Positions 1-49,153 of a stretch of DNA of 49,153 nt are shown piece by piece. The stretch's first letter is position 1, and each line of letters begins with the position of its first letter. The stretch is from Bacteroidales bacterium (lineage in GTDB: Bacteria > Bacteroidota > Bacteroidia > Bacteroidales > P3): positions 1 through 49,153 of the forward strand of contig JAFUGA010000064.1 in NCBI GenBank assembly GCA_017469625.1. The letters run 5' to 3'. The notes beneath the pieces were generated by a model. That model did not search any database, was not told the DNA's origin, and saw nothing but the letters and a program-made list of their open reading frames with translations. Made by a program: the position numbers and the translations under genes.

Positions 1-59
1 ACATTATAAAAATACACACCGACAAAGGAGATACAACTCGCACGATTATTAAGGAATAG
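1..59 (+). CDS. 3' end of a T9SS cargo gene (partial)
   Basis: The window opens inside a reading frame that ends at TAG 57-59. The last 19 residues, ending HTDKGDTTRTIIKE, match the C-terminus of the protein at 199-1143 and of the one at 48829-49153. This is the end of a type A T9SS sorting domain, which directs outer-membrane export of the cargo before it is cleaved off. The body of the protein lies outside the window, so its function cannot be stated. Confidence 0.8.
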   Translation, partial: IIKIHTDKGDTTRTIIKE

Positions 60-129
60 AGTTCCTGCTTTTTGCAAAAAAATATTAAAAGTATTTCAAG
101 GGCGTAAACAACTGCTACTATTAAAAAAC

Positions 130-160
130 TTGCATTTTTTTTGAAAATGTATTACATTTG
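130..160 (+). promoter_or_regulatory. Putative promoter of the 199-1143 gene
   Basis: TTG at 130-132, 20 nt spacer, then TACATTTG at 153-160. This fits the Bacteroidota housekeeping pattern (TTG near -33, TAnnTTTG near -7). It lies 38 nt before the start codon. Confidence 0.6.
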
Positions 161-198
161 CAAAATAGAAAGTAAAATTATAATAAAAAAACAGTATT

Positions 199-1143
199 AT
201 GAAAAAGTTCGTACAAGTTATTATGATTTTAGTAATCATATCAATAAGTAAATATTCTTATGCTGATGACCCAGAACCAGATTCAACTCACTATTATAAA
301 CCTTATTTTGTGGAAAATGGGTGTATCCCTTTTGATGCTTTTACCAATGGAACAATAATTCTTAATCAAATGGGTGGAAAGTATAAAGAAGTATCACAAC
401 CTTATGTAATACCAGAGGGAGAATCAATAACAGTAAAAGGTGTAGCATTTAAAGGAGCTTTTTGGTACATGTCTACAAATAACATATATGATATTATTGA
501 ACCTGAATTTATCTATATAAATATATATCAAGATGATAGAATAATAACGAGTGTCCCTTTTGATACATGTCTAAGGCATGTGAGCAATACGGCACATACT
601 CAAATCTTTCGTGAAGTTTATTTTGATGAGGAAATGGAGTTATCTGGTAGTTTTTTAATTTCTATAGAAGCTGTTCCTGAAGATTTATATGGGTATATTA
701 GTTCCCAGCTCTGCACTGAATCCTCATATTGTCAAAATTTTAATGAAACAGGTATATATCACCCTTTAAAAAAGCGTAATGACTCTTGGGAAGAACTTGA
801 TTTTAGTTGGAATGAACCTAATAATATTCAATTCTTGCATTTATATCCTATACTTGCCTCAAATGAAAATAACGAAAACCCAAACGATGACAGTGGATTA
901 TCGGATATTGTGAAAAACAATACTTTCTTAAGTCCTAACCCTGCAAAAGATTTTGTAGAAATAACAAGCAGTTTTAAGATAAAGACAATTGACGTTGTAA
1001 ATATGCAAGGCAAAAGAATGTTTTCTAAACAGTTAGATAATTATATGACGCAAATAGATATACATTCTTTGCCACAAGGTTCATACATTATAAAAATACA
1101 TACCGATAAAGGAGATACAACCCGCACGATTATAAAGGAATAA
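199..1143 (+). CDS. Secreted protein of unknown function with T9SS type A sorting domain
   Basis: A 314-residue protein with a Sec signal peptide (about residues 1-22, hydrophobic core followed by YSYA). The central part, about residues 23-230, is not a family I recognise. The last 75 or so residues form a T9SS sorting domain: SPNPAKDFVEI, then VVNMQGKRM, then GSYIIKIHTDKG, ending in basic IIKE. The protein should therefore pass the Sec and T9SS translocons made by the operon that follows. Its last 71 residues differ from those of the 48829-49153 protein at only about four positions, while the upstream part cannot be compared because that gene is cut. A promoter precedes it and a strong hairpin terminator follows, so it is probably monocistronic. 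Confidence 0.85.
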   Translation: MKKFVQVIMILVIISISKYSYADDPEPDSTHYYKPYFVENGCIPFDAFTNGTIILNQMGGKYKEVSQPYVIPEGESITVKGVAFKGAFWYMSTNNIYDIIEPEFIYINIYQDDRIITSVPFDTCLRHVSNTAHTQIFREVYFDEEMELSGSFLISIEAVPEDLYGYISSQLCTESSYCQNFNETGIYHPLKKRNDSWEELDFSWNEPNNIQFLHLYPILASNENNENPNDDSGLSDIVKNNTFLSPNPAKDFVEITSSFKIKTIDVVNMQGKRMFSKQLDNYMTQIDIHSLPQGSYIIKIHTDKGDTTRTIIKE

Positions 1144-1162
1144 AAAAGAAATTTTATAGGAT

Positions 1163-1202
1163 AACGGACAACTTTTTGATTTGAAAAAGTTGTCCGTTTT
1201 GT
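1163..1202 (+). terminator. Rho-independent terminator of the 199-1143 gene
   Basis: Perfect 15-bp stem, AACGGACAACTTTTT (1163-1177) with its complement at 1184-1198, six-base loop, followed by a T-rich stretch. It starts 20 nt after the stop codon. Confidence 0.85.
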
Positions 1203-1445
1203 TTATAACAGGTATAAAAACATTAAACTTTAGAAGAGTATTTTTTATAAAAATATCTGTAGATATTTATTTCAAAAAGAGAAAAAGATTTTTTTTAAAA
1301 TCTTGTCTATAAAAATTTATTGATTGCAAAAAAGTATTATATAGTATTAAGAATAAAAAAGTTTATTATTTTTATTTCAAAAAAGAAAGAAACATATTTA
1401 TAGTTAAAAGAGAAAGTATAAAGGTTTCTAATTTATCTACAAAAT
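1203..1445. other. Intergenic AT-rich stretch, nothing recognised
   Basis: Together with the flanking terminators this is a 373-base gap between convergent genes. It is AT-rich, with A and T runs. I see no open frame of note, no RNA-like structure and no repeat shared with the rest of the window. Confidence 0.6.
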
Positions 1446-1478
1446 AAAACGGAATAGAAATCTTTTCCACTCCGTTTT
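1446..1478 (-). terminator. Terminator of the porPKLMN operon
   Basis: On the minus strand a 13-bp stem (AACGGAGTGGAAA against TTTCTATTCCGTT, with two G-U pairs) is followed by TTTATTTT. It lies 39 nt after the gldN/porN stop codon, at the end of the operon. Confidence 0.75.
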
Positions 1479-1516
1479 TCTGCATATTTATAAACAATTT
1501 ATATTCAACACTTCTT

Positions 1517-2383
1517 TTAATATTCCCACATATCTTGTTCTATATTAAACAAGTCGTCTTCTACCCTTTCTGCTTCATAAAGAGCATCCATACCTGAAAG
1601 ATAATCGCTAATAGAACGGTTGAAACGTTCAGACTCTTTTATAACGTAACTTGTGAACATTCTCTTTTGGAAAATATCATCATAAGAACGTCTTTCAGCA
1701 TCATTTGATGGGTTAAATACCTCTGTATTTGCAAGAAGGTATCTAACTTCAGGGTCATTGAAACGTACCCAACCAAGTGGCATAGGTTGAACTGTCTCAT
1801 CTCTTTGTACAAAGTAAATAAGTGAGAAACCTATTATACGTACATCTCTAACACTGCGTTGTTTATCTACAAACCATCTTTCTTTTATACGAAGAGTTTT
1901 CACGTCCATAGGGTTCATAGGTATGTAAATAACAGAATCATGCACTTGTTCCATACCGTCAAGGTCTACTGTAACAATTTCTTCTGTACGTGTTACACCT
2001 ATCTTTTGTTTAAACTCGTTCCAATCTGGAATCTCTACTTTGAACTCATCGTCTTCGTATATTTTTATAGTTCCATTAGAAGCAGCTCTGTCTATCATGG
2101 TAAACATATTGATTCTACCTTGGTCTTCTTCCACAGGGTAATAAAAGACTTGATTCATTTTTTCTCTGAAATCTACAACTCTCCAAATAGCTCTACTCCA
2201 TACAACATCTGCATCCCTAACATAAGGATATTCAAATGGTTTTTTTGCATTACGAGTTACCGCTCTTTCGTAGAATTGGTCTAATTCCTCTGTTGATTCA
2301 TCATCTACTATCTGTGCATTGACATTTCCTAAGAAGAACATCATTGCAAATATACTTAACATCAATAGACCTGTTTTTTTCAT
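1517..2383 (-). CDS. porN: T9SS ring-complex protein GldN/PorN
   Basis: A 288-residue protein with an N-terminal signal peptide (cleavage after about residue 23, NVNA). The body matches the GldN/PorN family: the repeated basic/aromatic pattern VVWSRAIWRVVDFREKMN near residues 60-80 and YPVEEDQGRINMFTMI after it are typical. In T9SS, PorN binds the lipoprotein PorK to form the large periplasmic ring that the PorLM motor works on. It is the last gene of the operon, 64 nt after gldM and just before a terminator. Length is normal for the family. Assignment rests on both sequence and gene order. Confidence 0.92.
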   Translation of the reverse strand: MKKTGLLMLSIFAMMFFLGNVNAQIVDDESTEELDQFYERAVTRNAKKPFEYPYVRDADVVWSRAIWRVVDFREKMNQVFYYPVEEDQGRINMFTMIDRAASNGTIKIYEDDEFKVEIPDWNEFKQKIGVTRTEEIVTVDLDGMEQVHDSVIYIPMNPMDVKTLRIKERWFVDKQRSVRDVRIIGFSLIYFVQRDETVQPMPLGWVRFNDPEVRYLLANTEVFNPSNDAERRSYDDIFQKRMFTSYVIKESERFNRSISDYLSGMDALYEAERVEDDLFNIEQDMWEY

Positions 2384-2447
2384 AGCTTTATTAAATTTTA
2401 GTGTTATCGTTAATTATACGACTATATTTCAAATTTGGTTACATTTT

Positions 2448-4049
2448 TTATTGAATAGTGAAAACTATTGTAGGGTTACTTGCTGCTTTTTCACCGTCTG
2501 GTCCCTTCACTCTAATTTCTTCTATATAAACTTTGTTTCCACGTCTAAGTTTATTTATCTTAGAAGTCATCTCAGCACTAAACTGACTACCTCTTCCCTG
2601 CAAAGGGACTTCAGCATCGCCACCTGTACCGAAAGTCATCTTGTATGAAGTTACAGTATAAGTTACAGGAAAATCAAATCCCTCCATTGCTACACGGAAA
2701 CCACCCTGTGCCAACAAAGATTCTTTAGCAACTCTACCTCCTTGGTAGTTACCAACCTTCACTGTAGGTTTTGGTATAACCTTTATACGATATTCTTGAG
2801 AGCCAAGAACACGTGTTTGGTTTCCAACCTTAGCAGATGCAGTTATAGCGGCTTTTGTTCCCTGACTTTTTACATTTACTATATATGAACCTGTACCTAC
2901 TTTCTTTATAGTAGCACCTGGTGAACCTCCTATGGTAACTATCAAATCTTCTGATTTTATACCAGGAGCACCTACTTCTATAGGGTTATCTACTCCTATG
3001 TAAAAGACATTCATCTTTGTAGCAGAAATAGTTGCAGATGGAGCAGCAACAAAATATTCTCCTTCAAAATCGTAAGGTTCTTCACCTACATCTTTCTTTA
3101 CATAAACAGTTCCTTTGTATTTCTGTGGACCTAATGCTCCAGCACCAAACTTTAACTTCAAAGTACCAGAATCTCCTACTATGCTTTGACCTCTTACATC
3201 TCCTCTTAGTTGAGAACGAGAATCGTATGCAGCAACTATAACCTCTGCTTCATAAGTTCCTCCTTGAATGATGTAAGTAGATTTAGGAATAACCCTTGCT
3301 CGCACTTCGTTGAATTTAAAGTCATCTGCAGATATAGCAGAGTAAAGACTATTTACAAGGTCGTATTCTGAGTTTTCTATTTCTGATTTTAATTTATTCA
3401 AAATAACAACGTCCGCTGCAAGAACTGTATGGTAGAAATTGTACATCTGCCAATTTAATTCTTGTCCTGCAGCATTTTTGTATTTGCCTTTAGTGTCTAT
3501 CTGTATTTTCTTTAACTGAGATTTGAACTTAGGGTCGCAAAGTTTCATCATCTTATCTTGATAAGCCTCTATTTTGGCTCTAAGTTCCTTTGCTTTTCCT
3601 TGACTACCATCTTCTGAACCACCTATGAAATAATTAGTTGGTCCGTCATAGTTGTCTTTCTTTTGTATAGCATTATAACCCTCTTTTGCAACAAGTTTTT
3701 TTATCTCGGCTTTTCCACCTTTGACACCATCTATGTTTGCAATAAGTTCGTATTTTATATCATCTATATAATCTAATATAACTTTTGTATCTTTTCTTAC
3801 CTGCTGTGCTTTTTCCCAATTAGGACCTACCTTTCCGGGATCGTTTTTGTATGCGTTTTCAAACATTGCATAGGAACTTGCTGTCTTGGAAATAAGTAAT
3901 TCATTAGTTACGTCCAAAGAATCTCCCACTGTAATGAATGACTGCAAAATCTCCGCAGACACATTTAGTGCCAACATAGCAGTATATACCAAATACATCA
4001 TTGTTATCATTCTCTGCCTCGGGGTTTCGGGGCAATTCGCAGCAGCCAT
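2448..4049 (-). CDS. porM: T9SS motor protein GldM/PorM
   Basis: A 533-residue protein. One transmembrane helix sits near the N-terminus (about residues 15-35, MITMMYLVYTAMLALNV), preceded by CPETPRQRM. A long periplasmic region follows, as in GldM/PorM with its four stacked domains. Its transmembrane helix packs with those of GldL to make the proton-driven inner-membrane motor, and the periplasmic part contacts the PorKN ring. It lies 50 nt downstream of gldL. Full length for the family, with no lesion seen. Confidence 0.95.
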   Translation of the reverse strand: MAAANCPETPRQRMITMMYLVYTAMLALNVSAEILQSFITVGDSLDVTNELLISKTASSYAMFENAYKNDPGKVGPNWEKAQQVRKDTKVILDYIDDIKYELIANIDGVKGGKAEIKKLVAKEGYNAIQKKDNYDGPTNYFIGGSEDGSQGKAKELRAKIEAYQDKMMKLCDPKFKSQLKKIQIDTKGKYKNAAGQELNWQMYNFYHTVLAADVVILNKLKSEIENSEYDLVNSLYSAISADDFKFNEVRARVIPKSTYIIQGGTYEAEVIVAAYDSRSQLRGDVRGQSIVGDSGTLKLKFGAGALGPQKYKGTVYVKKDVGEEPYDFEGEYFVAAPSATISATKMNVFYIGVDNPIEVGAPGIKSEDLIVTIGGSPGATIKKVGTGSYIVNVKSQGTKAAITASAKVGNQTRVLGSQEYRIKVIPKPTVKVGNYQGGRVAKESLLAQGGFRVAMEGFDFPVTYTVTSYKMTFGTGGDAEVPLQGRGSQFSAEMTSKINKLRRGNKVYIEEIRVKGPDGEKAASNPTIVFTIQ

Positions 4050-4099
4050 AATCTATCTATTTTTTAATTAAACTTCTTATTAAATAACTAAATAAAGAA

Positions 4100-5095
4100 C
4101 TAACCTTTTACCTGCATTGCAGCAAGCATATTGCCATATATATCATTCAATGAACCTACTTTCTTTGAAAGAGCATTAACCTGTTCTTTGTATTTAAGTA
4201 CATTTTCTGCAGTGTCTGCAAAATTAGTTACAAGGTTGTCTATTCTTTCTTGAACATTCTTTGTAGCTTCAAGTTGTGCAGAAGAATTTTCTATCTGCAT
4301 TTGATACAAAGCATTTATAGAAGATAGGCTTGAAGCCATAGTCTTCAACTCGTCTATATAAGAAGCATCTCCGAAAGATAATGTATTTGCTGTTTCTTTG
4401 TAAATGTTTGCAAGTGTAGAAACTGCACTTGTTGCTTCCTGTACAGATGCAAGATATTCACCTGAAGCAAGAAGGTCTTTATTAAGATAATCTGCTGTCT
4501 TTTTGTATGCAGAAGAAAGTTCTGTAACATTTTCAGAAGCAACTGAAACATTTTTGATGAAACTTTCTGATGTTTCTGCTGCAGAAGCAACTGAACCAAG
4601 TCCTTCTGCTGTATCTGAAAGTTTTTGAAGACCTTTACCTAAACTTTCTATAAGTTCTGGACCAATCTTAGCATCGTCAAGCATCTTGTCTAACTTTTGA
4701 GTAGAAGAACCTCCGCCAAGATTTATATCGGTAATATCTCCTGTAATGTTTATACCACCACCGTTTCTATTATCGCCAAACTTACTTGGGTCTTTTTGTT
4801 GAGCTTCGTGTATTTGTCTTTTTCTTTCATCCTCTTCTTGTGGTGTAAGACCTTCCATACCTGCCAATTCAGGATAAACTAAAGACCAATCGTAAGTAAC
4901 GTGCAAAGGTTCAAATGCAGATAAAGCGAAGATAATAGCTTCGGTAAGCATACCTACAACAAGCATCTCTGTTGCACCTGGCCAGTGGTTGATTTTAAAT
5001 AGAGCTCCTACGATAACGACAGAAGCACCTAAACCATACATCATTGCAGTAAGTTTCTTGTATCCCTTACTTCTAACTAATGTGTCAATACCCAT
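4100..5095 (-). CDS. porL: T9SS motor protein GldL/PorL
   Basis: A 331-residue inner-membrane protein with two N-terminal transmembrane helices (about 15-35 and 43-61) and a long cytoplasmic tail predicted to be largely helical. K34 and E52 lie at the ends or within the helices, where the family has a conserved lysine and a glutamate implicated in proton coupling. The link I GNW/HWPGATEM between the helices is typical of GldL. With GldM it forms the motor energising T9SS secretion (and gliding in species that glide). It lies 119 nt after gldK, the largest gap in the operon. Confidence 0.95.
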   Translation of the reverse strand: MGIDTLVRSKGYKKLTAMMYGLGASVVIVGALFKINHWPGATEMLVVGMLTEAIIFALSAFEPLHVTYDWSLVYPELAGMEGLTPQEEDERKRQIHEAQQKDPSKFGDNRNGGGINITGDITDINLGGGSSTQKLDKMLDDAKIGPELIESLGKGLQKLSDTAEGLGSVASAAETSESFIKNVSVASENVTELSSAYKKTADYLNKDLLASGEYLASVQEATSAVSTLANIYKETANTLSFGDASYIDELKTMASSLSSINALYQMQIENSSAQLEATKNVQERIDNLVTNFADTAENVLKYKEQVNALSKKVGSLNDIYGNMLAAMQVKG

Positions 5096-5214
5096 AATAA
5101 AATCAGTTTTTTAATTTTTTGTTATTGTTTTTATTTTTTTATTTCCACGACAAACGGCAATCCGTTATAAAACGGTTGCCGATATTATTTTATCAAATAT
5201 TTATCTCTATGTTA

Positions 5215-6594
5215 TTAGTTTCTGTAAACATTTGAAGAAGTTTTTGGATTATCTCCTCTTACACGTCCAAGATATGATTGAACACAACGAAATCCTATAT
5301 AACTTTTACCAGAATCTTGGTATTCAAATGTACGAGTTGCTGTTTGAATGAAGTGTTTTGCATCTTTCCAAGAACCACCTCTAACAACTTTTCTCTTCAT
5401 TACCATATCATCATCATCAGATGCTCTATAAGTATTGTATTGATTTAGGTCGTGAGCAAAATTGTAAGTTGAAGCATCAAAAGCATCTTCACACCATTCA
5501 GCAACATTTCCTGCCATATCATAAAGACCAAAGTCATTAGGTGCATAGTGTGCCACAACAACTGTAGTTGCTCCACCGTCTCCGTCATAAGCACCTCTCA
5601 AAGGTTTATAGTTTGCAAGGAAACATCCTCTACCGTTATTTACATAAGGACCTCCCCAAGGATATGGAGAACCATCTACTCCACCTCTTGCAGCATATTC
5701 CCATTCTGCTTCTGTTGGTAGTCTGAAATCTGCCATACGAGCATATTCTTCTTTTTCCAAATAATTATTCATTTGAAGAGTTCTCCATGCTGCGAAAGCT
5801 TTTGCTTGAACATAAGAAACCCCTACAACAGGATAATTATCGTACCTTGGGTGGTCAAAATAAGAACGAGTAGATTCGTCATTATAAGAGTATGCAAAAT
5901 CATGTATCCAACATAATGTATCTGGATAAATATTTACTCTTTCTAAATTTGTCAATTGTTTTCTTCCTCCAGCCAATGCAGATGGACGGTTATTGAACTG
6001 AGAACCTCTAAAATCTTTAGATGCTTGTTCTGCAGAGAAATCTTTCTTTGCAGCAGCATGATAATCTATCCAAGTGTATTCGTATATCAATTTTGCAGCA
6101 TCTAACTGTTGTTTGTTATAAAAACGTTCATCTGCTTTTATGAACAAACCTTCAGAAAGGGCTTCTCTTTCATCTTCGTTTTTACTATTCCAATTGATTT
6201 TTGCTTTCCAATTGATTAGAGGAGTTTCAAGTTCTTGTCCCCATTGGTCTGCTTCTATAAGATAAGTTTCAGGAGAGATTTCTCCTAAAAGTCTATAAGC
6301 AATAGAGTCTCTTACCCAATAGACAAATTGTCTATATTCATTGTTTGTAATCTCTGTTTCGTCCATCCAAAATGATTGAACTTGAACAGTCTTTGGTTCA
6401 AACTTATGGGATTTATACACATCTTCATCTGCTGAACCCATTGTGAAACTGCCCTGAGGAATATCAACCATACCATAAGGTTGCATATCCAAAACATTTG
6501 GTCTGTCCTTGACACCTATAAGTTCTCCTTTATCTGAACTTCCGCAACTAACAAAAACAATAGCCGCTGTCAATAACAAAATTACCTTTTTCAT
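5215..6594 (-). CDS. porK: T9SS ring lipoprotein GldK/PorK
   Basis: The protein has 459 residues from the start at 6594. An upstream ATG at 6627 would add 11 residues, but the start at 6594 gives a standard lipoprotein signal peptide with lipobox FVSC and lipidated Cys17. The rest is a formylglycine-generating-enzyme (sulfatase-modifying factor) fold. It shows RLPTEAEWEYAARGG, then GLYDMAGNVAEWCED, then VVRGGSWKD and YIGFRCV. In PorK this fold is structural, with no known catalysis. The protein anchors the PorKN ring to the outer membrane. Second gene of the operon, 77 nt after porP. Confidence 0.94.
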   Translation of the reverse strand: MKKVILLLTAAIVFVSCGSSDKGELIGVKDRPNVLDMQPYGMVDIPQGSFTMGSADEDVYKSHKFEPKTVQVQSFWMDETEITNNEYRQFVYWVRDSIAYRLLGEISPETYLIEADQWGQELETPLINWKAKINWNSKNEDEREALSEGLFIKADERFYNKQQLDAAKLIYEYTWIDYHAAAKKDFSAEQASKDFRGSQFNNRPSALAGGRKQLTNLERVNIYPDTLCWIHDFAYSYNDESTRSYFDHPRYDNYPVVGVSYVQAKAFAAWRTLQMNNYLEKEEYARMADFRLPTEAEWEYAARGGVDGSPYPWGGPYVNNGRGCFLANYKPLRGAYDGDGGATTVVVAHYAPNDFGLYDMAGNVAEWCEDAFDASTYNFAHDLNQYNTYRASDDDDMVMKRKVVRGGSWKDAKHFIQTATRTFEYQDSGKSYIGFRCVQSYLGRVRGDNPKTSSNVYRN

Positions 6595-6671
6595 ATTTCT
6601 TCTAAATTTTACGTTTTCTTTATTCATTTACGTTAAACAAAACAATTTTGTTTCATTTTTACATTATTTCT

Positions 6672-7688
6672 TTACATTTTAATTGTATTTCTATAAATAG
6701 TTGGAGGGTCTGGCTGACTTTCTATCTTGAAGCAATATCTCAAAAATAGTTCCAAAGAACCTGAGGCTTGTGTTGATAACCTCGATGTAGGAATATCATA
6801 TGACAAACCTGCCTTAAAATCATGCCAAGCAAAACCTGCCATCAACATAACAGCATCTTGTATTCTATAAGAAAGACCTCCCCATACTTTATGTTCATAC
6901 TCTATCAAAAGAGAAGCATCTACCTGATATGAATTTGAAGCCGCAAAATCTGTCTTCAAAAGAGCAGACGGCAAAACTCTCAAAGAAGGATAATCTGGTA
7001 ATACCCATTCATATCCTGCCAAAACATAGTAACATCTTCTATTATCCCAAGATAATTTATCGCTTCTTGTTTCTAAAAGTTTGCTTGCTGCTGCACCTAT
7101 ATATAACTTACCCGGAATTTGATAATAAATACCTGCTGCAACATCAAACAACATATCATCTCTATCTCCTGCCAAAATAATAGGGTCTGTTGGGTCTAAG
7201 ATTTGGTCTCTTTCATCAAACTGTCCTGAACCGACAAGATTTGATGCGTCTAAACTATGATTAAATAATTGTCCTTCTATACCTATAGCCAAATTACCTG
7301 TCGGAAACTGTATACGAAAAGCATAATCAAGTTTTATATACATATTATTCCAAAAGCCTATTTTATCTGAAATAACTGTTGCTCCCACACCTCCATGCAG
7401 AAATCTTACAGGCATATCAAAAGAAAGATTCATTGTTTCTCCCGAAGATGCACCTAAATTATTTCCTCTTGCATCTGTAATATCCAAACCCATCCATTGA
7501 TTTCGGTAAAAACCTGTAAAACATATAGCACCATTGCTACCTGCATAAGCTGGATTATAAGACAATCTGTTGAACATATATTGAGTAAAATGAGGTTCTT
7601 GTTGTGCCAATACCTTATTAGTTGAAGGCAACAACAAGCCAATTATCAATACAAATAACAAAAAGAATATATTATTTATCTTCTTCAT
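6672..7688 (-). CDS. porP: PorP/SprF-family T9SS outer-membrane protein
   Basis: A 338-residue protein with a signal peptide of about 28 residues, followed by the family hallmark QEPHFTQYMFNRLSYNPAYAGS-like start of the mature protein. The rest alternates short beta strands as in an outer-membrane barrel. PorP/SprF proteins partner the T9SS machinery or attach certain cargos to the surface. The order porP-K-L-M-N on one strand is that of Porphyromonas gingivalis. First gene of the operon, with a promoter 57 nt upstream. Confidence 0.92.
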   Translation of the reverse strand: MKKINNIFFLLFVLIIGLLLPSTNKVLAQQEPHFTQYMFNRLSYNPAYAGSNGAICFTGFYRNQWMGLDITDARGNNLGASSGETMNLSFDMPVRFLHGGVGATVISDKIGFWNNMYIKLDYAFRIQFPTGNLAIGIEGQLFNHSLDASNLVGSGQFDERDQILDPTDPIILAGDRDDMLFDVAAGIYYQIPGKLYIGAAASKLLETRSDKLSWDNRRCYYVLAGYEWVLPDYPSLRVLPSALLKTDFAASNSYQVDASLLIEYEHKVWGGLSYRIQDAVMLMAGFAWHDFKAGLSYDIPTSRLSTQASGSLELFLRYCFKIESQPDPPTIYRNTIKM

Positions 7689-7721
7689 ATATTTTTAAAT
7701 AGTACTACTAAAAACTCCCCT

Positions 7722-7752
7722 CTGTAATGTTACAGAAAGATGTGCAAAAATA
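7722..7752 (-). promoter_or_regulatory. Putative promoter and start-site palindrome of the T9SS operon
   Basis: On the minus strand TATTTTTG occupies 7745-7752 (a -7 box). Immediately downstream, about where transcription should start, CTGTAATGTTACAG (7722-7735) is a perfect palindrome with 6-bp arms. It could be an operator or a small 5' hairpin; nothing here distinguishes the two. Confidence 0.5.
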
Positions 7753-7864
7753 AAGATTTTTTCTTATAAACAGAATATAATTATTCATTTTTTTTTGAAA
7801 AATTTTTAAATCAACCATTTATTTCAACATCTATTCACTATAATTCAGACAGTTATAAGTTTAA

Positions 7865-8605
7865 TTATTTTTCAGTCTTTTTTACCAAGTGTGCAACAGG
7901 ATACAACCTCTTTAACTCCGATACAGCCGAAAGTCCGTCATCTTTGTTTTCAAATGGACCTATTGTTATGTAATAAAAATTCTCATTATATATTTTTTCT
8001 GCATTGGCCTTTGTTTGATATTTGTTAGGAACAGTATTTAGAACTTTGTTTGCATCGTCATTTCCCTCTGTAATGGCTATACGTATATAGTATTTTATAG
8101 GATAATCTATTGTTACATTATTAGATAAAGAGGCTACAAGGGAATCCATATAAGTTTTTTGTTCATAATCGTTCATTTTAGTTCTATCAAACATAGCATA
8201 CATATTTTCCTGTCCTTCCCATATTTTTCTATATTCCTCACCCATTACTTCTATATTTACAGTTGCAGTACCAGACTGAAGAAGATTTATCTTTTTTGCT
8301 GCTGTTTTTGATAAATCTATAATACCCGAACGAGCGCATCTATCGTTTATCTTAACGAAAACATATCGTCCGTTCTTTTTGTTTGTAACTTTTACTATAG
8401 AATGAAGTGGTAGTGTTTTGTGTGCTGCTGTGTATAGTTTTTGAGAAAATATTTCTCCGCTGGAAGTTCTTCTCTTTTCAAACCTATCATGGTAATACGT
8501 TGCTTTATGTGGCGACATTTTCTGTGCATAAACAGACAAATGCGTACATAATACTATCGCAATAAAACAACTTGTTAATATATAGATTTTTTTTCTTCTT
8601 ACCAC
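7865..8605 (-). CDS. RlpA-like double-psi beta-barrel protein with C-terminal SPOR-like region
   Basis: A 246-residue exported protein (signal peptide about 1-28). Residues 33-125 match the RlpA domain: ATYYHDRFEKRRTSSGE, then AAHKTLPLHSIVKVTN, then VKINDRC and GIIDLSKTAAKKI. RlpA proteins are peptidoglycan-binding and in some species are septal lytic transglycosylases. The C-terminus (about 170-240, YYITIGPFENKDDGLSAV) resembles a SPOR domain, which binds denuded glycan at division sites. Its start overlaps the end of the kdsC-like gene by 7 nt, so the two are translationally linked. It is the last gene of the envelope cluster. Confidence 0.8.
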   Translation of the reverse strand: MVRRKKIYILTSCFIAIVLCTHLSVYAQKMSPHKATYYHDRFEKRRTSSGEIFSQKLYTAAHKTLPLHSIVKVTNKKNGRYVFVKINDRCARSGIIDLSKTAAKKINLLQSGTATVNIEVMGEEYRKIWEGQENMYAMFDRTKMNDYEQKTYMDSLVASLSNNVTIDYPIKYYIRIAITEGNDDANKVLNTVPNKYQTKANAEKIYNENFYYITIGPFENKDDGLSAVSELKRLYPVAHLVKKTEK

Positions 8606-9123
8606 TCTTTTGATTGTTCGTTAAACCATTGCCCTTGCAATTTAAGGACTTGTTCTATTACATCTCTCACACAACCTTCTCCTCCATTCTTATGAGAGAT
8701 ATAATCTGCTACTTGTTTTATTTCCTCTGCAGCATCTTTTGGACAAGTGGCTACTCCTGAATTTATCATTATATCATAATCTGGAATATCATCACCCATA
8801 TACAATACGTTATTTTTTTCTAAATGGTTACATTTTAAATAATTTTCATAAACAGACAACTTTTGCTTTGCTCCCATAAAAACATCGCTCACACCCAACA
8901 TTTTCATTCTTGTTTCTATGCTTTTGCCACTTCCTCCCGAAAGAACTGCTATCTTATAACCTCTTTTCAATGCGTACTGAATAGCATATCCATCTTTCAC
9001 GTTACCACATCGTATTATAGTTTCGTTTTCTGAGGTATAAATCTTACCATCGCTCATTACACCATCATAATCAAAAACAAAAGCTTTTATATTGTGAAGT
9101 TTTACTTTATAATTCATATACAA
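8599..9123 (-). CDS. kdsC: KdsC-type HAD phosphatase
   Basis: A 174-residue HAD-superfamily enzyme without a cap domain. The nucleophile motif DYDGV is at residues 18-22 (D18 and D20), a VLSGG motif II lies near residue 60, and the GDDIPDYDI metal motif near residue 110. KdsC hydrolyses 3-deoxy-D-manno-octulosonate 8-phosphate to Kdo for lipopolysaccharide. The size and motifs also fit related small sugar phosphatases. Neighbouring hldD-like and lptB genes support an LPS role. A start at 9117 is equally possible. Gap to hldD is 7 nt. Confidence 0.85.
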   Translation of the reverse strand: MYMNYKVKLHNIKAFVFDYDGVMSDGKIYTSENETIIRCGNVKDGYAIQYALKRGYKIAVLSGGSGKSIETRMKMLGVSDVFMGAKQKLSVYENYLKCNHLEKNNVLYMGDDIPDYDIMINSGVATCPKDAAEEIKQVADYISHKNGGEGCVRDVIEQVLKLQGQWFNEQSKEW

Positions 9124-9130
9124 ACAAATT

Positions 9131-10096
9131 TTATAAATATTCTTTCTTTTGTAAATAATTTGTTACATAGTCCTTTACTCCATCTTCTAAAGAATAGAAA
9201 GGTTTGTTATATCCTGCCTTTCTCAGTTTATCCATCTTTGCTTGAGTAAAGTATTGGTATTTATCTTTTATATCTTCTGGCATAGGAATAAAATCTATTT
9301 TTGGCTCTAAATTCATAGATAAAAATGTATTTTTCACCAAATCTAAAAAAGAACGTGCATTTCCTGTACCTATATTATATATATCGCTTTGTGGTTTTTC
9401 GTTCCAAAGGAAAAACATTACATCTATTAAATCCTTAACATAAACAAAATCTCTCAACTGTTCTCCATCTTTTACCCCCTCTTTATATGATTTAAACAAT
9501 CCTACCCTTCCTTTTTCGTTTATCTGTTCAAATGAATGCAGAATAACAGAAGCCATTCTTCCTTTATGATATTCATTTGGCCCATAAACATTAAAAAATT
9601 TAAGTCCTGCCCAAAATGGAGGTCGCTTTTCTTGTTCCAACTGCCAAATATCAAACTCTTGTTTTGATTTTCCGTAAAGATTAAGTGGTTTTAAAGATTT
9701 TATAATAGATAAATCATCATCATAACCATTTTCTCCTGCACCATAGGTTGCAGCAGAAGATGCATAGATAAAAGGAATAGCATTTTCTGAACATATATTC
9801 CAAAGAGATTTAGAATAGTTTAGGTTTAAATTTAGATATGTTTCCCAATCTTTTCCTGTTGTAGAACTTCTGGCTCCTAAATGAAAGACAACTTCTACTT
9901 TGCTTGCATTTTCTTTAAACCAACTTATAAAATCTCCTCTATCTATCTTTTCTATAAATCTTTTGTTTTTATGGTTATTCTCTTTTTCTTTTACTGAAAA
10001 ATCATCTACTACAATTATGTCATCTATTCCTTCTTTATTTAGTTTAGATAACATACAACTACCTATAAAACCTGCTGCACCTGTTATTATCTTCAT
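9131..10096 (-). CDS. hldD: ADP-L-glycero-D-manno-heptose 6-epimerase-like protein
   Basis: A 321-residue short-chain dehydrogenase/epimerase. The NAD(P)-binding GAAGFIG is at residues 6-12, an SSAATYG serine region lies near 115-121, and the catalytic tyrosine and lysine are in NLYGKSK near 140-146. The KFFNVYGPNEYHKGRMASV stretch is characteristic of HldD. The enzyme epimerises the heptose of the LPS inner core. Length is normal. It lies between the deacetylase-like gene and kdsC with 16 and 7 nt gaps, so it is part of the same transcript. Other NAD-dependent sugar epimerases are a less likely alternative. Confidence 0.85.
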   Translation of the reverse strand: MKIITGAAGFIGSCMLSKLNKEGIDDIIVVDDFSVKEKENNHKNKRFIEKIDRGDFISWFKENASKVEVVFHLGARSSTTGKDWETYLNLNLNYSKSLWNICSENAIPFIYASSAATYGAGENGYDDDLSIIKSLKPLNLYGKSKQEFDIWQLEQEKRPPFWAGLKFFNVYGPNEYHKGRMASVILHSFEQINEKGRVGLFKSYKEGVKDGEQLRDFVYVKDLIDVMFFLWNEKPQSDIYNIGTGNARSFLDLVKNTFLSMNLEPKIDFIPMPEDIKDKYQYFTQAKMDKLRKAGYNKPFYSLEDGVKDYVTNYLQKKEYL

Positions 10097-10112
10097 AATA
10101 TATTAGTCTTAC

Positions 10113-11429
10113 TTATTCCTTATTATTATATATATAATCCAATTGTTTTTCGTAAATCTTTCGCCAATCTTTCCACTCTCTATAATTGGACAAAGATTCA
10201 TTGTGCCAAATGCTTATAAACTCTCCTTTTACCGACTTTACTATATCTATCAAACTTCTTATCTTTTCCCAAGATTTTTCTCTGTTTAGTCCCATACCGT
10301 TTTTTAAAGAAACGTCCATAAAAGCAAAAGGATGAACTCTTAGTTTGGTTTCATAATCTCTTTCTATATCATAAAAATTAAAAGAAGATGCTATACCTGC
10401 TCTAAATCCTACACAGTCTGCATAACCCATAGAATAGTCATCTTTTATTTCATTTTCTATTAAGTTACGATAAGAAACAGGCAAACGAAACCTTAGGAAA
10501 TGAAACCTTGACCTGTATATTTTTGTGTGTATTATTTTCTCAAGTAAATCTATCTGTTCTTTTAGTGTTTCTGGCTCTTCCATTACATAATAAGAGGGGT
10601 GTATTCCTGTTTTGCTATAGTCTGCCATATCCTTTACTAACAACTGAAAACTTTTATAATAAGGAGATATGTTCTTATCATATTTTGACCTCATAGCAAA
10701 GAGATAGAAAAGTATAGTTTTAAATTTGTATTTGTTTATTATCGTTTGTATAAAATCATAGCAAGAATAAGGGTCTTTTTTGTTCAGAACTATTACCTTA
10801 AATCTTTCTTTTACAGCATAGAAATCTCTTTTCAACAAATCTTTTGCCCAACCGCCAATAGTACGATAAAAACCTTTACTCTTGTAGTAATAAGCCATAT
10901 CTATATCTATTGTATTATTAAAAGTAAATTCTTTATCTGCAAACTGTAAGTTTGGATATTTTCTCAATAGTTCTTGTTTCAACCTTTCTACCCAAAGATT
11001 TACTACAGGTAATTCTAAGAATCCTTTTTGATATGCTATAGAATTGTTGGGTGAAAACCTACCGTGTTTATCCGACATAAAAGGCAAATACTCTTCATAA
11101 CGTGAAACCATGTAAAAAACTGCAGAAAAAATATCAAAACCCAAAGTATCGTCTTTGCTATATGTTGGAAAAAGACAAGGCAAAGAATCTTTCTCAAAAT
11201 ATTCTACATCTACATTTGAAAGAGAGGTTTCAAACAACAAATCTTTTGATGTTATATGTATTTCATCGCATATAGAGTTTTTGCAGTAAGATATTTTTGC
11301 ACCTGTTTCTGCTATAAAAGTATCTTTTCGTGTAGTTACCATAAAATCCGTTTTTAAAATATCTTTAAAAATCAAATTTATGGTATAACCCAACCTATTT
11401 GTCTGTTTGTCTATATAAATGATTATCAT
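10113..11429 (-). CDS. Polysaccharide deacetylase-like protein of the Bacteroidota type
   Basis: A 438-residue cytoplasmic-looking protein without a signal peptide. It resembles Bacteroidota proteins annotated as polysaccharide deacetylase family: an N-terminal region of about 170 residues with FDIFSAVFYMVSRYEEY and GRFSPNNSIAYQKGFL, then a NodB-like barrel beginning at FNNTIDIDMAYYY (the DxD of the metal site) and later TGIHPSYY. The substrate is unknown. One base separates its start from the lptB stop, which ties it to LPS or surface-glycan work. Confidence 0.65.
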   Translation of the reverse strand: MIIIYIDKQTNRLGYTINLIFKDILKTDFMVTTRKDTFIAETGAKISYCKNSICDEIHITSKDLLFETSLSNVDVEYFEKDSLPCLFPTYSKDDTLGFDIFSAVFYMVSRYEEYLPFMSDKHGRFSPNNSIAYQKGFLELPVVNLWVERLKQELLRKYPNLQFADKEFTFNNTIDIDMAYYYKSKGFYRTIGGWAKDLLKRDFYAVKERFKVIVLNKKDPYSCYDFIQTIINKYKFKTILFYLFAMRSKYDKNISPYYKSFQLLVKDMADYSKTGIHPSYYVMEEPETLKEQIDLLEKIIHTKIYRSRFHFLRFRLPVSYRNLIENEIKDDYSMGYADCVGFRAGIASSFNFYDIERDYETKLRVHPFAFMDVSLKNGMGLNREKSWEKIRSLIDIVKSVKGEFISIWHNESLSNYREWKDWRKIYEKQLDYIYNNKE

Positions 11430-11430
11430 C

Positions 11431-12156
11431 TTACCTCAACTCAAAATTATCTCCTAAATATTTTCTCCTAACCTCTGGGTCAGAAGCAAGTTCTTCTGGT
11501 TTGCCTGCCTTAAACACTATTCCTTCTATAAGCAAATAGGCTCTATCTGTTATGTTCAGTGTTTCGTGTACGTTGTGGTCTGTTATCAAAACGCCTATAT
11601 TTTTTTCTTTCAACGTCTTAACTATAGACTGTATATCTTGTACGGCTATAGGGTCTACACCGGCAAAAGGTTCATCTAAAAGTATAAAATATGGATTGGA
11701 AGCCAAAGCCCTTGCTATCTCTGTTCTTCGTCTTTCTCCCCCTGAAAGTTGATTGCCTTTGCTTTTTCTTATTTTCTGCAAAGAGAACTCATTCAACAGT
11801 TCTTCCATTCTTTCTACTCTCTGTTGGGGAGAGTATTGCTTTTGAAACTGTAGTACAGACATAATATTATCTTCTACACTCATATTCCTAAAAACCGAAG
11901 CTTCCTGTGGCAGATAACCTATACCGTTTTTAGCCCTTTTATACATAGGCATAGAAGTTATATTTTTGTCGTCCAAATATACACTACCAGAAAAAGGTTG
12001 TATCATACCGACTATCATATAGAAAGAAGTAGTCTTTCCTGCTCCGTTAGGACCTAAAAGACCTACTATTTCACCCTGATTAACCTCTATAGAAACTCCG
12101 TTTACTACAGTTCTTTTTCCATATTTTTTTATAATATTGTCTGTATATAACTTCAT
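11431..12156 (-). CDS. lptB: LPS export ABC transporter ATPase LptB
   Basis: A 241-residue ABC ATPase. Walker [10 protein letters not shown] is near residues 36-44, the Q-loop lies in YLPQEASVF, the ABC signature LSGGERRR is near 138-145, Walker [13 protein letters not shown] near 158-169, and the switch histidine is in ITDHNVHET. The LSGGERRR variant and the [11 protein letters not shown] stretch are typical of LptB, which powers LptFG extraction of LPS from the inner membrane. First gene of the five-gene envelope operon. Confidence 0.93.
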
Positions 12157-12177
12157 AAAATCAGAACTTTATTTTGG

Positions 12178-12206
12178 CAAAATTATAAATTATTCTCCAC
12201 TTTCAA
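12178..12206 (-). promoter_or_regulatory. Putative promoter of the lptB envelope operon
   Basis: Minus-strand TAATTTTG at 12178-12185, with a TTG at 12204-12206 18 nt upstream. It lies 22 nt before the lptB start codon. Confidence 0.5.
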
Positions 12207-12250
12207 CAATTTTTATACCTAAAATATAGTCTTAGTCTAAAAAAATGCAA

Positions 12251-12258
12251 TATTTTTG
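12251..12258 (+). promoter_or_regulatory. Putative -7 box before the 12282-12707 gene
   Basis: TATTTTTG lies 23 nt before the ATG at 12282. Because the box is so close, transcription probably starts near 12265, which argues against the upstream GTG at 12267 as start codon. Confidence 0.4.
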
Positions 12259-12281
12259 CTTTAAAATTGTGTGTCTGTATT

Positions 12282-12707
12282 ATGAAAAAAAAGAATAAAA
12301 ATACTGTTTTTCGTTTTAAACAAAAACTTTGGTATATCTATCATGCCAAAGACGAATATTCCATACACTCTCCCTTTCTTTTTGATTTGTTTATAAAAGC
12401 AGTGAAGCACAGAAAAACTTCTTTGGAAAAGAGTTTAACTTCCTATCTTCAACAAACTATGCTTGTATATAGTTTTTCCTGCAATGAAAAAAATCTTTCA
12501 GATATTCACTCTCTTAGAAATAACAATGATAATGTCGCTATCTTTATACACAACATAAGGACTTGTCCTAACAATCTTAGAATATGGCAAGACTTACAAA
12601 AAAACAATAAACAGACTTGTTTTTTCCTTGACTTTTTCTCTTTTGGTGTAATGATACAATCCAAAAACTTTAAAATATCCCAATCCTTTATACTAAAGAA
12701 AAGATAA
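12282..12707 (+). CDS. Shrunken relative of a Bacteroidota SAM methyltransferase, core missing
   Basis: A 141-residue reading frame. Its N-terminal part, HAKDEYSIHSPFLFDLFIKAV, resembles the start of a family of class I SAM-dependent methyltransferases common in Bacteroidota (pattern HxxHSPFVFDF), usually about 250 residues long. The C-terminal part, with IFIHNIR, then IWQDLQKN, then LDFFSFGVMI, resembles the end of the same family (DDIHWS, W-LK, DLFFLGLVFF). The middle, about 110 residues with the glycine-rich SAM-binding site, is absent, so methyl transfer looks impossible. It may be a decaying gene or a reduced protein with another role. The family match is from memory. Confidence 0.55.
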   Translation: MKKKNKNTVFRFKQKLWYIYHAKDEYSIHSPFLFDLFIKAVKHRKTSLEKSLTSYLQQTMLVYSFSCNEKNLSDIHSLRNNNDNVAIFIHNIRTCPNNLRIWQDLQKNNKQTCFFLDFFSFGVMIQSKNFKISQSFILKKR

Positions 12708-12745
12708 AACCCCGAGATTGAGTTTTCAAGGTCGGGGTTTAGTTT
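12707..12745. terminator. Bidirectional terminator between convergent genes
   Basis: AAACCCCGA (12707-12715) pairs with TCGGGGTTT (12732-12740), with a T-rich tail on the plus side and an A-rich flank giving a T tail on the minus side. It serves the genes ending at 12707 (+) and 12765 (-). Confidence 0.75.
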
Positions 12746-12764
12746 TGTTTGTTAAAAGTTTGTT

Positions 12765-13934
12765 TTATTTCTTTATAAACTTTTTGGAAACTTCTCCTGC
12801 TTCGGTTTGTATTTTCAGAATATAAGTACCTGATGGATAGTTCTGAAGATTTATTGTTTCACTATGTGAAGAGGTTTCGTTTTCCAATAGTTTCTGCCCT
12901 GAAATATTATACAAACTAATGTTTTTCATCTGAAATGAACTACCTATACTAAGTTCTTCTTCTACAGGATTTGGATATAAGTATATACTCTTATCAAGCA
13001 AAGATCCTTCTATGCCTACATCTATTCCTGTACCTGCAACACCTAATATAGGGAACAAATACATTTGTAAGTTCTTTCTATCCCCATTCTCTGGCCACTG
13101 TAATAAACCATAAAAATCTCTAGAAGGATTACCTATTTCTAAATCGTGCCATTTCATCATATTACCATCTCCATAGTTAATATCTGGGATAGCAAGTCCT
13201 CTAGCTTTTATTCCCATACCTTCTGGTACTTCGCAAGCCATAGCCATAGCTATATATACTTCTAAAGCATCTTCTATCAGGGAAGAATTTCTATATTTTC
13301 CTATAACTTCATCTGCTACCGCTGAACGAACGTCTGGAGTATGGAAGACTGTATAAAATTTTCCTTTCATATTTATAGGTTGTTCAAAGAACGCCTCTAT
13401 ATAATGTGGTTGTCCTTCTATTTGCCTATTTACTACCGATTGCCCCGTTGAATTTAAAGAATCGCATATATTTACAGAAGCCAATATATGTGTTAGTGTT
13501 GAATCCCATATTTCATAAGAATAATCTTTATAAAAAGTATCTCCTACATGTTTTTCTATATGTGTAAATCCTGCTATACCTTTTATGGTTATCAATGTAT
13601 CTGTAAAATATGGTTGTGCCAAATCTTGCATTATATTTATATAATCTGGATTGCAGTTATCTGGAAAATAATTTGCTTGCAACCAGTCAAATATATATCT
13701 ACTTTCCTTTTCATAGTTTGGTCTATATTTCAGAAAAACAAGTTTTCCTTTTATCGTCAGAGTATCTATAAAATCCAAAGGCATACAATAATCATCTACA
13801 TTTGCAGGTAGAAGATAATTTTCTTCATAATCCCTTAGAATGTTATCTACATGAATAACTGTATCCATTAAATTACTTGCTTTTAATGATACCATAAAAA
13901 ATAAAACTACTATTATTGAAATTATCTTTTTCAT
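12765..13934 (-). CDS. Secreted protein of unknown function with T9SS type A sorting domain
   Basis: A 389-residue protein with a signal peptide (about residues 1-19). The mature part, about 20-310, is not a family I recognise; it is rich in aromatic and acidic residues and has a few cysteines. The last 75 or so residues are a T9SS sorting domain: YLYPNPVEEELSI, ISLYNISGQKL, YPSGTYILKIQT and a basic end, KKFIKK. This domain is clearly distinct from the near-identical pair at the window edges. It lies 37 nt downstream of the 13972-15330 gene and probably shares its promoter. Confidence 0.83.
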   Translation of the reverse strand: MKKIISIIVVLFFMVSLKASNLMDTVIHVDNILRDYEENYLLPANVDDYCMPLDFIDTLTIKGKLVFLKYRPNYEKESRYIFDWLQANYFPDNCNPDYINIMQDLAQPYFTDTLITIKGIAGFTHIEKHVGDTFYKDYSYEIWDSTLTHILASVNICDSLNSTGQSVVNRQIEGQPHYIEAFFEQPINMKGKFYTVFHTPDVRSAVADEVIGKYRNSSLIEDALEVYIAMAMACEVPEGMGIKARGLAIPDINYGDGNMMKWHDLEIGNPSRDFYGLLQWPENGDRKNLQMYLFPILGVAGTGIDVGIEGSLLDKSIYLYPNPVEEELSIGSSFQMKNISLYNISGQKLLENETSSHSETINLQNYPSGTYILKIQTEAGEVSKKFIKK

Positions 13935-13971
13935 AAATTTATTCTCCTATTTTTTTGTTGTTAATTTATAT

Positions 13972-15330
13972 TTATTGGCAAATTGTTGCATATTTTGCAG
14001 ATAATACTCTCGTTGTTAAAGGATATGTAATATAAGCGTTATTTACAGCAGAATATGAAAATCCTCCTACTAAACCAAGCACATCTGGTGATATTATACA
14101 TTTTCCAGTTGTAAAACATGGTGAAGGGTGTGTTAGTGGAACAATATATTCATCAAACCAATATAAACCTCCTGTTGATGCATGTTTTCCTGCTGCTACA
14201 TAGAATTTATTTTCATATAATGTTAAACTATTAAGATTTTCCATTCCTTCTATACTATTATTAAATGGATAAATTACTAATTCATTACCTGTTGTAGAGA
14301 ATGGATTTATCTTGTATATAATATCTGCACAGGCTAAAGCGAATGTACCATAATTTATATAAGGTATAACATTAGGGTCAAAATAATCATCATTTAGCAG
14401 TATCAACAGCTCATCATCTACTACAGAATATTTCATATCTTTTAATAAAGGTTTTCCGTATGTAGATATTTTCTGAGCTGCATTTAACATAAAGTTTGAT
14501 ATATCTATATTAAACACTCCTACACTGTGTCCAACATTAGTGGCAGGGTCATTATAATAATCTCCTGCCAAACCCACCGCTACACATACATAATTTTTAT
14601 CTTTATCTAATGTTGTCATCAAATATTCAGGTCGTAATTTATCTATATATGTAGCATCATATCCTCCATGGAATTCGTAACCTGAATTTAAGTATTCATA
14701 AGTATATCCATCAACATTGTATGGGTTACCTTTTGGATAACGTATTAAATTAAAGTTTTTAGATGTAGTGTACTCCAATGCAACTACATAATTTCTTGTT
14801 ACAACTATTTCATCTAAATACTTCTTTGCTTGTATCTTTGTACATACAGCAGTAGAGAGATTCAAATCAAAAATATAAAAATCGTTATTTACATCCATTC
14901 CTGTAGTTACAACTGTAGTAGTTCCGTCAGAACACATATACACATCTATATTGTTTATAAACTGCATATCAATAAAGACAAATGGTGTAAATGTCGTTGT
15001 TGTTGTAAACAACGTTGCCAATGGAATATAAGCGATATAATTACCTCCACAGAAATAGACAACATCATTGTAAATTTTAAAATCGTAGATGTCCATAAAT
15101 ACATCTGCTATCTTTACTGTTGTAGTTCCATCTTCCGTTAGATAAAAACGAGTATCATGACTTGTGATTATACGTTTATCATCTAAGGTTTGTGTCTTAA
15201 CTTTTTCAGAGGAAACATTTACCCCGTCTAATACTCTTTCTGTGCTTGTTGATATTACACTTTGCATTTGTGAAAACACATACAAAGGTAAAGTCATTAA
15301 ACAGAAAATAAATAGAAATTTTCTTTGCAT
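13972..15330 (-). CDS. Secreted protein of unknown function, possibly beta-propeller-like
   Basis: A 452-residue protein with a signal peptide (about residues 1-20, ending VFSQ). The sequence is a run of short beta-strand-like segments with repeated patterns such as IYDFKIYNDVVYFCGGNYIAY, VYMCSDGTTTVV and NSLTLYENKFYVAAGKHA. That suggests a propeller of kelch or WD-like blades, but no clear blade consensus is seen. It has no T9SS sorting domain; it ends at KYATICQ. It may work with the sorted protein encoded next. A good Shine-Dalgarno-like AAAGGAG precedes the start. Confidence 0.7.
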   Translation of the reverse strand: MQRKFLFIFCLMTLPLYVFSQMQSVISTSTERVLDGVNVSSEKVKTQTLDDKRIITSHDTRFYLTEDGTTTVKIADVFMDIYDFKIYNDVVYFCGGNYIAYIPLATLFTTTTTFTPFVFIDMQFINNIDVYMCSDGTTTVVTTGMDVNNDFYIFDLNLSTAVCTKIQAKKYLDEIVVTRNYVVALEYTTSKNFNLIRYPKGNPYNVDGYTYEYLNSGYEFHGGYDATYIDKLRPEYLMTTLDKDKNYVCVAVGLAGDYYNDPATNVGHSVGVFNIDISNFMLNAAQKISTYGKPLLKDMKYSVVDDELLILLNDDYFDPNVIPYINYGTFALACADIIYKINPFSTTGNELVIYPFNNSIEGMENLNSLTLYENKFYVAAGKHASTGGLYWFDEYIVPLTHPSPCFTTGKCIISPDVLGLVGGFSYSAVNNAYITYPLTTRVLSAKYATICQ

Positions 15331-15375
15331 AATATACTCCTTTCTTTAAATATTTACAAATATGTTTTACGCCCG

Positions 15376-15406
15376 CAAATATATACATTTTATTTTTACA
15401 AAACAA
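15376..15406 (-). promoter_or_regulatory. Putative promoter of the 15330-12765 operon
   Basis: Minus-strand TATATTTG at 15376-15383 with TTG at 15404-15406, exactly 20 nt apart: a full match to the Bacteroidota promoter pattern, 46 nt before the start codon. Confidence 0.65.
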
Positions 15407-15599
15407 ATATTTTTTAATATTTTTTCAAAACATTTTATTTTACTAAAAATTTTAAGAAAAAAATTTGCTGAAAATAAAAAATAAGTTTTGTAACTATATT
15501 TTCTTAAATTTAACAAAAATATATTACAAAAATTTTGTCAAAATTTATCCTATTTTCATAAATTATAATCATATATTTTTAAGATTTAGTTTCCCTACA

Positions 15600-15757
15600 G
15601 CAAAACGAAGTTTTAGTTTTCTATCTCTTTGTTTTAATTTTCTAAAACTTGATTCTAATTTTCTAAAACAAAGTTTTAGAATTCTCTTTCTTTGTTTCGT
15701 GAAATTAAAACAAAGAGATAGAAAATTAAAACAAAGTTTTGTAAAAGCAAAACAAAA
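15600..15757. repeat. Modular intergenic AT-rich repeat, locus A
   Basis: This lies in a 486-base gap between minus-strand genes; the rest of the gap (15407-15599) is AT-rich with nothing recognised. It is built of alternating short units in both orientations: AAAACGAAGTTTT, TTCTAAAACAAAGTTTTAGAA (15662-15682, split here by its own symmetry), CTTTCTTTGTTTCG and ACAAAGAGATAG. A perfect 24-bp inverted repeat joins 15617-15640 and 15702-15725. The same units occur at 25005-25108, 37866-37951 and 48652-48780. It lies after the stop of the 15817-17802 gene. An open frame across it is an artefact of the repeat. Confidence 0.8.
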
Positions 15758-15816
15758 CAGTATGATTTTAAAATATTTAAGTTTATAAATGAAATAAAGA
15801 TTCTTTCTTTAGAGAA

Positions 15817-17802
15817 TTAGAAAGAGTAGAATATTTGGGCGTATAGATATTGTGTATTATTGGAAAGGATTTTATCGTTACCATTAGAGATTTGCGAAGT
15901 ATGAGAATAACGTGTAAAAACATATTTTAGAGATAGTTGTACGTTATACAAAGAGTAGGAAACAATAGCATAAACTCTATTTCCTTCTCCGTTAAGGTTT
16001 GCAGTAGAGAAATTCAACGGCAAAGTGTATTCATATATACTGAAATGGTTGTCATAGTCGGCAGAATGGAAATAAGTATAACGCACATTCAGTTTCAAAG
16101 GAAAATTTTTATCTTTGTAAATGGCTTCTATATATGAATATAATCCGTAATTATCATTATCTTTGTATGTAAATGAATGTGAATAACCTGTTCTAAAGTT
16201 CAGAGAAAGGGTTTGAGTAAAAGCGTGTTTGTATCTCAGATGAAATTGAGTCGTTATATTATTCTTTGGCAATATAGTTTGGTTTTGCAATGTTGTATTA
16301 TACTGTCTATTAGTTAGTCTTGCACAAAAATCAAATAGGTTTTTATCATTTGGTTTGTAATTCAACTGTAGTTTGGTTTTCTGACCATAAACAGATTTAT
16401 TTGCACGGTAAGAGATAAAAGGAAAGTAGAAAAAATCTGCACCAATAAAGTAGTTGAATTTATTGTTTATCATTTGGGAATAATCTATATAAATGCCTCT
16501 TTCGTTTTGGTTGTTATCGTGAATACCTATAGCGTTTGCGAAAAAATTTTGGTAATCTTTGCCGTAATCTCTGTAAGAAACAGACAGATGAGATTTGTAA
16601 CCAATATCATATTGCGACCCCACAATGTAGGCAAAAGCATTGTTAGCACTCTTTGATAACTCTGCAAAAAAATGCAATCTTTTTATAGAATAGGCAGTAT
16701 TTACAGAAATAATATTGTTGTTTGTACCCGAAAAATAGTATTTCATATAAGGATAAGAAGACACTCTCGGAGAGATAGAATCTGAAAAATGGTAAGTCAG
16801 AAACGTTGCACCTATGGAAAAATTTTTGTAGATATATTGCAGGTTTGCACCTATGAGAGTTTGAAACAGTGTATCTTTATTGTTTATCTCTGTTTGTGTT
16901 CTGTGGTAACCTGTTTGCTGTATAGTACTTCCATTATAATCCAAAGAGTTATAAGAAAAGAATGTAATAATATCCCACCTTCCAAAATTCATTTGCAGAG
17001 CCAAACCTTTATTATAATCATACTCGGTCGTAGAACGAAAAGGCGAAATCTTGTTTCGTTTGTTCTTTATACCATAATCAGACAAATAGGATATATCAAA
17101 AGTTTGTTTCATAGCCAAACCCTCCGCTATACTCAGGCGATAATCTCCTATGGTCATCTGTTTTAAATGTTTATTTATATCTCTTATAGTCAGCGAAATA
17201 TTGTAATGGTCAAATCCATACGTTTTATTCTTATAGTAGAGTGGTTCGCCAGCATCCTTATCAGCAACAAAAGAAAACTCTAATCTATCGTAATACTTCA
17301 GATAGTATCTAAAGGAAGAAGCAAATTTTTCTCCAAGATAGCCTTTGTTGTCTTTACGTCTGTAGCCGTAAGGCCTATGCAAGTTTTCTGAATACTGAAA
17401 CCTAAGGCTTTGTTTTGCATTGTAAAATATAGAATCCAAACGTAAGGGACGTTTTCTTACGTATGGCTCCACGTAAAGAAAGGGAGAGATAGATGCAATA
17501 GTTTTTTCGTCAAACCCATTCACAAACCTAAGTTCGTTTAACGAAAAAAGTTGTCCTGTCTGCTGAATATAGTTTTGCAAACAGAACTGTTGGAAATTGT
17601 TAAGCCCAAGAAGAGTCATCTCTTCCGGGCTTAAGTTATTTATATTAAAAAGGTTATTGTCGTTTATCTGTATTGTTTCAAATAGTTGCTGTTTTGCCTC
17701 GTTGTCTATATTGTCTTCTTCCAAATCATTCAAAAGATTGTCTATCTGTGAAAAAGAAAGACTACTTACAAATAAGAAAACAAAGAAACAGAACTTTCTC
17801 AT
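15817..17802 (-). CDS. Outer-membrane protein with N-terminal helix-hairpin-helix region
   Basis: It has 661 residues when started at 17802, where a clear signal peptide begins (MRKFCFFVFLFVSSLSFSQ). A longer frame would start inside nrdJ; the start chosen leaves a 14-nt gap. Residues about 45-115 carry helix-hairpin-helix motifs of the T2SK/ComEA type: NINNLSPEEMTLLGL and LNELRFVNGFDEKTI. The remaining 540 residues are aromatic beta-strand repeats typical of a large outer-membrane barrel. This architecture is widespread in Bacteroidota without a settled function. Following nrdJ so closely suggests co-transcription. Confidence 0.7.
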   Translation of the reverse strand: MRKFCFFVFLFVSSLSFSQIDNLLNDLEEDNIDNEAKQQLFETIQINDNNLFNINNLSPEEMTLLGLNNFQQFCLQNYIQQTGQLFSLNELRFVNGFDEKTIASISPFLYVEPYVRKRPLRLDSIFYNAKQSLRFQYSENLHRPYGYRRKDNKGYLGEKFASSFRYYLKYYDRLEFSFVADKDAGEPLYYKNKTYGFDHYNISLTIRDINKHLKQMTIGDYRLSIAEGLAMKQTFDISYLSDYGIKNKRNKISPFRSTTEYDYNKGLALQMNFGRWDIITFFSYNSLDYNGSTIQQTGYHRTQTEINNKDTLFQTLIGANLQYIYKNFSIGATFLTYHFSDSISPRVSSYPYMKYYFSGTNNNIISVNTAYSIKRLHFFAELSKSANNAFAYIVGSQYDIGYKSHLSVSYRDYGKDYQNFFANAIGIHDNNQNERGIYIDYSQMINNKFNYFIGADFFYFPFISYRANKSVYGQKTKLQLNYKPNDKNLFDFCARLTNRQYNTTLQNQTILPKNNITTQFHLRYKHAFTQTLSLNFRTGYSHSFTYKDNDNYGLYSYIEAIYKDKNFPLKLNVRYTYFHSADYDNHFSIYEYTLPLNFSTANLNGEGNRVYAIVSYSLYNVQLSLKYVFTRYSHTSQISNGNDKILSNNTQYLYAQIFYSF

Positions 17803-17816
17803 ATTAAAGCAGTTTC

Positions 17817-20429
17817 TTATCCGCATTTGCTCCAACCACAATCCGGACACTGTTTGCAACCATTGGTAAAGATTAAATCACCACCACAATTTGGACATTT
17901 CTCACCTTCAACCTTTGTTCCGTCTTTTATGTACTTTTTCAACGCCCTTTCTATACCGTTTTTCCAAGTATTGATTGTGTCGGAATCAAGAGTGAGTTTT
18001 GAGATAAGAGATATTACATTTGTAATAGGCATACCCTGTCGCAAAACTCCAGATATAAGTTTTGCATAGTTCCAATATTCTTTGTTGAACAAACGAGATA
18101 GTCCTTCAACTGTTACTTTGTAACCATCTTGGTCAAGGAATTGAAAATCGTAACGTGCAGGCTGATTACCTTCTTTTACTCTTATTATCCAGCCTTTGTT
18201 AAGATAGTTTGGTACAAGAAAGGCTTCTGCTCGTCCTGAAAAGATTTCGTATGGTTTTCCGTCATAAAGACCTACTACTGCTATCCATTTTTCGTTTGCA
18301 TTTTGAAAACGTATGATTTCGGCTTCAAGTTTCTTTGGTCTTTTAGGGGCTTTCACTTCTGCAAAAGCGTTTGGTTCTTTTGTATTGTTGGAAACCAAAA
18401 CTCCACTCCTTGAACCGTCCCTATATATTGTCATTCCCTTGCAACCACTCTCCCATGCAGTCATATAAATCTCTGAAACGGTTTCTTCTGTTGTTTCTTT
18501 AGGAATGTTTACCGTTACAGAAATAGAATGGTCCACCCATTTCTGAATTTCTCCCTGCATTTTGACTTTGTTCACCCAATTTATGTTGTTTGCTGTTGCG
18601 TTATTGTAAGGACTTTGTGAAACAAGGTCTTCTATCTGTTTGTCTGTATAAGTGTGGATAAGATCTTCGGCTTTGTGTCCTTTTGTTTTAGCCCACTCAA
18701 TAAACTTAGGGTGAAGCACGTTATATTCTTCCCATGCTTGAGAATTTTCATCTACAAAACTAACCTTTGCTTGTTTATCGTTAGGATTTACTTTTCTTCT
18801 ACGTTTGTAAGCCACCATAAAAACAGGTTCTATACCTGAAGAAGTCTGTGTGCATATACTTACACTACCTGTAGGTGCTATGGTAAGCAATGCTATATTT
18901 CTTCTACCGTTTTTACACATGGATTTGTAGAGTTCTGGTTTGTTCTCCTTTATACGAAGAATCATAGGATTGTTTTGTTCAAGTTTGCTATCATATATAG
19001 GAAAGGCTCCTCTTTCTTTTGCCATTATAACAGAAGATTCATAAGCCGAAAGAGCAAGGTTTTTATGTACATTCACAGCAAAAGCAGTCGCTTCATCTGT
19101 TCCATAAGTTAGTCCCATAGCTGCTAACATATCGCCCTCAGCAGTAACTCCTAAACCTGTTCTTCTTCCTTCTAAACATTTAAGTTTTATATTCAACCAA
19201 AGGTTTTTTTCTACTCTTTTTATCTCTTCGCTTTCTGGGTCGGATTCTATTTTAGAAAGTATTTGTTCTACTTTTTCTAATTCTAAATCTATAAGGTCGT
19301 CCATAAGCCTTTGGGCTTTTATGATATGCTGGGTAAAGAGTGAATAATTGAAAGTAGCGTTTGGTGTAAATGGATTTTCAACATAACTATATAGATTTAC
19401 AGCCAAAAGTCTGCAAGAGTCGTATGCACACAATGGAATCTCACCGCAAGGATTTGTAGATATAGTTTCAAAACCGAAATCTTTATAACAGTCCGGTATA
19501 CTCTCTCTTTGTATCGTACTCCAAAACAAAACACCCGGCTCTGCACTCTTCCAAGCGTTGTGAATGATTTTTTTCCAAAGCGAACGTGCGTTTATCTTAA
19601 CCGTTGTTTGAGGTTTATCTGCATCTACAGGGAATTGCTGGGTGTAAGATGTGTTATCCTTAACACATTGCATAAACTTATCGTCTATTCTTACAGAAAC
19701 GTTGGCACCTGTTATCTTATCGGTATCCATTTTTGCGTCTATAAAATCCTCTACATCGGGATGCTTAACGCTAATGCTCAACATCAAAGCCCCTCTTCTA
19801 CCTCCCTGTGCTACTTCTTTTGTTGTGTTGGAATATCTCTCCATAAAAGGAACAATACCTGTAGATGTAAGGGCTGAGTTTTTTACAGGAGAATTTTTAG
19901 GACGAATCATAGACATATCGTGTCCTACTCCACCTCTTCGTTTCATAAGTTGTACTTGTTCCTCGTCTATTTTCATTATTCCACCATAAGAATCGCTTTC
20001 ACCTTCATTTCCTATAACAAAACAATTACTTAAAGATACTATCTGGTAATTATTTCCTATACCAAACATAGGGCTTCCCTGTGGAATAATATAGCGAAAA
20101 TCTTTCAACAAAGCATAGATTTCTTCCTCGCTCATAGGGTTTGGATATTTGCTTTCTATCCTTGCAAACTCCCTTGCCAATCTTCTATGCATATCATTGG
20201 GAGTTTGTTCAAGTATATCATTACCTTTTCTTAAAGCATACTTATTCATCCAAACGTCTGTTGCCAATTCATCTCCTTTAAAGTAAGACAAAGTAGCCTC
20301 TCTTATCTCTTCGGGTTTATAAACCTTTTCTGTTTTCACATCTTTTTTCTTTGCAGTTTTGCTATCTGATGTTTTTGTGTGTTTGTTTTCAGATTTCAAA
20401 TTATCTTGAGCAAATAAATCTGTAGCCAT
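17817..20429 (-). CDS. nrdJ: Adenosylcobalamin-dependent (class II) ribonucleotide reductase
   Basis: An 870-residue enzyme that reduces ribonucleotides to deoxyribonucleotides using a B12-derived thiyl radical, so it works without oxygen. Features seen: VSLSNCFVIGN (first redox cysteine), FETISTNPCGEIPLCAYDSC (active-site NPCGEI), APTGSVSICTQTSSGIEP (substrate loop) and a C-terminal zinc-ribbon-like CPNCGG to CPDCGWSKCG carrying the cysteines that re-reduce the active site. Residues 1-45 are a lysine-rich extension. No cobalamin riboswitch is visible in the 160-nt upstream gap. A -7 box lies at 20489-20496. Confidence 0.95.
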   Translation of the reverse strand: MATDLFAQDNLKSENKHTKTSDSKTAKKKDVKTEKVYKPEEIREATLSYFKGDELATDVWMNKYALRKGNDILEQTPNDMHRRLAREFARIESKYPNPMSEEEIYALLKDFRYIIPQGSPMFGIGNNYQIVSLSNCFVIGNEGESDSYGGIMKIDEEQVQLMKRRGGVGHDMSMIRPKNSPVKNSALTSTGIVPFMERYSNTTKEVAQGGRRGALMLSISVKHPDVEDFIDAKMDTDKITGANVSVRIDDKFMQCVKDNTSYTQQFPVDADKPQTTVKINARSLWKKIIHNAWKSAEPGVLFWSTIQRESIPDCYKDFGFETISTNPCGEIPLCAYDSCRLLAVNLYSYVENPFTPNATFNYSLFTQHIIKAQRLMDDLIDLELEKVEQILSKIESDPESEEIKRVEKNLWLNIKLKCLEGRRTGLGVTAEGDMLAAMGLTYGTDEATAFAVNVHKNLALSAYESSVIMAKERGAFPIYDSKLEQNNPMILRIKENKPELYKSMCKNGRRNIALLTIAPTGSVSICTQTSSGIEPVFMVAYKRRRKVNPNDKQAKVSFVDENSQAWEEYNVLHPKFIEWAKTKGHKAEDLIHTYTDKQIEDLVSQSPYNNATANNINWVNKVKMQGEIQKWVDHSISVTVNIPKETTEETVSEIYMTAWESGCKGMTIYRDGSRSGVLVSNNTKEPNAFAEVKAPKRPKKLEAEIIRFQNANEKWIAVVGLYDGKPYEIFSGRAEAFLVPNYLNKGWIIRVKEGNQPARYDFQFLDQDGYKVTVEGLSRLFNKEYWNYAKLISGVLRQGMPITNVISLISKLTLDSDTINTWKNGIERALKKYIKDGTKVEGEKCPNCGGDLIFTNGCKQCPDCGWSKCG

Positions 20430-20488
20430 CTATCATTCTCCTTATAATTGTTTTTGTTATATAATTCTTTTTTGAAATTTTATGCTCG

Positions 20489-20496
20489 CAAAGGTA
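20489..20496 (-). promoter_or_regulatory. Putative -7 box of nrdJ
   Basis: Minus-strand TACCTTTG, about 60 nt before the nrdJ start. No convincing -33 element at the usual distance. Confidence 0.45.
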
Positions 20497-20589
20497 CAAT
20501 ATTTTTTTTCTTTATGTGCTATCTGAAAATAAATTTCTAAAAAAGTAATCGTCTTTCTATATTGTATACCAAATAAGGTATAAAGAAAT

Positions 20590-21078
20590 TTATTTTTTGT
20601 TCTTATCTATAAAATCTATTAACCCCAAAACTGCATCTTCCAATAAATCTAACACAAACTCAAAATCCTCCTTTCCTCCATAATATGGGTCTGGTATAGT
20701 CTTTTGCGATGGATAGTTTCTTAAGAAAGAAGCCATCTTATACACTTTTCGCCTTTGTTTTTCATCGTTTGACAAAGATAAAATATCTGAAATATTTTCA
20801 TCGTCCATTCCTATGATATAGTCAAACCTAAGTAAATCTTCCTTTTTTATCTGTCTTGCTCTATGTAGGAAAGAATAACCACGTTTTTCTCCTGCTTCTA
20901 TCATTCTCCTATCGGATTTCTGCCCCATATGCCAAGCACCTATACCACAAGAATCTATTATAAATTCTCTCTCTCTTTGTTGTTTTTCCACAACATCATT
21001 CATTATGCTTTCTGCTGCTGGAGAACGACAAATATTTCCTAAACATACAAAAAGAATACTTGTTTTGTTTATTATCAT
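20590..21078 (-). CDS. Low-molecular-weight protein tyrosine phosphatase
   Basis: A 162-residue cytosolic phosphatase. The catalytic P-loop is CLGNICRS at residues 12-19, with nucleophile C12 or the following loop cysteine C17 and arginine R18; in the family the first cysteine of CxxxxxR is the nucleophile. The general-acid loop is DPYYGG near residue 130. Full length. Members dephosphorylate tyrosine kinases of capsule synthesis or stress proteins; the substrate here is unknown. It sits upstream of nrdJ but with a 160-nt gap containing a separate promoter. Confidence 0.9.
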   Translation of the reverse strand: MIINKTSILFVCLGNICRSPAAESIMNDVVEKQQREREFIIDSCGIGAWHMGQKSDRRMIEAGEKRGYSFLHRARQIKKEDLLRFDYIIGMDDENISDILSLSNDEKQRRKVYKMASFLRNYPSQKTIPDPYYGGKEDFEFVLDLLEDAVLGLIDFIDKNKK

Positions 21079-21111
21079 AATACGTTCTTTTTTACTAAAA
21101 CTTTACTGTAC

Positions 21112-21119
21112 AAAGATAA
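21112..21119 (-). promoter_or_regulatory. Putative -7 box of the tyrosine phosphatase gene
   Basis: Minus-strand TATCTTTG, 34 nt before the start codon at 21078. Confidence 0.5.
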
Positions 21120-21185
21120 AATAAAGATTTAAAAAAATAGAACAAATATTTAAAATTTTAAAACTTTGTTCTATCCCAAAGAAAG

Positions 21186-21580
21186 TGGACCTGCAGGGAT
21201 TCGAACCCTGGTCCAAACAAGAAACACCCAAGTTTTCTACACGCTTATTTTGTTTCTCATTGTCGGAAAAGAGCAATAAACAAACAACTTCTCTCTTTTC
21301 TTATCTCCTAAACTTTCATCTATAATTCGGAGAAAATTATAAACTAAACCTGTTTAATGATGCACCTCTTGTTCCTTAGTTTCAGGTTGCAAACTTTGGA
21401 GAGATGTCTTGCTCAACACCTTGTGTTGATAAAGAGTAACTTACTGTACTTCGGTTACGCAGCAAGAGCGTAGTTATTTTCGCCAATTAATTTTTCTGCA
21501 ACCGAGATTAAAGTTATCTGTTGCCTGTAACTGCGTGCTTGCCTGACCATTTACCTTGCTGTCAAAACCAACCCAAGCCC
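21186..21580 (-). ncRNA. ssrA: Transfer-messenger RNA (tmRNA)
   Basis: About 395 nt. The 5' GGGCUUG (21574-21580) pairs with CAGGUCC at 21187-21193 to form the acceptor stem, using wobble pairs, and the discriminator A is at 21186. The T-arm GGUUCGAAUCC is intact. The CCA end is not encoded. The tag frame, read from GGC at 21482-21484 to TAA at 21455-21457, gives GENNYALAA. tmRNA with SmpB rescues stalled ribosomes and marks the product for proteolysis. A -7 box lies just upstream. Confidence 0.93.
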
Positions 21581-21601
21581 ATAAATAATCATTTCGCACT
21601 G

Positions 21602-21632
21602 CAAAATTATAACAAAATAAAACACCAACAAA
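21602..21632 (-). promoter_or_regulatory. Putative tmRNA promoter
   Basis: Minus-strand TAATTTTG at 21602-21609 with a TTTG at 21629-21632, about 19 nt apart. It ends 22 nt before the mature tmRNA 5' end, leaving a short leader for processing. Confidence 0.6.
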
Positions 21633-21896
21633 GAAAATTATGTTTTTTTCTTCATTTTACCATCTTTTTGTGATGTTTTACCTGCTTAGAAACAAAAAAA
21701 CTTATGAAAAAACCTTATTTTGACCCCCAAAATGCAGAAAAATAAAAAATATTTTCAATAATTATTTCTCTCATATATAAGTACTTATAAATTTATTTAA
21801 ATTTTTTTTCAAAAAAAAACTCTATATTTCAAAAATTTTTACTCTTTATAGGCAGAAAAATGAAAATTTTGTTCGCACGTTACATAGATTAAAAAT
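21633..21896. other. Intergenic AT-rich region between tmRNA and the sigma-factor gene
   Basis: With the tmRNA promoter this makes a 316-base gap. It holds long A and T runs and no recognisable TAnnTTTG box for the downstream sigma gene. The sigma factor may therefore use another, possibly its own, promoter class; nothing more can be read here. Confidence 0.5.
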
Positions 21897-22385
21897 ATGT
21901 TTGACGAAGAAGATAAAAGAAAATTTAAACAAGAAATAGGTCAGTATATGGAACTGATAAAGAACATCTGCTATTCTTATGGTGGATACAAGGTGTATTC
22001 CTATCAGGATTTACTCCAAGAAACACTTTTGAACCTTTGGGTAGGGTTCAACAATGGGGTAGAGAAAGAGAATATGCTTGCCTATGTATATAGAACTACT
22101 ATAAACACTGTAAGGTATTATTCCAGAAAAAACGATTTAAAAAACAGTGTCATAAAACGTTGGAATGAATGCGAAGAAGATGACAGTGCAGTAGCAGAAG
22201 AAAAAATGGAGTTATACGATATTATGGTAAATTTATCAAACGAAGAAAGAGATTTGTTTCAAATGGTGCTTAATGACTTTACTATGTCAGAAATAGCAGA
22301 GGCTTTGGAAACAACCGAAAAGAAAGCCATGAAAAAATGGGAGAGTGTTAAAACAAAGATAGCAAAAATATTAGAAAGGAGGTAG
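21897..22385 (+). CDS. ECF-type RNA polymerase sigma factor
   Basis: A 162-residue sigma-70 family protein. Region 2 spans about residues 15-75 (YSYQDLLQETLLNLW, then NMLAYVYRTTINTVRYYSRK). Region 4 spans about 105-160 (LSNEERDLFQMVLNDFTMSEIAEALETTEKKAMKKWE, a helix-turn-helix). It is the size of ECF sigma factors and would direct polymerase to a dedicated promoter set. No anti-sigma factor of a known class adjoins. The next gene starts 3 nt after it and encodes a four-helix membrane protein that could play that part. Confidence 0.85.
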   Translation: MFDEEDKRKFKQEIGQYMELIKNICYSYGGYKVYSYQDLLQETLLNLWVGFNNGVEKENMLAYVYRTTINTVRYYSRKNDLKNSVIKRWNECEEDDSAVAEEKMELYDIMVNLSNEERDLFQMVLNDFTMSEIAEALETTEKKAMKKWESVKTKIAKILERR

Positions 22386-22388
22386 AAA

Positions 22389-23045
22389 ATGCAGACAGAA
22401 ATATCCATAGATGAAAAAATATTTTCCTATAAAAAGATTTGGCAAAACGAAATGGACAAAAAACAAGAATACAATGTTGATTTGGCAAAAGTAACCAAAA
22501 GACAACACGGTAAGTTTTATTATAAGTATATCTTTATTATGAAGATTTTTATGTTTTTTGGAAGTTTTGCAATGATAAAATATTTTTTTGATTGTGCAGT
22601 TGCTCTATACGACACAAAATATTTTTCCATTCCTTATGTTATAGGTATTATTATTACTATCCTTGAATTATATTGGTTTGTCTTATTTGTGGTAAGAATA
22701 TATCAAATAAATATAAACGACCCCATAACCATATTTGAAAAGAAACAAAACCTAATTCTTTGGATGGAAAAAGTTGAGTTTATCTTTACAAGTATTACTT
22801 CTCTTTTTGCGTACTTTCTTCTAATAATACCTTTAGATATGTATTATCAATACGATAATAACTTTATTTGTTATTTTGGTGGTTTCTTAGCCAAAAGATG
22901 GCCTATAATTCTTATAGGTACGGTTATTAACATTACATATTATTACTTAAACATTAAAGTAATTAAGAAAATAAAAGATGATATTTCTTTAGAAAATATT
23001 AGAATAAATTTAAATATATTTAGATATGAGTTATACACAAGGTAA
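22389..23045 (+). CDS. Four-helix membrane protein beside the sigma factor, unknown function
   Basis: A 218-residue protein. About 45 residues of charged cytoplasmic N-terminus are followed by four hydrophobic segments (about 47-70, 78-103, 131-155 and 170-190) and a short lysine-rich tail. I do not recognise the family. An unusually strong Shine-Dalgarno (AAAGGAGG) sits just before the start, inside the sigma-factor stop region. That is noteworthy because Bacteroidota genes mostly lack one. Tight linkage to the sigma factor suggests it senses an envelope signal or holds the sigma factor at the membrane; this is inference only. Confidence 0.6.
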   Translation: MQTEISIDEKIFSYKKIWQNEMDKKQEYNVDLAKVTKRQHGKFYYKYIFIMKIFMFFGSFAMIKYFFDCAVALYDTKYFSIPYVIGIIITILELYWFVLFVVRIYQININDPITIFEKKQNLILWMEKVEFIFTSITSLFAYFLLIIPLDMYYQYDNNFICYFGGFLAKRWPIILIGTVINITYYYLNIKVIKKIKDDISLENIRINLNIFRYELYTR

Positions 23046-23700
23046 AATTATCCTTCAATTGAATGGATTACTACATTTGGAACACAAAGATGTTTCAAAA
23101 GAAAAACATTCTATAGAACAGATTTCTGGTTCTATATCTTTTGATACTGCAACCAAGATAAATACTATAGAACTAAAAAGTCTAAACAATAAAGCATTTA
23201 ATGAAATGTCAGGTTTCAATTGCATACTTGTTTTATTAGATAAGTTATTATTTGGGTCTGGTGATAAATCCAAATCAAAAAATATTATAGATTTCTCTCC
23301 CTCTGGTTTCAGTTGTGAAGAATATATTTCATTTGGAGAAAACGGTTATGCCCAAAAAAATATAGAGGTAACTAAAATTGGGGATAATGTCTTTAAAGCC
23401 GATATAGAAACTTGGCACAGATATGATTTCGCTTTATCCTCTAAGGTTGATAAGATATTGTTTAGTACTGAAACTATTGTAAAAAATAATGATGACCAAC
23501 TAATAGGAAAAGGCTTTGCATATCTACAAACAAAAGATATGGAGTTATTCAAAGCAAGTTGTTCAAGTGAGATATTTTTAAAAGAAAATGCATCTGAAAT
23601 AAATGATGTACAGATATTTTCTTTTGAATATGAAAATATTGACACTTCCACTCCAAATGTAGATACTAAAGTAAAAGGGAATATAGATATTATTCCATAG
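23026..23700 (+). CDS. Unknown soluble protein, third gene of the sigma-factor cluster
   Basis: A 224-residue protein with no signal peptide and no transmembrane helix. Its start lies 20 nt inside the preceding gene, so translation is coupled. It looks beta-rich, with repeated patterns such as ISGSISFDTATKINTIELKSL and VFKADIETWHRYDFALS. I do not recognise a family. It may be a cytoplasmic partner of the sigma factor or membrane protein. Confidence 0.55.
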   Translation: MSYTQGKIILQLNGLLHLEHKDVSKEKHSIEQISGSISFDTATKINTIELKSLNNKAFNEMSGFNCILVLLDKLLFGSGDKSKSKNIIDFSPSGFSCEEYISFGENGYAQKNIEVTKIGDNVFKADIETWHRYDFALSSKVDKILFSTETIVKNNDDQLIGKGFAYLQTKDMELFKASCSSEIFLKENASEINDVQIFSFEYENIDTSTPNVDTKVKGNIDIIP

Positions 23701-23720
23701 TAAGAAACAGACAATAAAAG

Positions 23721-23749
23721 AAAGGAGGTTTTGTATGGATATTTCTTAG
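23721..23749 (+). other. Strong ribosome-binding site before a four-codon frame
   Basis: AAAGGAGG followed at normal spacing by ATG GAT ATT TCT TAG (23735-23749). The frame is too short to be an ordinary gene. It may be a leader, a relic of a deleted gene, or chance. Confidence 0.3.
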
Positions 23750-23877
23750 ATATAATATTTATAATCTAAAAAATAGTTTAGAATAGAAATATTCAATAGA
23801 AAAAATAGTTTATTTAATAATTTATTTAATTACTATACGTTATAATTATGGTAAAAAAACGACAAAAAACATTAACA

Positions 23878-24990
23878 ATGAACAAAATAAAAACATATAT
23901 AACATTGCTTTTAGCAATATTTGTGGGAGTCAGTGTATTCACCTCCTGCTCAGATGAAGAAGATGTTTTGAATCATCAAAACAAGAGAAATAAAATGGCT
24001 TATTCCGATATATCTACTTATTCGTATGTTAATTACGATGGTGAGAAAGTTTCAATGCTTTACTTTAAAACAGCCGAAGATTTTATCGAAACATTAGGTC
24101 TTCTTGCAAGTAATTATGATTCATTTAATGATTCTATAAACAACGTCTTTTGTCAAGAACATGGAAAAGATTCTTCTGCTGTAGATGAAATGCCTGAAGA
24201 TTTTAATATCCATTCAGTATTTTCTAATTTTGAAAAAAATTTCAACTATATTCCTTTAAGACCTATCTATGAAAAAGCAGAAAATGCCTACGTTCAAAGT
24301 CAAGACGAAACTGATGAAAATGACCCTTTCTATACATATCCTTATACCATAGAGGAAATGAGTCTTCTAAATAAGTATGGAGAAGTTAGGATAGGTGATG
24401 AAATAGTCAAATATGTAAAAGATGATTATGTAGTTTTTCCTTTAGAACACATTATAGATTTAGTTAGTTTTAATAGTGGAGATACTTTTTCCATTCTATC
24501 TAATGACTATATAAAATCTTCTTTACCTTCCAATAAATGTGGAAATACAAATAGTGAATGTTTAACCAGAAAATCAGAAACATATTTTCTTTATCCTAAA
24601 GGTGATAAAACTTACAAAACAAGATGTCATATTTCTTTCTCAAATACTTATTTATATGTTAGAACCCATGCAAGAACTACTGCATATAGATATAGCACAA
24701 CAAAAAAGAAATACGTACATAGCAGAGTAATGCAACGGTTAAGGATTAACGATGTATATCTAAGAGATGCCGATTGTACTACAATTGCTACAATTCTAAG
24801 TGGCAAACAAAGAACCAAAGGTGCTTATGAAATATCACTAACCGTTTCATCCTTAGAGTTAGTTAAGCATTATAGAATATCTCGTTCACATGATTACCAA
24901 AGCATTATAGTTACTTATAAACATTATCCTACAAAAATAAAGTATGACATTATGTTTTGGGGTCATACACCTATACCTGTCCCATTCTAA
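23878..24990 (+). CDS. Lipoprotein of unknown function
   Basis: It has 370 residues from the start at 23878; an upstream ATG at 23848 would add ten basic residues. The start chosen gives a clean lipoprotein signal with lipobox FTSC and lipidated Cys24, followed by SDEED, an acidic stretch typical of outer-membrane and sometimes surface-exposed Bacteroidota lipoproteins. The mature protein is acidic in its first half and basic and beta-rich near the end. I do not recognise a family. It follows the sigma cluster after a 147-nt gap and could be under its control. Confidence 0.65.
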   Translation: MNKIKTYITLLLAIFVGVSVFTSCSDEEDVLNHQNKRNKMAYSDISTYSYVNYDGEKVSMLYFKTAEDFIETLGLLASNYDSFNDSINNVFCQEHGKDSSAVDEMPEDFNIHSVFSNFEKNFNYIPLRPIYEKAENAYVQSQDETDENDPFYTYPYTIEEMSLLNKYGEVRIGDEIVKYVKDDYVVFPLEHIIDLVSFNSGDTFSILSNDYIKSSLPSNKCGNTNSECLTRKSETYFLYPKGDKTYKTRCHISFSNTYLYVRTHARTTAYRYSTTKKKYVHSRVMQRLRINDVYLRDADCTTIATILSGKQRTKGAYEISLTVSSLELVKHYRISRSHDYQSIIVTYKHYPTKIKYDIMFWGHTPIPVPF

Positions 24991-25004
24991 ATTTGATTTT
25001 AGAT

Positions 25005-25108
25005 TCAGCGAAACTTCGTTTCATAAATTCAAAACGAAGTTTCACTGAAATGAAATCAAGTTTTAAAAAATTAAAATCAAGTTTCGTAAAAATAAAACGA
25101 AGAAAGAA
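25005..25108. repeat. Modular intergenic AT-rich repeat, locus B
   Basis: It starts with an inverted repeat (25006-25022 against 25031-25047, GAAACTTCGTTT against AAACGAAGTTTC with flanking matches). Units AATCAAGTTTTAA, AATCAAGTTTCG and AAACGAAGAAAGAA follow. Same unit grammar as loci A, C and D, with G in place of A in several units. It sits 15 nt after the stop of the lipoprotein gene and may act as its 3' end. Confidence 0.7.
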
Positions 25109-25265
25109 TAAAATAAAATAATGTTTTATAAAAAAATAATGAAAAAATACGATAACAAAAACAATAATAGTTTGTATTTTTCGTTTATATATTTAGTGAT
25201 GGTAAAATTTAACTAAAAAATATCTATATTAACATAATATTTAACAATTAAAAGATTTTTCAATT

Positions 25266-25988
25266 ATGAAAAAAGTAGCGTTATTTATCCTTTGTTTTGC
25301 GACTTATTTTAACATTTTCGCACAAAGATTTGAGAACTTCTCCAAATATATGCCTTTCGGTGTATCTATAGAGGGAAACATAGACAATGCTTTCAAACTT
25401 CACAATGCAGACAATATAAACATTATCCTAAACAAACCTTTTAGTTATAATATAGGTTTATTTTATGAATTTAACCGTTGCAACCGTTGGTCTTGTATTG
25501 TAGGACTAAATTATAATAATTTTAGTTTGTACGATTTTAAAATTGACGGAGATAACACAAGAGAATATAGCAACAGAGATAGTTATATATCTACATCTAT
25601 CTTTCTTCAGTACAAGAAAGATATTACAGAGAAAATATTTGCAAATTTAAAGGTAGGACTTGATGTAAATTTGAATGGTTTAAACTCTTATTATTATTTG
25701 AATGATGTAAAGACGTTTGAGAACTACTCTTTCACTATGGAGGGCAGTTATTTCAATAGAGATGTGGAAATATATAGGCTGATAGTGGGTGCAGGTGCTA
25801 TATTTGACTGCAAATACTTCCTACTTGGTGCAGATGTTTTATATACATTGCTTGCTCCCTGTAGAACAGGATTTGATTACAACCTAACAGAAACCACTGT
25901 TCAAAACAGTGGAACCATAAAACACGAAGGAAGATATTTAGGTATAAAACTTTCGTTTTACCCTCGTAAGTTGAACAGATATTTATAA
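25266..25988 (+). CDS. Small outer-membrane beta-barrel protein
   Basis: A 240-residue protein with a signal peptide (about 1-20, IFAQ). The rest is a set of amphipathic strands ending in aromatic residues, and the last strand closes with GIKLSFYPRKLNRYL. It is consistent with the eight- to ten-strand outer-membrane barrel proteins abundant in Bacteroidota. No specific family is recognised. It forms a pair with the next barrel gene 36 nt downstream. Confidence 0.6.
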   Translation: MKKVALFILCFATYFNIFAQRFENFSKYMPFGVSIEGNIDNAFKLHNADNINIILNKPFSYNIGLFYEFNRCNRWSCIVGLNYNNFSLYDFKIDGDNTREYSNRDSYISTSIFLQYKKDITEKIFANLKVGLDVNLNGLNSYYYLNDVKTFENYSFTMEGSYFNRDVEIYRLIVGAGAIFDCKYFLLGADVLYTLLAPCRTGFDYNLTETTVQNSGTIKHEGRYLGIKLSFYPRKLNRYL

Positions 25989-26024
25989 AACATATTATTA
26001 ACAATTAACAACAGTTTTAAAATT

Positions 26025-26675
26025 ATGAAAAAAATCATCGTTTCCGCCATGTGCGTAATGCTTGCTTTCACAGTAGCAGCACAAAAGAACACAAGTTTCA
26101 AAACACACAATTTCGGTGTAGGACTTTCGTCCGTTCTTTCATCATCTACAAACCCTTATCTAAAGTATAAAGGTGCTACAGATTTCAATGGTTCGTACGG
26201 TAAGATAAGTAGCAATATGGATTTGGTGCTTTCTGGTAGATATGAGTATGCTTTTAACAAAAGTATGTATCTCGGTACAGGTCTTTCTTATAGGCTAAAC
26301 AGTGCAGAAATCTTTTACAACAACTTATCTACCTCTGTTTCTTCTGAATCTACAACCATACACGATTTGGAGATTCCTTTGTATTTTGATTACAAAACTG
26401 CCTTAATGCCAAACATTAACTTGTTTGCTGGTGCAGGTATTTCGGGTACTTTCAACCTTTCTTTGAACTCTGATTTGGTGAAAAAGGATTCTTTCTCCCC
26501 TTATCTCCTTCTTAGAACAGGTTTTGATTTTCTGTCTAACCACAGAGTGCAATTCTTGTTACAATACAGAATAAACCTAAACAGTTCTATGGAATATGTT
26601 TTAGACCCTTCTTATCCTATGGATAGAGAGTTTAAAGTGAATACCTTTGATGTAGGTATAAACTTTTTCTTCTAA
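26025..26675 (+). CDS. Small outer-membrane beta-barrel protein
   Basis: A 216-residue protein with a signal peptide (about 1-19, VAAQ), then strand-turn repeats and a C-terminal strand VNTFDVGINFFF ending in phenylalanine, the classic barrel-assembly signal. It resembles the outer-membrane beta-barrel (OmpA N-terminal or PorT-like) superfamily. It is cotranscribed with the preceding barrel gene, judging from the 36-nt gap, and is followed by a terminator. Function unknown. Confidence 0.65.
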   Translation: MKKIIVSAMCVMLAFTVAAQKNTSFKTHNFGVGLSSVLSSSTNPYLKYKGATDFNGSYGKISSNMDLVLSGRYEYAFNKSMYLGTGLSYRLNSAEIFYNNLSTSVSSESTTIHDLEIPLYFDYKTALMPNINLFAGAGISGTFNLSLNSDLVKKDSFSPYLLLRTGFDFLSNHRVQFLLQYRINLNSSMEYVLDPSYPMDREFKVNTFDVGINFFF

Positions 26676-26754
26676 ATCTCTAAGTAAAGTTTAGTCTAAA
26701 CACATAAATCGTAGGATTTTGTTTTTTACTTTATGTTTTAATTTATAAGGGTGT

Positions 26755-26794
26755 AGGATTTGATTTCTGCAATTGTAAATCAAGTCCTGTTTTC
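26755..26794 (+). terminator. Terminator of the beta-barrel gene pair
   Basis: AGGATTTGATTT (26755-26766) pairs with AAATCAAGTCCT (26777-26788), with one G-U pair, followed by GTTTTCTT. Confidence 0.7.
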
Positions 26795-26860
26795 TTATGT
26801 GTAAAAACAGTGTTTTGTTTATTTAGATGTTTTATTTTCTATCAACTAAAGAAATTTTAC

Positions 26861-26868
26861 TATCTTTG
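26861..26868 (+). promoter_or_regulatory. Putative -7 box of the subtilase gene
   Basis: TATCTTTG, 43 nt before the ATG at 26912. No good -33 element is visible. Confidence 0.5.
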
Positions 26869-26911
26869 CACCAAGTATTTTTTCATTTTTTATCAAAAAT
26901 AAACTATTATT

Positions 26912-29062
26912 ATGAAAAAACAGTATTTCGTTACATTATGTATTTTAGTTATGGTTTTGTGTTGGGTTTCACCCGTTCATTCACAGGCTATAAAAGGAAA
27001 TGGTGTAAATACTTTTCTTGCTAAGAAAACAAAGAAAAGCACCGAAAGTCAGAATGCTTTTCCTGAAAGATTTTGTACTTATACCATAGATGGCAAAGAA
27101 TATATCTCTCTTATACTTAGAGTAAAGCCAGAAAGCAATCTAAGTTTTCTAAACAAATATGATGCTTTTGTGGGTTCACGTCAAGGTAGAATAGTTACAC
27201 TAAGGCTAAACACTCAAGAGTTGGAACAACTTTGCCAAGAGAAAGATATTTTGGAAATAGAAACATCAAGAAAAGTGGCTACACCTTTGCTAAACAGTGC
27301 TTTGTCAGATATGAAAGCATACGATGTTCAACAAGGTTTTAACCTATTGCAAAGTTATACGGGTAGAGACGTTTTGATAGGTATAGCCGATTGGGGAATA
27401 GACTACACCCACCCTACTCTTTATGATACTTTGATGCAGGAGTATAGAGTTTTGGCAGCGTGGGACCAATTTCGTAACGGAGGACCTGCACCAGAAGGTT
27501 TTTCTTATGGTACTCTTATAGAGGGAAAAGACAATCTTTTGTCTGCACAATGCGACACATCTAATATATATGACAGTGCTTACCACGCTACTCACGTTGC
27601 TGGTATAACAGGCGGAGGTGGAGCAGGCACAGACTATAGAGGATTGGCTATAGACTCTAAATGGTTGTTCTGTTCTTGGCTTTTGGACGAGGCCTCTGCT
27701 ATGGACTGTTATTCTTGGATGCGTAACGTTGCCAAACAGATGAACAAACGTATAGTTATAAACAACTCTTGGGGTGTTTATATCTTTGGATATATGGACG
27801 GAAGTTCTATGTTAGATGAGTTTATAAACGATATGTCCGATAATGATAGTGTTGTTTTTGTTGTTTCAGCTGGAAACAATGGCAACACACCTTTCCATAT
27901 AAAAGCAGACTTTTCTCAAATAGATACCGCAAGAAGTGAAGTTCTCTTTGGAAATAAAAGTGTAAGTGAACACTATTGGGGAGAAACTATTACTATACAA
28001 GGAGAAAACAACACAAACTTCTCTTCTTGTTTAGAGATATTCAACGCTTCTTGGCAGAAAGTCTATCAGACACCTTGGATAGACTGTAGCGGAAACGTTA
28101 TAGAAGAAACCGTGCAGGCTTTATCTGAAAGCAATACTGTGACTTATAGGGCTTCTTCTCGTTATCCTGTAGACAATAGGTCTTTGGTTGATTGGGAGGT
28201 TGCTGTTACCCACCCTAATGACTGTCATGTTGTCCTTATAATAAAAGCAGACGAAGGCACAGTACACGCTTGGAATGTGGCTTGTCTGACAAAAGCCATA
28301 GGCAATTGGGGTTACGGGTTCAAATCTATAAGTAGCGATTATTTACAGGGCGATGATGCATACGGAGTAAGCGAACCCGGACTTGCAGAAAAAGTTATAA
28401 CAGTAGCAGCCTACAGATACAAACGCAACGTTTGGACTCCTGCTATTGCAAGTTTTTCTTCTCGCGGTCCTAATATGACAGAGTATTACAAACCGGAGAT
28501 AGCCGCTCCTGGTCAAGGAATAATCTCTTCTGTTTCTTCATTCTCTGCAGACTCTCCTACATCAAACAATATTGTAACTTTTGAGGGTAGAGATTATATG
28601 TTCTCTCCTTTGTCTGGTACTTCTATGTCTGGTCCTATGATTACAGGAACAGTCGCTCTTATGTTGGAAGCCAACCCTAACCTTTCACCAGAGGAGATAA
28701 AAACTATATTGATACAGACTGCAAAAACAGATAGTTATACAGGTGAATGTCCAAACTACACTTGGGGTTATGGAAAAGTAGATGTTTATAACGCTGTAAA
28801 GAAAGCAGAAGAAAAAGTAGGTCTTTCTTCATTGGAACAAAACGAAATAAACGTCTATCCTATACCTGCAGAAGATATTATTTACATAAAAACAGATGAA
28901 AAAATAGAAAGAATAGGTGTTTTGGATATGTTGGGACGTGAAAGATTGGTAACAAATTCTGCAAATAACGAAGTAAATATATCTTCCTTAGAAAAAGGAG
29001 TTTATATACTGAATGTGAGCGAAAACGGAGTAAATAAAAAAGTAAAATTTATAAAAAAATAA
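26912..29062 (+). CDS. T9SS-exported subtilisin-like serine protease (S8)
   Basis: A 716-residue protein. It has a signal peptide (about 1-25), then an I9-like or unassigned pro-region. The S8 catalytic domain has D160 in GIADWGIDYTHP, H225 in HATHVAGITGGGG and S571 in SGTSMSGPM. An insertion of roughly 150 residues lies between the histidine and serine regions. The C-terminal 70 or so residues form a T9SS sorting domain: NVYPIPAEDIIYI, GVLDMLGRE, EKGVYILNV and KFIKK. All three catalytic residues are present, so an active secreted or surface protease is expected. Confidence 0.93.
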   Translation: MKKQYFVTLCILVMVLCWVSPVHSQAIKGNGVNTFLAKKTKKSTESQNAFPERFCTYTIDGKEYISLILRVKPESNLSFLNKYDAFVGSRQGRIVTLRLNTQELEQLCQEKDILEIETSRKVATPLLNSALSDMKAYDVQQGFNLLQSYTGRDVLIGIADWGIDYTHPTLYDTLMQEYRVLAAWDQFRNGGPAPEGFSYGTLIEGKDNLLSAQCDTSNIYDSAYHATHVAGITGGGGAGTDYRGLAIDSKWLFCSWLLDEASAMDCYSWMRNVAKQMNKRIVINNSWGVYIFGYMDGSSMLDEFINDMSDNDSVVFVVSAGNNGNTPFHIKADFSQIDTARSEVLFGNKSVSEHYWGETITIQGENNTNFSSCLEIFNASWQKVYQTPWIDCSGNVIEETVQALSESNTVTYRASSRYPVDNRSLVDWEVAVTHPNDCHVVLIIKADEGTVHAWNVACLTKAIGNWGYGFKSISSDYLQGDDAYGVSEPGLAEKVITVAAYRYKRNVWTPAIASFSSRGPNMTEYYKPEIAAPGQGIISSVSSFSADSPTSNNIVTFEGRDYMFSPLSGTSMSGPMITGTVALMLEANPNLSPEEIKTILIQTAKTDSYTGECPNYTWGYGKVDVYNAVKKAEEKVGLSSLEQNEINVYPIPAEDIIYIKTDEKIERIGVLDMLGRERLVTNSANNEVNISSLEKGVYILNVSENGVNKKVKFIKK

Positions 29063-29147
29063 AATTATTTTACAATTTGTTTCGCAATAGAGAAAAAAAA
29101 TTGTAATTTTGAAACTTCAAATTATTAACATATAAAAGAAAAATAAA

Positions 29148-29528
29148 ATGAACATTCCACAGAATTTAAAGTACTCTGAAGACCATGAATGGTTGAGAAT
29201 AGAAGGTGATGAAGCATACATAGGAATTAGCGATTATGCTCAACACGAATTAGGTGATATAGTTTATGTTGATGTTGATACTGAAGGAGAAGAAGTAGCC
29301 GCTGGTGAAGTTTTCGGTTCAATAGAAGCAGTAAAAACAGTTTCAGACCTACTTATGCCTGTTTCTGGAACAGTATTGAAAGTTAATGCAGCATTGGAAG
29401 ATAACGCTGCTGCTATAAACAGCGACCCATACGGCGAAGGCTGGATTATAAAGATAAAAGTTTCAGACCCTTCAGAAGCAGACAAACTTATGGATGCTGC
29501 TACATATACTAAACACCTTGGTTTATAA
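29148..29528 (+). CDS. gcvH: Glycine cleavage system H protein
   Basis: A 126-residue protein carrying the lipoyl arm that shuttles the aminomethyl group between the P, T and L proteins of glycine cleavage. The lipoylated lysine is K63 in GSIEAVKTVSDL. The HEWLRIEGDEAYIGISDYAQ start and the ALEDNAAAINSDPYGEGWI end are typical. Normal length. The P, T and L genes are not in this window. A -7 box (TAATTTTG, 29104-29111) precedes it. Confidence 0.96.
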   Translation: MNIPQNLKYSEDHEWLRIEGDEAYIGISDYAQHELGDIVYVDVDTEGEEVAAGEVFGSIEAVKTVSDLLMPVSGTVLKVNAALEDNAAAINSDPYGEGWIIKIKVSDPSEADKLMDAATYTKHLGL

Positions 29529-29541
29529 TAAAGTAAAAAAG

Positions 29542-29988
29542 ATGTTTCAACAGGGAAAAGATTCTTATCTTTTTCCTGTTGTTTTTAAATATCTACTATT
29601 GTTTTGGACGGTAGTAGTATTTGTGCTTTTGCTTTTACCACAAAGTTCTTTTGCACACGCTCCACGTTTTCCCTTCCTTGCTTTCCTTAGGTGGAAACAC
29701 ATGGATAAGGTTGTTCATTTTATAATGTTTTTTATTGAAAGTTGGCTGTTGTTTCGCCATTTAGAGTTCTCTAAAAAGTTCTCTCTAAAAAAACTATCCT
29801 TTATTACTATATTATCTATATTCAGTTTAGGACTCTTTACCGAGGTTTTACAAGAGATTACTTACAACACCGCCAAAAGAAACTTCTCTTTGGCAGACCT
29901 TTTCTTTGATACCCTCGCCTCTATCTGCGTTGTTATCATAATAAATCAGCTTTATAAAAGAAAAAAGAAGACAAACTTGCTCTTATAA
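29542..29988 (+). CDS. VanZ-family membrane protein
   Basis: A 148-residue protein with four hydrophobic segments and the VanZ signature: WKHMDKVVHFIMFFIESWL, then GLFTEVLQEITYN, then RNFSLADLFFDTLA. A longer frame would overlap gcvH; starting at 29542 leaves 13 nt after the gcvH stop, so the two are probably cotranscribed, as is common in Bacteroidota. VanZ homologues can lower teicoplanin sensitivity in Gram-positives; in this context the role is unknown. Confidence 0.8.
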   Translation: MFQQGKDSYLFPVVFKYLLLFWTVVVFVLLLLPQSSFAHAPRFPFLAFLRWKHMDKVVHFIMFFIESWLLFRHLEFSKKFSLKKLSFITILSIFSLGLFTEVLQEITYNTAKRNFSLADLFFDTLASICVVIIINQLYKRKKKTNLLL

Positions 29989-30042
29989 GCAATTTATAAA
30001 AAATATTATTTTAAATAATTATCATTTTTTTACCAATTTTAT

Positions 30043-30073
30043 TTGCCAATTATAATAATTGTTTATATCTTTG
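30043..30073 (+). promoter_or_regulatory. Promoter of the first HigBA pair, with palindrome in the spacer
   Basis: TTG at 30043-30045, 20 nt spacer, TATCTTTG at 30066-30073. The spacer holds the perfect palindrome CAATTATAATAATTG (30047-30061). Its place between the two promoter boxes is where an antitoxin would bind to repress its own operon. Confidence 0.6.
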
Positions 30074-30095
30074 CAAAATAAATGACAATGGATAT

Positions 30096-30422
30096 ATGAT
30101 TGTAATTTTTAAAGATATAGATTTGGAAGAACTTTTGAAGACAGGCAAGAGTAAAAAGTATAAAAATATTTCAAGAAATAAACAATTATTAGATAAACTC
30201 AATAAATTATATAAATTATTTATAAACTCTAAATGTATAGAAGATATTGCTATTTACAGTTACCTGCATTACGAAAAGTTAAAACATAATTTGACGGGAA
30301 TTTCTTCTGTACGTCCTTTTGGTAATCAAAGAGTAGAAAGATTACTATTTATTGAAAAAGATGATACAATAACGATAGAGATTTTAGAATTAGATAATAC
30401 TCACTATGGAAACAAAAAATAA
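30096..30422 (+). CDS. higB: HigB-like toxin of a type II toxin-antitoxin system
   Basis: A 108-residue protein of the RelE/HigB-like group seen in Bacteroidota: it starts MIVIFKDIDLEELL and ends with SYLHYEKLKH, VRPFGNQRVERLLF and NTHYGNKK. Such toxins usually cleave mRNA on the ribosome. The last 17 nt overlap the antitoxin gene. It is homologous to the protein at 42141-42467, which has the same length and the same overlap. Confidence 0.85.
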   Translation: MIVIFKDIDLEELLKTGKSKKYKNISRNKQLLDKLNKLYKLFINSKCIEDIAIYSYLHYEKLKHNLTGISSVRPFGNQRVERLLFIEKDDTITIEILELDNTHYGNKK

Positions 30423-30834
30423 CAACGGTTTCACTCCGTTTAAAGCAGCACACCCAGGCGGTATATTGGCAATGGAACTTGAGGAAAGAGGTATTTCTCA
30501 AAAAGATTTTGCAAAACAAATAGGAATGTTTCCCTCAAATCTTAACCGTATAATAAAGGAAAAAGCCCCTATTACTGAAGCAATAGCCGAAAAATTGGAA
30601 CAAGCATTGGGAACCAAGGCTTATTTGTGGATTGCCATGCAAAAAGATTATGAACGAGATTCATATCTTATTGCACGTAGCACAAAGAAAAAAGAAACTA
30701 CACCTCAAAATAGCATGAATATACAATTATCTTATATAGAGAATTTAACAAATGCTTTAAACCGTTTGTCAGACCAGATAGAAGTGTTGATTGCACAAAA
30801 TCAAAACAATTCAAAACAAACATTAGTACATTAA
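30406..30834 (+). CDS. higA: HigA-like antitoxin
   Basis: A 142-residue protein with an XRE helix-turn-helix: HPGGILAMELEERGISQKDFAKQ, then PSNLNRIIKEKAPITEAIAEKL (about residues 18-70). The C-terminal part is polar and probably folds on binding the toxin. It would neutralise HigB and repress the promoter upstream. The start codon lies inside the toxin gene (17-nt overlap). Confidence 0.87.
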   Translation: METKNNNGFTPFKAAHPGGILAMELEERGISQKDFAKQIGMFPSNLNRIIKEKAPITEAIAEKLEQALGTKAYLWIAMQKDYERDSYLIARSTKKKETTPQNSMNIQLSYIENLTNALNRLSDQIEVLIAQNQNNSKQTLVH

Positions 30835-30860
30835 AATACACAAATAAAAATTTTAACACT

Positions 30861-31295
30861 ATGATACAAAAAGTAGAAACAAAAATGGAACGTTTTTCCA
30901 TTTCAAAGGATAAAGAAAAAATAGAACAAATCGTTAATAGTTTTATATGCGACCAAGGAGATTTTTCTTTTATGGGAAAAGAAGATTTTGAGCCTGTTTT
31001 GAAAGGTGAAGAATTGGTGTATGCAAAAATATCTTGCTCTTCTGACTCAAGAGAAGATTTATTGCAAGAGATATACGAGAAGATAATGGATTTGAGAATT
31101 GCAGACAATCAAACCTGCATTTTGAAAATAATTACACCAGAAGACAATCCCCTTCTTACAGAAGAAGTTGATGATATACACGCTACTGTTATGGGAGAAG
31201 AGGAAACAAATGACCTTATTTTTAGTTACGTTACAGATAACGACTTAGGTTTTGATTTATCTGTAGAATTAGTCTTTAACAAAACAATAGAGTAA
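30861..31295 (+). CDS. Small acidic protein of unknown function, third gene of the HigBA locus
   Basis: A 144-residue, clearly acidic, soluble protein, 26 nt downstream of higA. I do not recognise a family. Notable segments are FSISKDKEKIEQIVNSFIC and LIFSYVTDNDLGFDLSVELV near the end. The second HigBA pair in this window has no such companion. It may be an accessory or an unrelated passenger. Confidence 0.55.
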   Translation: MIQKVETKMERFSISKDKEKIEQIVNSFICDQGDFSFMGKEDFEPVLKGEELVYAKISCSSDSREDLLQEIYEKIMDLRIADNQTCILKIITPEDNPLLTEEVDDIHATVMGEEETNDLIFSYVTDNDLGFDLSVELVFNKTIE

Positions 31296-31438
31296 AAAAG
31301 ATTTTACTTCTTAAAACAAAATGTTATAATATAATAAGGTATAATTATAGGTTTTTGTTCTTATCAATTTATATTAAAAACGCTTGCTATGGAACAAGAA
31401 ATTAAGTTTATTATTATGAATATATAAAAATTTCTTTC

Positions 31439-31446
31439 TAACTTTG
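31439..31446 (+). promoter_or_regulatory. Putative -7 box of nifJ
   Basis: TAACTTTG, 60 nt before the start codon. The -33 region is poor. Confidence 0.45.
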
Positions 31447-31506
31447 CAAGTTGAAATCATTTTTTACTGAATTTTATAAGTAAGTAACAATTATAATCAT
31501 ATTAAA

Positions 31507-34500
31507 ATGGCAAAAGAAAAAAAATTCTTAACATGTGATGGTAACCAAGCGGCTGCTCATGTTGCGTATATGTTTAGTGAATGTGCTGCAATCTATCCTA
31601 TCACACCTTCTTCTCCTATGGCCGAATATGTAGATGAATGGTCAGCAAATGGAAGAAAAAACTTATTCAATGAAACTGTTAAATTGGTAGAAATGCAATC
31701 TGAAGCCGGTGCTGCAGGTGCTGTTCACGGTTCTTTGCAAGCAGGTGCTTTGACAAGTACTTTTACTGCTTCTCAAGGATTGTTATTGATGATACCAAAC
31801 ATGTATAAAATAGCAGGTGAAATGCTTCCAGGTGTATTTCACGTTACTGCAAGAACCATCGCTTCTCACGCTTTGAGTATATTCGGTGACCATAGCGATG
31901 TTTATGCTTGTCGTCAGACAGGTTTTGCTATGCTTTCTTCTGCTTCAGTTCAAGAGGCTATGGATTTGGCTGGCGTTGCTCATCTTTCAGCAATAAGAGG
32001 TAGAATACCTTTCTTGCATTTCTTTGACGGATTTAGAACTTCTCACGAAATACAAAAAATAGAGGCTCTAAGCAATGAAGATATGATGCCTTTGGTTGAT
32101 TGGGAAGCAATAAAGAGATACAAAGACAATGCTCTAAACCCAGAACACCCTGTAACAAGAGGAACTGCTCAAAACCCAGATGTTTTCTTCCAAGCAAGAG
32201 AAGCAATAAACCCATTCTACGATGCTATACCTGATATAGTAAATGAGTATATGCAAAAAGTAGGAGAAATAACAGGAAGAACACATAAACCTTTTGAATA
32301 TTACGGAGACCCAGAGGCAGAAAATATTATTGTTGCTATGGGTTCTGTTTGCGATACTATAAAAGAGACTATAGATTACCTTGCTAAAAAAGGTGAAAAA
32401 CTTGGTTTGATAACTGTACATCTATATCGTCCTTTCTCTGCAAAATATTTCTTCAACGTATTACCAAAGAGTGTAAAGAGAATTTGCGTTCTTGACCGTA
32501 CAAAAGAATGTGGTGCTCACGGAGAACCATTGTATTTAGACGTTGTAGAAATGTTTAACTCTTGCAACGAAAGACCTATGATTATAGGTGGACGTTACGG
32601 ATTGAGTTCAAAAGATACTACTCCTGCACAAATGATAGCAGTATTTGAGAATTTGAAATCATCTGAACCAAAGAACCAATTTACAGTTGGTATAGTAGAT
32701 GACGTAACTAAACTTTCTCTAACTGTAGGTGAAGAAATATCTATGGCTACTACTGGAACTTTTGAAGCAAAATTCTATGGACTTGGTGCAGACGGTACAG
32801 TAGGTGCAAACAAAAACTCTATTAAGATTATAGGAAACAACACTAACAAATATTGTCAGGCTTATTTCTCATACGATAGTAAGAAATCTGGTGGTTTTAC
32901 TTGTTCTCACCTTCGTTTTGGAGATAATCCTATCCGTTCTCCTTATTTGGTAACAACTCCAGACTTCGTTGCTTGCCATGTATTCTCTTATTTACGTCAA
33001 TATGAAGTATTAAAGGGAATAAAGAAAAACGGAACATTCCTTTTGAACTCTATGTACGATGCAGAACAGACAGTAAAACATCTTCCTGTAAAGGTTAAGA
33101 AGATACTTGCTACAAACGACATCAACTTCTATATAATAAACGCTACAAAGATAGCAGAAGAGATAGGTCTTGGAAATAGAACTAATACTATACTTCAAAG
33201 TGCTTTCTTTAAGATTGCAAACGTTATTCCTTACGAACTTGCAGTTGAAAAGATGAAAGAAGCCATCGTTAAATCTTACGGAAAGAAAGGTGAAAACATA
33301 GTAAATATGAACTATGCTGCTGTTGACCGTGGAGGCGATGTTGTAAAAGTTGAAGTAAAGAAAGAGTGGTTGAACGAAGACGAATCAAAAGATGCAGTTA
33401 CAAACAACCACCCAGATTTTATAAAGAACGTTGTTGATGTTATCAACGCTCAAGAGGGAGATTCACTTCCTGTTTCTGCTTTCGTAGGAAGAGAAGACGG
33501 TACTTTCCCTGCTGGAACAGCAAAATATGAAAAACGTGGTATTGCTTCTCATGTACCAGAATGGATTCCTGCAAACTGTATTCAATGTAATCAATGTGCA
33601 TTGGTTTGTCCTCATGCTGCAATACGTCCTTTCCTTATCAATGCTGATGAAGAAAAACTATTGCCTGCTGGCACAGAAACTTTGAAAACAACAGGTAAAG
33701 AGTTTGAAGGTCTTCGTTTCAGAATGCAAGTTTCTCCTTTGGATTGTACAGGTTGTGGTAACTGTGCAGATGTTTGTCCTGCAAAGACAAAAGCATTGGA
33801 AATGAAACCACTTAAAGAAGACAATGCAGACAAAGAACGTTGGAACATAATATCTGAACAAGTTACAAACAAATCTAACCTTACAGATATAACAAAGAAC
33901 ATTAAGAACTCTCAATTTGCACAACCTTTGTTTGAGTTCTCTGGTGCTTGTGCTGGTTGTGGAGAAACTCCTTACGTTAAATTGGTTTCTCAATTGTTCG
34001 GTTCAAGAATGATGGTTGCTAATGCAACAGGTTGTTCTTCTATCTACTCTGCTTCTTGCCCTTCTATGCCTTACACAAAAGATGCAAATGGAAGAGGACC
34101 TGCTTGGGCAAACTCTTTGTTTGAAGACTTTGCAGAATTTGGTCTTGGTATGGCAACTGCTACTCGCAAGATGAGAGATAGAGTTGAGGACCTTATGCGT
34201 AAAGGTTTGGAATGCGAAAAATGCTCTCAAAAAGAGAAAGCATTATTCCAAAAATGGATAGATAACCGTGAAGATGCTAAAGCAACAGAAGAAGTTTATA
34301 ATGAACTTGTTCCTATGTTGCAACAATGCGGTTGCGATATTTGTTCTCGTATCTATGAAAACCGTCAATTTATCATCAAGAAATCTCAATGGATAATTGC
34401 TGGTGATGGTGCTGCATACGATATAGGTTACGGTGGTTTAGACCATGTTATAGCAAGTGGAGAAAACGTAAACATACTTGTAGTAGATACAGAAGTTTAT

Positions 34501-35043
34501 TCTAATACCGGTGGTCAAGCTTCAAAAGCTACTCCTGTAGGGGCAATAGCAAAATTTGCTGCATCGGGCAAACGTGTTAAGAAGAAAGACCTTGGTATGA
34601 TAGCAACAACTTATGGTTATGTTTATGTTGCACAAGTATCTATAGGTGCTAATCCTGCACAATACATCAAGGCTTTACGTGAGGCTGAGGCTTACAATGG
34701 ACCTTCTCTAATCATTGCTTATGCTCCTTGTATCAACCATGGAATAAAAGCAGGTATGGGAAAAACTCAAGCAGAACAAAAGAAAGCAGTTGAATGTGGA
34801 TATTGGCATCTTTGGAGATATAACCCACAACTTGCAGAACAAGGACAAAATCCATTCTCTTTGGATTCAGCAGAACCTGATTGGAGCAAATTCCAAGCAT
34901 TCATTGACGGCGAAGTTCGTTACAATTCTTTGAAAAAAGCTTTCCCAGAAGAAGCTGCAGAATTGTTCAAAGCAGCAGAAACAAATGCTAAATGGCGTTA
35001 CAATTCATACAAACGTATGGCTTCAATGAATTGGGGTGAATAA
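31507..35043 (+). CDS. nifJ: Pyruvate:ferredoxin (flavodoxin) oxidoreductase
   Basis: A 1178-residue single-chain enzyme that oxidises pyruvate with CoA to acetyl-CoA and CO2, passing electrons to ferredoxin. Seen in order: the pyrimidine-binding domain (YPITPSSPMAEYVDEW), the gamma-like domain (near residues 420-600), the ferredoxin domain with two 4Fe-4S motifs CIQCNQCALVCP and CTGCGNCADVCP (about 697-760), and the thiamine pyrophosphate domain with CAGCGE and GDGAAYDIGYGGLDH. Full length and intact. Its last codons and its terminator are partly duplicated at 37445-37534. Confidence 0.97.
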   Translation: MAKEKKFLTCDGNQAAAHVAYMFSECAAIYPITPSSPMAEYVDEWSANGRKNLFNETVKLVEMQSEAGAAGAVHGSLQAGALTSTFTASQGLLLMIPNMYKIAGEMLPGVFHVTARTIASHALSIFGDHSDVYACRQTGFAMLSSASVQEAMDLAGVAHLSAIRGRIPFLHFFDGFRTSHEIQKIEALSNEDMMPLVDWEAIKRYKDNALNPEHPVTRGTAQNPDVFFQAREAINPFYDAIPDIVNEYMQKVGEITGRTHKPFEYYGDPEAENIIVAMGSVCDTIKETIDYLAKKGEKLGLITVHLYRPFSAKYFFNVLPKSVKRICVLDRTKECGAHGEPLYLDVVEMFNSCNERPMIIGGRYGLSSKDTTPAQMIAVFENLKSSEPKNQFTVGIVDDVTKLSLTVGEEISMATTGTFEAKFYGLGADGTVGANKNSIKIIGNNTNKYCQAYFSYDSKKSGGFTCSHLRFGDNPIRSPYLVTTPDFVACHVFSYLRQYEVLKGIKKNGTFLLNSMYDAEQTVKHLPVKVKKILATNDINFYIINATKIAEEIGLGNRTNTILQSAFFKIANVIPYELAVEKMKEAIVKSYGKKGENIVNMNYAAVDRGGDVVKVEVKKEWLNEDESKDAVTNNHPDFIKNVVDVINAQEGDSLPVSAFVGREDGTFPAGTAKYEKRGIASHVPEWIPANCIQCNQCALVCPHAAIRPFLINADEEKLLPAGTETLKTTGKEFEGLRFRMQVSPLDCTGCGNCADVCPAKTKALEMKPLKEDNADKERWNIISEQVTNKSNLTDITKNIKNSQFAQPLFEFSGACAGCGETPYVKLVSQLFGSRMMVANATGCSSIYSASCPSMPYTKDANGRGPAWANSLFEDFAEFGLGMATATRKMRDRVEDLMRKGLECEKCSQKEKALFQKWIDNREDAKATEEVYNELVPMLQQCGCDICSRIYENRQFIIKKSQWIIAGDGAAYDIGYGGLDHVIASGENVNILVVDTEVYSNTGGQASKATPVGAIAKFAASGKRVKKKDLGMIATTYGYVYVAQVSIGANPAQYIKALREAEAYNGPSLIIAYAPCINHGIKAGMGKTQAEQKKAVECGYWHLWRYNPQLAEQGQNPFSLDSAEPDWSKFQAFIDGEVRYNSLKKAFPEEAAELFKAAETNAKWRYNSYKRMASMNWGE

Positions 35044-35120
35044 TAGATTTCAATCTCATTGATATATAAGAACAGTCCGTTACAATTAAGTAACGGATTG
35101 TTTTTCTGTTAATAAATCTT
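35021..35120. repeat. Direct repeat, copy 1: nifJ 3' end, terminator, endonuclease 3' end
   Basis: This segment aligns with 37445-37534: CTTCAAT, GGTGAATAATA, TTGATATATAA, AACAGTCCGTTACAA, AAGTAACGGA, TGTTTTTC and GTTAATAA occur in the same order in both, separated by small indels. A shorter third match lies at 37800-37828. The copies bracket the RM cassette. Confidence 0.75.
35071..35108. terminator. Shared bidirectional terminator of nifJ and the HinfI-like cassette
   Basis: AACAGTCCGTTAC (35071-35083), loop AATTAA, GTAACGGATTGTT (35090-35102), then a T run. On the minus strand the stem also encodes the last codons of the endonuclease (KQSVT-stop). The same hairpin core recurs at 37484, 41678 and 44384. 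Confidence 0.8.
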
Positions 35121-35970
35121 GTAAATATCCACCTAATGTTCTATATATTTGTCCTTCTTGTTTCTTAAAATAGTCATATAATAACCGTAGCACTTTCTTT
35201 TCGGGAAAAATTATAGGGAATATTTGTTGAATTATATCGTCATTAGTAAATAGTTTTCTATAAATAGTAGGTGATAAATCTTTTATTTCATTAAATACAT
35301 TAGTAGTGTTCTTATCAAAATTTATTTCTGGCATATCTGGTAGTCCATTTTTCCATTGTTCTAAATATAATAAAATTTCATTCCAAATTTTAATATTGAA
35401 ATCTGCTATTTCACTAATAAATAATTGTTCCCCATAGAAAAGATAAGGTATACAACCATAATCATTTTTTAACTTATGCATTTCTTGTAAATAATAATTT
35501 CTATTCTTTGTCAAAGAATCATCAATAAACCACATAATAGGTATTATTTCGAATTCTTTATACTGCAAAGTCAATGCATAGTATTTATTTTCAAAATTAT
35601 TAAATTGTCCAACTTTCTTTGTACTGTCGTGGTCATCTCTTACCTTTTGTTCTATCATATACAACTTATTATCTTTACTGAATAATTGGTCTATATTTAA
35701 CTCTTTATCTTGTAAAAATATCCTCTTTGTATGTAAAGTAAATCCAACTGCTTCAAAATACCGTTCAAATATAAATTCTAATGCATCTCCGAAACGGATT
35801 TCATGAGATTGAGTAATATTCTGAATTAACTTTGTCTTCGGTTTTGTCGGACGAAACAATCCTGTGTATCTTTCTGAATTTTCAGCAATTTTTTTTATCA
35901 AATCACTGTAACTATCTTCAAATAATTTACTATTTAAACAGTATTTAAAATATTCATAATCCAATATCAT
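35086..35970 (-). CDS. Type II restriction endonuclease, probably HinfI-like (GANTC)
   Basis: A 294-residue protein without signal peptide or membrane helix, encoded directly downstream of a HinfI-type methylase with a 4-nt overlap (ATGA). A plausible PD-(D/E)xK core lies near residues 85-135: FGDALEFIFERYF, then NIDQLFSKDNKLYMIEQKVRDDHDST, where D/E and the ExK triad (EQK) can be seen. Specificity is inferred from the partner methylase. The C-terminus KQSVT is encoded by a terminator hairpin. Confidence 0.75.
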   Translation of the reverse strand: MILDYEYFKYCLNSKLFEDSYSDLIKKIAENSERYTGLFRPTKPKTKLIQNITQSHEIRFGDALEFIFERYFEAVGFTLHTKRIFLQDKELNIDQLFSKDNKLYMIEQKVRDDHDSTKKVGQFNNFENKYYALTLQYKEFEIIPIMWFIDDSLTKNRNYYLQEMHKLKNDYGCIPYLFYGEQLFISEIADFNIKIWNEILLYLEQWKNGLPDMPEINFDKNTTNVFNEIKDLSPTIYRKLFTNDDIIQQIFPIIFPEKKVLRLLYDYFKKQEGQIYRTLGGYLQDLLTEKQSVT

Positions 35971-37046
35971 TGCTCATTCCTCCTTTCATCTGCTAAATAT
36001 CTTAAAGAATCTATACTAACAAATTCTCCGTTATATTCACAATAAAAATAATCCCAACCATTATTATTGATTCTATTTAAGAATCTGGCAGATACTTTAT
36101 GAATAGAATCCGTATAATCTTCGAAAGTTACGTATCCATTATCATTTAAAACAACTGTTTTCGTACGGTCCTTACTATAAAGTAATTGTCCTTTTCTAAG
36201 ATATTGCAGTGAAATCAATTCTTTTAATGATATTTTCGGAGGTTTTACATCTAACTTGTTTTCTGAATAAATATCTAATATGGTTTTTATATCTTCTATT
36301 CTTTGTTTTGCTACATTTATATACTTTTCTTCTTTCTCTATCCCAATATAATGTCTTCCCAATCTTTTAGCAATGGCACCTGTTGTTCCTGTTCCAAAAA
36401 ATGGGTCTAATATAATATCATCTTTCTTCGTGGAAGATATTATAACATTATAGAGTAGTTGTTCTGGTTTTTGCGTAGAGTGTATCTTCTTGCCAACTTC
36501 ATCTTTCAGACGTTCATTACCTATACAGATACCAATATTCCAAACACTTTTCATTTGTTTGTTGCCATTTAATGCTTTCATCGTTTTATAATTGAAACAA
36601 TATTTTGCACCTTTATTTTTAGAACACCAAATAAGTGTTTCGTGAGAATTTTGGAATCTTGTTCCTGCAAAATTGGGAACAGCATTAGGTTTTGACCAAA
36701 TAATATCATTTAATATCCATAATCCTAAATCTTGCATTATATATCCAAGTCTGAATATATTTTGAAAAGAACCTATTACCCAAATAGCACCGTCTTTTTT
36801 CAAAATTCTTTTACATTCACCTAACCACGATTTACAGAAGTTGTCATATTCCTGTAAACTTGAAAATTTATCCCAAACATCATCTACTCCGTTGAAATGC
36901 GTTCCGTCTGTCCGTAATAATTCACCTTCCGTTTGCATATTATACGGTGGGTCGGCAAATATTAAATCTATAGACTCCGATGGTATTGTTTTTAATACCT
37001 CAATACAATCACCTTTAATGATTATGTCTTTTTCTAAAATTGGCAT
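35967..37046 (-). CDS. Beta-class N6-adenine DNA methyltransferase, M.HinfI-like (GANTC)
   Basis: A 359-residue enzyme with motif order IV then I, as in the beta class: DPPYNMQTEGELLRTDG at residues 32-48 (catalytic DPPY), then GSFQNIFRLGYIMQDL, HSTQKPEQLLY and DPFFGTGTTGAIAKRLGRHY (SAM motif I). The C-terminal 90 residues match the extra domain of M.HinfI/CcrM, with SARFLNRINNNGWDYFY. From memory it is strikingly close to M.HinfI along its whole length, so GANTC recognition is likely. It protects DNA from the endonuclease encoded after it. The leader of its transcript is unusually structured. Confidence 0.9.
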   Translation of the reverse strand: MPILEKDIIIKGDCIEVLKTIPSESIDLIFADPPYNMQTEGELLRTDGTHFNGVDDVWDKFSSLQEYDNFCKSWLGECKRILKKDGAIWVIGSFQNIFRLGYIMQDLGLWILNDIIWSKPNAVPNFAGTRFQNSHETLIWCSKNKGAKYCFNYKTMKALNGNKQMKSVWNIGICIGNERLKDEVGKKIHSTQKPEQLLYNVIISSTKKDDIILDPFFGTGTTGAIAKRLGRHYIGIEKEEKYINVAKQRIEDIKTILDIYSENKLDVKPPKISLKELISLQYLRKGQLLYSKDRTKTVVLNDNGYVTFEDYTDSIHKVSARFLNRINNNGWDYFYCEYNGEFVSIDSLRYLADERRNEQ

Positions 37047-37076
37047 AACTTTTTATTTGTTTTTATGCGTTATGCC

Positions 37077-37164
37077 ATTCTCTAAAATATATTGCGAAGG
37101 CTATAAAATAAGCACGTGGATATTCACTTGCTTAATGTGTGGCCTTCGCAAAACCATAGAGAAT
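37077..37164 (-). ncRNA. Candidate structured leader RNA upstream of the methylase
   Basis: An 88-nt imperfect hairpin: ATTCTCT (37077-37083) with AGAGAAT (37158-37164), TTGCGAAGGC (37092-37101) with GCCTTCGCAA (37142-37151), and TAAGCACGTG (37109-37118) with CACTTGCTTA (37125-37134, one mismatch). It ends about 30 nt before the methylase start codon. There is no protein-coding explanation. Not a family I recognise; transcription is inferred from the upstream -7 box at 37332. Confidence 0.5.
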
Positions 37165-37241
37165 ACAAATAATTACCCACGTAAATGCAGGCGTTACTTT
37201 TGTCCGTATTCTCTATTATATGAAAGTTGCGAAGTTTCACA

Positions 37242-37298
37242 TTAAAATCTTGAACAAATAGCAAACGCTATTACTACTAAATTTATCAATTTCTTCAT
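37242..37298 (-). CDS. Possible 18-residue hydrophobic leader peptide
   Basis: ATG at 37298 opens the frame MKKLINLVVIAFAICSRF and a stop. It has basic ends and a hydrophobic middle, like a signal-peptide core or a small type I toxin. Its start codon lies in the loop of a hairpin (37287-37309) just after a promoter. It could be a leader peptide, a tiny toxin, or the remnant of a secreted protein. Coding is not proven. Confidence 0.3.
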   Translation of the reverse strand: MKKLINLVVIAFAICSRF

Positions 37299-37327
37299 AA
37301 AAGAAATTGGTCAAATCAACATTTGAC
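37287..37327 (-). promoter_or_regulatory. Two adjacent hairpins at the 5' end of the methylase transcript
   Basis: GTCAAAT-CAAC-ATTTGAC (37310-37327, 7-bp stem) abuts CAATTTCTT-loop-AAGAAATTG (37287-37309, 9-bp stem, 5-nt loop holding the peptide start codon). They begin 4 nt after the -7 box, so the RNA would start folded. Confidence 0.55.
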
Positions 37328-37331
37328 TCTG

Positions 37332-37339
37332 CAAAAGTA
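37332..37339 (-). promoter_or_regulatory. Putative -7 box of the HinfI-like RM operon
   Basis: Minus-strand TACTTTTG, about 285 nt before the methylase start codon. No nearer box is visible, so a long leader is expected. Confidence 0.5.
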
Positions 37340-37444
37340 AAACTTTTTCTTTTATTGACAAAAATAAAACTTTTATTTCTAAAAATAAACAATGTTTTGC
37401 ATAATAATGATAGTAAATATATAATCTAAACGAATAGTAAATTA

Positions 37445-37534
37445 CTTCAATATTTTGTGGGTGAATAATATTGATATATAAATAAAACAGTCCGTTACAA
37501 TCAAGTAACGGACTGTTTTTCGGTTAATAATCTT
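37445..37534. repeat. Direct repeat, copy 2, beyond the RM cassette
   Basis: It repeats 35021-35120 (nifJ 3' end, terminator hairpin, endonuclease 3' end). On the minus strand it still encodes ERLLTEKQSVT-stop, against DLLTEKQSVT-stop in the intact endonuclease, but no endonuclease body precedes it. Confidence 0.75.
37484..37520. terminator. Terminator hairpin, duplicate of the nifJ one
   Basis: AAAACAGTCCGTTAC (37484-37498), loop AATCAA, GTAACGGACTGTTTT (37505-37519), then T. No intact gene ends here on the plus strand, which fits a duplicated relic. Confidence 0.8.
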
Positions 37535-37583
37535 TCATCTATTTGATAAATTATAAAAAGACTGTGAAACTTTTGCTTATTTG

Positions 37584-37707
37584 TTTATCTGAGGTCTTCG
37601 GAATACCTATGCACTCAAACAAGTAAAGTTCACAGTTCAACACTGCGAACGTTTACCAACTTTACTTTTTAAGTGCTTTTATTCTGAGTTTCCGAAGTTC
37701 AGATAAA
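37584..37707 (-). ncRNA. Candidate structured RNA in the degenerate duplicate
   Basis: A 124-nt nested hairpin: TTTATCTGA (37584-37592) with TCAGATAAA (37699-37707), CTTCGGAA (37596-37603) with TTCCGAAG (37690-37697), GCACT (37611) with AGTGC (37672), AAGTAAAGTT (37621-37630) with AACTTTACTT (37658-37667), and an inner CAGT/ACTG. Orientation is inferred from the -7 box at 37762. It has the same position relative to promoter and terminator as the leader of the intact cassette. No known RNA family recognised. Confidence 0.5.
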
Positions 37708-37735
37708 TAAAAGATAAGTTGTAACGTCTTTATAT

Positions 37736-37769
37736 CAAATCAAAACTATTTTTGATTTGTGCAAAAATA
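37736..37769 (-). promoter_or_regulatory. -7 box and start-site hairpin of the degenerate duplicate
   Basis: Minus-strand TATTTTTG (37762-37769) followed after 2 nt by a 10-bp hairpin, CAAATCAAAA (37736-37745) with TTTTGATTTG (37750-37759). This matches the box-then-hairpin order at 37310-37339. Confidence 0.5.
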
Positions 37770-37799
37770 CAAAATTATTTTTATACACCGATTTATATA

Positions 37800-37828
37800 A
37801 TTACTTCAAGGTATTGTAGGTGAATATC
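37800..37828. repeat. Direct repeat, copy 3 (short)
   Basis: ATTACTTCAA, then TATTGTAGGTGAATA, against ATTACTTCAA, then TTTTGTGGGTGAATA at 37441-37467. It corresponds to the nifJ-end part of the repeat only. Confidence 0.5.
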
Positions 37829-37865
37829 CTGTAAGTTTATTTCACCTTATCAAAATACTTCAAAA

Positions 37866-37951
37866 ATTAAAACAAAGTTTTACTCTCACGAAACAAAGAA
37901 AGAATTTTCTAAAACAAAGAGATAGAATTCTAAAACAAAGTTTCGCAAAAG
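37866..37951. repeat. Modular intergenic AT-rich repeat, locus C
   Basis: Units AATTAAAACAAAGTTTTAC, CGAAACAAAGAAAGAA, TTCTAAAACAAAGAGATAGAA and TTCTAAAACAAAGTTTCG follow one another in one orientation. It lies just after the stop codon (minus strand) of the Toprim-like gene. Closest to locus A. Confidence 0.75.
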
Positions 37952-37969
37952 GGGGAAGTAAATCACACT

Positions 37970-38713
37970 CTATTTAAAGTATTCGTAAAGAAATAATGGA
38001 AATGAGTTTAAGATAGATACCACACAAAGTGGAGTATTTACATATTTTTCAATTTGATTATTAAAAATCCTTAATTGCTCTATACTTTGTTTGTTTTCAG
38101 GTATTTCATTTATTCCATTACATATATAATTGGCTTTGGAAATATTTTGTTCTTTCAAATATTTCCAATTATTTATTATAGTCTCATTATCTTTTTCTTT
38201 CAATACCAAAAAATCCAAAGATTTATAATCAGAAAAATTATGTGTCAATTTTTTAAATTGATTACAATTTTTTCGTTCTAATGTATATCTCCAATAATTG
38301 TCATCTGGCAATTGTTTTGTATATCTAATAGATTCTACCATTGGATAATTTATATACAACTTACCATTATCTGTTTCGTTGTCAAAATAGTTTAACAACT
38401 CTTTTATTTGAATATTCATTTGTTCTAATGACAAGAATTTATTATGAAAATCGTAATCAAAGAATAGAAATACTTGCGAATAATCCGATGTTTTTGAATT
38501 TTGCGAAAACGGAGAATCATCTTTATTTTTATACAAATCTTTCAACATAGGTACCAAATCTTCGTTTGTTTCTTTCATTTGTCTATACAATTCATAAATA
38601 TTATTACCAAAAGAACAAACAATACAATTATTTTCTCTTGGAAAAAATAATTTATTCAATGAATCAAAAATAAGAGGTTCTCTTTTCTCTCCTTCAAAAA
38701 CAAATAAAATCAT
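37970..38713 (-). CDS. Toprim-like partner protein of a two-gene ATPase defence module
   Basis: A 247-residue soluble protein, overlapping the ATPase gene by 4 nt. It begins LFVFEGEKREPLIFDSL, with the EGE/K arrangement of Toprim-like nucleases and RloB proteins. Later it has VFLFFDYDFHNKF (a DxD) and YINYPMVESIR. These fit an OLD-type nuclease domain on its own chain. Pairs of this kind include AbiLi/AbiLii and RloA/RloB, reported as phage-abortive systems. Which of these it belongs to cannot be settled here; nuclease activity is inferred. Confidence 0.6.
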   Translation of the reverse strand: MILFVFEGEKREPLIFDSLNKLFFPRENNCIVCSFGNNIYELYRQMKETNEDLVPMLKDLYKNKDDSPFSQNSKTSDYSQVFLFFDYDFHNKFLSLEQMNIQIKELLNYFDNETDNGKLYINYPMVESIRYTKQLPDDNYWRYTLERKNCNQFKKLTHNFSDYKSLDFLVLKEKDNETIINNWKYLKEQNISKANYICNGINEIPENKQSIEQLRIFNNQIEKYVNTPLCVVSILNSFPLFLYEYFK

Positions 38714-39810
38714 AGTTGAAATGTGTTACCTCTATATAATTTCTCTATATTATGACCAAACTTTAAGTCTTTATCTGTGCAGTTATTCAACGATTTAATT
38801 TTATTATCATTTATTATAAAATTACAATCAGGACGCAATAAATCATTAGTCATTAAATATGTATTATGAGAGGATAAAAATACTTGACAATTTAAAGAAA
38901 ATAAATATTTACAAACAGTATATGATAATTCAAAATGATAGTAAGCATCAAACTCATCTATAAAAACAAATGAACTATCATTCATTCGTTTTATCCAAAA
39001 ATAAAGCAGTCTTAAGGAAGACGTTCCTGTTGAAATTATATAGTCAAACTGAATCTTATTTCCGTTATAATTGCAAAACAAATAGTGGTCTGCTGGATTA
39101 GGCTCTATGAAATCAAACTTTTGATTACTTATTTGGTAAAGAAAATCAGAAAAATCCTTAACTAAATTATTCTTAATGATATACTCATCTAATAAAGCAT
39201 TTCCAGATAATTCTAATCCAATAAACTCTCTTACTTCCAAATTTCTAAACCAAAGCATTGAATTAGCAAAAGTTTGCAATTTAATTAAAGGGTTCTCTTT
39301 CTGTAAAGGAAACGATGTTAATAGAAAATTTACAACAGAAATATTATTAACATTATGTTTAAAATTTTCTTTCAATCCATCTTCCATTGGAAATTCTTCC
39401 GCTATAAAAAAATAATCAGGTTTGCGTTCAAAGATTTGTTTATTATTAACTACAAGTTTTTCTTGTAGCAATACTCCTGTAGCATTTTTTGAATAAGAAT
39501 AAAAAAGGACATCTTCATCAAACTTAAATGTATATTCAAAATCTACAGATTCAGATAATCTATTAGCATTTATAAAATTTACATAATAATCTGTTTTTTT
39601 CCATGTATGTGAAAGATGATACACTATATCAAACAATGCTAATGAAAAATTAGATTTTCCAGAGCCATTTGGTCCATAGATAATTCCGTTTTTTATGATT
39701 TCGTCTCTTATAACAAACTCATTAAAATCATAAGAAGCATGTTTGGATAAATCTATCTCTATTCTATCTTTAAACCCTCTATAATTTTTTACTGCAAATT
39801 TTACTAACAT
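38710..39810 (-). CDS. ABC/AAA-type ATPase of a two-gene abortive-infection-like module
   Basis: A 366-residue ATPase of the SMC/OLD-like group. The N-terminal NYRGFKDRIEIDLS is followed by Walker A GPNGSGKS at residues 46-53. Walker B FVFIDEFDAYYHFEL lies near 280-294 and a histidine switch in VFLSSHNTYLM near 312. The pattern is that of AAA_15/AAA_21 proteins in phage defence (AbiLi, RloA, PtuA, GajA relatives). No nuclease domain is fused to it; the next gene supplies a Toprim-like one. The start codon sits within a hairpin just after the promoter. Confidence 0.75.
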   Translation of the reverse strand: MLVKFAVKNYRGFKDRIEIDLSKHASYDFNEFVIRDEIIKNGIIYGPNGSGKSNFSLALFDIVYHLSHTWKKTDYYVNFINANRLSESVDFEYTFKFDEDVLFYSYSKNATGVLLQEKLVVNNKQIFERKPDYFFIAEEFPMEDGLKENFKHNVNNISVVNFLLTSFPLQKENPLIKLQTFANSMLWFRNLEVREFIGLELSGNALLDEYIIKNNLVKDFSDFLYQISNQKFDFIEPNPADHYLFCNYNGNKIQFDYIISTGTSSLRLLYFWIKRMNDSSFVFIDEFDAYYHFELSYTVCKYLFSLNCQVFLSSHNTYLMTNDLLRPDCNFIINDNKIKSLNNCTDKDLKFGHNIEKLYRGNTFQL

Positions 39811-39838
39811 AAGTTTATTTATTTATGTTGCAAATATA
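39806..39838 (-). promoter_or_regulatory. ATPase promoter with start codon in a hairpin
   Basis: Minus-strand TATATTTG at 39831-39838. AACATAA (39806-39812) pairs with TTATGTT (39823-39829), and the ATPase start codon (39808-39810) is within that stem. The leader would be very short. Confidence 0.45.
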
Positions 39839-39864
39839 CATAAAATAATTTATCTACTAAAATC

Positions 39865-40079
39865 TTACTCCTTTACCTTTTCCCATGTTAATGCTTTATT
39901 GGGGCATTTATCTATAACGTTGATAATTTCTTCGGTAGTGGCTCCATAAGGTTTTACCCATGGGCGTTCTTGGGGTTTGAAAACAGAGGGAGTTCTTTCC
40001 AACAAGTTTTTGCACCTACACATAATTCACTATCCCAATGGATAATTATTTCATCGTTAGTATAATCTCTTTTTGCCAT
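39865..40079 (-). pseudogene. Frameshifted 4Fe-4S mono-cluster protein (Fer4_19 / YjdI-like)
   Basis: ATG 40077-40079 opens a frame of about 30 residues, AKRDYTNDEIIIHWDSELC and then a WKELP stretch. A one-base loss near 39984-39990 follows. The other frame continues VFKPQERPWVKPYGATTEE, then NVIDKCPNKALTWEKVKE to TAA at 39865. Joined, it is a typical divergent ferredoxin of about 72 residues with Cys in ELC, TCW and KCP. A promoter-like box (TAACTTTG, 40110-40117) is still present, so decay is recent, or the base is a sequencing error. Confidence 0.75.
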
Positions 40080-40109
40080 AATATTTATAATTTTCTTTGT
40101 TTATCATTG

Positions 40110-40117
40110 CAAAGTTA
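40110..40117 (-). promoter_or_regulatory. -7 box of the broken ferredoxin-like gene
   Basis: Minus-strand TAACTTTG with TTG about 19 nt upstream (40137-40139), 31 nt before the start codon. Confidence 0.5.
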
Positions 40118-40160
40118 TGATTTTTTCACTTTCCTACAATACGTTAATAAAAAATTATTG

Positions 40161-40168
40161 TACTTTTG
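40161..40168 (+). promoter_or_regulatory. -7 box of the DUF4160/DUF2442 pair
   Basis: TACTTTTG, 20 nt before the ATG at 40188. Confidence 0.5.
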
Positions 40169-40187
40169 CAAAAAAATATAAAACAGT

Positions 40188-40445
40188 ATGCCAGAAATAA
40201 GTAGATTTTATGGAATAATTATTTATATGTATATCAGTGAACATAACCCTCCACACTTTCATGTTTGGTATGAGAATTATAAAGCTGAAATTACAATTGA
40301 AGATGGAATTATCACAGGAACTCTACCAAGACGTGCATTAAATTTGGTTTATGAGTGGTTAGATTTGCATAAAGAAGAACTAATGAAAAATTGGAATAAG
40401 TTAAGTAATTTTGAAAAACCTGACAAAATAAAACCGTTGCCATAA
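40188..40445 (+). CDS. DUF4160 family protein
   Basis: An 85-residue protein with the DUF4160 pattern: MPEISRFYGIIIYMY, EHNPPHFHVWYENYKAEI, GTLPRRALNLVYEWLDLHKEEL. Its stop overlaps the start of the DUF2442 gene by one base. DUF4160-DUF2442 pairs are often annotated as possible toxin-antitoxin systems, but the function is not settled. A broken paralogue lies at 48148-48386. Confidence 0.8.
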   Translation: MPEISRFYGIIIYMYISEHNPPHFHVWYENYKAEITIEDGIITGTLPRRALNLVYEWLDLHKEELMKNWNKLSNFEKPDKIKPLP

Positions 40446-40681
40446 TGAAAGAATTACTTACAATAGATAAAGCAGATTATCTTTGCGATTATAAGATAAA
40501 AGTTGTGTTTAACAACGGAGAAGATAAGGTTTTAGATTTTGCTCCGATTGTTAGCAATGCGAAAGGTATTTGTCTTAAATTGAAAGATATAAATTATTTT
40601 AAATCTTTCCGTTTGGACCCTTTTACTATAGATTGGAACAATGAAATAGGTTTTGCCCCAGAGTTTCTATATAATTTATAA
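40445..40681 (+). CDS. DUF2442 family protein
   Basis: A 78-residue protein with the DUF2442 pattern: KADYLCDYKIKVVFNNGEDKVLDF, then YFKSFRLDPFTIDWNNEIGFAPEFLY. Translationally coupled to the DUF4160 gene. In the proposed pairing one acts as toxin and the other as antitoxin; the sequence does not say which. Confidence 0.8.
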   Translation: MKELLTIDKADYLCDYKIKVVFNNGEDKVLDFAPIVSNAKGICLKLKDINYFKSFRLDPFTIDWNNEIGFAPEFLYNL

Positions 40682-40688
40682 TTATAAT

Positions 40689-41675
40689 ATGAAAAATATT
40701 AAATTTTTACTTGCAATAACAGTGATTATTTGTTTCTGTGCTTGTGGAGGAAAACAAACAAATATAAATAATAAAATAACAAGTGAATCTTCTACAGAAA
40801 AAAATTTTGGTGAGAGTATATTCTCCAATAATCCCGAAGAATTTATTGTTAATAATGACGAAATAGCAGATACTATTTTGAAAAGTATTTTTGATTATAA
40901 TTACTCCATTGATGTAGCATTTCCAAAAGATTATAAACAACAAGTAGTATGGTACAATGAGCGAAAAGATAAGACTATTAAATTCTTTAATGATATATAC
41001 CCTAACACAAAGTATACTACTCAAAAGAAAATAGATATAATATTCAATGCAATTAAAGCATATATAAGGGTAGACAAAGATAATTACAGTTCATGCATTG
41101 ATGAAAATATAATAACAATGTATCTTTTGTGTTATGATATTGTAAATATGGAAATGAATATAATAGATAAATATGACACCTTATTTTCTTCTGAAGTTGC
41201 ATATTTTGAAAATTTATGCAATCATATTTGTGAATTTGTAACAATGGAATATAAATATATTTATTATGGTGGTTCATTTGCACCACTTGGAATAACTGCA
41301 TCAAAAGTTCAGGCTCGAGATATAAGATTGAATGATTTAAAAATGGTATATGATGCATATAAAAACAACAACAGTGAGTATAATCCATATATTGATGATG
41401 TTAAAAAAAGATTTTTAAGTATGTTAGATAAAAGAGAACATGTTGTAACTGATTGGATAGGAATAGTAAAACAAACTGATGAGTATAACAGATTTACGGA
41501 AAATGATGAAAAAGAAGCGTTAAAACGAATTAAGAAAGAAAAAACTCTATTAGTTCAATCATTTAATAAATGGCTGGATAAAAGAATAACCTATATGGAT
41601 AATTATCCTAAAATATCGAATGCAACAATAAGAACTATCAATAACTTTTACGACCTAATAGACCCTATAGAATAA
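40689..41675 (+). CDS. Lipoprotein of unknown function
   Basis: It has 328 residues when started at 40689, which gives a lipoprotein signal with lipobox FCAC and lipidated Cys19, followed by GGKQTN. A longer frame would overlap the DUF2442 gene. The mature part is mostly helical-looking and rich in tyrosine and charged residues. I do not recognise a family. It starts 7 nt after the DUF2442 stop and so may be cotranscribed. A hairpin terminator follows. Confidence 0.6.
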   Translation: MKNIKFLLAITVIICFCACGGKQTNINNKITSESSTEKNFGESIFSNNPEEFIVNNDEIADTILKSIFDYNYSIDVAFPKDYKQQVVWYNERKDKTIKFFNDIYPNTKYTTQKKIDIIFNAIKAYIRVDKDNYSSCIDENIITMYLLCYDIVNMEMNIIDKYDTLFSSEVAYFENLCNHICEFVTMEYKYIYYGGSFAPLGITASKVQARDIRLNDLKMVYDAYKNNNSEYNPYIDDVKKRFLSMLDKREHVVTDWIGIVKQTDEYNRFTENDEKEALKRIKKEKTLLVQSFNKWLDKRITYMDNYPKISNATIRTINNFYDLIDPIE

Positions 41676-41677
41676 AC

Positions 41678-41717
41678 TAAAACAAGTCCGCTACTTAATT
41701 GTAAGGGACTTGTTTTA
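41678..41717. terminator. Bidirectional terminator between lipoprotein and second HigBA
   Basis: TAAAACAAGTCC (41678-41689) pairs with GGACTTGTTTTA (41706-41717); TAC and GTA pair inside after two mismatches, loop TTAATT. A diverged member of the GTCCGTTAC hairpin family. Confidence 0.75.
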
Positions 41718-41734
41718 CACTTCATCATTTAGAT

Positions 41735-42157
41735 TTATTTTTTCAAAACGATATTATTTTGTTTTTGAAGTTGAGAAATAAATGCAATAAGAGTATTGTT
41801 CATATTCTCCACTTGTTTTTGCAACTTGATAATATCGGACAATGGCATAACAATAGGTTCTTTCTCTTTATTTTTCTCTCTTTCCCTCTCCCTTATCAAT
41901 CGTAAATCTTCATAATAACCTGCCTGCAACCTCAACCAAAGATCTGCATCTATTCCAAGTATTTGTTCCAATTTCTCTGCCAAATCCTTGTTTATATCCC
42001 TTCGTCCATGAATGACAGCTGATAAATTACTTTGAGCAACACCTATCTGTTTTGCAAAATCCTTCTGTTTTATTCCTCTTGCTTCCAATTCGTCAGCGAT
42101 AATCCCTCCGGGATGTACTGCCATAAACGGCACAATTCTTTTATTTTTTGTTTCCAT
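41735..42157 (-). CDS. higA: HigA-like antitoxin, second pair
   Basis: A 140-residue protein with an XRE helix-turn-helix: HPGGIIADELEARGIKQKDF, then GVAQSNLSAVIHGRRDINKDLAEKLEQIL. It is homologous to the antitoxin at 30406-30834, most strongly in the first 80 residues; the C-terminal arms differ, as expected if they determine toxin pairing. It starts 17 nt inside the toxin gene. Confidence 0.87.
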   Translation of the reverse strand: METKNKRIVPFMAVHPGGIIADELEARGIKQKDFAKQIGVAQSNLSAVIHGRRDINKDLAEKLEQILGIDADLWLRLQAGYYEDLRLIREREREKNKEKEPIVMPLSDIIKLQKQVENMNNTLIAFISQLQKQNNIVLKK

Positions 42158-42467
42158 AGTGAGTTTTATCTATTTCTAAAAGTTTAACCGTTATTTTATC
42201 TTCATCTTCTATAAATAATAATCTTTCTATTCTTTGATTACCAAACGGACGCACAGAACTAAGTCCTGTATATGTATGTTTTAATTTTTCATAATGTAAG
42301 TAACTATTAGTGGCAACTTCCTTTATATTTAAAGAATGTATAAAAACGTTATAGGTGCGTATTAACTTTGTAATTAAAACTTTATCTCTTGCAATATCTT
42401 TGTACTTTCTGTTGCTTCCTGTTTCTATTAGTTCTTTTAAATCTTTATCTTCAAATATTACAATCAT
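42141..42467 (-). CDS. higB: HigB-like toxin, second pair
   Basis: A 108-residue protein from the start at 42467, giving the same N-terminus (MIVIFEDKDLKELI) and length as the toxin at 30096-30422. A longer frame to 42524 would run back through the promoter. The SYLHYEKLKH, SSVRPFGNQRIERLLF and THYGNKK segments are shared. Divergent from the restriction gene at 42614. Confidence 0.87.
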   Translation of the reverse strand: MIVIFEDKDLKELIETGSNRKYKDIARDKVLITKLIRTYNVFIHSLNIKEVATNSYLHYEKLKHTYTGLSSVRPFGNQRIERLLFIEDEDKITVKLLEIDKTHYGNKK

Positions 42468-42494
42468 AAAAATAAACTTATTAGTTCCATTTTG

Positions 42495-42551
42495 CAAAAT
42501 TATAAAATTTATCAATATTTGCAAAATATTTTGATATATTTATTGATAAAT
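42495..42551 (-). promoter_or_regulatory. Promoter and inverted repeat between HigBA and the second RM system
   Basis: Minus-strand TAATTTTG (42495-42502) with TTG at 42522-42524. ATTTATCAATA (42507-42517) and TATTGATAAAT (42541-42551) form a perfect 11-bp inverted repeat overlapping this promoter. It is a candidate antitoxin operator that could also affect the divergent RM promoter. Confidence 0.5.
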
Positions 42552-42586
42552 ATAATAATATATGTATTGCAAATGAATTTATTTTG

Positions 42587-42594
42587 TACCTTTG
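42587..42594 (+). promoter_or_regulatory. -7 box of the second RM operon
   Basis: TACCTTTG, 19 nt before the ATG at 42614. It lies inside an upstream extension of that frame, which decides for 42614 as the start. Confidence 0.55.
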
Positions 42595-42613
42595 CAAAAG
42601 AAAAGATATTATT

Positions 42614-43234
42614 ATGATACCAACAATAATTGAAAATATTTGTCAGTATTTGCAAGAAAAAGATTTTTCCCTATCCTCTAATTTTACAAATGGTAGAATA
42701 AATTCTTCTGTAAATGAAGAAATGATATTAAACTTGATAACACAAAAATTTGATATTGTTAAACCCAGAGCAAGAGAATGGTTTGATTTTGCAATAGAAG
42801 ACAATGATAAATTTTATCCTGTAAATATAAAAATTACAGATACAACTCATACTGATAATTTAAGTTGTAAATTGGGAATATATTATGCTCTTACTGGTCT
42901 TTTACCAGATATACCGAATGAAGTAAGTTGGGAAAAATTTTTTGCAAAATTATATAATAACATAGGAATGTATAAAGATAGAGATTATTATTTTTTAATT
43001 GTGAATAAAAATAACAAAAAAGATATTTTTGCTAATTCATTAAAAAATTTGCAAGAAATATATCCAAATGGCAATAATCTCCCTTTTCAATGTAAATGGG
43101 AGATAAATAGAATTTCCTCAGATAGAACTTTTGAAGAGGCAAAAGATTTTATTTTAAAAACTTTAGGAGATTCTATAAAACAAAGAAGTAACATCTATTT
43201 TAGTTTTCAAAAATATTTTTCTAATTATGTATAA
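42614..43234 (+). CDS. Type II restriction endonuclease of the second RM system
   Basis: A 206-residue soluble protein whose 3' end overlaps the methylase gene by 8 nt. A PD-(D/E)xK-like centre is visible: EWFDFAIEDNDKFYPVNIKI, with D58 and the NIK of residues 71-73, similar in layout to HincII/EcoRV-type enzymes. NGNNLPFQCKWEINR follows further on. The recognition site cannot be read. The call rests on this centre and on the coupled methylase. Confidence 0.7.
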   Translation: MIPTIIENICQYLQEKDFSLSSNFTNGRINSSVNEEMILNLITQKFDIVKPRAREWFDFAIEDNDKFYPVNIKITDTTHTDNLSCKLGIYYALTGLLPDIPNEVSWEKFFAKLYNNIGMYKDRDYYFLIVNKNNKKDIFANSLKNLQEIYPNGNNLPFQCKWEINRISSDRTFEEAKDFILKTLGDSIKQRSNIYFSFQKYFSNYV

Positions 43235-44360
43235 CGTAGAGCAATTAGGACAAGTTTTTACACCACTTTCTATTGTTTCTCAGATGCTTGCTTTACGCAA
43301 AAACAATGGACGAGTTTTAGAACCTTCGTGTGGAGATGGGGCTTTCTTTCATCAAATTCCTTCTTGCATAGGTATAGAAATAGATAGTAATCATTGTCCA
43401 GAGGGGGCGTTGAATATGGATTTTTTTGATTACCCTCTGAGTGAAAAGTTTGACACCATAATCGGTAATCCTCCTTATGTGCGTTACCAAGATATTGATA
43501 CACACACAAAAGAGAAATTAAACTCTTCACTCTTTGATGAAAGAAGTAACCTATATCTGTTTTTTATAGAAAAATGTTTAAAACATCTGAATACAAAGGG
43601 GGAACTTATTTTCATTACTCCAAGAGATTTTCTAAAGGCTACTTCAAGCATTAAACTCAACCAATATTTGTTTTCTTTGGGAACTATAACTGATATTATT
43701 GATTTAGGAGATAGTAGAATATTTAAAGGTTTCAATCCCAACTGCATTATCTTCCGATTTGAGAAAGATAATTTTACAAGAAAAACCAATGTTTATAAAG
43801 AATTTGTTTGCTCAAATGGTCAGTTGCTTTTTACGGACAATAATTACCCATTTGATTTTAGTGATATTTTCTTTGTAAAGGTGGGTGCTGTGAGTGGTAA
43901 TGACAAAATTTTTGAAAGTGAAGAATTTGGCAACAAAGATTTTGTTTGTTCTTTTACCTACAAGACAGGCAAAACACGAAGAATGATTTTCAATGAAAAG
44001 AATGATTATCTTTTGCAGTTCAAAGAAGAGTTATTGAATAGAAGGATAAAGCATTTTGATAAAAACAATTGGTGGCAATGGGGTAGAAATCACTATGTGT
44101 CAGATGAGAAAAGAATTTATGTAAATACTAAAACAAGAAACAAAAAGCCATTCTTTCTTCACCCTTGCAAAGATTATGATGGTTCTGTTCTTGCTATATT
44201 TCCAAAGAATCAAGATGCAGATTTAGAAGATATGTGTTTGGAACTAAATAATGTAAATTGGGAAGAATTAGGTTTTGTTTGCGATGGTCGTTATTTGTTC
44301 TCACAGAAAAGTCTTCAGAATACACTGTTGCCTGAAACTTTCAGAAAATTTTATAAATAA
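43227..44360 (+). CDS. Gamma-class N6-adenine DNA methyltransferase of the second RM system
   Basis: A 377-residue enzyme with motif order I then IV: GQVFTP at the start, SAM-binding LEPSCGDGAFF (31-41), acidic EID at 51-53 and catalytic NPPYVRYQ (81-88). The second half, about 200-377, is a target-recognition region with WWQWGRNHY. It belongs to the TaqI/Eco57I-like family of adenine methylases. Sequence specificity is unknown. A terminator hairpin follows. Confidence 0.87.
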   Translation: MYNVEQLGQVFTPLSIVSQMLALRKNNGRVLEPSCGDGAFFHQIPSCIGIEIDSNHCPEGALNMDFFDYPLSEKFDTIIGNPPYVRYQDIDTHTKEKLNSSLFDERSNLYLFFIEKCLKHLNTKGELIFITPRDFLKATSSIKLNQYLFSLGTITDIIDLGDSRIFKGFNPNCIIFRFEKDNFTRKTNVYKEFVCSNGQLLFTDNNYPFDFSDIFFVKVGAVSGNDKIFESEEFGNKDFVCSFTYKTGKTRRMIFNEKNDYLLQFKEELLNRRIKHFDKNNWWQWGRNHYVSDEKRIYVNTKTRNKKPFFLHPCKDYDGSVLAIFPKNQDADLEDMCLELNNVNWEELGFVCDGRYLFSQKSLQNTLLPETFRKFYK

Positions 44361-44383
44361 GAAAAACTATTCTAAGAAAAAAG

Positions 44384-44418
44384 AAAAGTCCGTTACAATT
44401 AAGTAACGGACTTTTTAT
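44384..44418. terminator. Bidirectional terminator at the island/korC border
   Basis: AAAAGTCCGTTAC (44384-44396), loop AATTAA, GTAACGGACTTTT (44403-44415). Core and loop are the same as in the hairpin at the other island border (35071), save one base. Confidence 0.85.
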
Positions 44419-44444
44419 TAGTACTTTATAGTTTTGTTTTCTTA

Positions 44445-44996
44445 TTAAAGTACATTTACACCTTCTATCAACTCTTTACCTTTTGCTACTGCGTCAAGGT
44501 TTGTTGGTATAAGTTTGTGATGACGTTCAGGTAGAGAATGTTTTAAACCTTCTTCTATGTATTGTTCTGTAACAACAGGTTTTATTTTCAAAAATCCTCC
44601 TAATACCATCATATTGAAAACTTTTGCCATTCCCATTTCAGCACTTTTTTCTGTAGCAGGAATCTTATAAACGTTGATGTCTTTACGAGTAGGTGCTTTT
44701 GTAATACCATTAGGGTCGTAAATCAAAAGACCACCAGGTTTTACTGCACTTTCAAACTTATCCAAAGATTGTTGGTTAAGTATGATTGCTGTATCAAATT
44801 GGCTGATGATAGGTGAAGATATTCTTTCGTCAGAAATGATTACTGAAACGTTTGCAGTACCTCCACGCATTTCAGGACCGTAAGACGGCATCCAACTAAC
44901 TTCTTTTCCTTGCATTGCTCCTGAGTAAGCAAGTATTTTACCCATAGATAAAACTCCTTGTCCTCCGAAACCAGCTATTATTATTTCTTCTGTCAT
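44445..44996 (-). CDS. korC: 2-oxoacid:ferredoxin oxidoreductase gamma subunit
   Basis: A 183-residue subunit with FGGQGVLSMGKILAYSG near the N-terminus and SYGPEMRGGTANVSV near residues 38-52, both typical of the gamma subunit. It makes part of the CoA/substrate site of the heteromeric enzyme. Last gene of korDABC, 28 nt after korB. Confidence 0.92.
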   Translation of the reverse strand: MTEEIIIAGFGGQGVLSMGKILAYSGAMQGKEVSWMPSYGPEMRGGTANVSVIISDERISSPIISQFDTAIILNQQSLDKFESAVKPGGLLIYDPNGITKAPTRKDINVYKIPATEKSAEMGMAKVFNMMVLGGFLKIKPVVTEQYIEEGLKHSLPERHHKLIPTNLDAVAKGKELIEGVNVL

Positions 44997-45024
44997 TGTT
45001 GTCTTGTTTTATTGGGTTAATACT

Positions 45025-45852
45025 TTATTTAACAGGAACTAACTCTCTGATAACTTTACTGTCAGCAGGATTGTATTCTCTTACTATTTCGCCTTCTACT
45101 TTTATGTCTCCAAGAACATATTTTGGGAACATATTCTGACGCATCCATTCATTTGCAGCTACAGGAGTCATCTTCCAACCACTGTTACATGTAGAAACGA
45201 ATTCAACAAACTGAGTACCTTTCTTTGCAGCTTGGTTTTCAAATGCTTTTCTTACAGTAACTTTTGCTTTTCTTACGTCAGCAGGAGTGGAAGCACTTTG
45301 ACGAGTAACAAAGTTTGTTCCTGGAAGTTGTGCAACCAATTCTGTTATTTGTAAAGGCCAACCATTCAAATCTACTCTACGTCCGTAAGGAGTTGTTGCA
45401 GATTTCATACCAACCAAAGTAGTAGGAGCCATTTGTCCTCCTGTCATACCGTAAATAGCATTATTTACAAAGAATATGATAATGTTTTCTCCACGGTTGC
45501 AAGCATGAATTGTTTCTGCTGTACCTATAGCAGCCAAGTCGCCGTCTCCTTGATATGTGAAAGTGTGATGTTCAGGGTGAAGTCTCTGAATAGCCGAAGC
45601 CAATGCAGGAGCTCTACCGTGAGCAGCCTCTACAAAATCAACATTAAAATAATTGTAAGCCAAAACTGAACAACCAACAGGTGCTATACCTATAGTCTTG
45701 TCTTGGATTCCCATTTCATCTATTACCTCTGCTATTATTCTGTGAATTGTTCCGTGAGGACATCCAGGGCAGTAGTGCATAACAGCATCGGTAAGAACAC
45801 TTGTTTTTTTATAAACAAGATTTTCCGGTTTTACTATTTCTTCGTTAAACAT
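45025..45852 (-). CDS. korB: 2-oxoacid:ferredoxin oxidoreductase beta subunit (TPP-binding)
   Basis: A 275-residue subunit. YCPGCPHGTIHRI near residue 28, GDGDLAAIGTAETIHACNRG near 100 and NNAIYGMTGGQMAPTT bind thiamine pyrophosphate. It oxidises a 2-oxoacid, probably 2-oxoglutarate or a branched-chain oxoacid, to the acyl-CoA, with ferredoxin as acceptor. There is no sign of the extra 4Fe-4S cysteines of some beta subunits beyond the CPGC region. A 125-nt gap separates it from korA. Confidence 0.92.
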   Translation of the reverse strand: MFNEEIVKPENLVYKKTSVLTDAVMHYCPGCPHGTIHRIIAEVIDEMGIQDKTIGIAPVGCSVLAYNYFNVDFVEAAHGRAPALASAIQRLHPEHHTFTYQGDGDLAAIGTAETIHACNRGENIIIFFVNNAIYGMTGGQMAPTTLVGMKSATTPYGRRVDLNGWPLQITELVAQLPGTNFVTRQSASTPADVRKAKVTVRKAFENQAAKKGTQFVEFVSTCNSGWKMTPVAANEWMRQNMFPKYVLGDIKVEGEIVREYNPADSKVIRELVPVK

Positions 45853-45977
45853 AATCTTCTTTTTTTCATTTAGTCATCTTTCAAAAAGTTTCCCAAAATC
45901 TAAAAAACTTGTCTTTACTTTCTATAGTTCAAATTTTTCTATCCAACTTTGGTTCTTCTTTTTCAAAGATACCCGAA

Positions 45978-47063
45978 TTAACCTTTAATTAATTTTGATT
46001 CCAATGCTTCAACAACTTCCTGAGGTGTTGGTATTATACCACCATAACGTCCAAAATATTCTACAGGACATTTGAATTCAGATGCAAGTTTAACATCTTG
46101 AACCATTTGACCTGCTGACATTTCAACAGAAAGCATACCTTTAACCCTTTGAGCCAACGCTTTGATAGGTGCAGTTGGGAATGGGAACAAAGTAATAGGG
46201 CGTAACAATCCTGCTTTTATTCCTTTCTCTCTTGCAAGTTGAACAGCCTTGTGCGCTATACGAGCGCAAGAACCATAAGCAACAAATACATATTCTGCAT
46301 CTTCGCACATAATTTCTTCATACAAAGTATCGTTCTTTTCCATTTCACGATATTTTGCCTGGAAACGATGATTGTTCTTTTCTTGTCTTGCAGAATCAAG
46401 TTCCAAAGAAGTTATGATGTTGTGGTCTCTTGAAGCAGGTTTTCCAAATGCTGCCCATGGAGCATTCTTTGCTATTTCTTCATCTGTCCAACGAGGAACA
46501 TAATCTCCAACATAAACTTTTTCCATTACTTGTCCTATAGCACCGTCTGAAAGTATCATAACAGGGTTTCTGTATTTGAATGCTATATCCCAAGCTTTGA
46601 ATACGAAATCATACATCTCTTGAACGCTTGCAGGTGCAAGTGTATAAAGCTGATAATCTCCGTGTCCACCACCTTTAACTGTTTGGAAATAGTCAGCCTG
46701 TGAAGGTTGAATAGTTCCCAATCCAGGACCACCACGCATAACATTTACTACCAAACAAGGTAGTTCAGCACCAGCAAGGTAAGTTACCCCTTCTTGCATC
46801 AAAGACATACCAGGAGAAGAAGATGAAGTCATAACTTTCTTTCCTGTAGATGCTCCACCGTATACCATATTTATAGATGCAACTTCACTTTCGGCTTGCA
46901 AAACTACCATTCCCGTCTTTTCCCATGGCATTTCTGCCATAAGGTGTTCCATAACTTCAGATTGCGGGGTTATAGGGTATCCGAAATAGCCGTCGCAACC
47001 GGAACGAATCGCTGCTTCTGCAATCGCTTCGTTTCCTTTCATCAATTTTAACTCTTTTGCCAT
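45978..47063 (-). CDS. korA: 2-oxoacid:ferredoxin oxidoreductase alpha subunit
   Basis: A 361-residue subunit: KGNEAIAEAAIRSGCDGYFGYPITPQSEV at the start, then AESEVASINMVYGGASTGKKVMTSSSSPGMSLMQEG. It is commonly annotated KorA or VorB (3-methyl-2-oxobutanoate) in Bacteroidales; the true substrate cannot be read. It lies 20 nt after the ferredoxin subunit gene. Confidence 0.92.
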   Translation of the reverse strand: MAKELKLMKGNEAIAEAAIRSGCDGYFGYPITPQSEVMEHLMAEMPWEKTGMVVLQAESEVASINMVYGGASTGKKVMTSSSSPGMSLMQEGVTYLAGAELPCLVVNVMRGGPGLGTIQPSQADYFQTVKGGGHGDYQLYTLAPASVQEMYDFVFKAWDIAFKYRNPVMILSDGAIGQVMEKVYVGDYVPRWTDEEIAKNAPWAAFGKPASRDHNIITSLELDSARQEKNNHRFQAKYREMEKNDTLYEEIMCEDAEYVFVAYGSCARIAHKAVQLAREKGIKAGLLRPITLFPFPTAPIKALAQRVKGMLSVEMSAGQMVQDVKLASEFKCPVEYFGRYGGIIPTPQEVVEALESKLIKG

Positions 47064-47083
47064 TTCTTATAAAGTTTTTTCGT

Positions 47084-47302
47084 TTATACTTTAGCTTTGT
47101 AAACAGTAATAACACCATCAGGACATACCATACCACAAGATGCACAGCCTATACAGTCGCCATTTATCATCTCGGCATAATTGTAACCCTTGCCGTTTAC
47201 ATTTTTTGATAAAGCCAAAACTTGCTTAGGACATACGGAAACACAAACTCCGCACCCTTTACAACGTTCTTTATCAACTACAATTGCTCCTTTTATTGCC
47301 AT
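47084..47302 (-). CDS. korD: Ferredoxin-like subunit of the 2-oxoacid oxidoreductase
   Basis: A 72-residue protein with two 4Fe-4S motifs: CKGCGVCVSVCP (residues about 15-26) and CIGCASCGMVCP (about 51-62). It is the electron-accepting delta subunit, encoded first in the operon. All eight cysteines are present. Confidence 0.92.
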   Translation of the reverse strand: MAIKGAIVVDKERCKGCGVCVSVCPKQVLALSKNVNGKGYNYAEMINGDCIGCASCGMVCPDGVITVYKAKV

Positions 47303-47349
47303 TGTTTTATTGTTTTAAGTTGTTAATATTTACGTTTAGTTTTGAAACG

Positions 47350-47357
47350 CAAAATTA
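47350..47357 (-). promoter_or_regulatory. Putative -7 box of korDABC
   Basis: Minus-strand TAATTTTG, 48 nt before the korD start codon. Confidence 0.5.
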
Positions 47358-47454
47358 AACTTTTTTTTTTATTCTACAAAGAAAAAGACACATTATTTAA
47401 AAAGTTGGACAATATTCAACGAATAAAAAAGACTTAAGTTTTTAAAAAAATTAC

Positions 47455-47462
47455 TAAATTTG
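47455..47462 (+). promoter_or_regulatory. Putative -7 box of the 47479 gene
   Basis: TAAATTTG, 17 nt before the ATG at 47479. Confidence 0.45.
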
Positions 47463-47478
47463 CAAAAAAAATTATACT

Positions 47479-47931
47479 ATGATAAAACAAGCGTTTGAGT
47501 TTCTAAAAGAGAATTATGAAGTATCCTTTGCAACCTGCGAGGATAACAAACCAAAGATAAGAGTTTTCCAAATAATGAAGTTTGGAGATAAAGATTTGTT
47601 TTTTGCTACCTCACCAAAGAAAGCCGTTTTCAAACAACTGCATGAAAATCCTTTTATAGAGATTATGGCTTTCAAAGGAAAAATCTCTGTAAAATGTGTA
47701 GGGCAAGCCCATTTTGATGTAGATGATAAGACAAAACAATGGATTTTTGACAATAATCCTGTCTTGCCTCGTCTGTATGAAGATTACAAAGGGTTGGAAT
47801 ATTTTCGTATGGAAATAGAATCAATAGATTATTATGATTTACAGCTTACCCCACCTATACTTAAGCATATAAATCTCTCTACATTAGAAGAAAAAGACGG
47901 TTTTGTTGGAGATAGATATTCTAAACAATAA
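47479..47931 (+). CDS. Pyridoxamine 5'-phosphate oxidase-like flavin-binding protein
   Basis: A 150-residue protein with the split-barrel pattern of the PPOX family: EVSFATCEDNKPKIRVFQIM, DLFFATSPKKAVFKQLHENP, then ISVKCVGQAHFD. It likely binds FMN, or in some relatives heme or F420. The reaction is unknown; it is not the long pdxH type. Divergently transcribed from korDABC. Confidence 0.82.
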   Translation: MIKQAFEFLKENYEVSFATCEDNKPKIRVFQIMKFGDKDLFFATSPKKAVFKQLHENPFIEIMAFKGKISVKCVGQAHFDVDDKTKQWIFDNNPVLPRLYEDYKGLEYFRMEIESIDYYDLQLTPPILKHINLSTLEEKDGFVGDRYSKQ

Positions 47932-48110
47932 TTTAGATTTCTACCTCCCTACCCTATTTGTTATTTTCTTTATTTTTGTTGGAATAAAAGATTATTATCC
48001 TTTCCATAAAGAAAGAAAATAGTTGTTCTTAATTCACATTTGGTGAAAAGAGAATGAAATAGACGAGAATTTTTTATAAAAATATTACCTTTGGATTTAA
48101 AATTATTTTA

Positions 48111-48118
48111 GTACTTTT
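48111..48118 (+). promoter_or_regulatory. -7 box of the second DUF4160/DUF2442 pair
   Basis: TACTTTTG with TTTG at 48089-48092 about 18 nt upstream, 29 nt before the ATG at 48148. A second box, TACCTTTG, overlaps the upstream element (48085-48092). Confidence 0.5.
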
Positions 48119-48147
48119 GCAGTATATAATACAAATAACAACTTAAT

Positions 48148-48386
48148 ATGCCCGAATTATTTAGATTTTATGGTTTTGTTTTTATGTTCTTTTCGTTGGA
48201 ACACGACCCTATCATGTTCATGTTGTAGGCAAAGATGGACAAGCAAAATTCGTATTGGAGAATAACGAATTCGTATTACAAGAGAGTAATAACATAAAAC
48301 TTAATGACTTAAAACGTATTTCAAAGGTAATACAAGAAAACAAAGATATAATAATAAATCGCTGGAATGAATACTTCAATAAATAA
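48148..48386 (+). pseudogene. Frameshifted DUF4160 gene
   Basis: The frame MPELFRFYGFVFMFFSLEHD ends prematurely. Losing one base near 48212 explains it: restoring a C gives PIHVHVVGKDGQAKF and then a normal DUF4160 tail to TAA at 48384-48386. The total length, 239 nt, is one short of a multiple of three. Paralogue of the intact gene at 40188-40445. The DUF2442 gene behind it is intact. Confidence 0.8.
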
Positions 48387-48621
48387 AGAAAATATAAAAG
48401 ATATTATTTTATCAAGTAAGAGCATAACAATAATAACACTCTCTGGTGAAAAATATTCACAGAGTTTAGAATTTTATCCTTACTTGGAAAGGGCTACAAA
48501 AAAAGAAAAAGATAATTTTAATATTTCTATACTTGGTTTGCATTGGCCAAATTTGGATACGGATATTTCTTTTGAAAGTTTTTTCTATGATTTTTCAAAA
48601 CCACTCTTATACCACAGATAA
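48367..48621 (+). CDS. DUF2442-like protein, second copy
   Basis: An 84-residue protein overlapping the broken DUF4160 gene by 20 nt. The pattern SSKSITIITLSGEKYSQSLEF, YLERATKKEKDNF and GLHWPNLDTDISFESFFYD fits DUF2442. If this is the antitoxin, it may persist after loss of the toxin. Confidence 0.65.
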   Translation: MNTSINKENIKDIILSSKSITIITLSGEKYSQSLEFYPYLERATKKEKDNFNISILGLHWPNLDTDISFESFFYDFSKPLLYHR

Positions 48622-48651
48622 ACAAGAAACATATAGAATACTGTATTTTTT

Positions 48652-48780
48652 CGGTTTTAAAAAACTTTGTTTTAGAATTGTAGAACAAAGAAAGAATTTT
48701 ACGAAACAAAAAGATAGAAAAAAAGGACGAAGTTTTGCAAACGTAAAACTTCGTCCCGTTGAAATTAGAATTAGGTTTTA
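48652..48780. repeat. Modular intergenic AT-rich repeat, locus D
   Basis: Units AAAACTTTGTTTTAGAA, AGAACAAAGAAAGAATTTT and CGAAACAAAAAGATAGAAA, and an inverted pair GGACGAAGTTTTGC / GTAAAACTTCGTCC. Same unit grammar as loci A-C. It lies between a plus-strand and a minus-strand gene end. Confidence 0.75.
48725..48756 (-). terminator. Hairpin terminator of the minus-strand T9SS cargo gene
   Basis: 14-bp stem (GGACGAAGTTTTGC, loop AAAC, complement at 48743-48756, with one G-U pair), followed on the minus strand by a run of seven T. It is also part of repeat locus D. Confidence 0.65.
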
Positions 48781-48828
48781 AATAACTTTTAAATAAAAGT
48801 TGTCCGTTTTTATTAGAATGTTTCTTTT

Positions 48829-49153
48829 TTATTCCTTAATTATCGTGCGAGTTGTATCTCCTTTGTCGGTGTGTATTTTTATTATGTATGAACCACTTGG
48901 CAAAGAATTTATATCTATCTGTGTCATATAATTGTCTAACTGTTTAGAAAACATTCTTTTGCCTTGCATATTTACAACGTCAATTGTTTTTATCTTATAA
49001 CTGCTTGTTATTTCTACAAAATCTTTTGCAGGGTTAGGATAAAGCCAAAGATTTTCGTTTGTAATATCATCATTCAAAGAACTTTCTGTATTTCTTGGTG
49101 CAAGTATTACAGGCAAAAACTCTATAAACACCTTTTGGTAGAATTGATAAACA
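48829..49153 (-). CDS. T9SS cargo protein, C-terminal part (cut by window end)
   Basis: The minus-strand frame is open to the window edge and ends at TAA 48829-48831. About 108 residues are visible. The last 71 are a T9SS type A sorting domain starting YPNPAKDFVEI, almost identical to the one at 199-1143. The 3' flank also resembles that of 199-1143: TAAAAAAGAAA and ACGGACAACTTTT occur in the same order. The cargo part is outside the window. Confidence 0.82.
   Translation of the reverse strand, partial: VYQFYQKVFIEFLPVILAPRNTESSLNDDITNENLWLYPNPAKDFVEITSSYKIKTIDVVNMQGKRMFSKQLDNYMTQIDINSLPSGSYIIKIHTDKGDTTRTIIKE

Follow-up and report, generated by a model that had tools for sequence, protein, structure and literature searches.

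The DNA downstream of nifJ in a Bacteroidales bacterium raises the question of how a restriction-modification (RM) operon came to be followed by a second segment in which parts of the same region seem to recur without the enzymes. The window analysed is the whole stretch of 49,153 nt (GenBank assembly GCA_017469625.1, contig JAFUGA010000064.1, positions 1-49,153, forward strand). An initial annotation had read the arrangement as a tandem duplication of the RM cassette, marked by repeats of the nifJ end, whose second unit had lost its enzyme bodies. The features of the repeat and of the second unit are the following; G009 is a relative carrying a homologous RNA.

35021..35120: first repeat copy, with the nifJ end, its terminator (hairpin within 35071-35104) and the last endonuclease codons
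37440..37467, plus strand: 28-nt stretch that had been called the second nifJ end (scores of 20 against 37799-37826, 18 against the G009 upstream region and 17 against nifJ)
37484..37519: second copy of the terminator hairpin, now closing the orphan leader RNA
37501..37533, minus strand: endonuclease 3' end remnant (RLLTEKQSVT*), read from the sequence
37531..37538, minus strand: ATGAAAGA, putative start of a lost HTH-like gene and end of the homology with G009 contig C28
37550..37736, minus strand: orphan leader RNA core (covariance model R1, 162.5 bits; 94% identical to G009 C28; fold z -12.2)
37736..37769, minus strand: start-site hairpin (37736-37759) and -7 element TATTTTTG (37762-37769) of the orphan leader, from the sequence
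37799..37826, plus strand: stretch that had been called the third nifJ end, upstream of the orphan leader promoter and common to G009 contig C28

The repeat itself is genuine. Segments 35021-35120 and 37445-37534 are collinear with 77% identity over 101 columns, and the local score of 54 for 35021-35120 against 37440-37850 is well above the values from 500 dinucleotide shuffles (maximum 21, mean 14.0). Over a core of 45 nt (35071-35115 against 37486-37530) identity rises to 93%; this core spans the terminator hairpin and the last endonuclease codons, the final ten of which can be read in the second copy: minus strand 37533-37501 gives RLLTEKQSVT*, where the intact gene ends in ...DLLTEKQSVT*. 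A segment made of the endonuclease 3' end and the terminator has evidently been duplicated, so that a local duplication did occur. Unlike this part, the nifJ end alone (35021-35070 against 37440-37485) is a weak match: its score of 17 was reached in 3 of 2000 shuffles, but unrelated places in the window score 16. The third nifJ end, proposed at 37800-37828, is not confirmed: 37799-37826 matches the nifJ end with a score of only 14, and reaches 20 both with the second copy and with the region preceding the RNA on G009 contig C28; nifJ of that genome is on a different contig, C57. By these scores it belongs to the upstream region of the orphan RNA, not to nifJ. Among 15 relatives viewed, AGTCCGTTAC lies 3' of nifJ in G001, G004, G005 and G006 and in variant form in G002, G009 and G010, while the other eight differ.

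Beyond the repeat, the announced promoter, start-site hairpin and structured RNA are indeed present (-7 box, hairpin, and a fold z of -12.2 for 37480-37800), and yet they do not make up a degenerate RM unit. Region 37531-37848, which holds the RNA, shows 88-91% identity over 304-320 nt to a place in G009 without adjoining RM genes or nifJ. This comes close to the case that the initial annotation had itself named as refuting, a genome with the segment but no RM genes, although for the RNA part of the segment only. Behind the shared stretch G009 has a 37-codon frame starting MKDTVHIGQIIKAELRRQG, the stump of an HTH-like gene, which by eye resembles the start of an intact small HTH-like ORF at another locus (L054); the name HTH-like comes from such comparison by eye and two weak Pfam hits, and these ORFs stayed below the cut-offs of Pfam and NCBIfam. 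Homology to G009 stops in the window at ATGAAAGA and is fused there to the endonuclease end. The orphan leader has a -7 box with no gene behind it, and no clear upstream promoter element was seen on reading its sequence. We propose that it once served a small HTH-like gene, since deprived of its body, and that it became fused to the duplicated endonuclease end and terminator; so fused, it would now give a free RNA of about 280 nt.

The intact unit comprises the RM operon, its leader and its promoter:

35086..35970, minus strand: Type II restriction endonuclease gene of the HpyAIV family, previously noted as HinfI-like (NCBIfam NF045832, 242 bits, cut-off 160)
35967..37046, minus strand: N6/N4 DNA methyltransferase gene, first in the RM operon (Pfam PF01555, E 9e-65)
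37042..37076, minus strand: start-codon hairpin GGCAUAAC/GUUAUGCC (arms 37069-37076 and 37042-37049)
37102..37278, minus strand: RM leader RNA core, a divergent family member (R1, 32.8 bits, E 8e-4 in the window)
37332..37362, minus strand: RM promoter, with TTTG (37359-37362), 19 nt and TACTTTTG (37332-37339), from the sequence

The endonuclease was also called by PADLOC (REase_II, E 7e-78), and its nearest PDB sequence is a marginal match; we take the HpyAIV and HinfI enzymes both to cut GANTC. The methyltransferase is CcrM-like but falls below the cut-off of the CcrM model. By eye, the RM leader has a promoter upstream and a gene downstream on the same strand, TTTG at 37359-37362 presumably being the upstream promoter element. 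The methyltransferase ATG (37044-37046) sits in the 3' arm of the start-codon hairpin, which occurs at four other methyltransferase loci, five in all, but at only three of the six methyltransferase leaders of this genome. Since R1 was built without the RM leader, this match is independent, whereas the orphan is contained in R1 and its 162.5 bits are not; the orphan's kin were first found by BLAST. The nearest relatives of the RM leader are the leaders of other methyltransferases (identities of 0.87, to the C37 leader of the same genome, and 0.84), against 0.65 to the second-unit RNA. That the two structured leaders are copies of one another is not confirmed, each ranking low in the other's list (85 of 111 from the orphan, 68 of 111 from the RM leader), and by these identities they are different branches of one family. 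In G004, nifJ is followed by the final 148 codons of this endonuclease (80% identical) together with a leader of the RM type (76%), so that an RM system of this sort next to nifJ predates the species of the window.

Both structured RNAs are 5' leader RNAs of one large family absent from Rfam 15, and each is preceded by a promoter of the Bacteroidota type. At E<=0.001, R1 found members in 32 of 61 genomes (this one and 60 relatives), and a second model, R2, found them at E<=1e-4 in 31 of 296 genomes across the phylum, this one included; inspected by eye, the best R2 matches in 29 others share this layout. Reverse-strand matches affected 5 of 85 loci in the R2 alignment, and these five were left out. 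The genome itself holds 18 R2 matches, with scores inflated because R2 contains 12 of them, and of the remaining six, two score poorly (E 0.004-0.005). A DNA pattern search returned at least 120 stretches; 80 loci were among the matches listed, and their record titles name or, where vague, point to Bacteroidota taxa, bar one Synergistales MAG. For the window and 35 loci, Rfam 15 gave no family at or near threshold for the leader RNAs; above threshold were only tmRNA, tRNA, 5S and cobalamin, all elsewhere, and other hits lay far below. No description of the family was found in the literature searched. The position of the leaders was counted in 40 of 98 members, the other 58 having too little flank: an ORF of at least 100 aa starts within 250 nt downstream in 35 of the 40 and diverges on the 5' side in 2, and TAnnTTTG lies upstream in 36, against 7 on the other strand. 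This motif is described as the -7 box in PMC9723704.

In the predicted fold, P1 is the closing helix and P3-P6 form a long rod, with which the 5' strand makes a pseudoknot; the 3' strand ends in a U-run. MAFFT and RNAalifold on 12 members gave only 18 pairs, and the fuller structure came from per-sequence pair probabilities and model alignment. In 100 model-aligned members, 84.5% of nested cells are paired against 39.7-45.6% when the strands are slid; double changes occur at 63 of 71 nested pairs (shuffled mean 54.0) and further pair types number 246 (shuffled 198.2), neither value being reached in 500 shuffles, although all these counts come from an alignment fitted to that same structure. 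The 5' strand-rod pseudoknot (S:A) is 87.1% paired, with 13 further types against 9.2 (0 of 500 shuffles) and double changes not above shuffles (111 of 500). The 3' strand (C) is likewise complementary to rod strand B, as compared in 98 members less one with short strands. This B:C pairing is found in 84.2% of cells, with a covariation score of 0.298 against 0.208 (0 of 500 shuffles), but the pair of measures that relatedness inflates least does not exceed the shuffles, with 4 doubly changed pairs against 3.3 (179 of 500) and 16 further types against 14.9 (114 of 500); part of B:C could arise indirectly from rod strand A resembling C. A U-run of four or more is present in 98 of the 100 members, the other two being left out of later counts, and it pairs within P1.

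In many members the 3' strand also pairs with sequence before the start codon (P7). A first, unanchored test of this pairing was weak (36 of 98 against 19.6, maximum 28). The anchored test, defined after examples had been seen and with the RM leader outside its set, found the complement downstream in 68 of 140 members against a permuted mean of 18 and a maximum of 30 in 1000; 173 leaders had given 151 with the P7 anchor and 140 after duplicates were merged. P7 is absent from the AGTTC type (0 of 19) and from the orphan's type, GTTTC (0 of 3).

What may such a leader do? Regulation, switching and a signal are inferred here. The RM operon would be expressed through the leader, and the most likely role of such a leader is to control whether the gene behind it is expressed. 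Since rod strand B is also complementary to the 3' strand preceding the U-run, we propose that the leader alternates between its rod (A:B) and a terminator made of B:C and the U-run. Single-strand folding of 94 members (4 of 98 lay outside set limits) favoured the rod by a median of 15.4 kcal/mol (4.5 to 36.6), and the minimum-energy fold used A:B in 91 of them, which makes a passive two-state switch unlikely; such bistability is disfavoured by the energies, and the preferred mechanism would depend on a factor. In the RM type the start-codon hairpin would add control of translation. As the mechanism of the leader, transcription attenuation has in our judgement a near-even chance of being right.

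The leader also appears to be portable. The RM block of promoter, leader and start is seen again, at 86-88%, before two methyltransferases belonging to other Pfam families; window and C37 leader are 88% identical over 332 nt, their homology sets in ahead of the promoter and breaks off at the start codon, and BLASTP finds no similarity between the enzymes behind them (E 1.0). Promoter, RNA and start-codon hairpin are thus, as their alignments indicate, a portable block also found on methyltransferases of other families. Six of the 18 leader copies of this genome precede DNA methyltransferases (PF01555 in the window, Eco57I at C37, EcoRI_methylase at C41 and C45, type III-like PF01555 at C21 and C42), one a TIR protein and one a protein kinase. 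Among downstream ORFs, 109 of 151 look secreted (97 of the 124 of at least 100 aa), by a crude rule of our own that also marks 141 of 501 mechanical background ORFs of at least 150 aa; 10 of 161 members without an ORF were left out. Pfam and PADLOC were run on 110 of these 151 proteins, and neither a transposase nor a reverse transcriptase, which a retron msr-msd would have beside it, is among the 25 commonest of the 119 Pfam families found; one downstream gene is a recombinase. Domain-family scans gave no family name for the ORF at 42584-43234. Since the downstream genes are so diverse, no single ligand suggests itself. Family, nested structure, position and portability are computational observations, and the leader, which stands before restriction, defence and cell-surface genes in many Bacteroidota, seems to be passed between genes as a complete control unit.

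For the second unit, duplication of the whole cassette at nifJ, with later loss of the enzymes and retention of leader, hairpin and promoter, would account for the collinear repeat of terminator and endonuclease end and for the endonuclease codons kept at 37501-37533, but its RNA is 94% like a G009 copy without adjoining RM and only 0.65 like the RM leader, its start codon fits the HTH-like gene and the third nifJ end is not nifJ, so that we regard this origin as improbable. It is also unlikely, if less so, that the 45-nt repeat is a mere common terminator sequence of the genus involving no duplication: copies of the hairpin do lie at 44378-44416 and 41673-41717 of the window, on contig C41 of the same genome and, in G001 and G011, where unrelated genes end, but the match extends past the hairpin into endonuclease codons, and exact matches to the perfect stem number two places in this genome and 3 of 21 genomes. 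The latter counts also led us to reject the hairpin as a house terminator or uptake-like sequence. That both RNAs belong to a leader family with a portable RM block, the second unit being an orphan leader fused to a duplicated endonuclease end, is the explanation that we hold with good confidence.

As for function, the leader may stabilise the mRNA or control translation without any attenuator, the U-run being simply part of P1; pairing of the U-run in P1, the link that P7 makes between 3' strand and the sequence before the start codon, the hidden start codon of the RM type and the strongly favoured rod all fit this, which we consider a real possibility at somewhat below even odds, but a 3' strand complementary to rod strand B, and partly covarying with it, would be needless in a pure stabiliser. 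A DNA role, in which a MITE-like or recombination element uses the hairpin for its movement and carries the genes behind as passengers, could explain a dispersed, multicopy and nearly palindromic rod (the reverse strand also scores, at 20-39 bits) and leader blocks common to different genes. Against it stand the fixed orientation with a promoter, the strand asymmetry (162.5 against 20.4 bits) with the extra pairings, and the lack of a transposase among those commonest families, albeit with the one recombinase; phages and plasmids as carriers gave no match either, in viral contigs searched with one pattern and in plasmids with one query. Such an element is highly improbable. Extending the preferred leader reading, one fold and one common signal or RNA-binding factor might gate RM, TIR and surface-protein genes throughout the phylum, recruiting genes by block transplant as on the methyltransferases of four Pfam families; this wider riboregulator is less likely than not.

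Terminator/antiterminator riboswitches and attenuators are 5' leaders with competing strands, a U-run, pseudoknots and several copies per genome. The present family shares these, with B:C as the candidate competing pairing, but its downstream genes (secreted, RM, defence) do not form one pathway and its energies strongly favour the rod. It also resembles the FopS/GibS sRNAs of Bacteroides as a multicopy Bacteroidota RNA family with its own promoters; FopS is described as a trans-acting sRNA, deposited in Rfam, whose 5' stretch is single-stranded and which has a single terminator hairpin, and, compared with that description, identity was rejected given the long rod, the closing helix and the lack of an Rfam match (PMC11697453). 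In Flavobacterium psychrophilum, of the same phylum, 64 structured leaders are unassigned and Rfp RNAs are listed; single cases may belong to the family, but no such family is described in the consulted part of that paper (PMC9723704). Fragments could likewise be among 3161 candidate structured RNAs from human microbiomes, some palindromic and in Bacteroidetes, although none in the part of that survey consulted matches in length, gene context or description (PMC8040213).

For the RM genes themselves two comparisons are relevant. When RM genes are gained with a long target duplication, as the initial annotation also considered, the end of the neighbouring gene is repeated beyond the cassette, whereas here only terminator and endonuclease end are securely repeated. 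In C-protein systems a protein regulator times the production of methyltransferase and endonuclease; by analogy, an RNA leader with its start-codon hairpin is here a candidate for such control. Near-identical leaders on methyltransferases of different families make leader effects separable from gene effects, and hence a testable question. With this family, a phylum that is dominant in the gut and in the environment would gain a large, conserved kind of RNA, new to Rfam and to the literature searched. Control of RM genes that have moved is usually explained by control proteins; the leader may offer an RNA answer to how these and other accessory genes are kept in check after moving.

The initial annotation had claimed that 35021-35120, at the end of nifJ, recurs at 37445-37534, and this was confirmed by a local score of 54 against 37440-37850 (500 dinucleotide shuffles: mean 14.0, maximum 21). 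The core of the repeat is 45 nt at 93% identity. In our own reading of the sequence it spans a terminator hairpin together with the final ten codons and stop, read on the minus strand, of the RM-operon endonuclease, which was named as HpyAIV family. Repetition of the nifJ end itself was weak, with a score of 17 that 3 of 2000 shuffles reach and a score of 16 elsewhere in the window. The proposed third copy at 37800 scored 14 against nifJ but 20 against the second copy, and also 20 against the region upstream of an RNA in another genome. On alignment grounds, the local duplication of endonuclease end and terminator stands, and the triple nifJ end does not.

The promoter, hairpin and structured RNA described beyond the second copy are present, as a leader without a gene rather than as remains of an RM unit. 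This segment, unit 2, has the appearance of a small but complete unit of transcription; a leader of about 280 nt stands before the RM operon as well:

37102-37278, minus strand: core of the RM leader RNA
37484-37769, minus strand: unit 2, with a -7 box, start-site hairpin, very stable RNA and terminator
37550-37736, minus strand: core of the unit-2 (orphan) RNA

Folding of the unit-2 RNA with its terminator gave -99.3 kcal/mol (z -12.2). The best match of unit 2 among the genomes, with weaker ones elsewhere in the genus, was contig C28 of the relative G009 (91% over 304 nt). The match extends to ATGAAAGA, after which G009 continues with a frame of 37 codons whose start is HTH-like. Intact small HTH-like ORFs also lie behind four other leader copies (loci L054, L128, L133 and L148); in the window the HTH-like gene body is absent, and the opening codons of this gene run directly into the endonuclease end. 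Judged from sequence, unit 2 is a leader whose gene was lost.

R1, a covariance model of the leader family built from 12 members with the RM leader excluded, detects the RM leader at 32.8 bits (E 8e-4 in the window). Among 111 leaders compared, its closest kin are methyltransferase leaders on contig C37 of the same genome (0.87) and contig C214 of the relative G003 (0.84); its identity to the unit-2 RNA is only 0.65. The two RNAs are family members from separate branches, not sister copies, and the proposed tandem RM duplicate without enzymes was not sustained. The earlier finding was half correct, and it leads on to something bigger: two members of a leader RNA family instead of a broken RM duplicate.

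The window and C37 leaders share 88% identity over 332 nt. Their alignment begins upstream of the promoter and ends at the start codon, and BLASTP found no similarity between their enzymes. The C214 leader, with a D12-type enzyme behind, is 86% identical to the RM leader over 237 nt. At 5 of 13 leader loci examined (own-genome C23, C37 and C45; G003 C214 and C24) the start codon lies inside a hairpin GGCAUAAC/GUUAUGCC; the methyltransferases that follow belong to four Pfam families (N6_N4, Eco57I, EcoRI, D12). A single arm is kept in G010 C17, and the hairpin is absent at the own-genome methyltransferase leaders C21, C41 and C42. In the relative G004, a decayed RM with an RM-type leader is still found behind nifJ, including a 148-aa endonuclease remnant 80% identical to the window's.

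Accessory modules after nifJ differ by species in G000, G001, G002 and G004 (RM, BspA-type gene, DNA methylase cluster, decayed RM by eye), and the site behaves as an insertion hot spot would. Other features were noted in the window:

37970-39810, minus strand: two-gene pair just past the orphan RNA, one an AAA ATPase, matching the PADLOC candidate defence system PDC-M12 (E 2e-69 and 2e-122)
30096-30834 and 41735-42524, opposite strands: two similar toxin-antitoxin-like pairs, HigBA-like by eye, HTH on the antitoxin side, with a relative in G001 (L073)
42584-44416, plus strand: second RM-like pair (methyltransferase PADLOC MTase_II, E 3e-157), leader RNA not detected, ending in another nifJ-type terminator hairpin copy
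21183-21580, minus strand: tmRNA gene (Rfam RF00023, 128 bits)

A second model, R2, built from 75 members (the C21, C42 and C45 leaders absent), found 18 leaders in the own genome, two of them weak. Methyltransferases follow six: PF01555 in the window, Eco57I on C37, EcoRI_methylase on C41 and C45, and type III-like PF01555 on C21 and C42. Of the remaining leaders, one stands before a TIR protein and another before a protein kinase; three of the ten PF01555 places in this genome have a leader. On the guess that methyltransferases make up about 1% of genes, 6 of 18 would be far above expectation.

Across relatives, R1 members occur in 32 of 61 genomes (own counted), frequently several per genome. 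A pattern scan of named genomes gave at least 120 matching stretches; 80 loci among the matches listed carry Bacteroidota names (Paludibacteraceae, Muribaculaceae, Alistipes, Prevotella, Barnesiella, Tannerella and others), save one Synergistales MAG. Phylum-wide, 31 of 296 genomes were positive for R2 at E<=1e-4 (own counted), 265 having no match within this threshold plus stricter filters, and the best matches in 29 other genomes have identical strand order, judged by eye. In the order-level relative G052, several of 19 leader matches lie only a few hundred bases from a contig end, as if the assembly were broken by repeats.

An ORF of at least 100 aa begins within 250 nt downstream in 35 of the 40 members with sufficient flank, and a diverging ORF lies on the other side in 2; a TAnnTTTG box is upstream in 36 of the 40, versus 7 on the opposite strand. 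By our own simple rule, 109 of 151 downstream ORFs are apparently secreted, or 97 of 124 with at least 100 aa, versus 141 of 501 background ORFs (mechanical, at least 150 aa). Among 110 downstream proteins scanned, BspA-type repeats occur in 12, a Por secretion tail in 10, and PF01555 and ResIII in 2 each. Single cases include Eco57I/MmeI-like methylases (L106, L113), a PLD-helicase (L109), PF01555 enzymes (L093, L154), one ZorA match, and a protein (L107) that shares 58% identity across 110 residues with ORF 42584-43234, part of the second RM-like pair in the window. A second conserved motif, e.g. ACCGAGGGGCUURAUGGGAUAACAAAGC, was seen between leader and start codon, 45-85 nt past the U-run (carriers include L060, L057, L065, L117, L119 and L130), at 12 of 98 leaders versus about 0.0017 per 140 nt across all loci compared.

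The nested fold (helices P1 and P3-P6) has 84.5% of cells paired in 100 aligned members versus at most 45.6% when slid, and both-side changes in 63 of 71 pairs (shuffled mean 54.0); 0 of 500 shuffles reach any of these measures, on an alignment that had been fitted to that structure. All four Watson-Crick types are present in P3a and P4. Three pairings outside the nested fold were tested as well. The first, S:A, joins AGCGU in the 5' strand with ACGCU in the rod and covers 87.1% of cells, with 13 further types versus 9.2 in shuffles. In P7 the bases preceding the 3' strand (C) find their complement before the start codon in 68 of 140 cases (permuted mean 18, maximum 30), as GGACA, GGCAC, GGGAC, GGAAC or GGTAC. 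The rod's 3' strand (B) pairs with C in 84.2% of cells, the two measures least sensitive to relatedness not exceeding shuffles, and a U-run of at least 4 follows C in 98 of 100 members.

The leader would be transcribed first and fold, and a subsequent event would set the output of the gene behind; in RM-type leaders the start-codon hairpin would be an additional element. Regulated attenuation is our preferred mechanism, because C mimics the rod strand A, can pair with B, and is followed by the U-run. Folding alone, however, prefers the rod by a median 15.4 kcal/mol and support for B:C is mixed, so that attenuation would depend on a partner or on the timing of events during transcription. Control of translation or protection of the mRNA is nearly as likely as attenuation.

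Rfam 15 returned nothing for the family over the window and 35 loci, and no description was found in the literature searched, subscription papers, bioRxiv and supplements lying outside that search; large candidate RNA lists, e.g. PMC8040213, could contain pieces of it. The leader RNA family is widespread and apparently undescribed; its RM-type member lies ahead of the RM operon and probably controls it.
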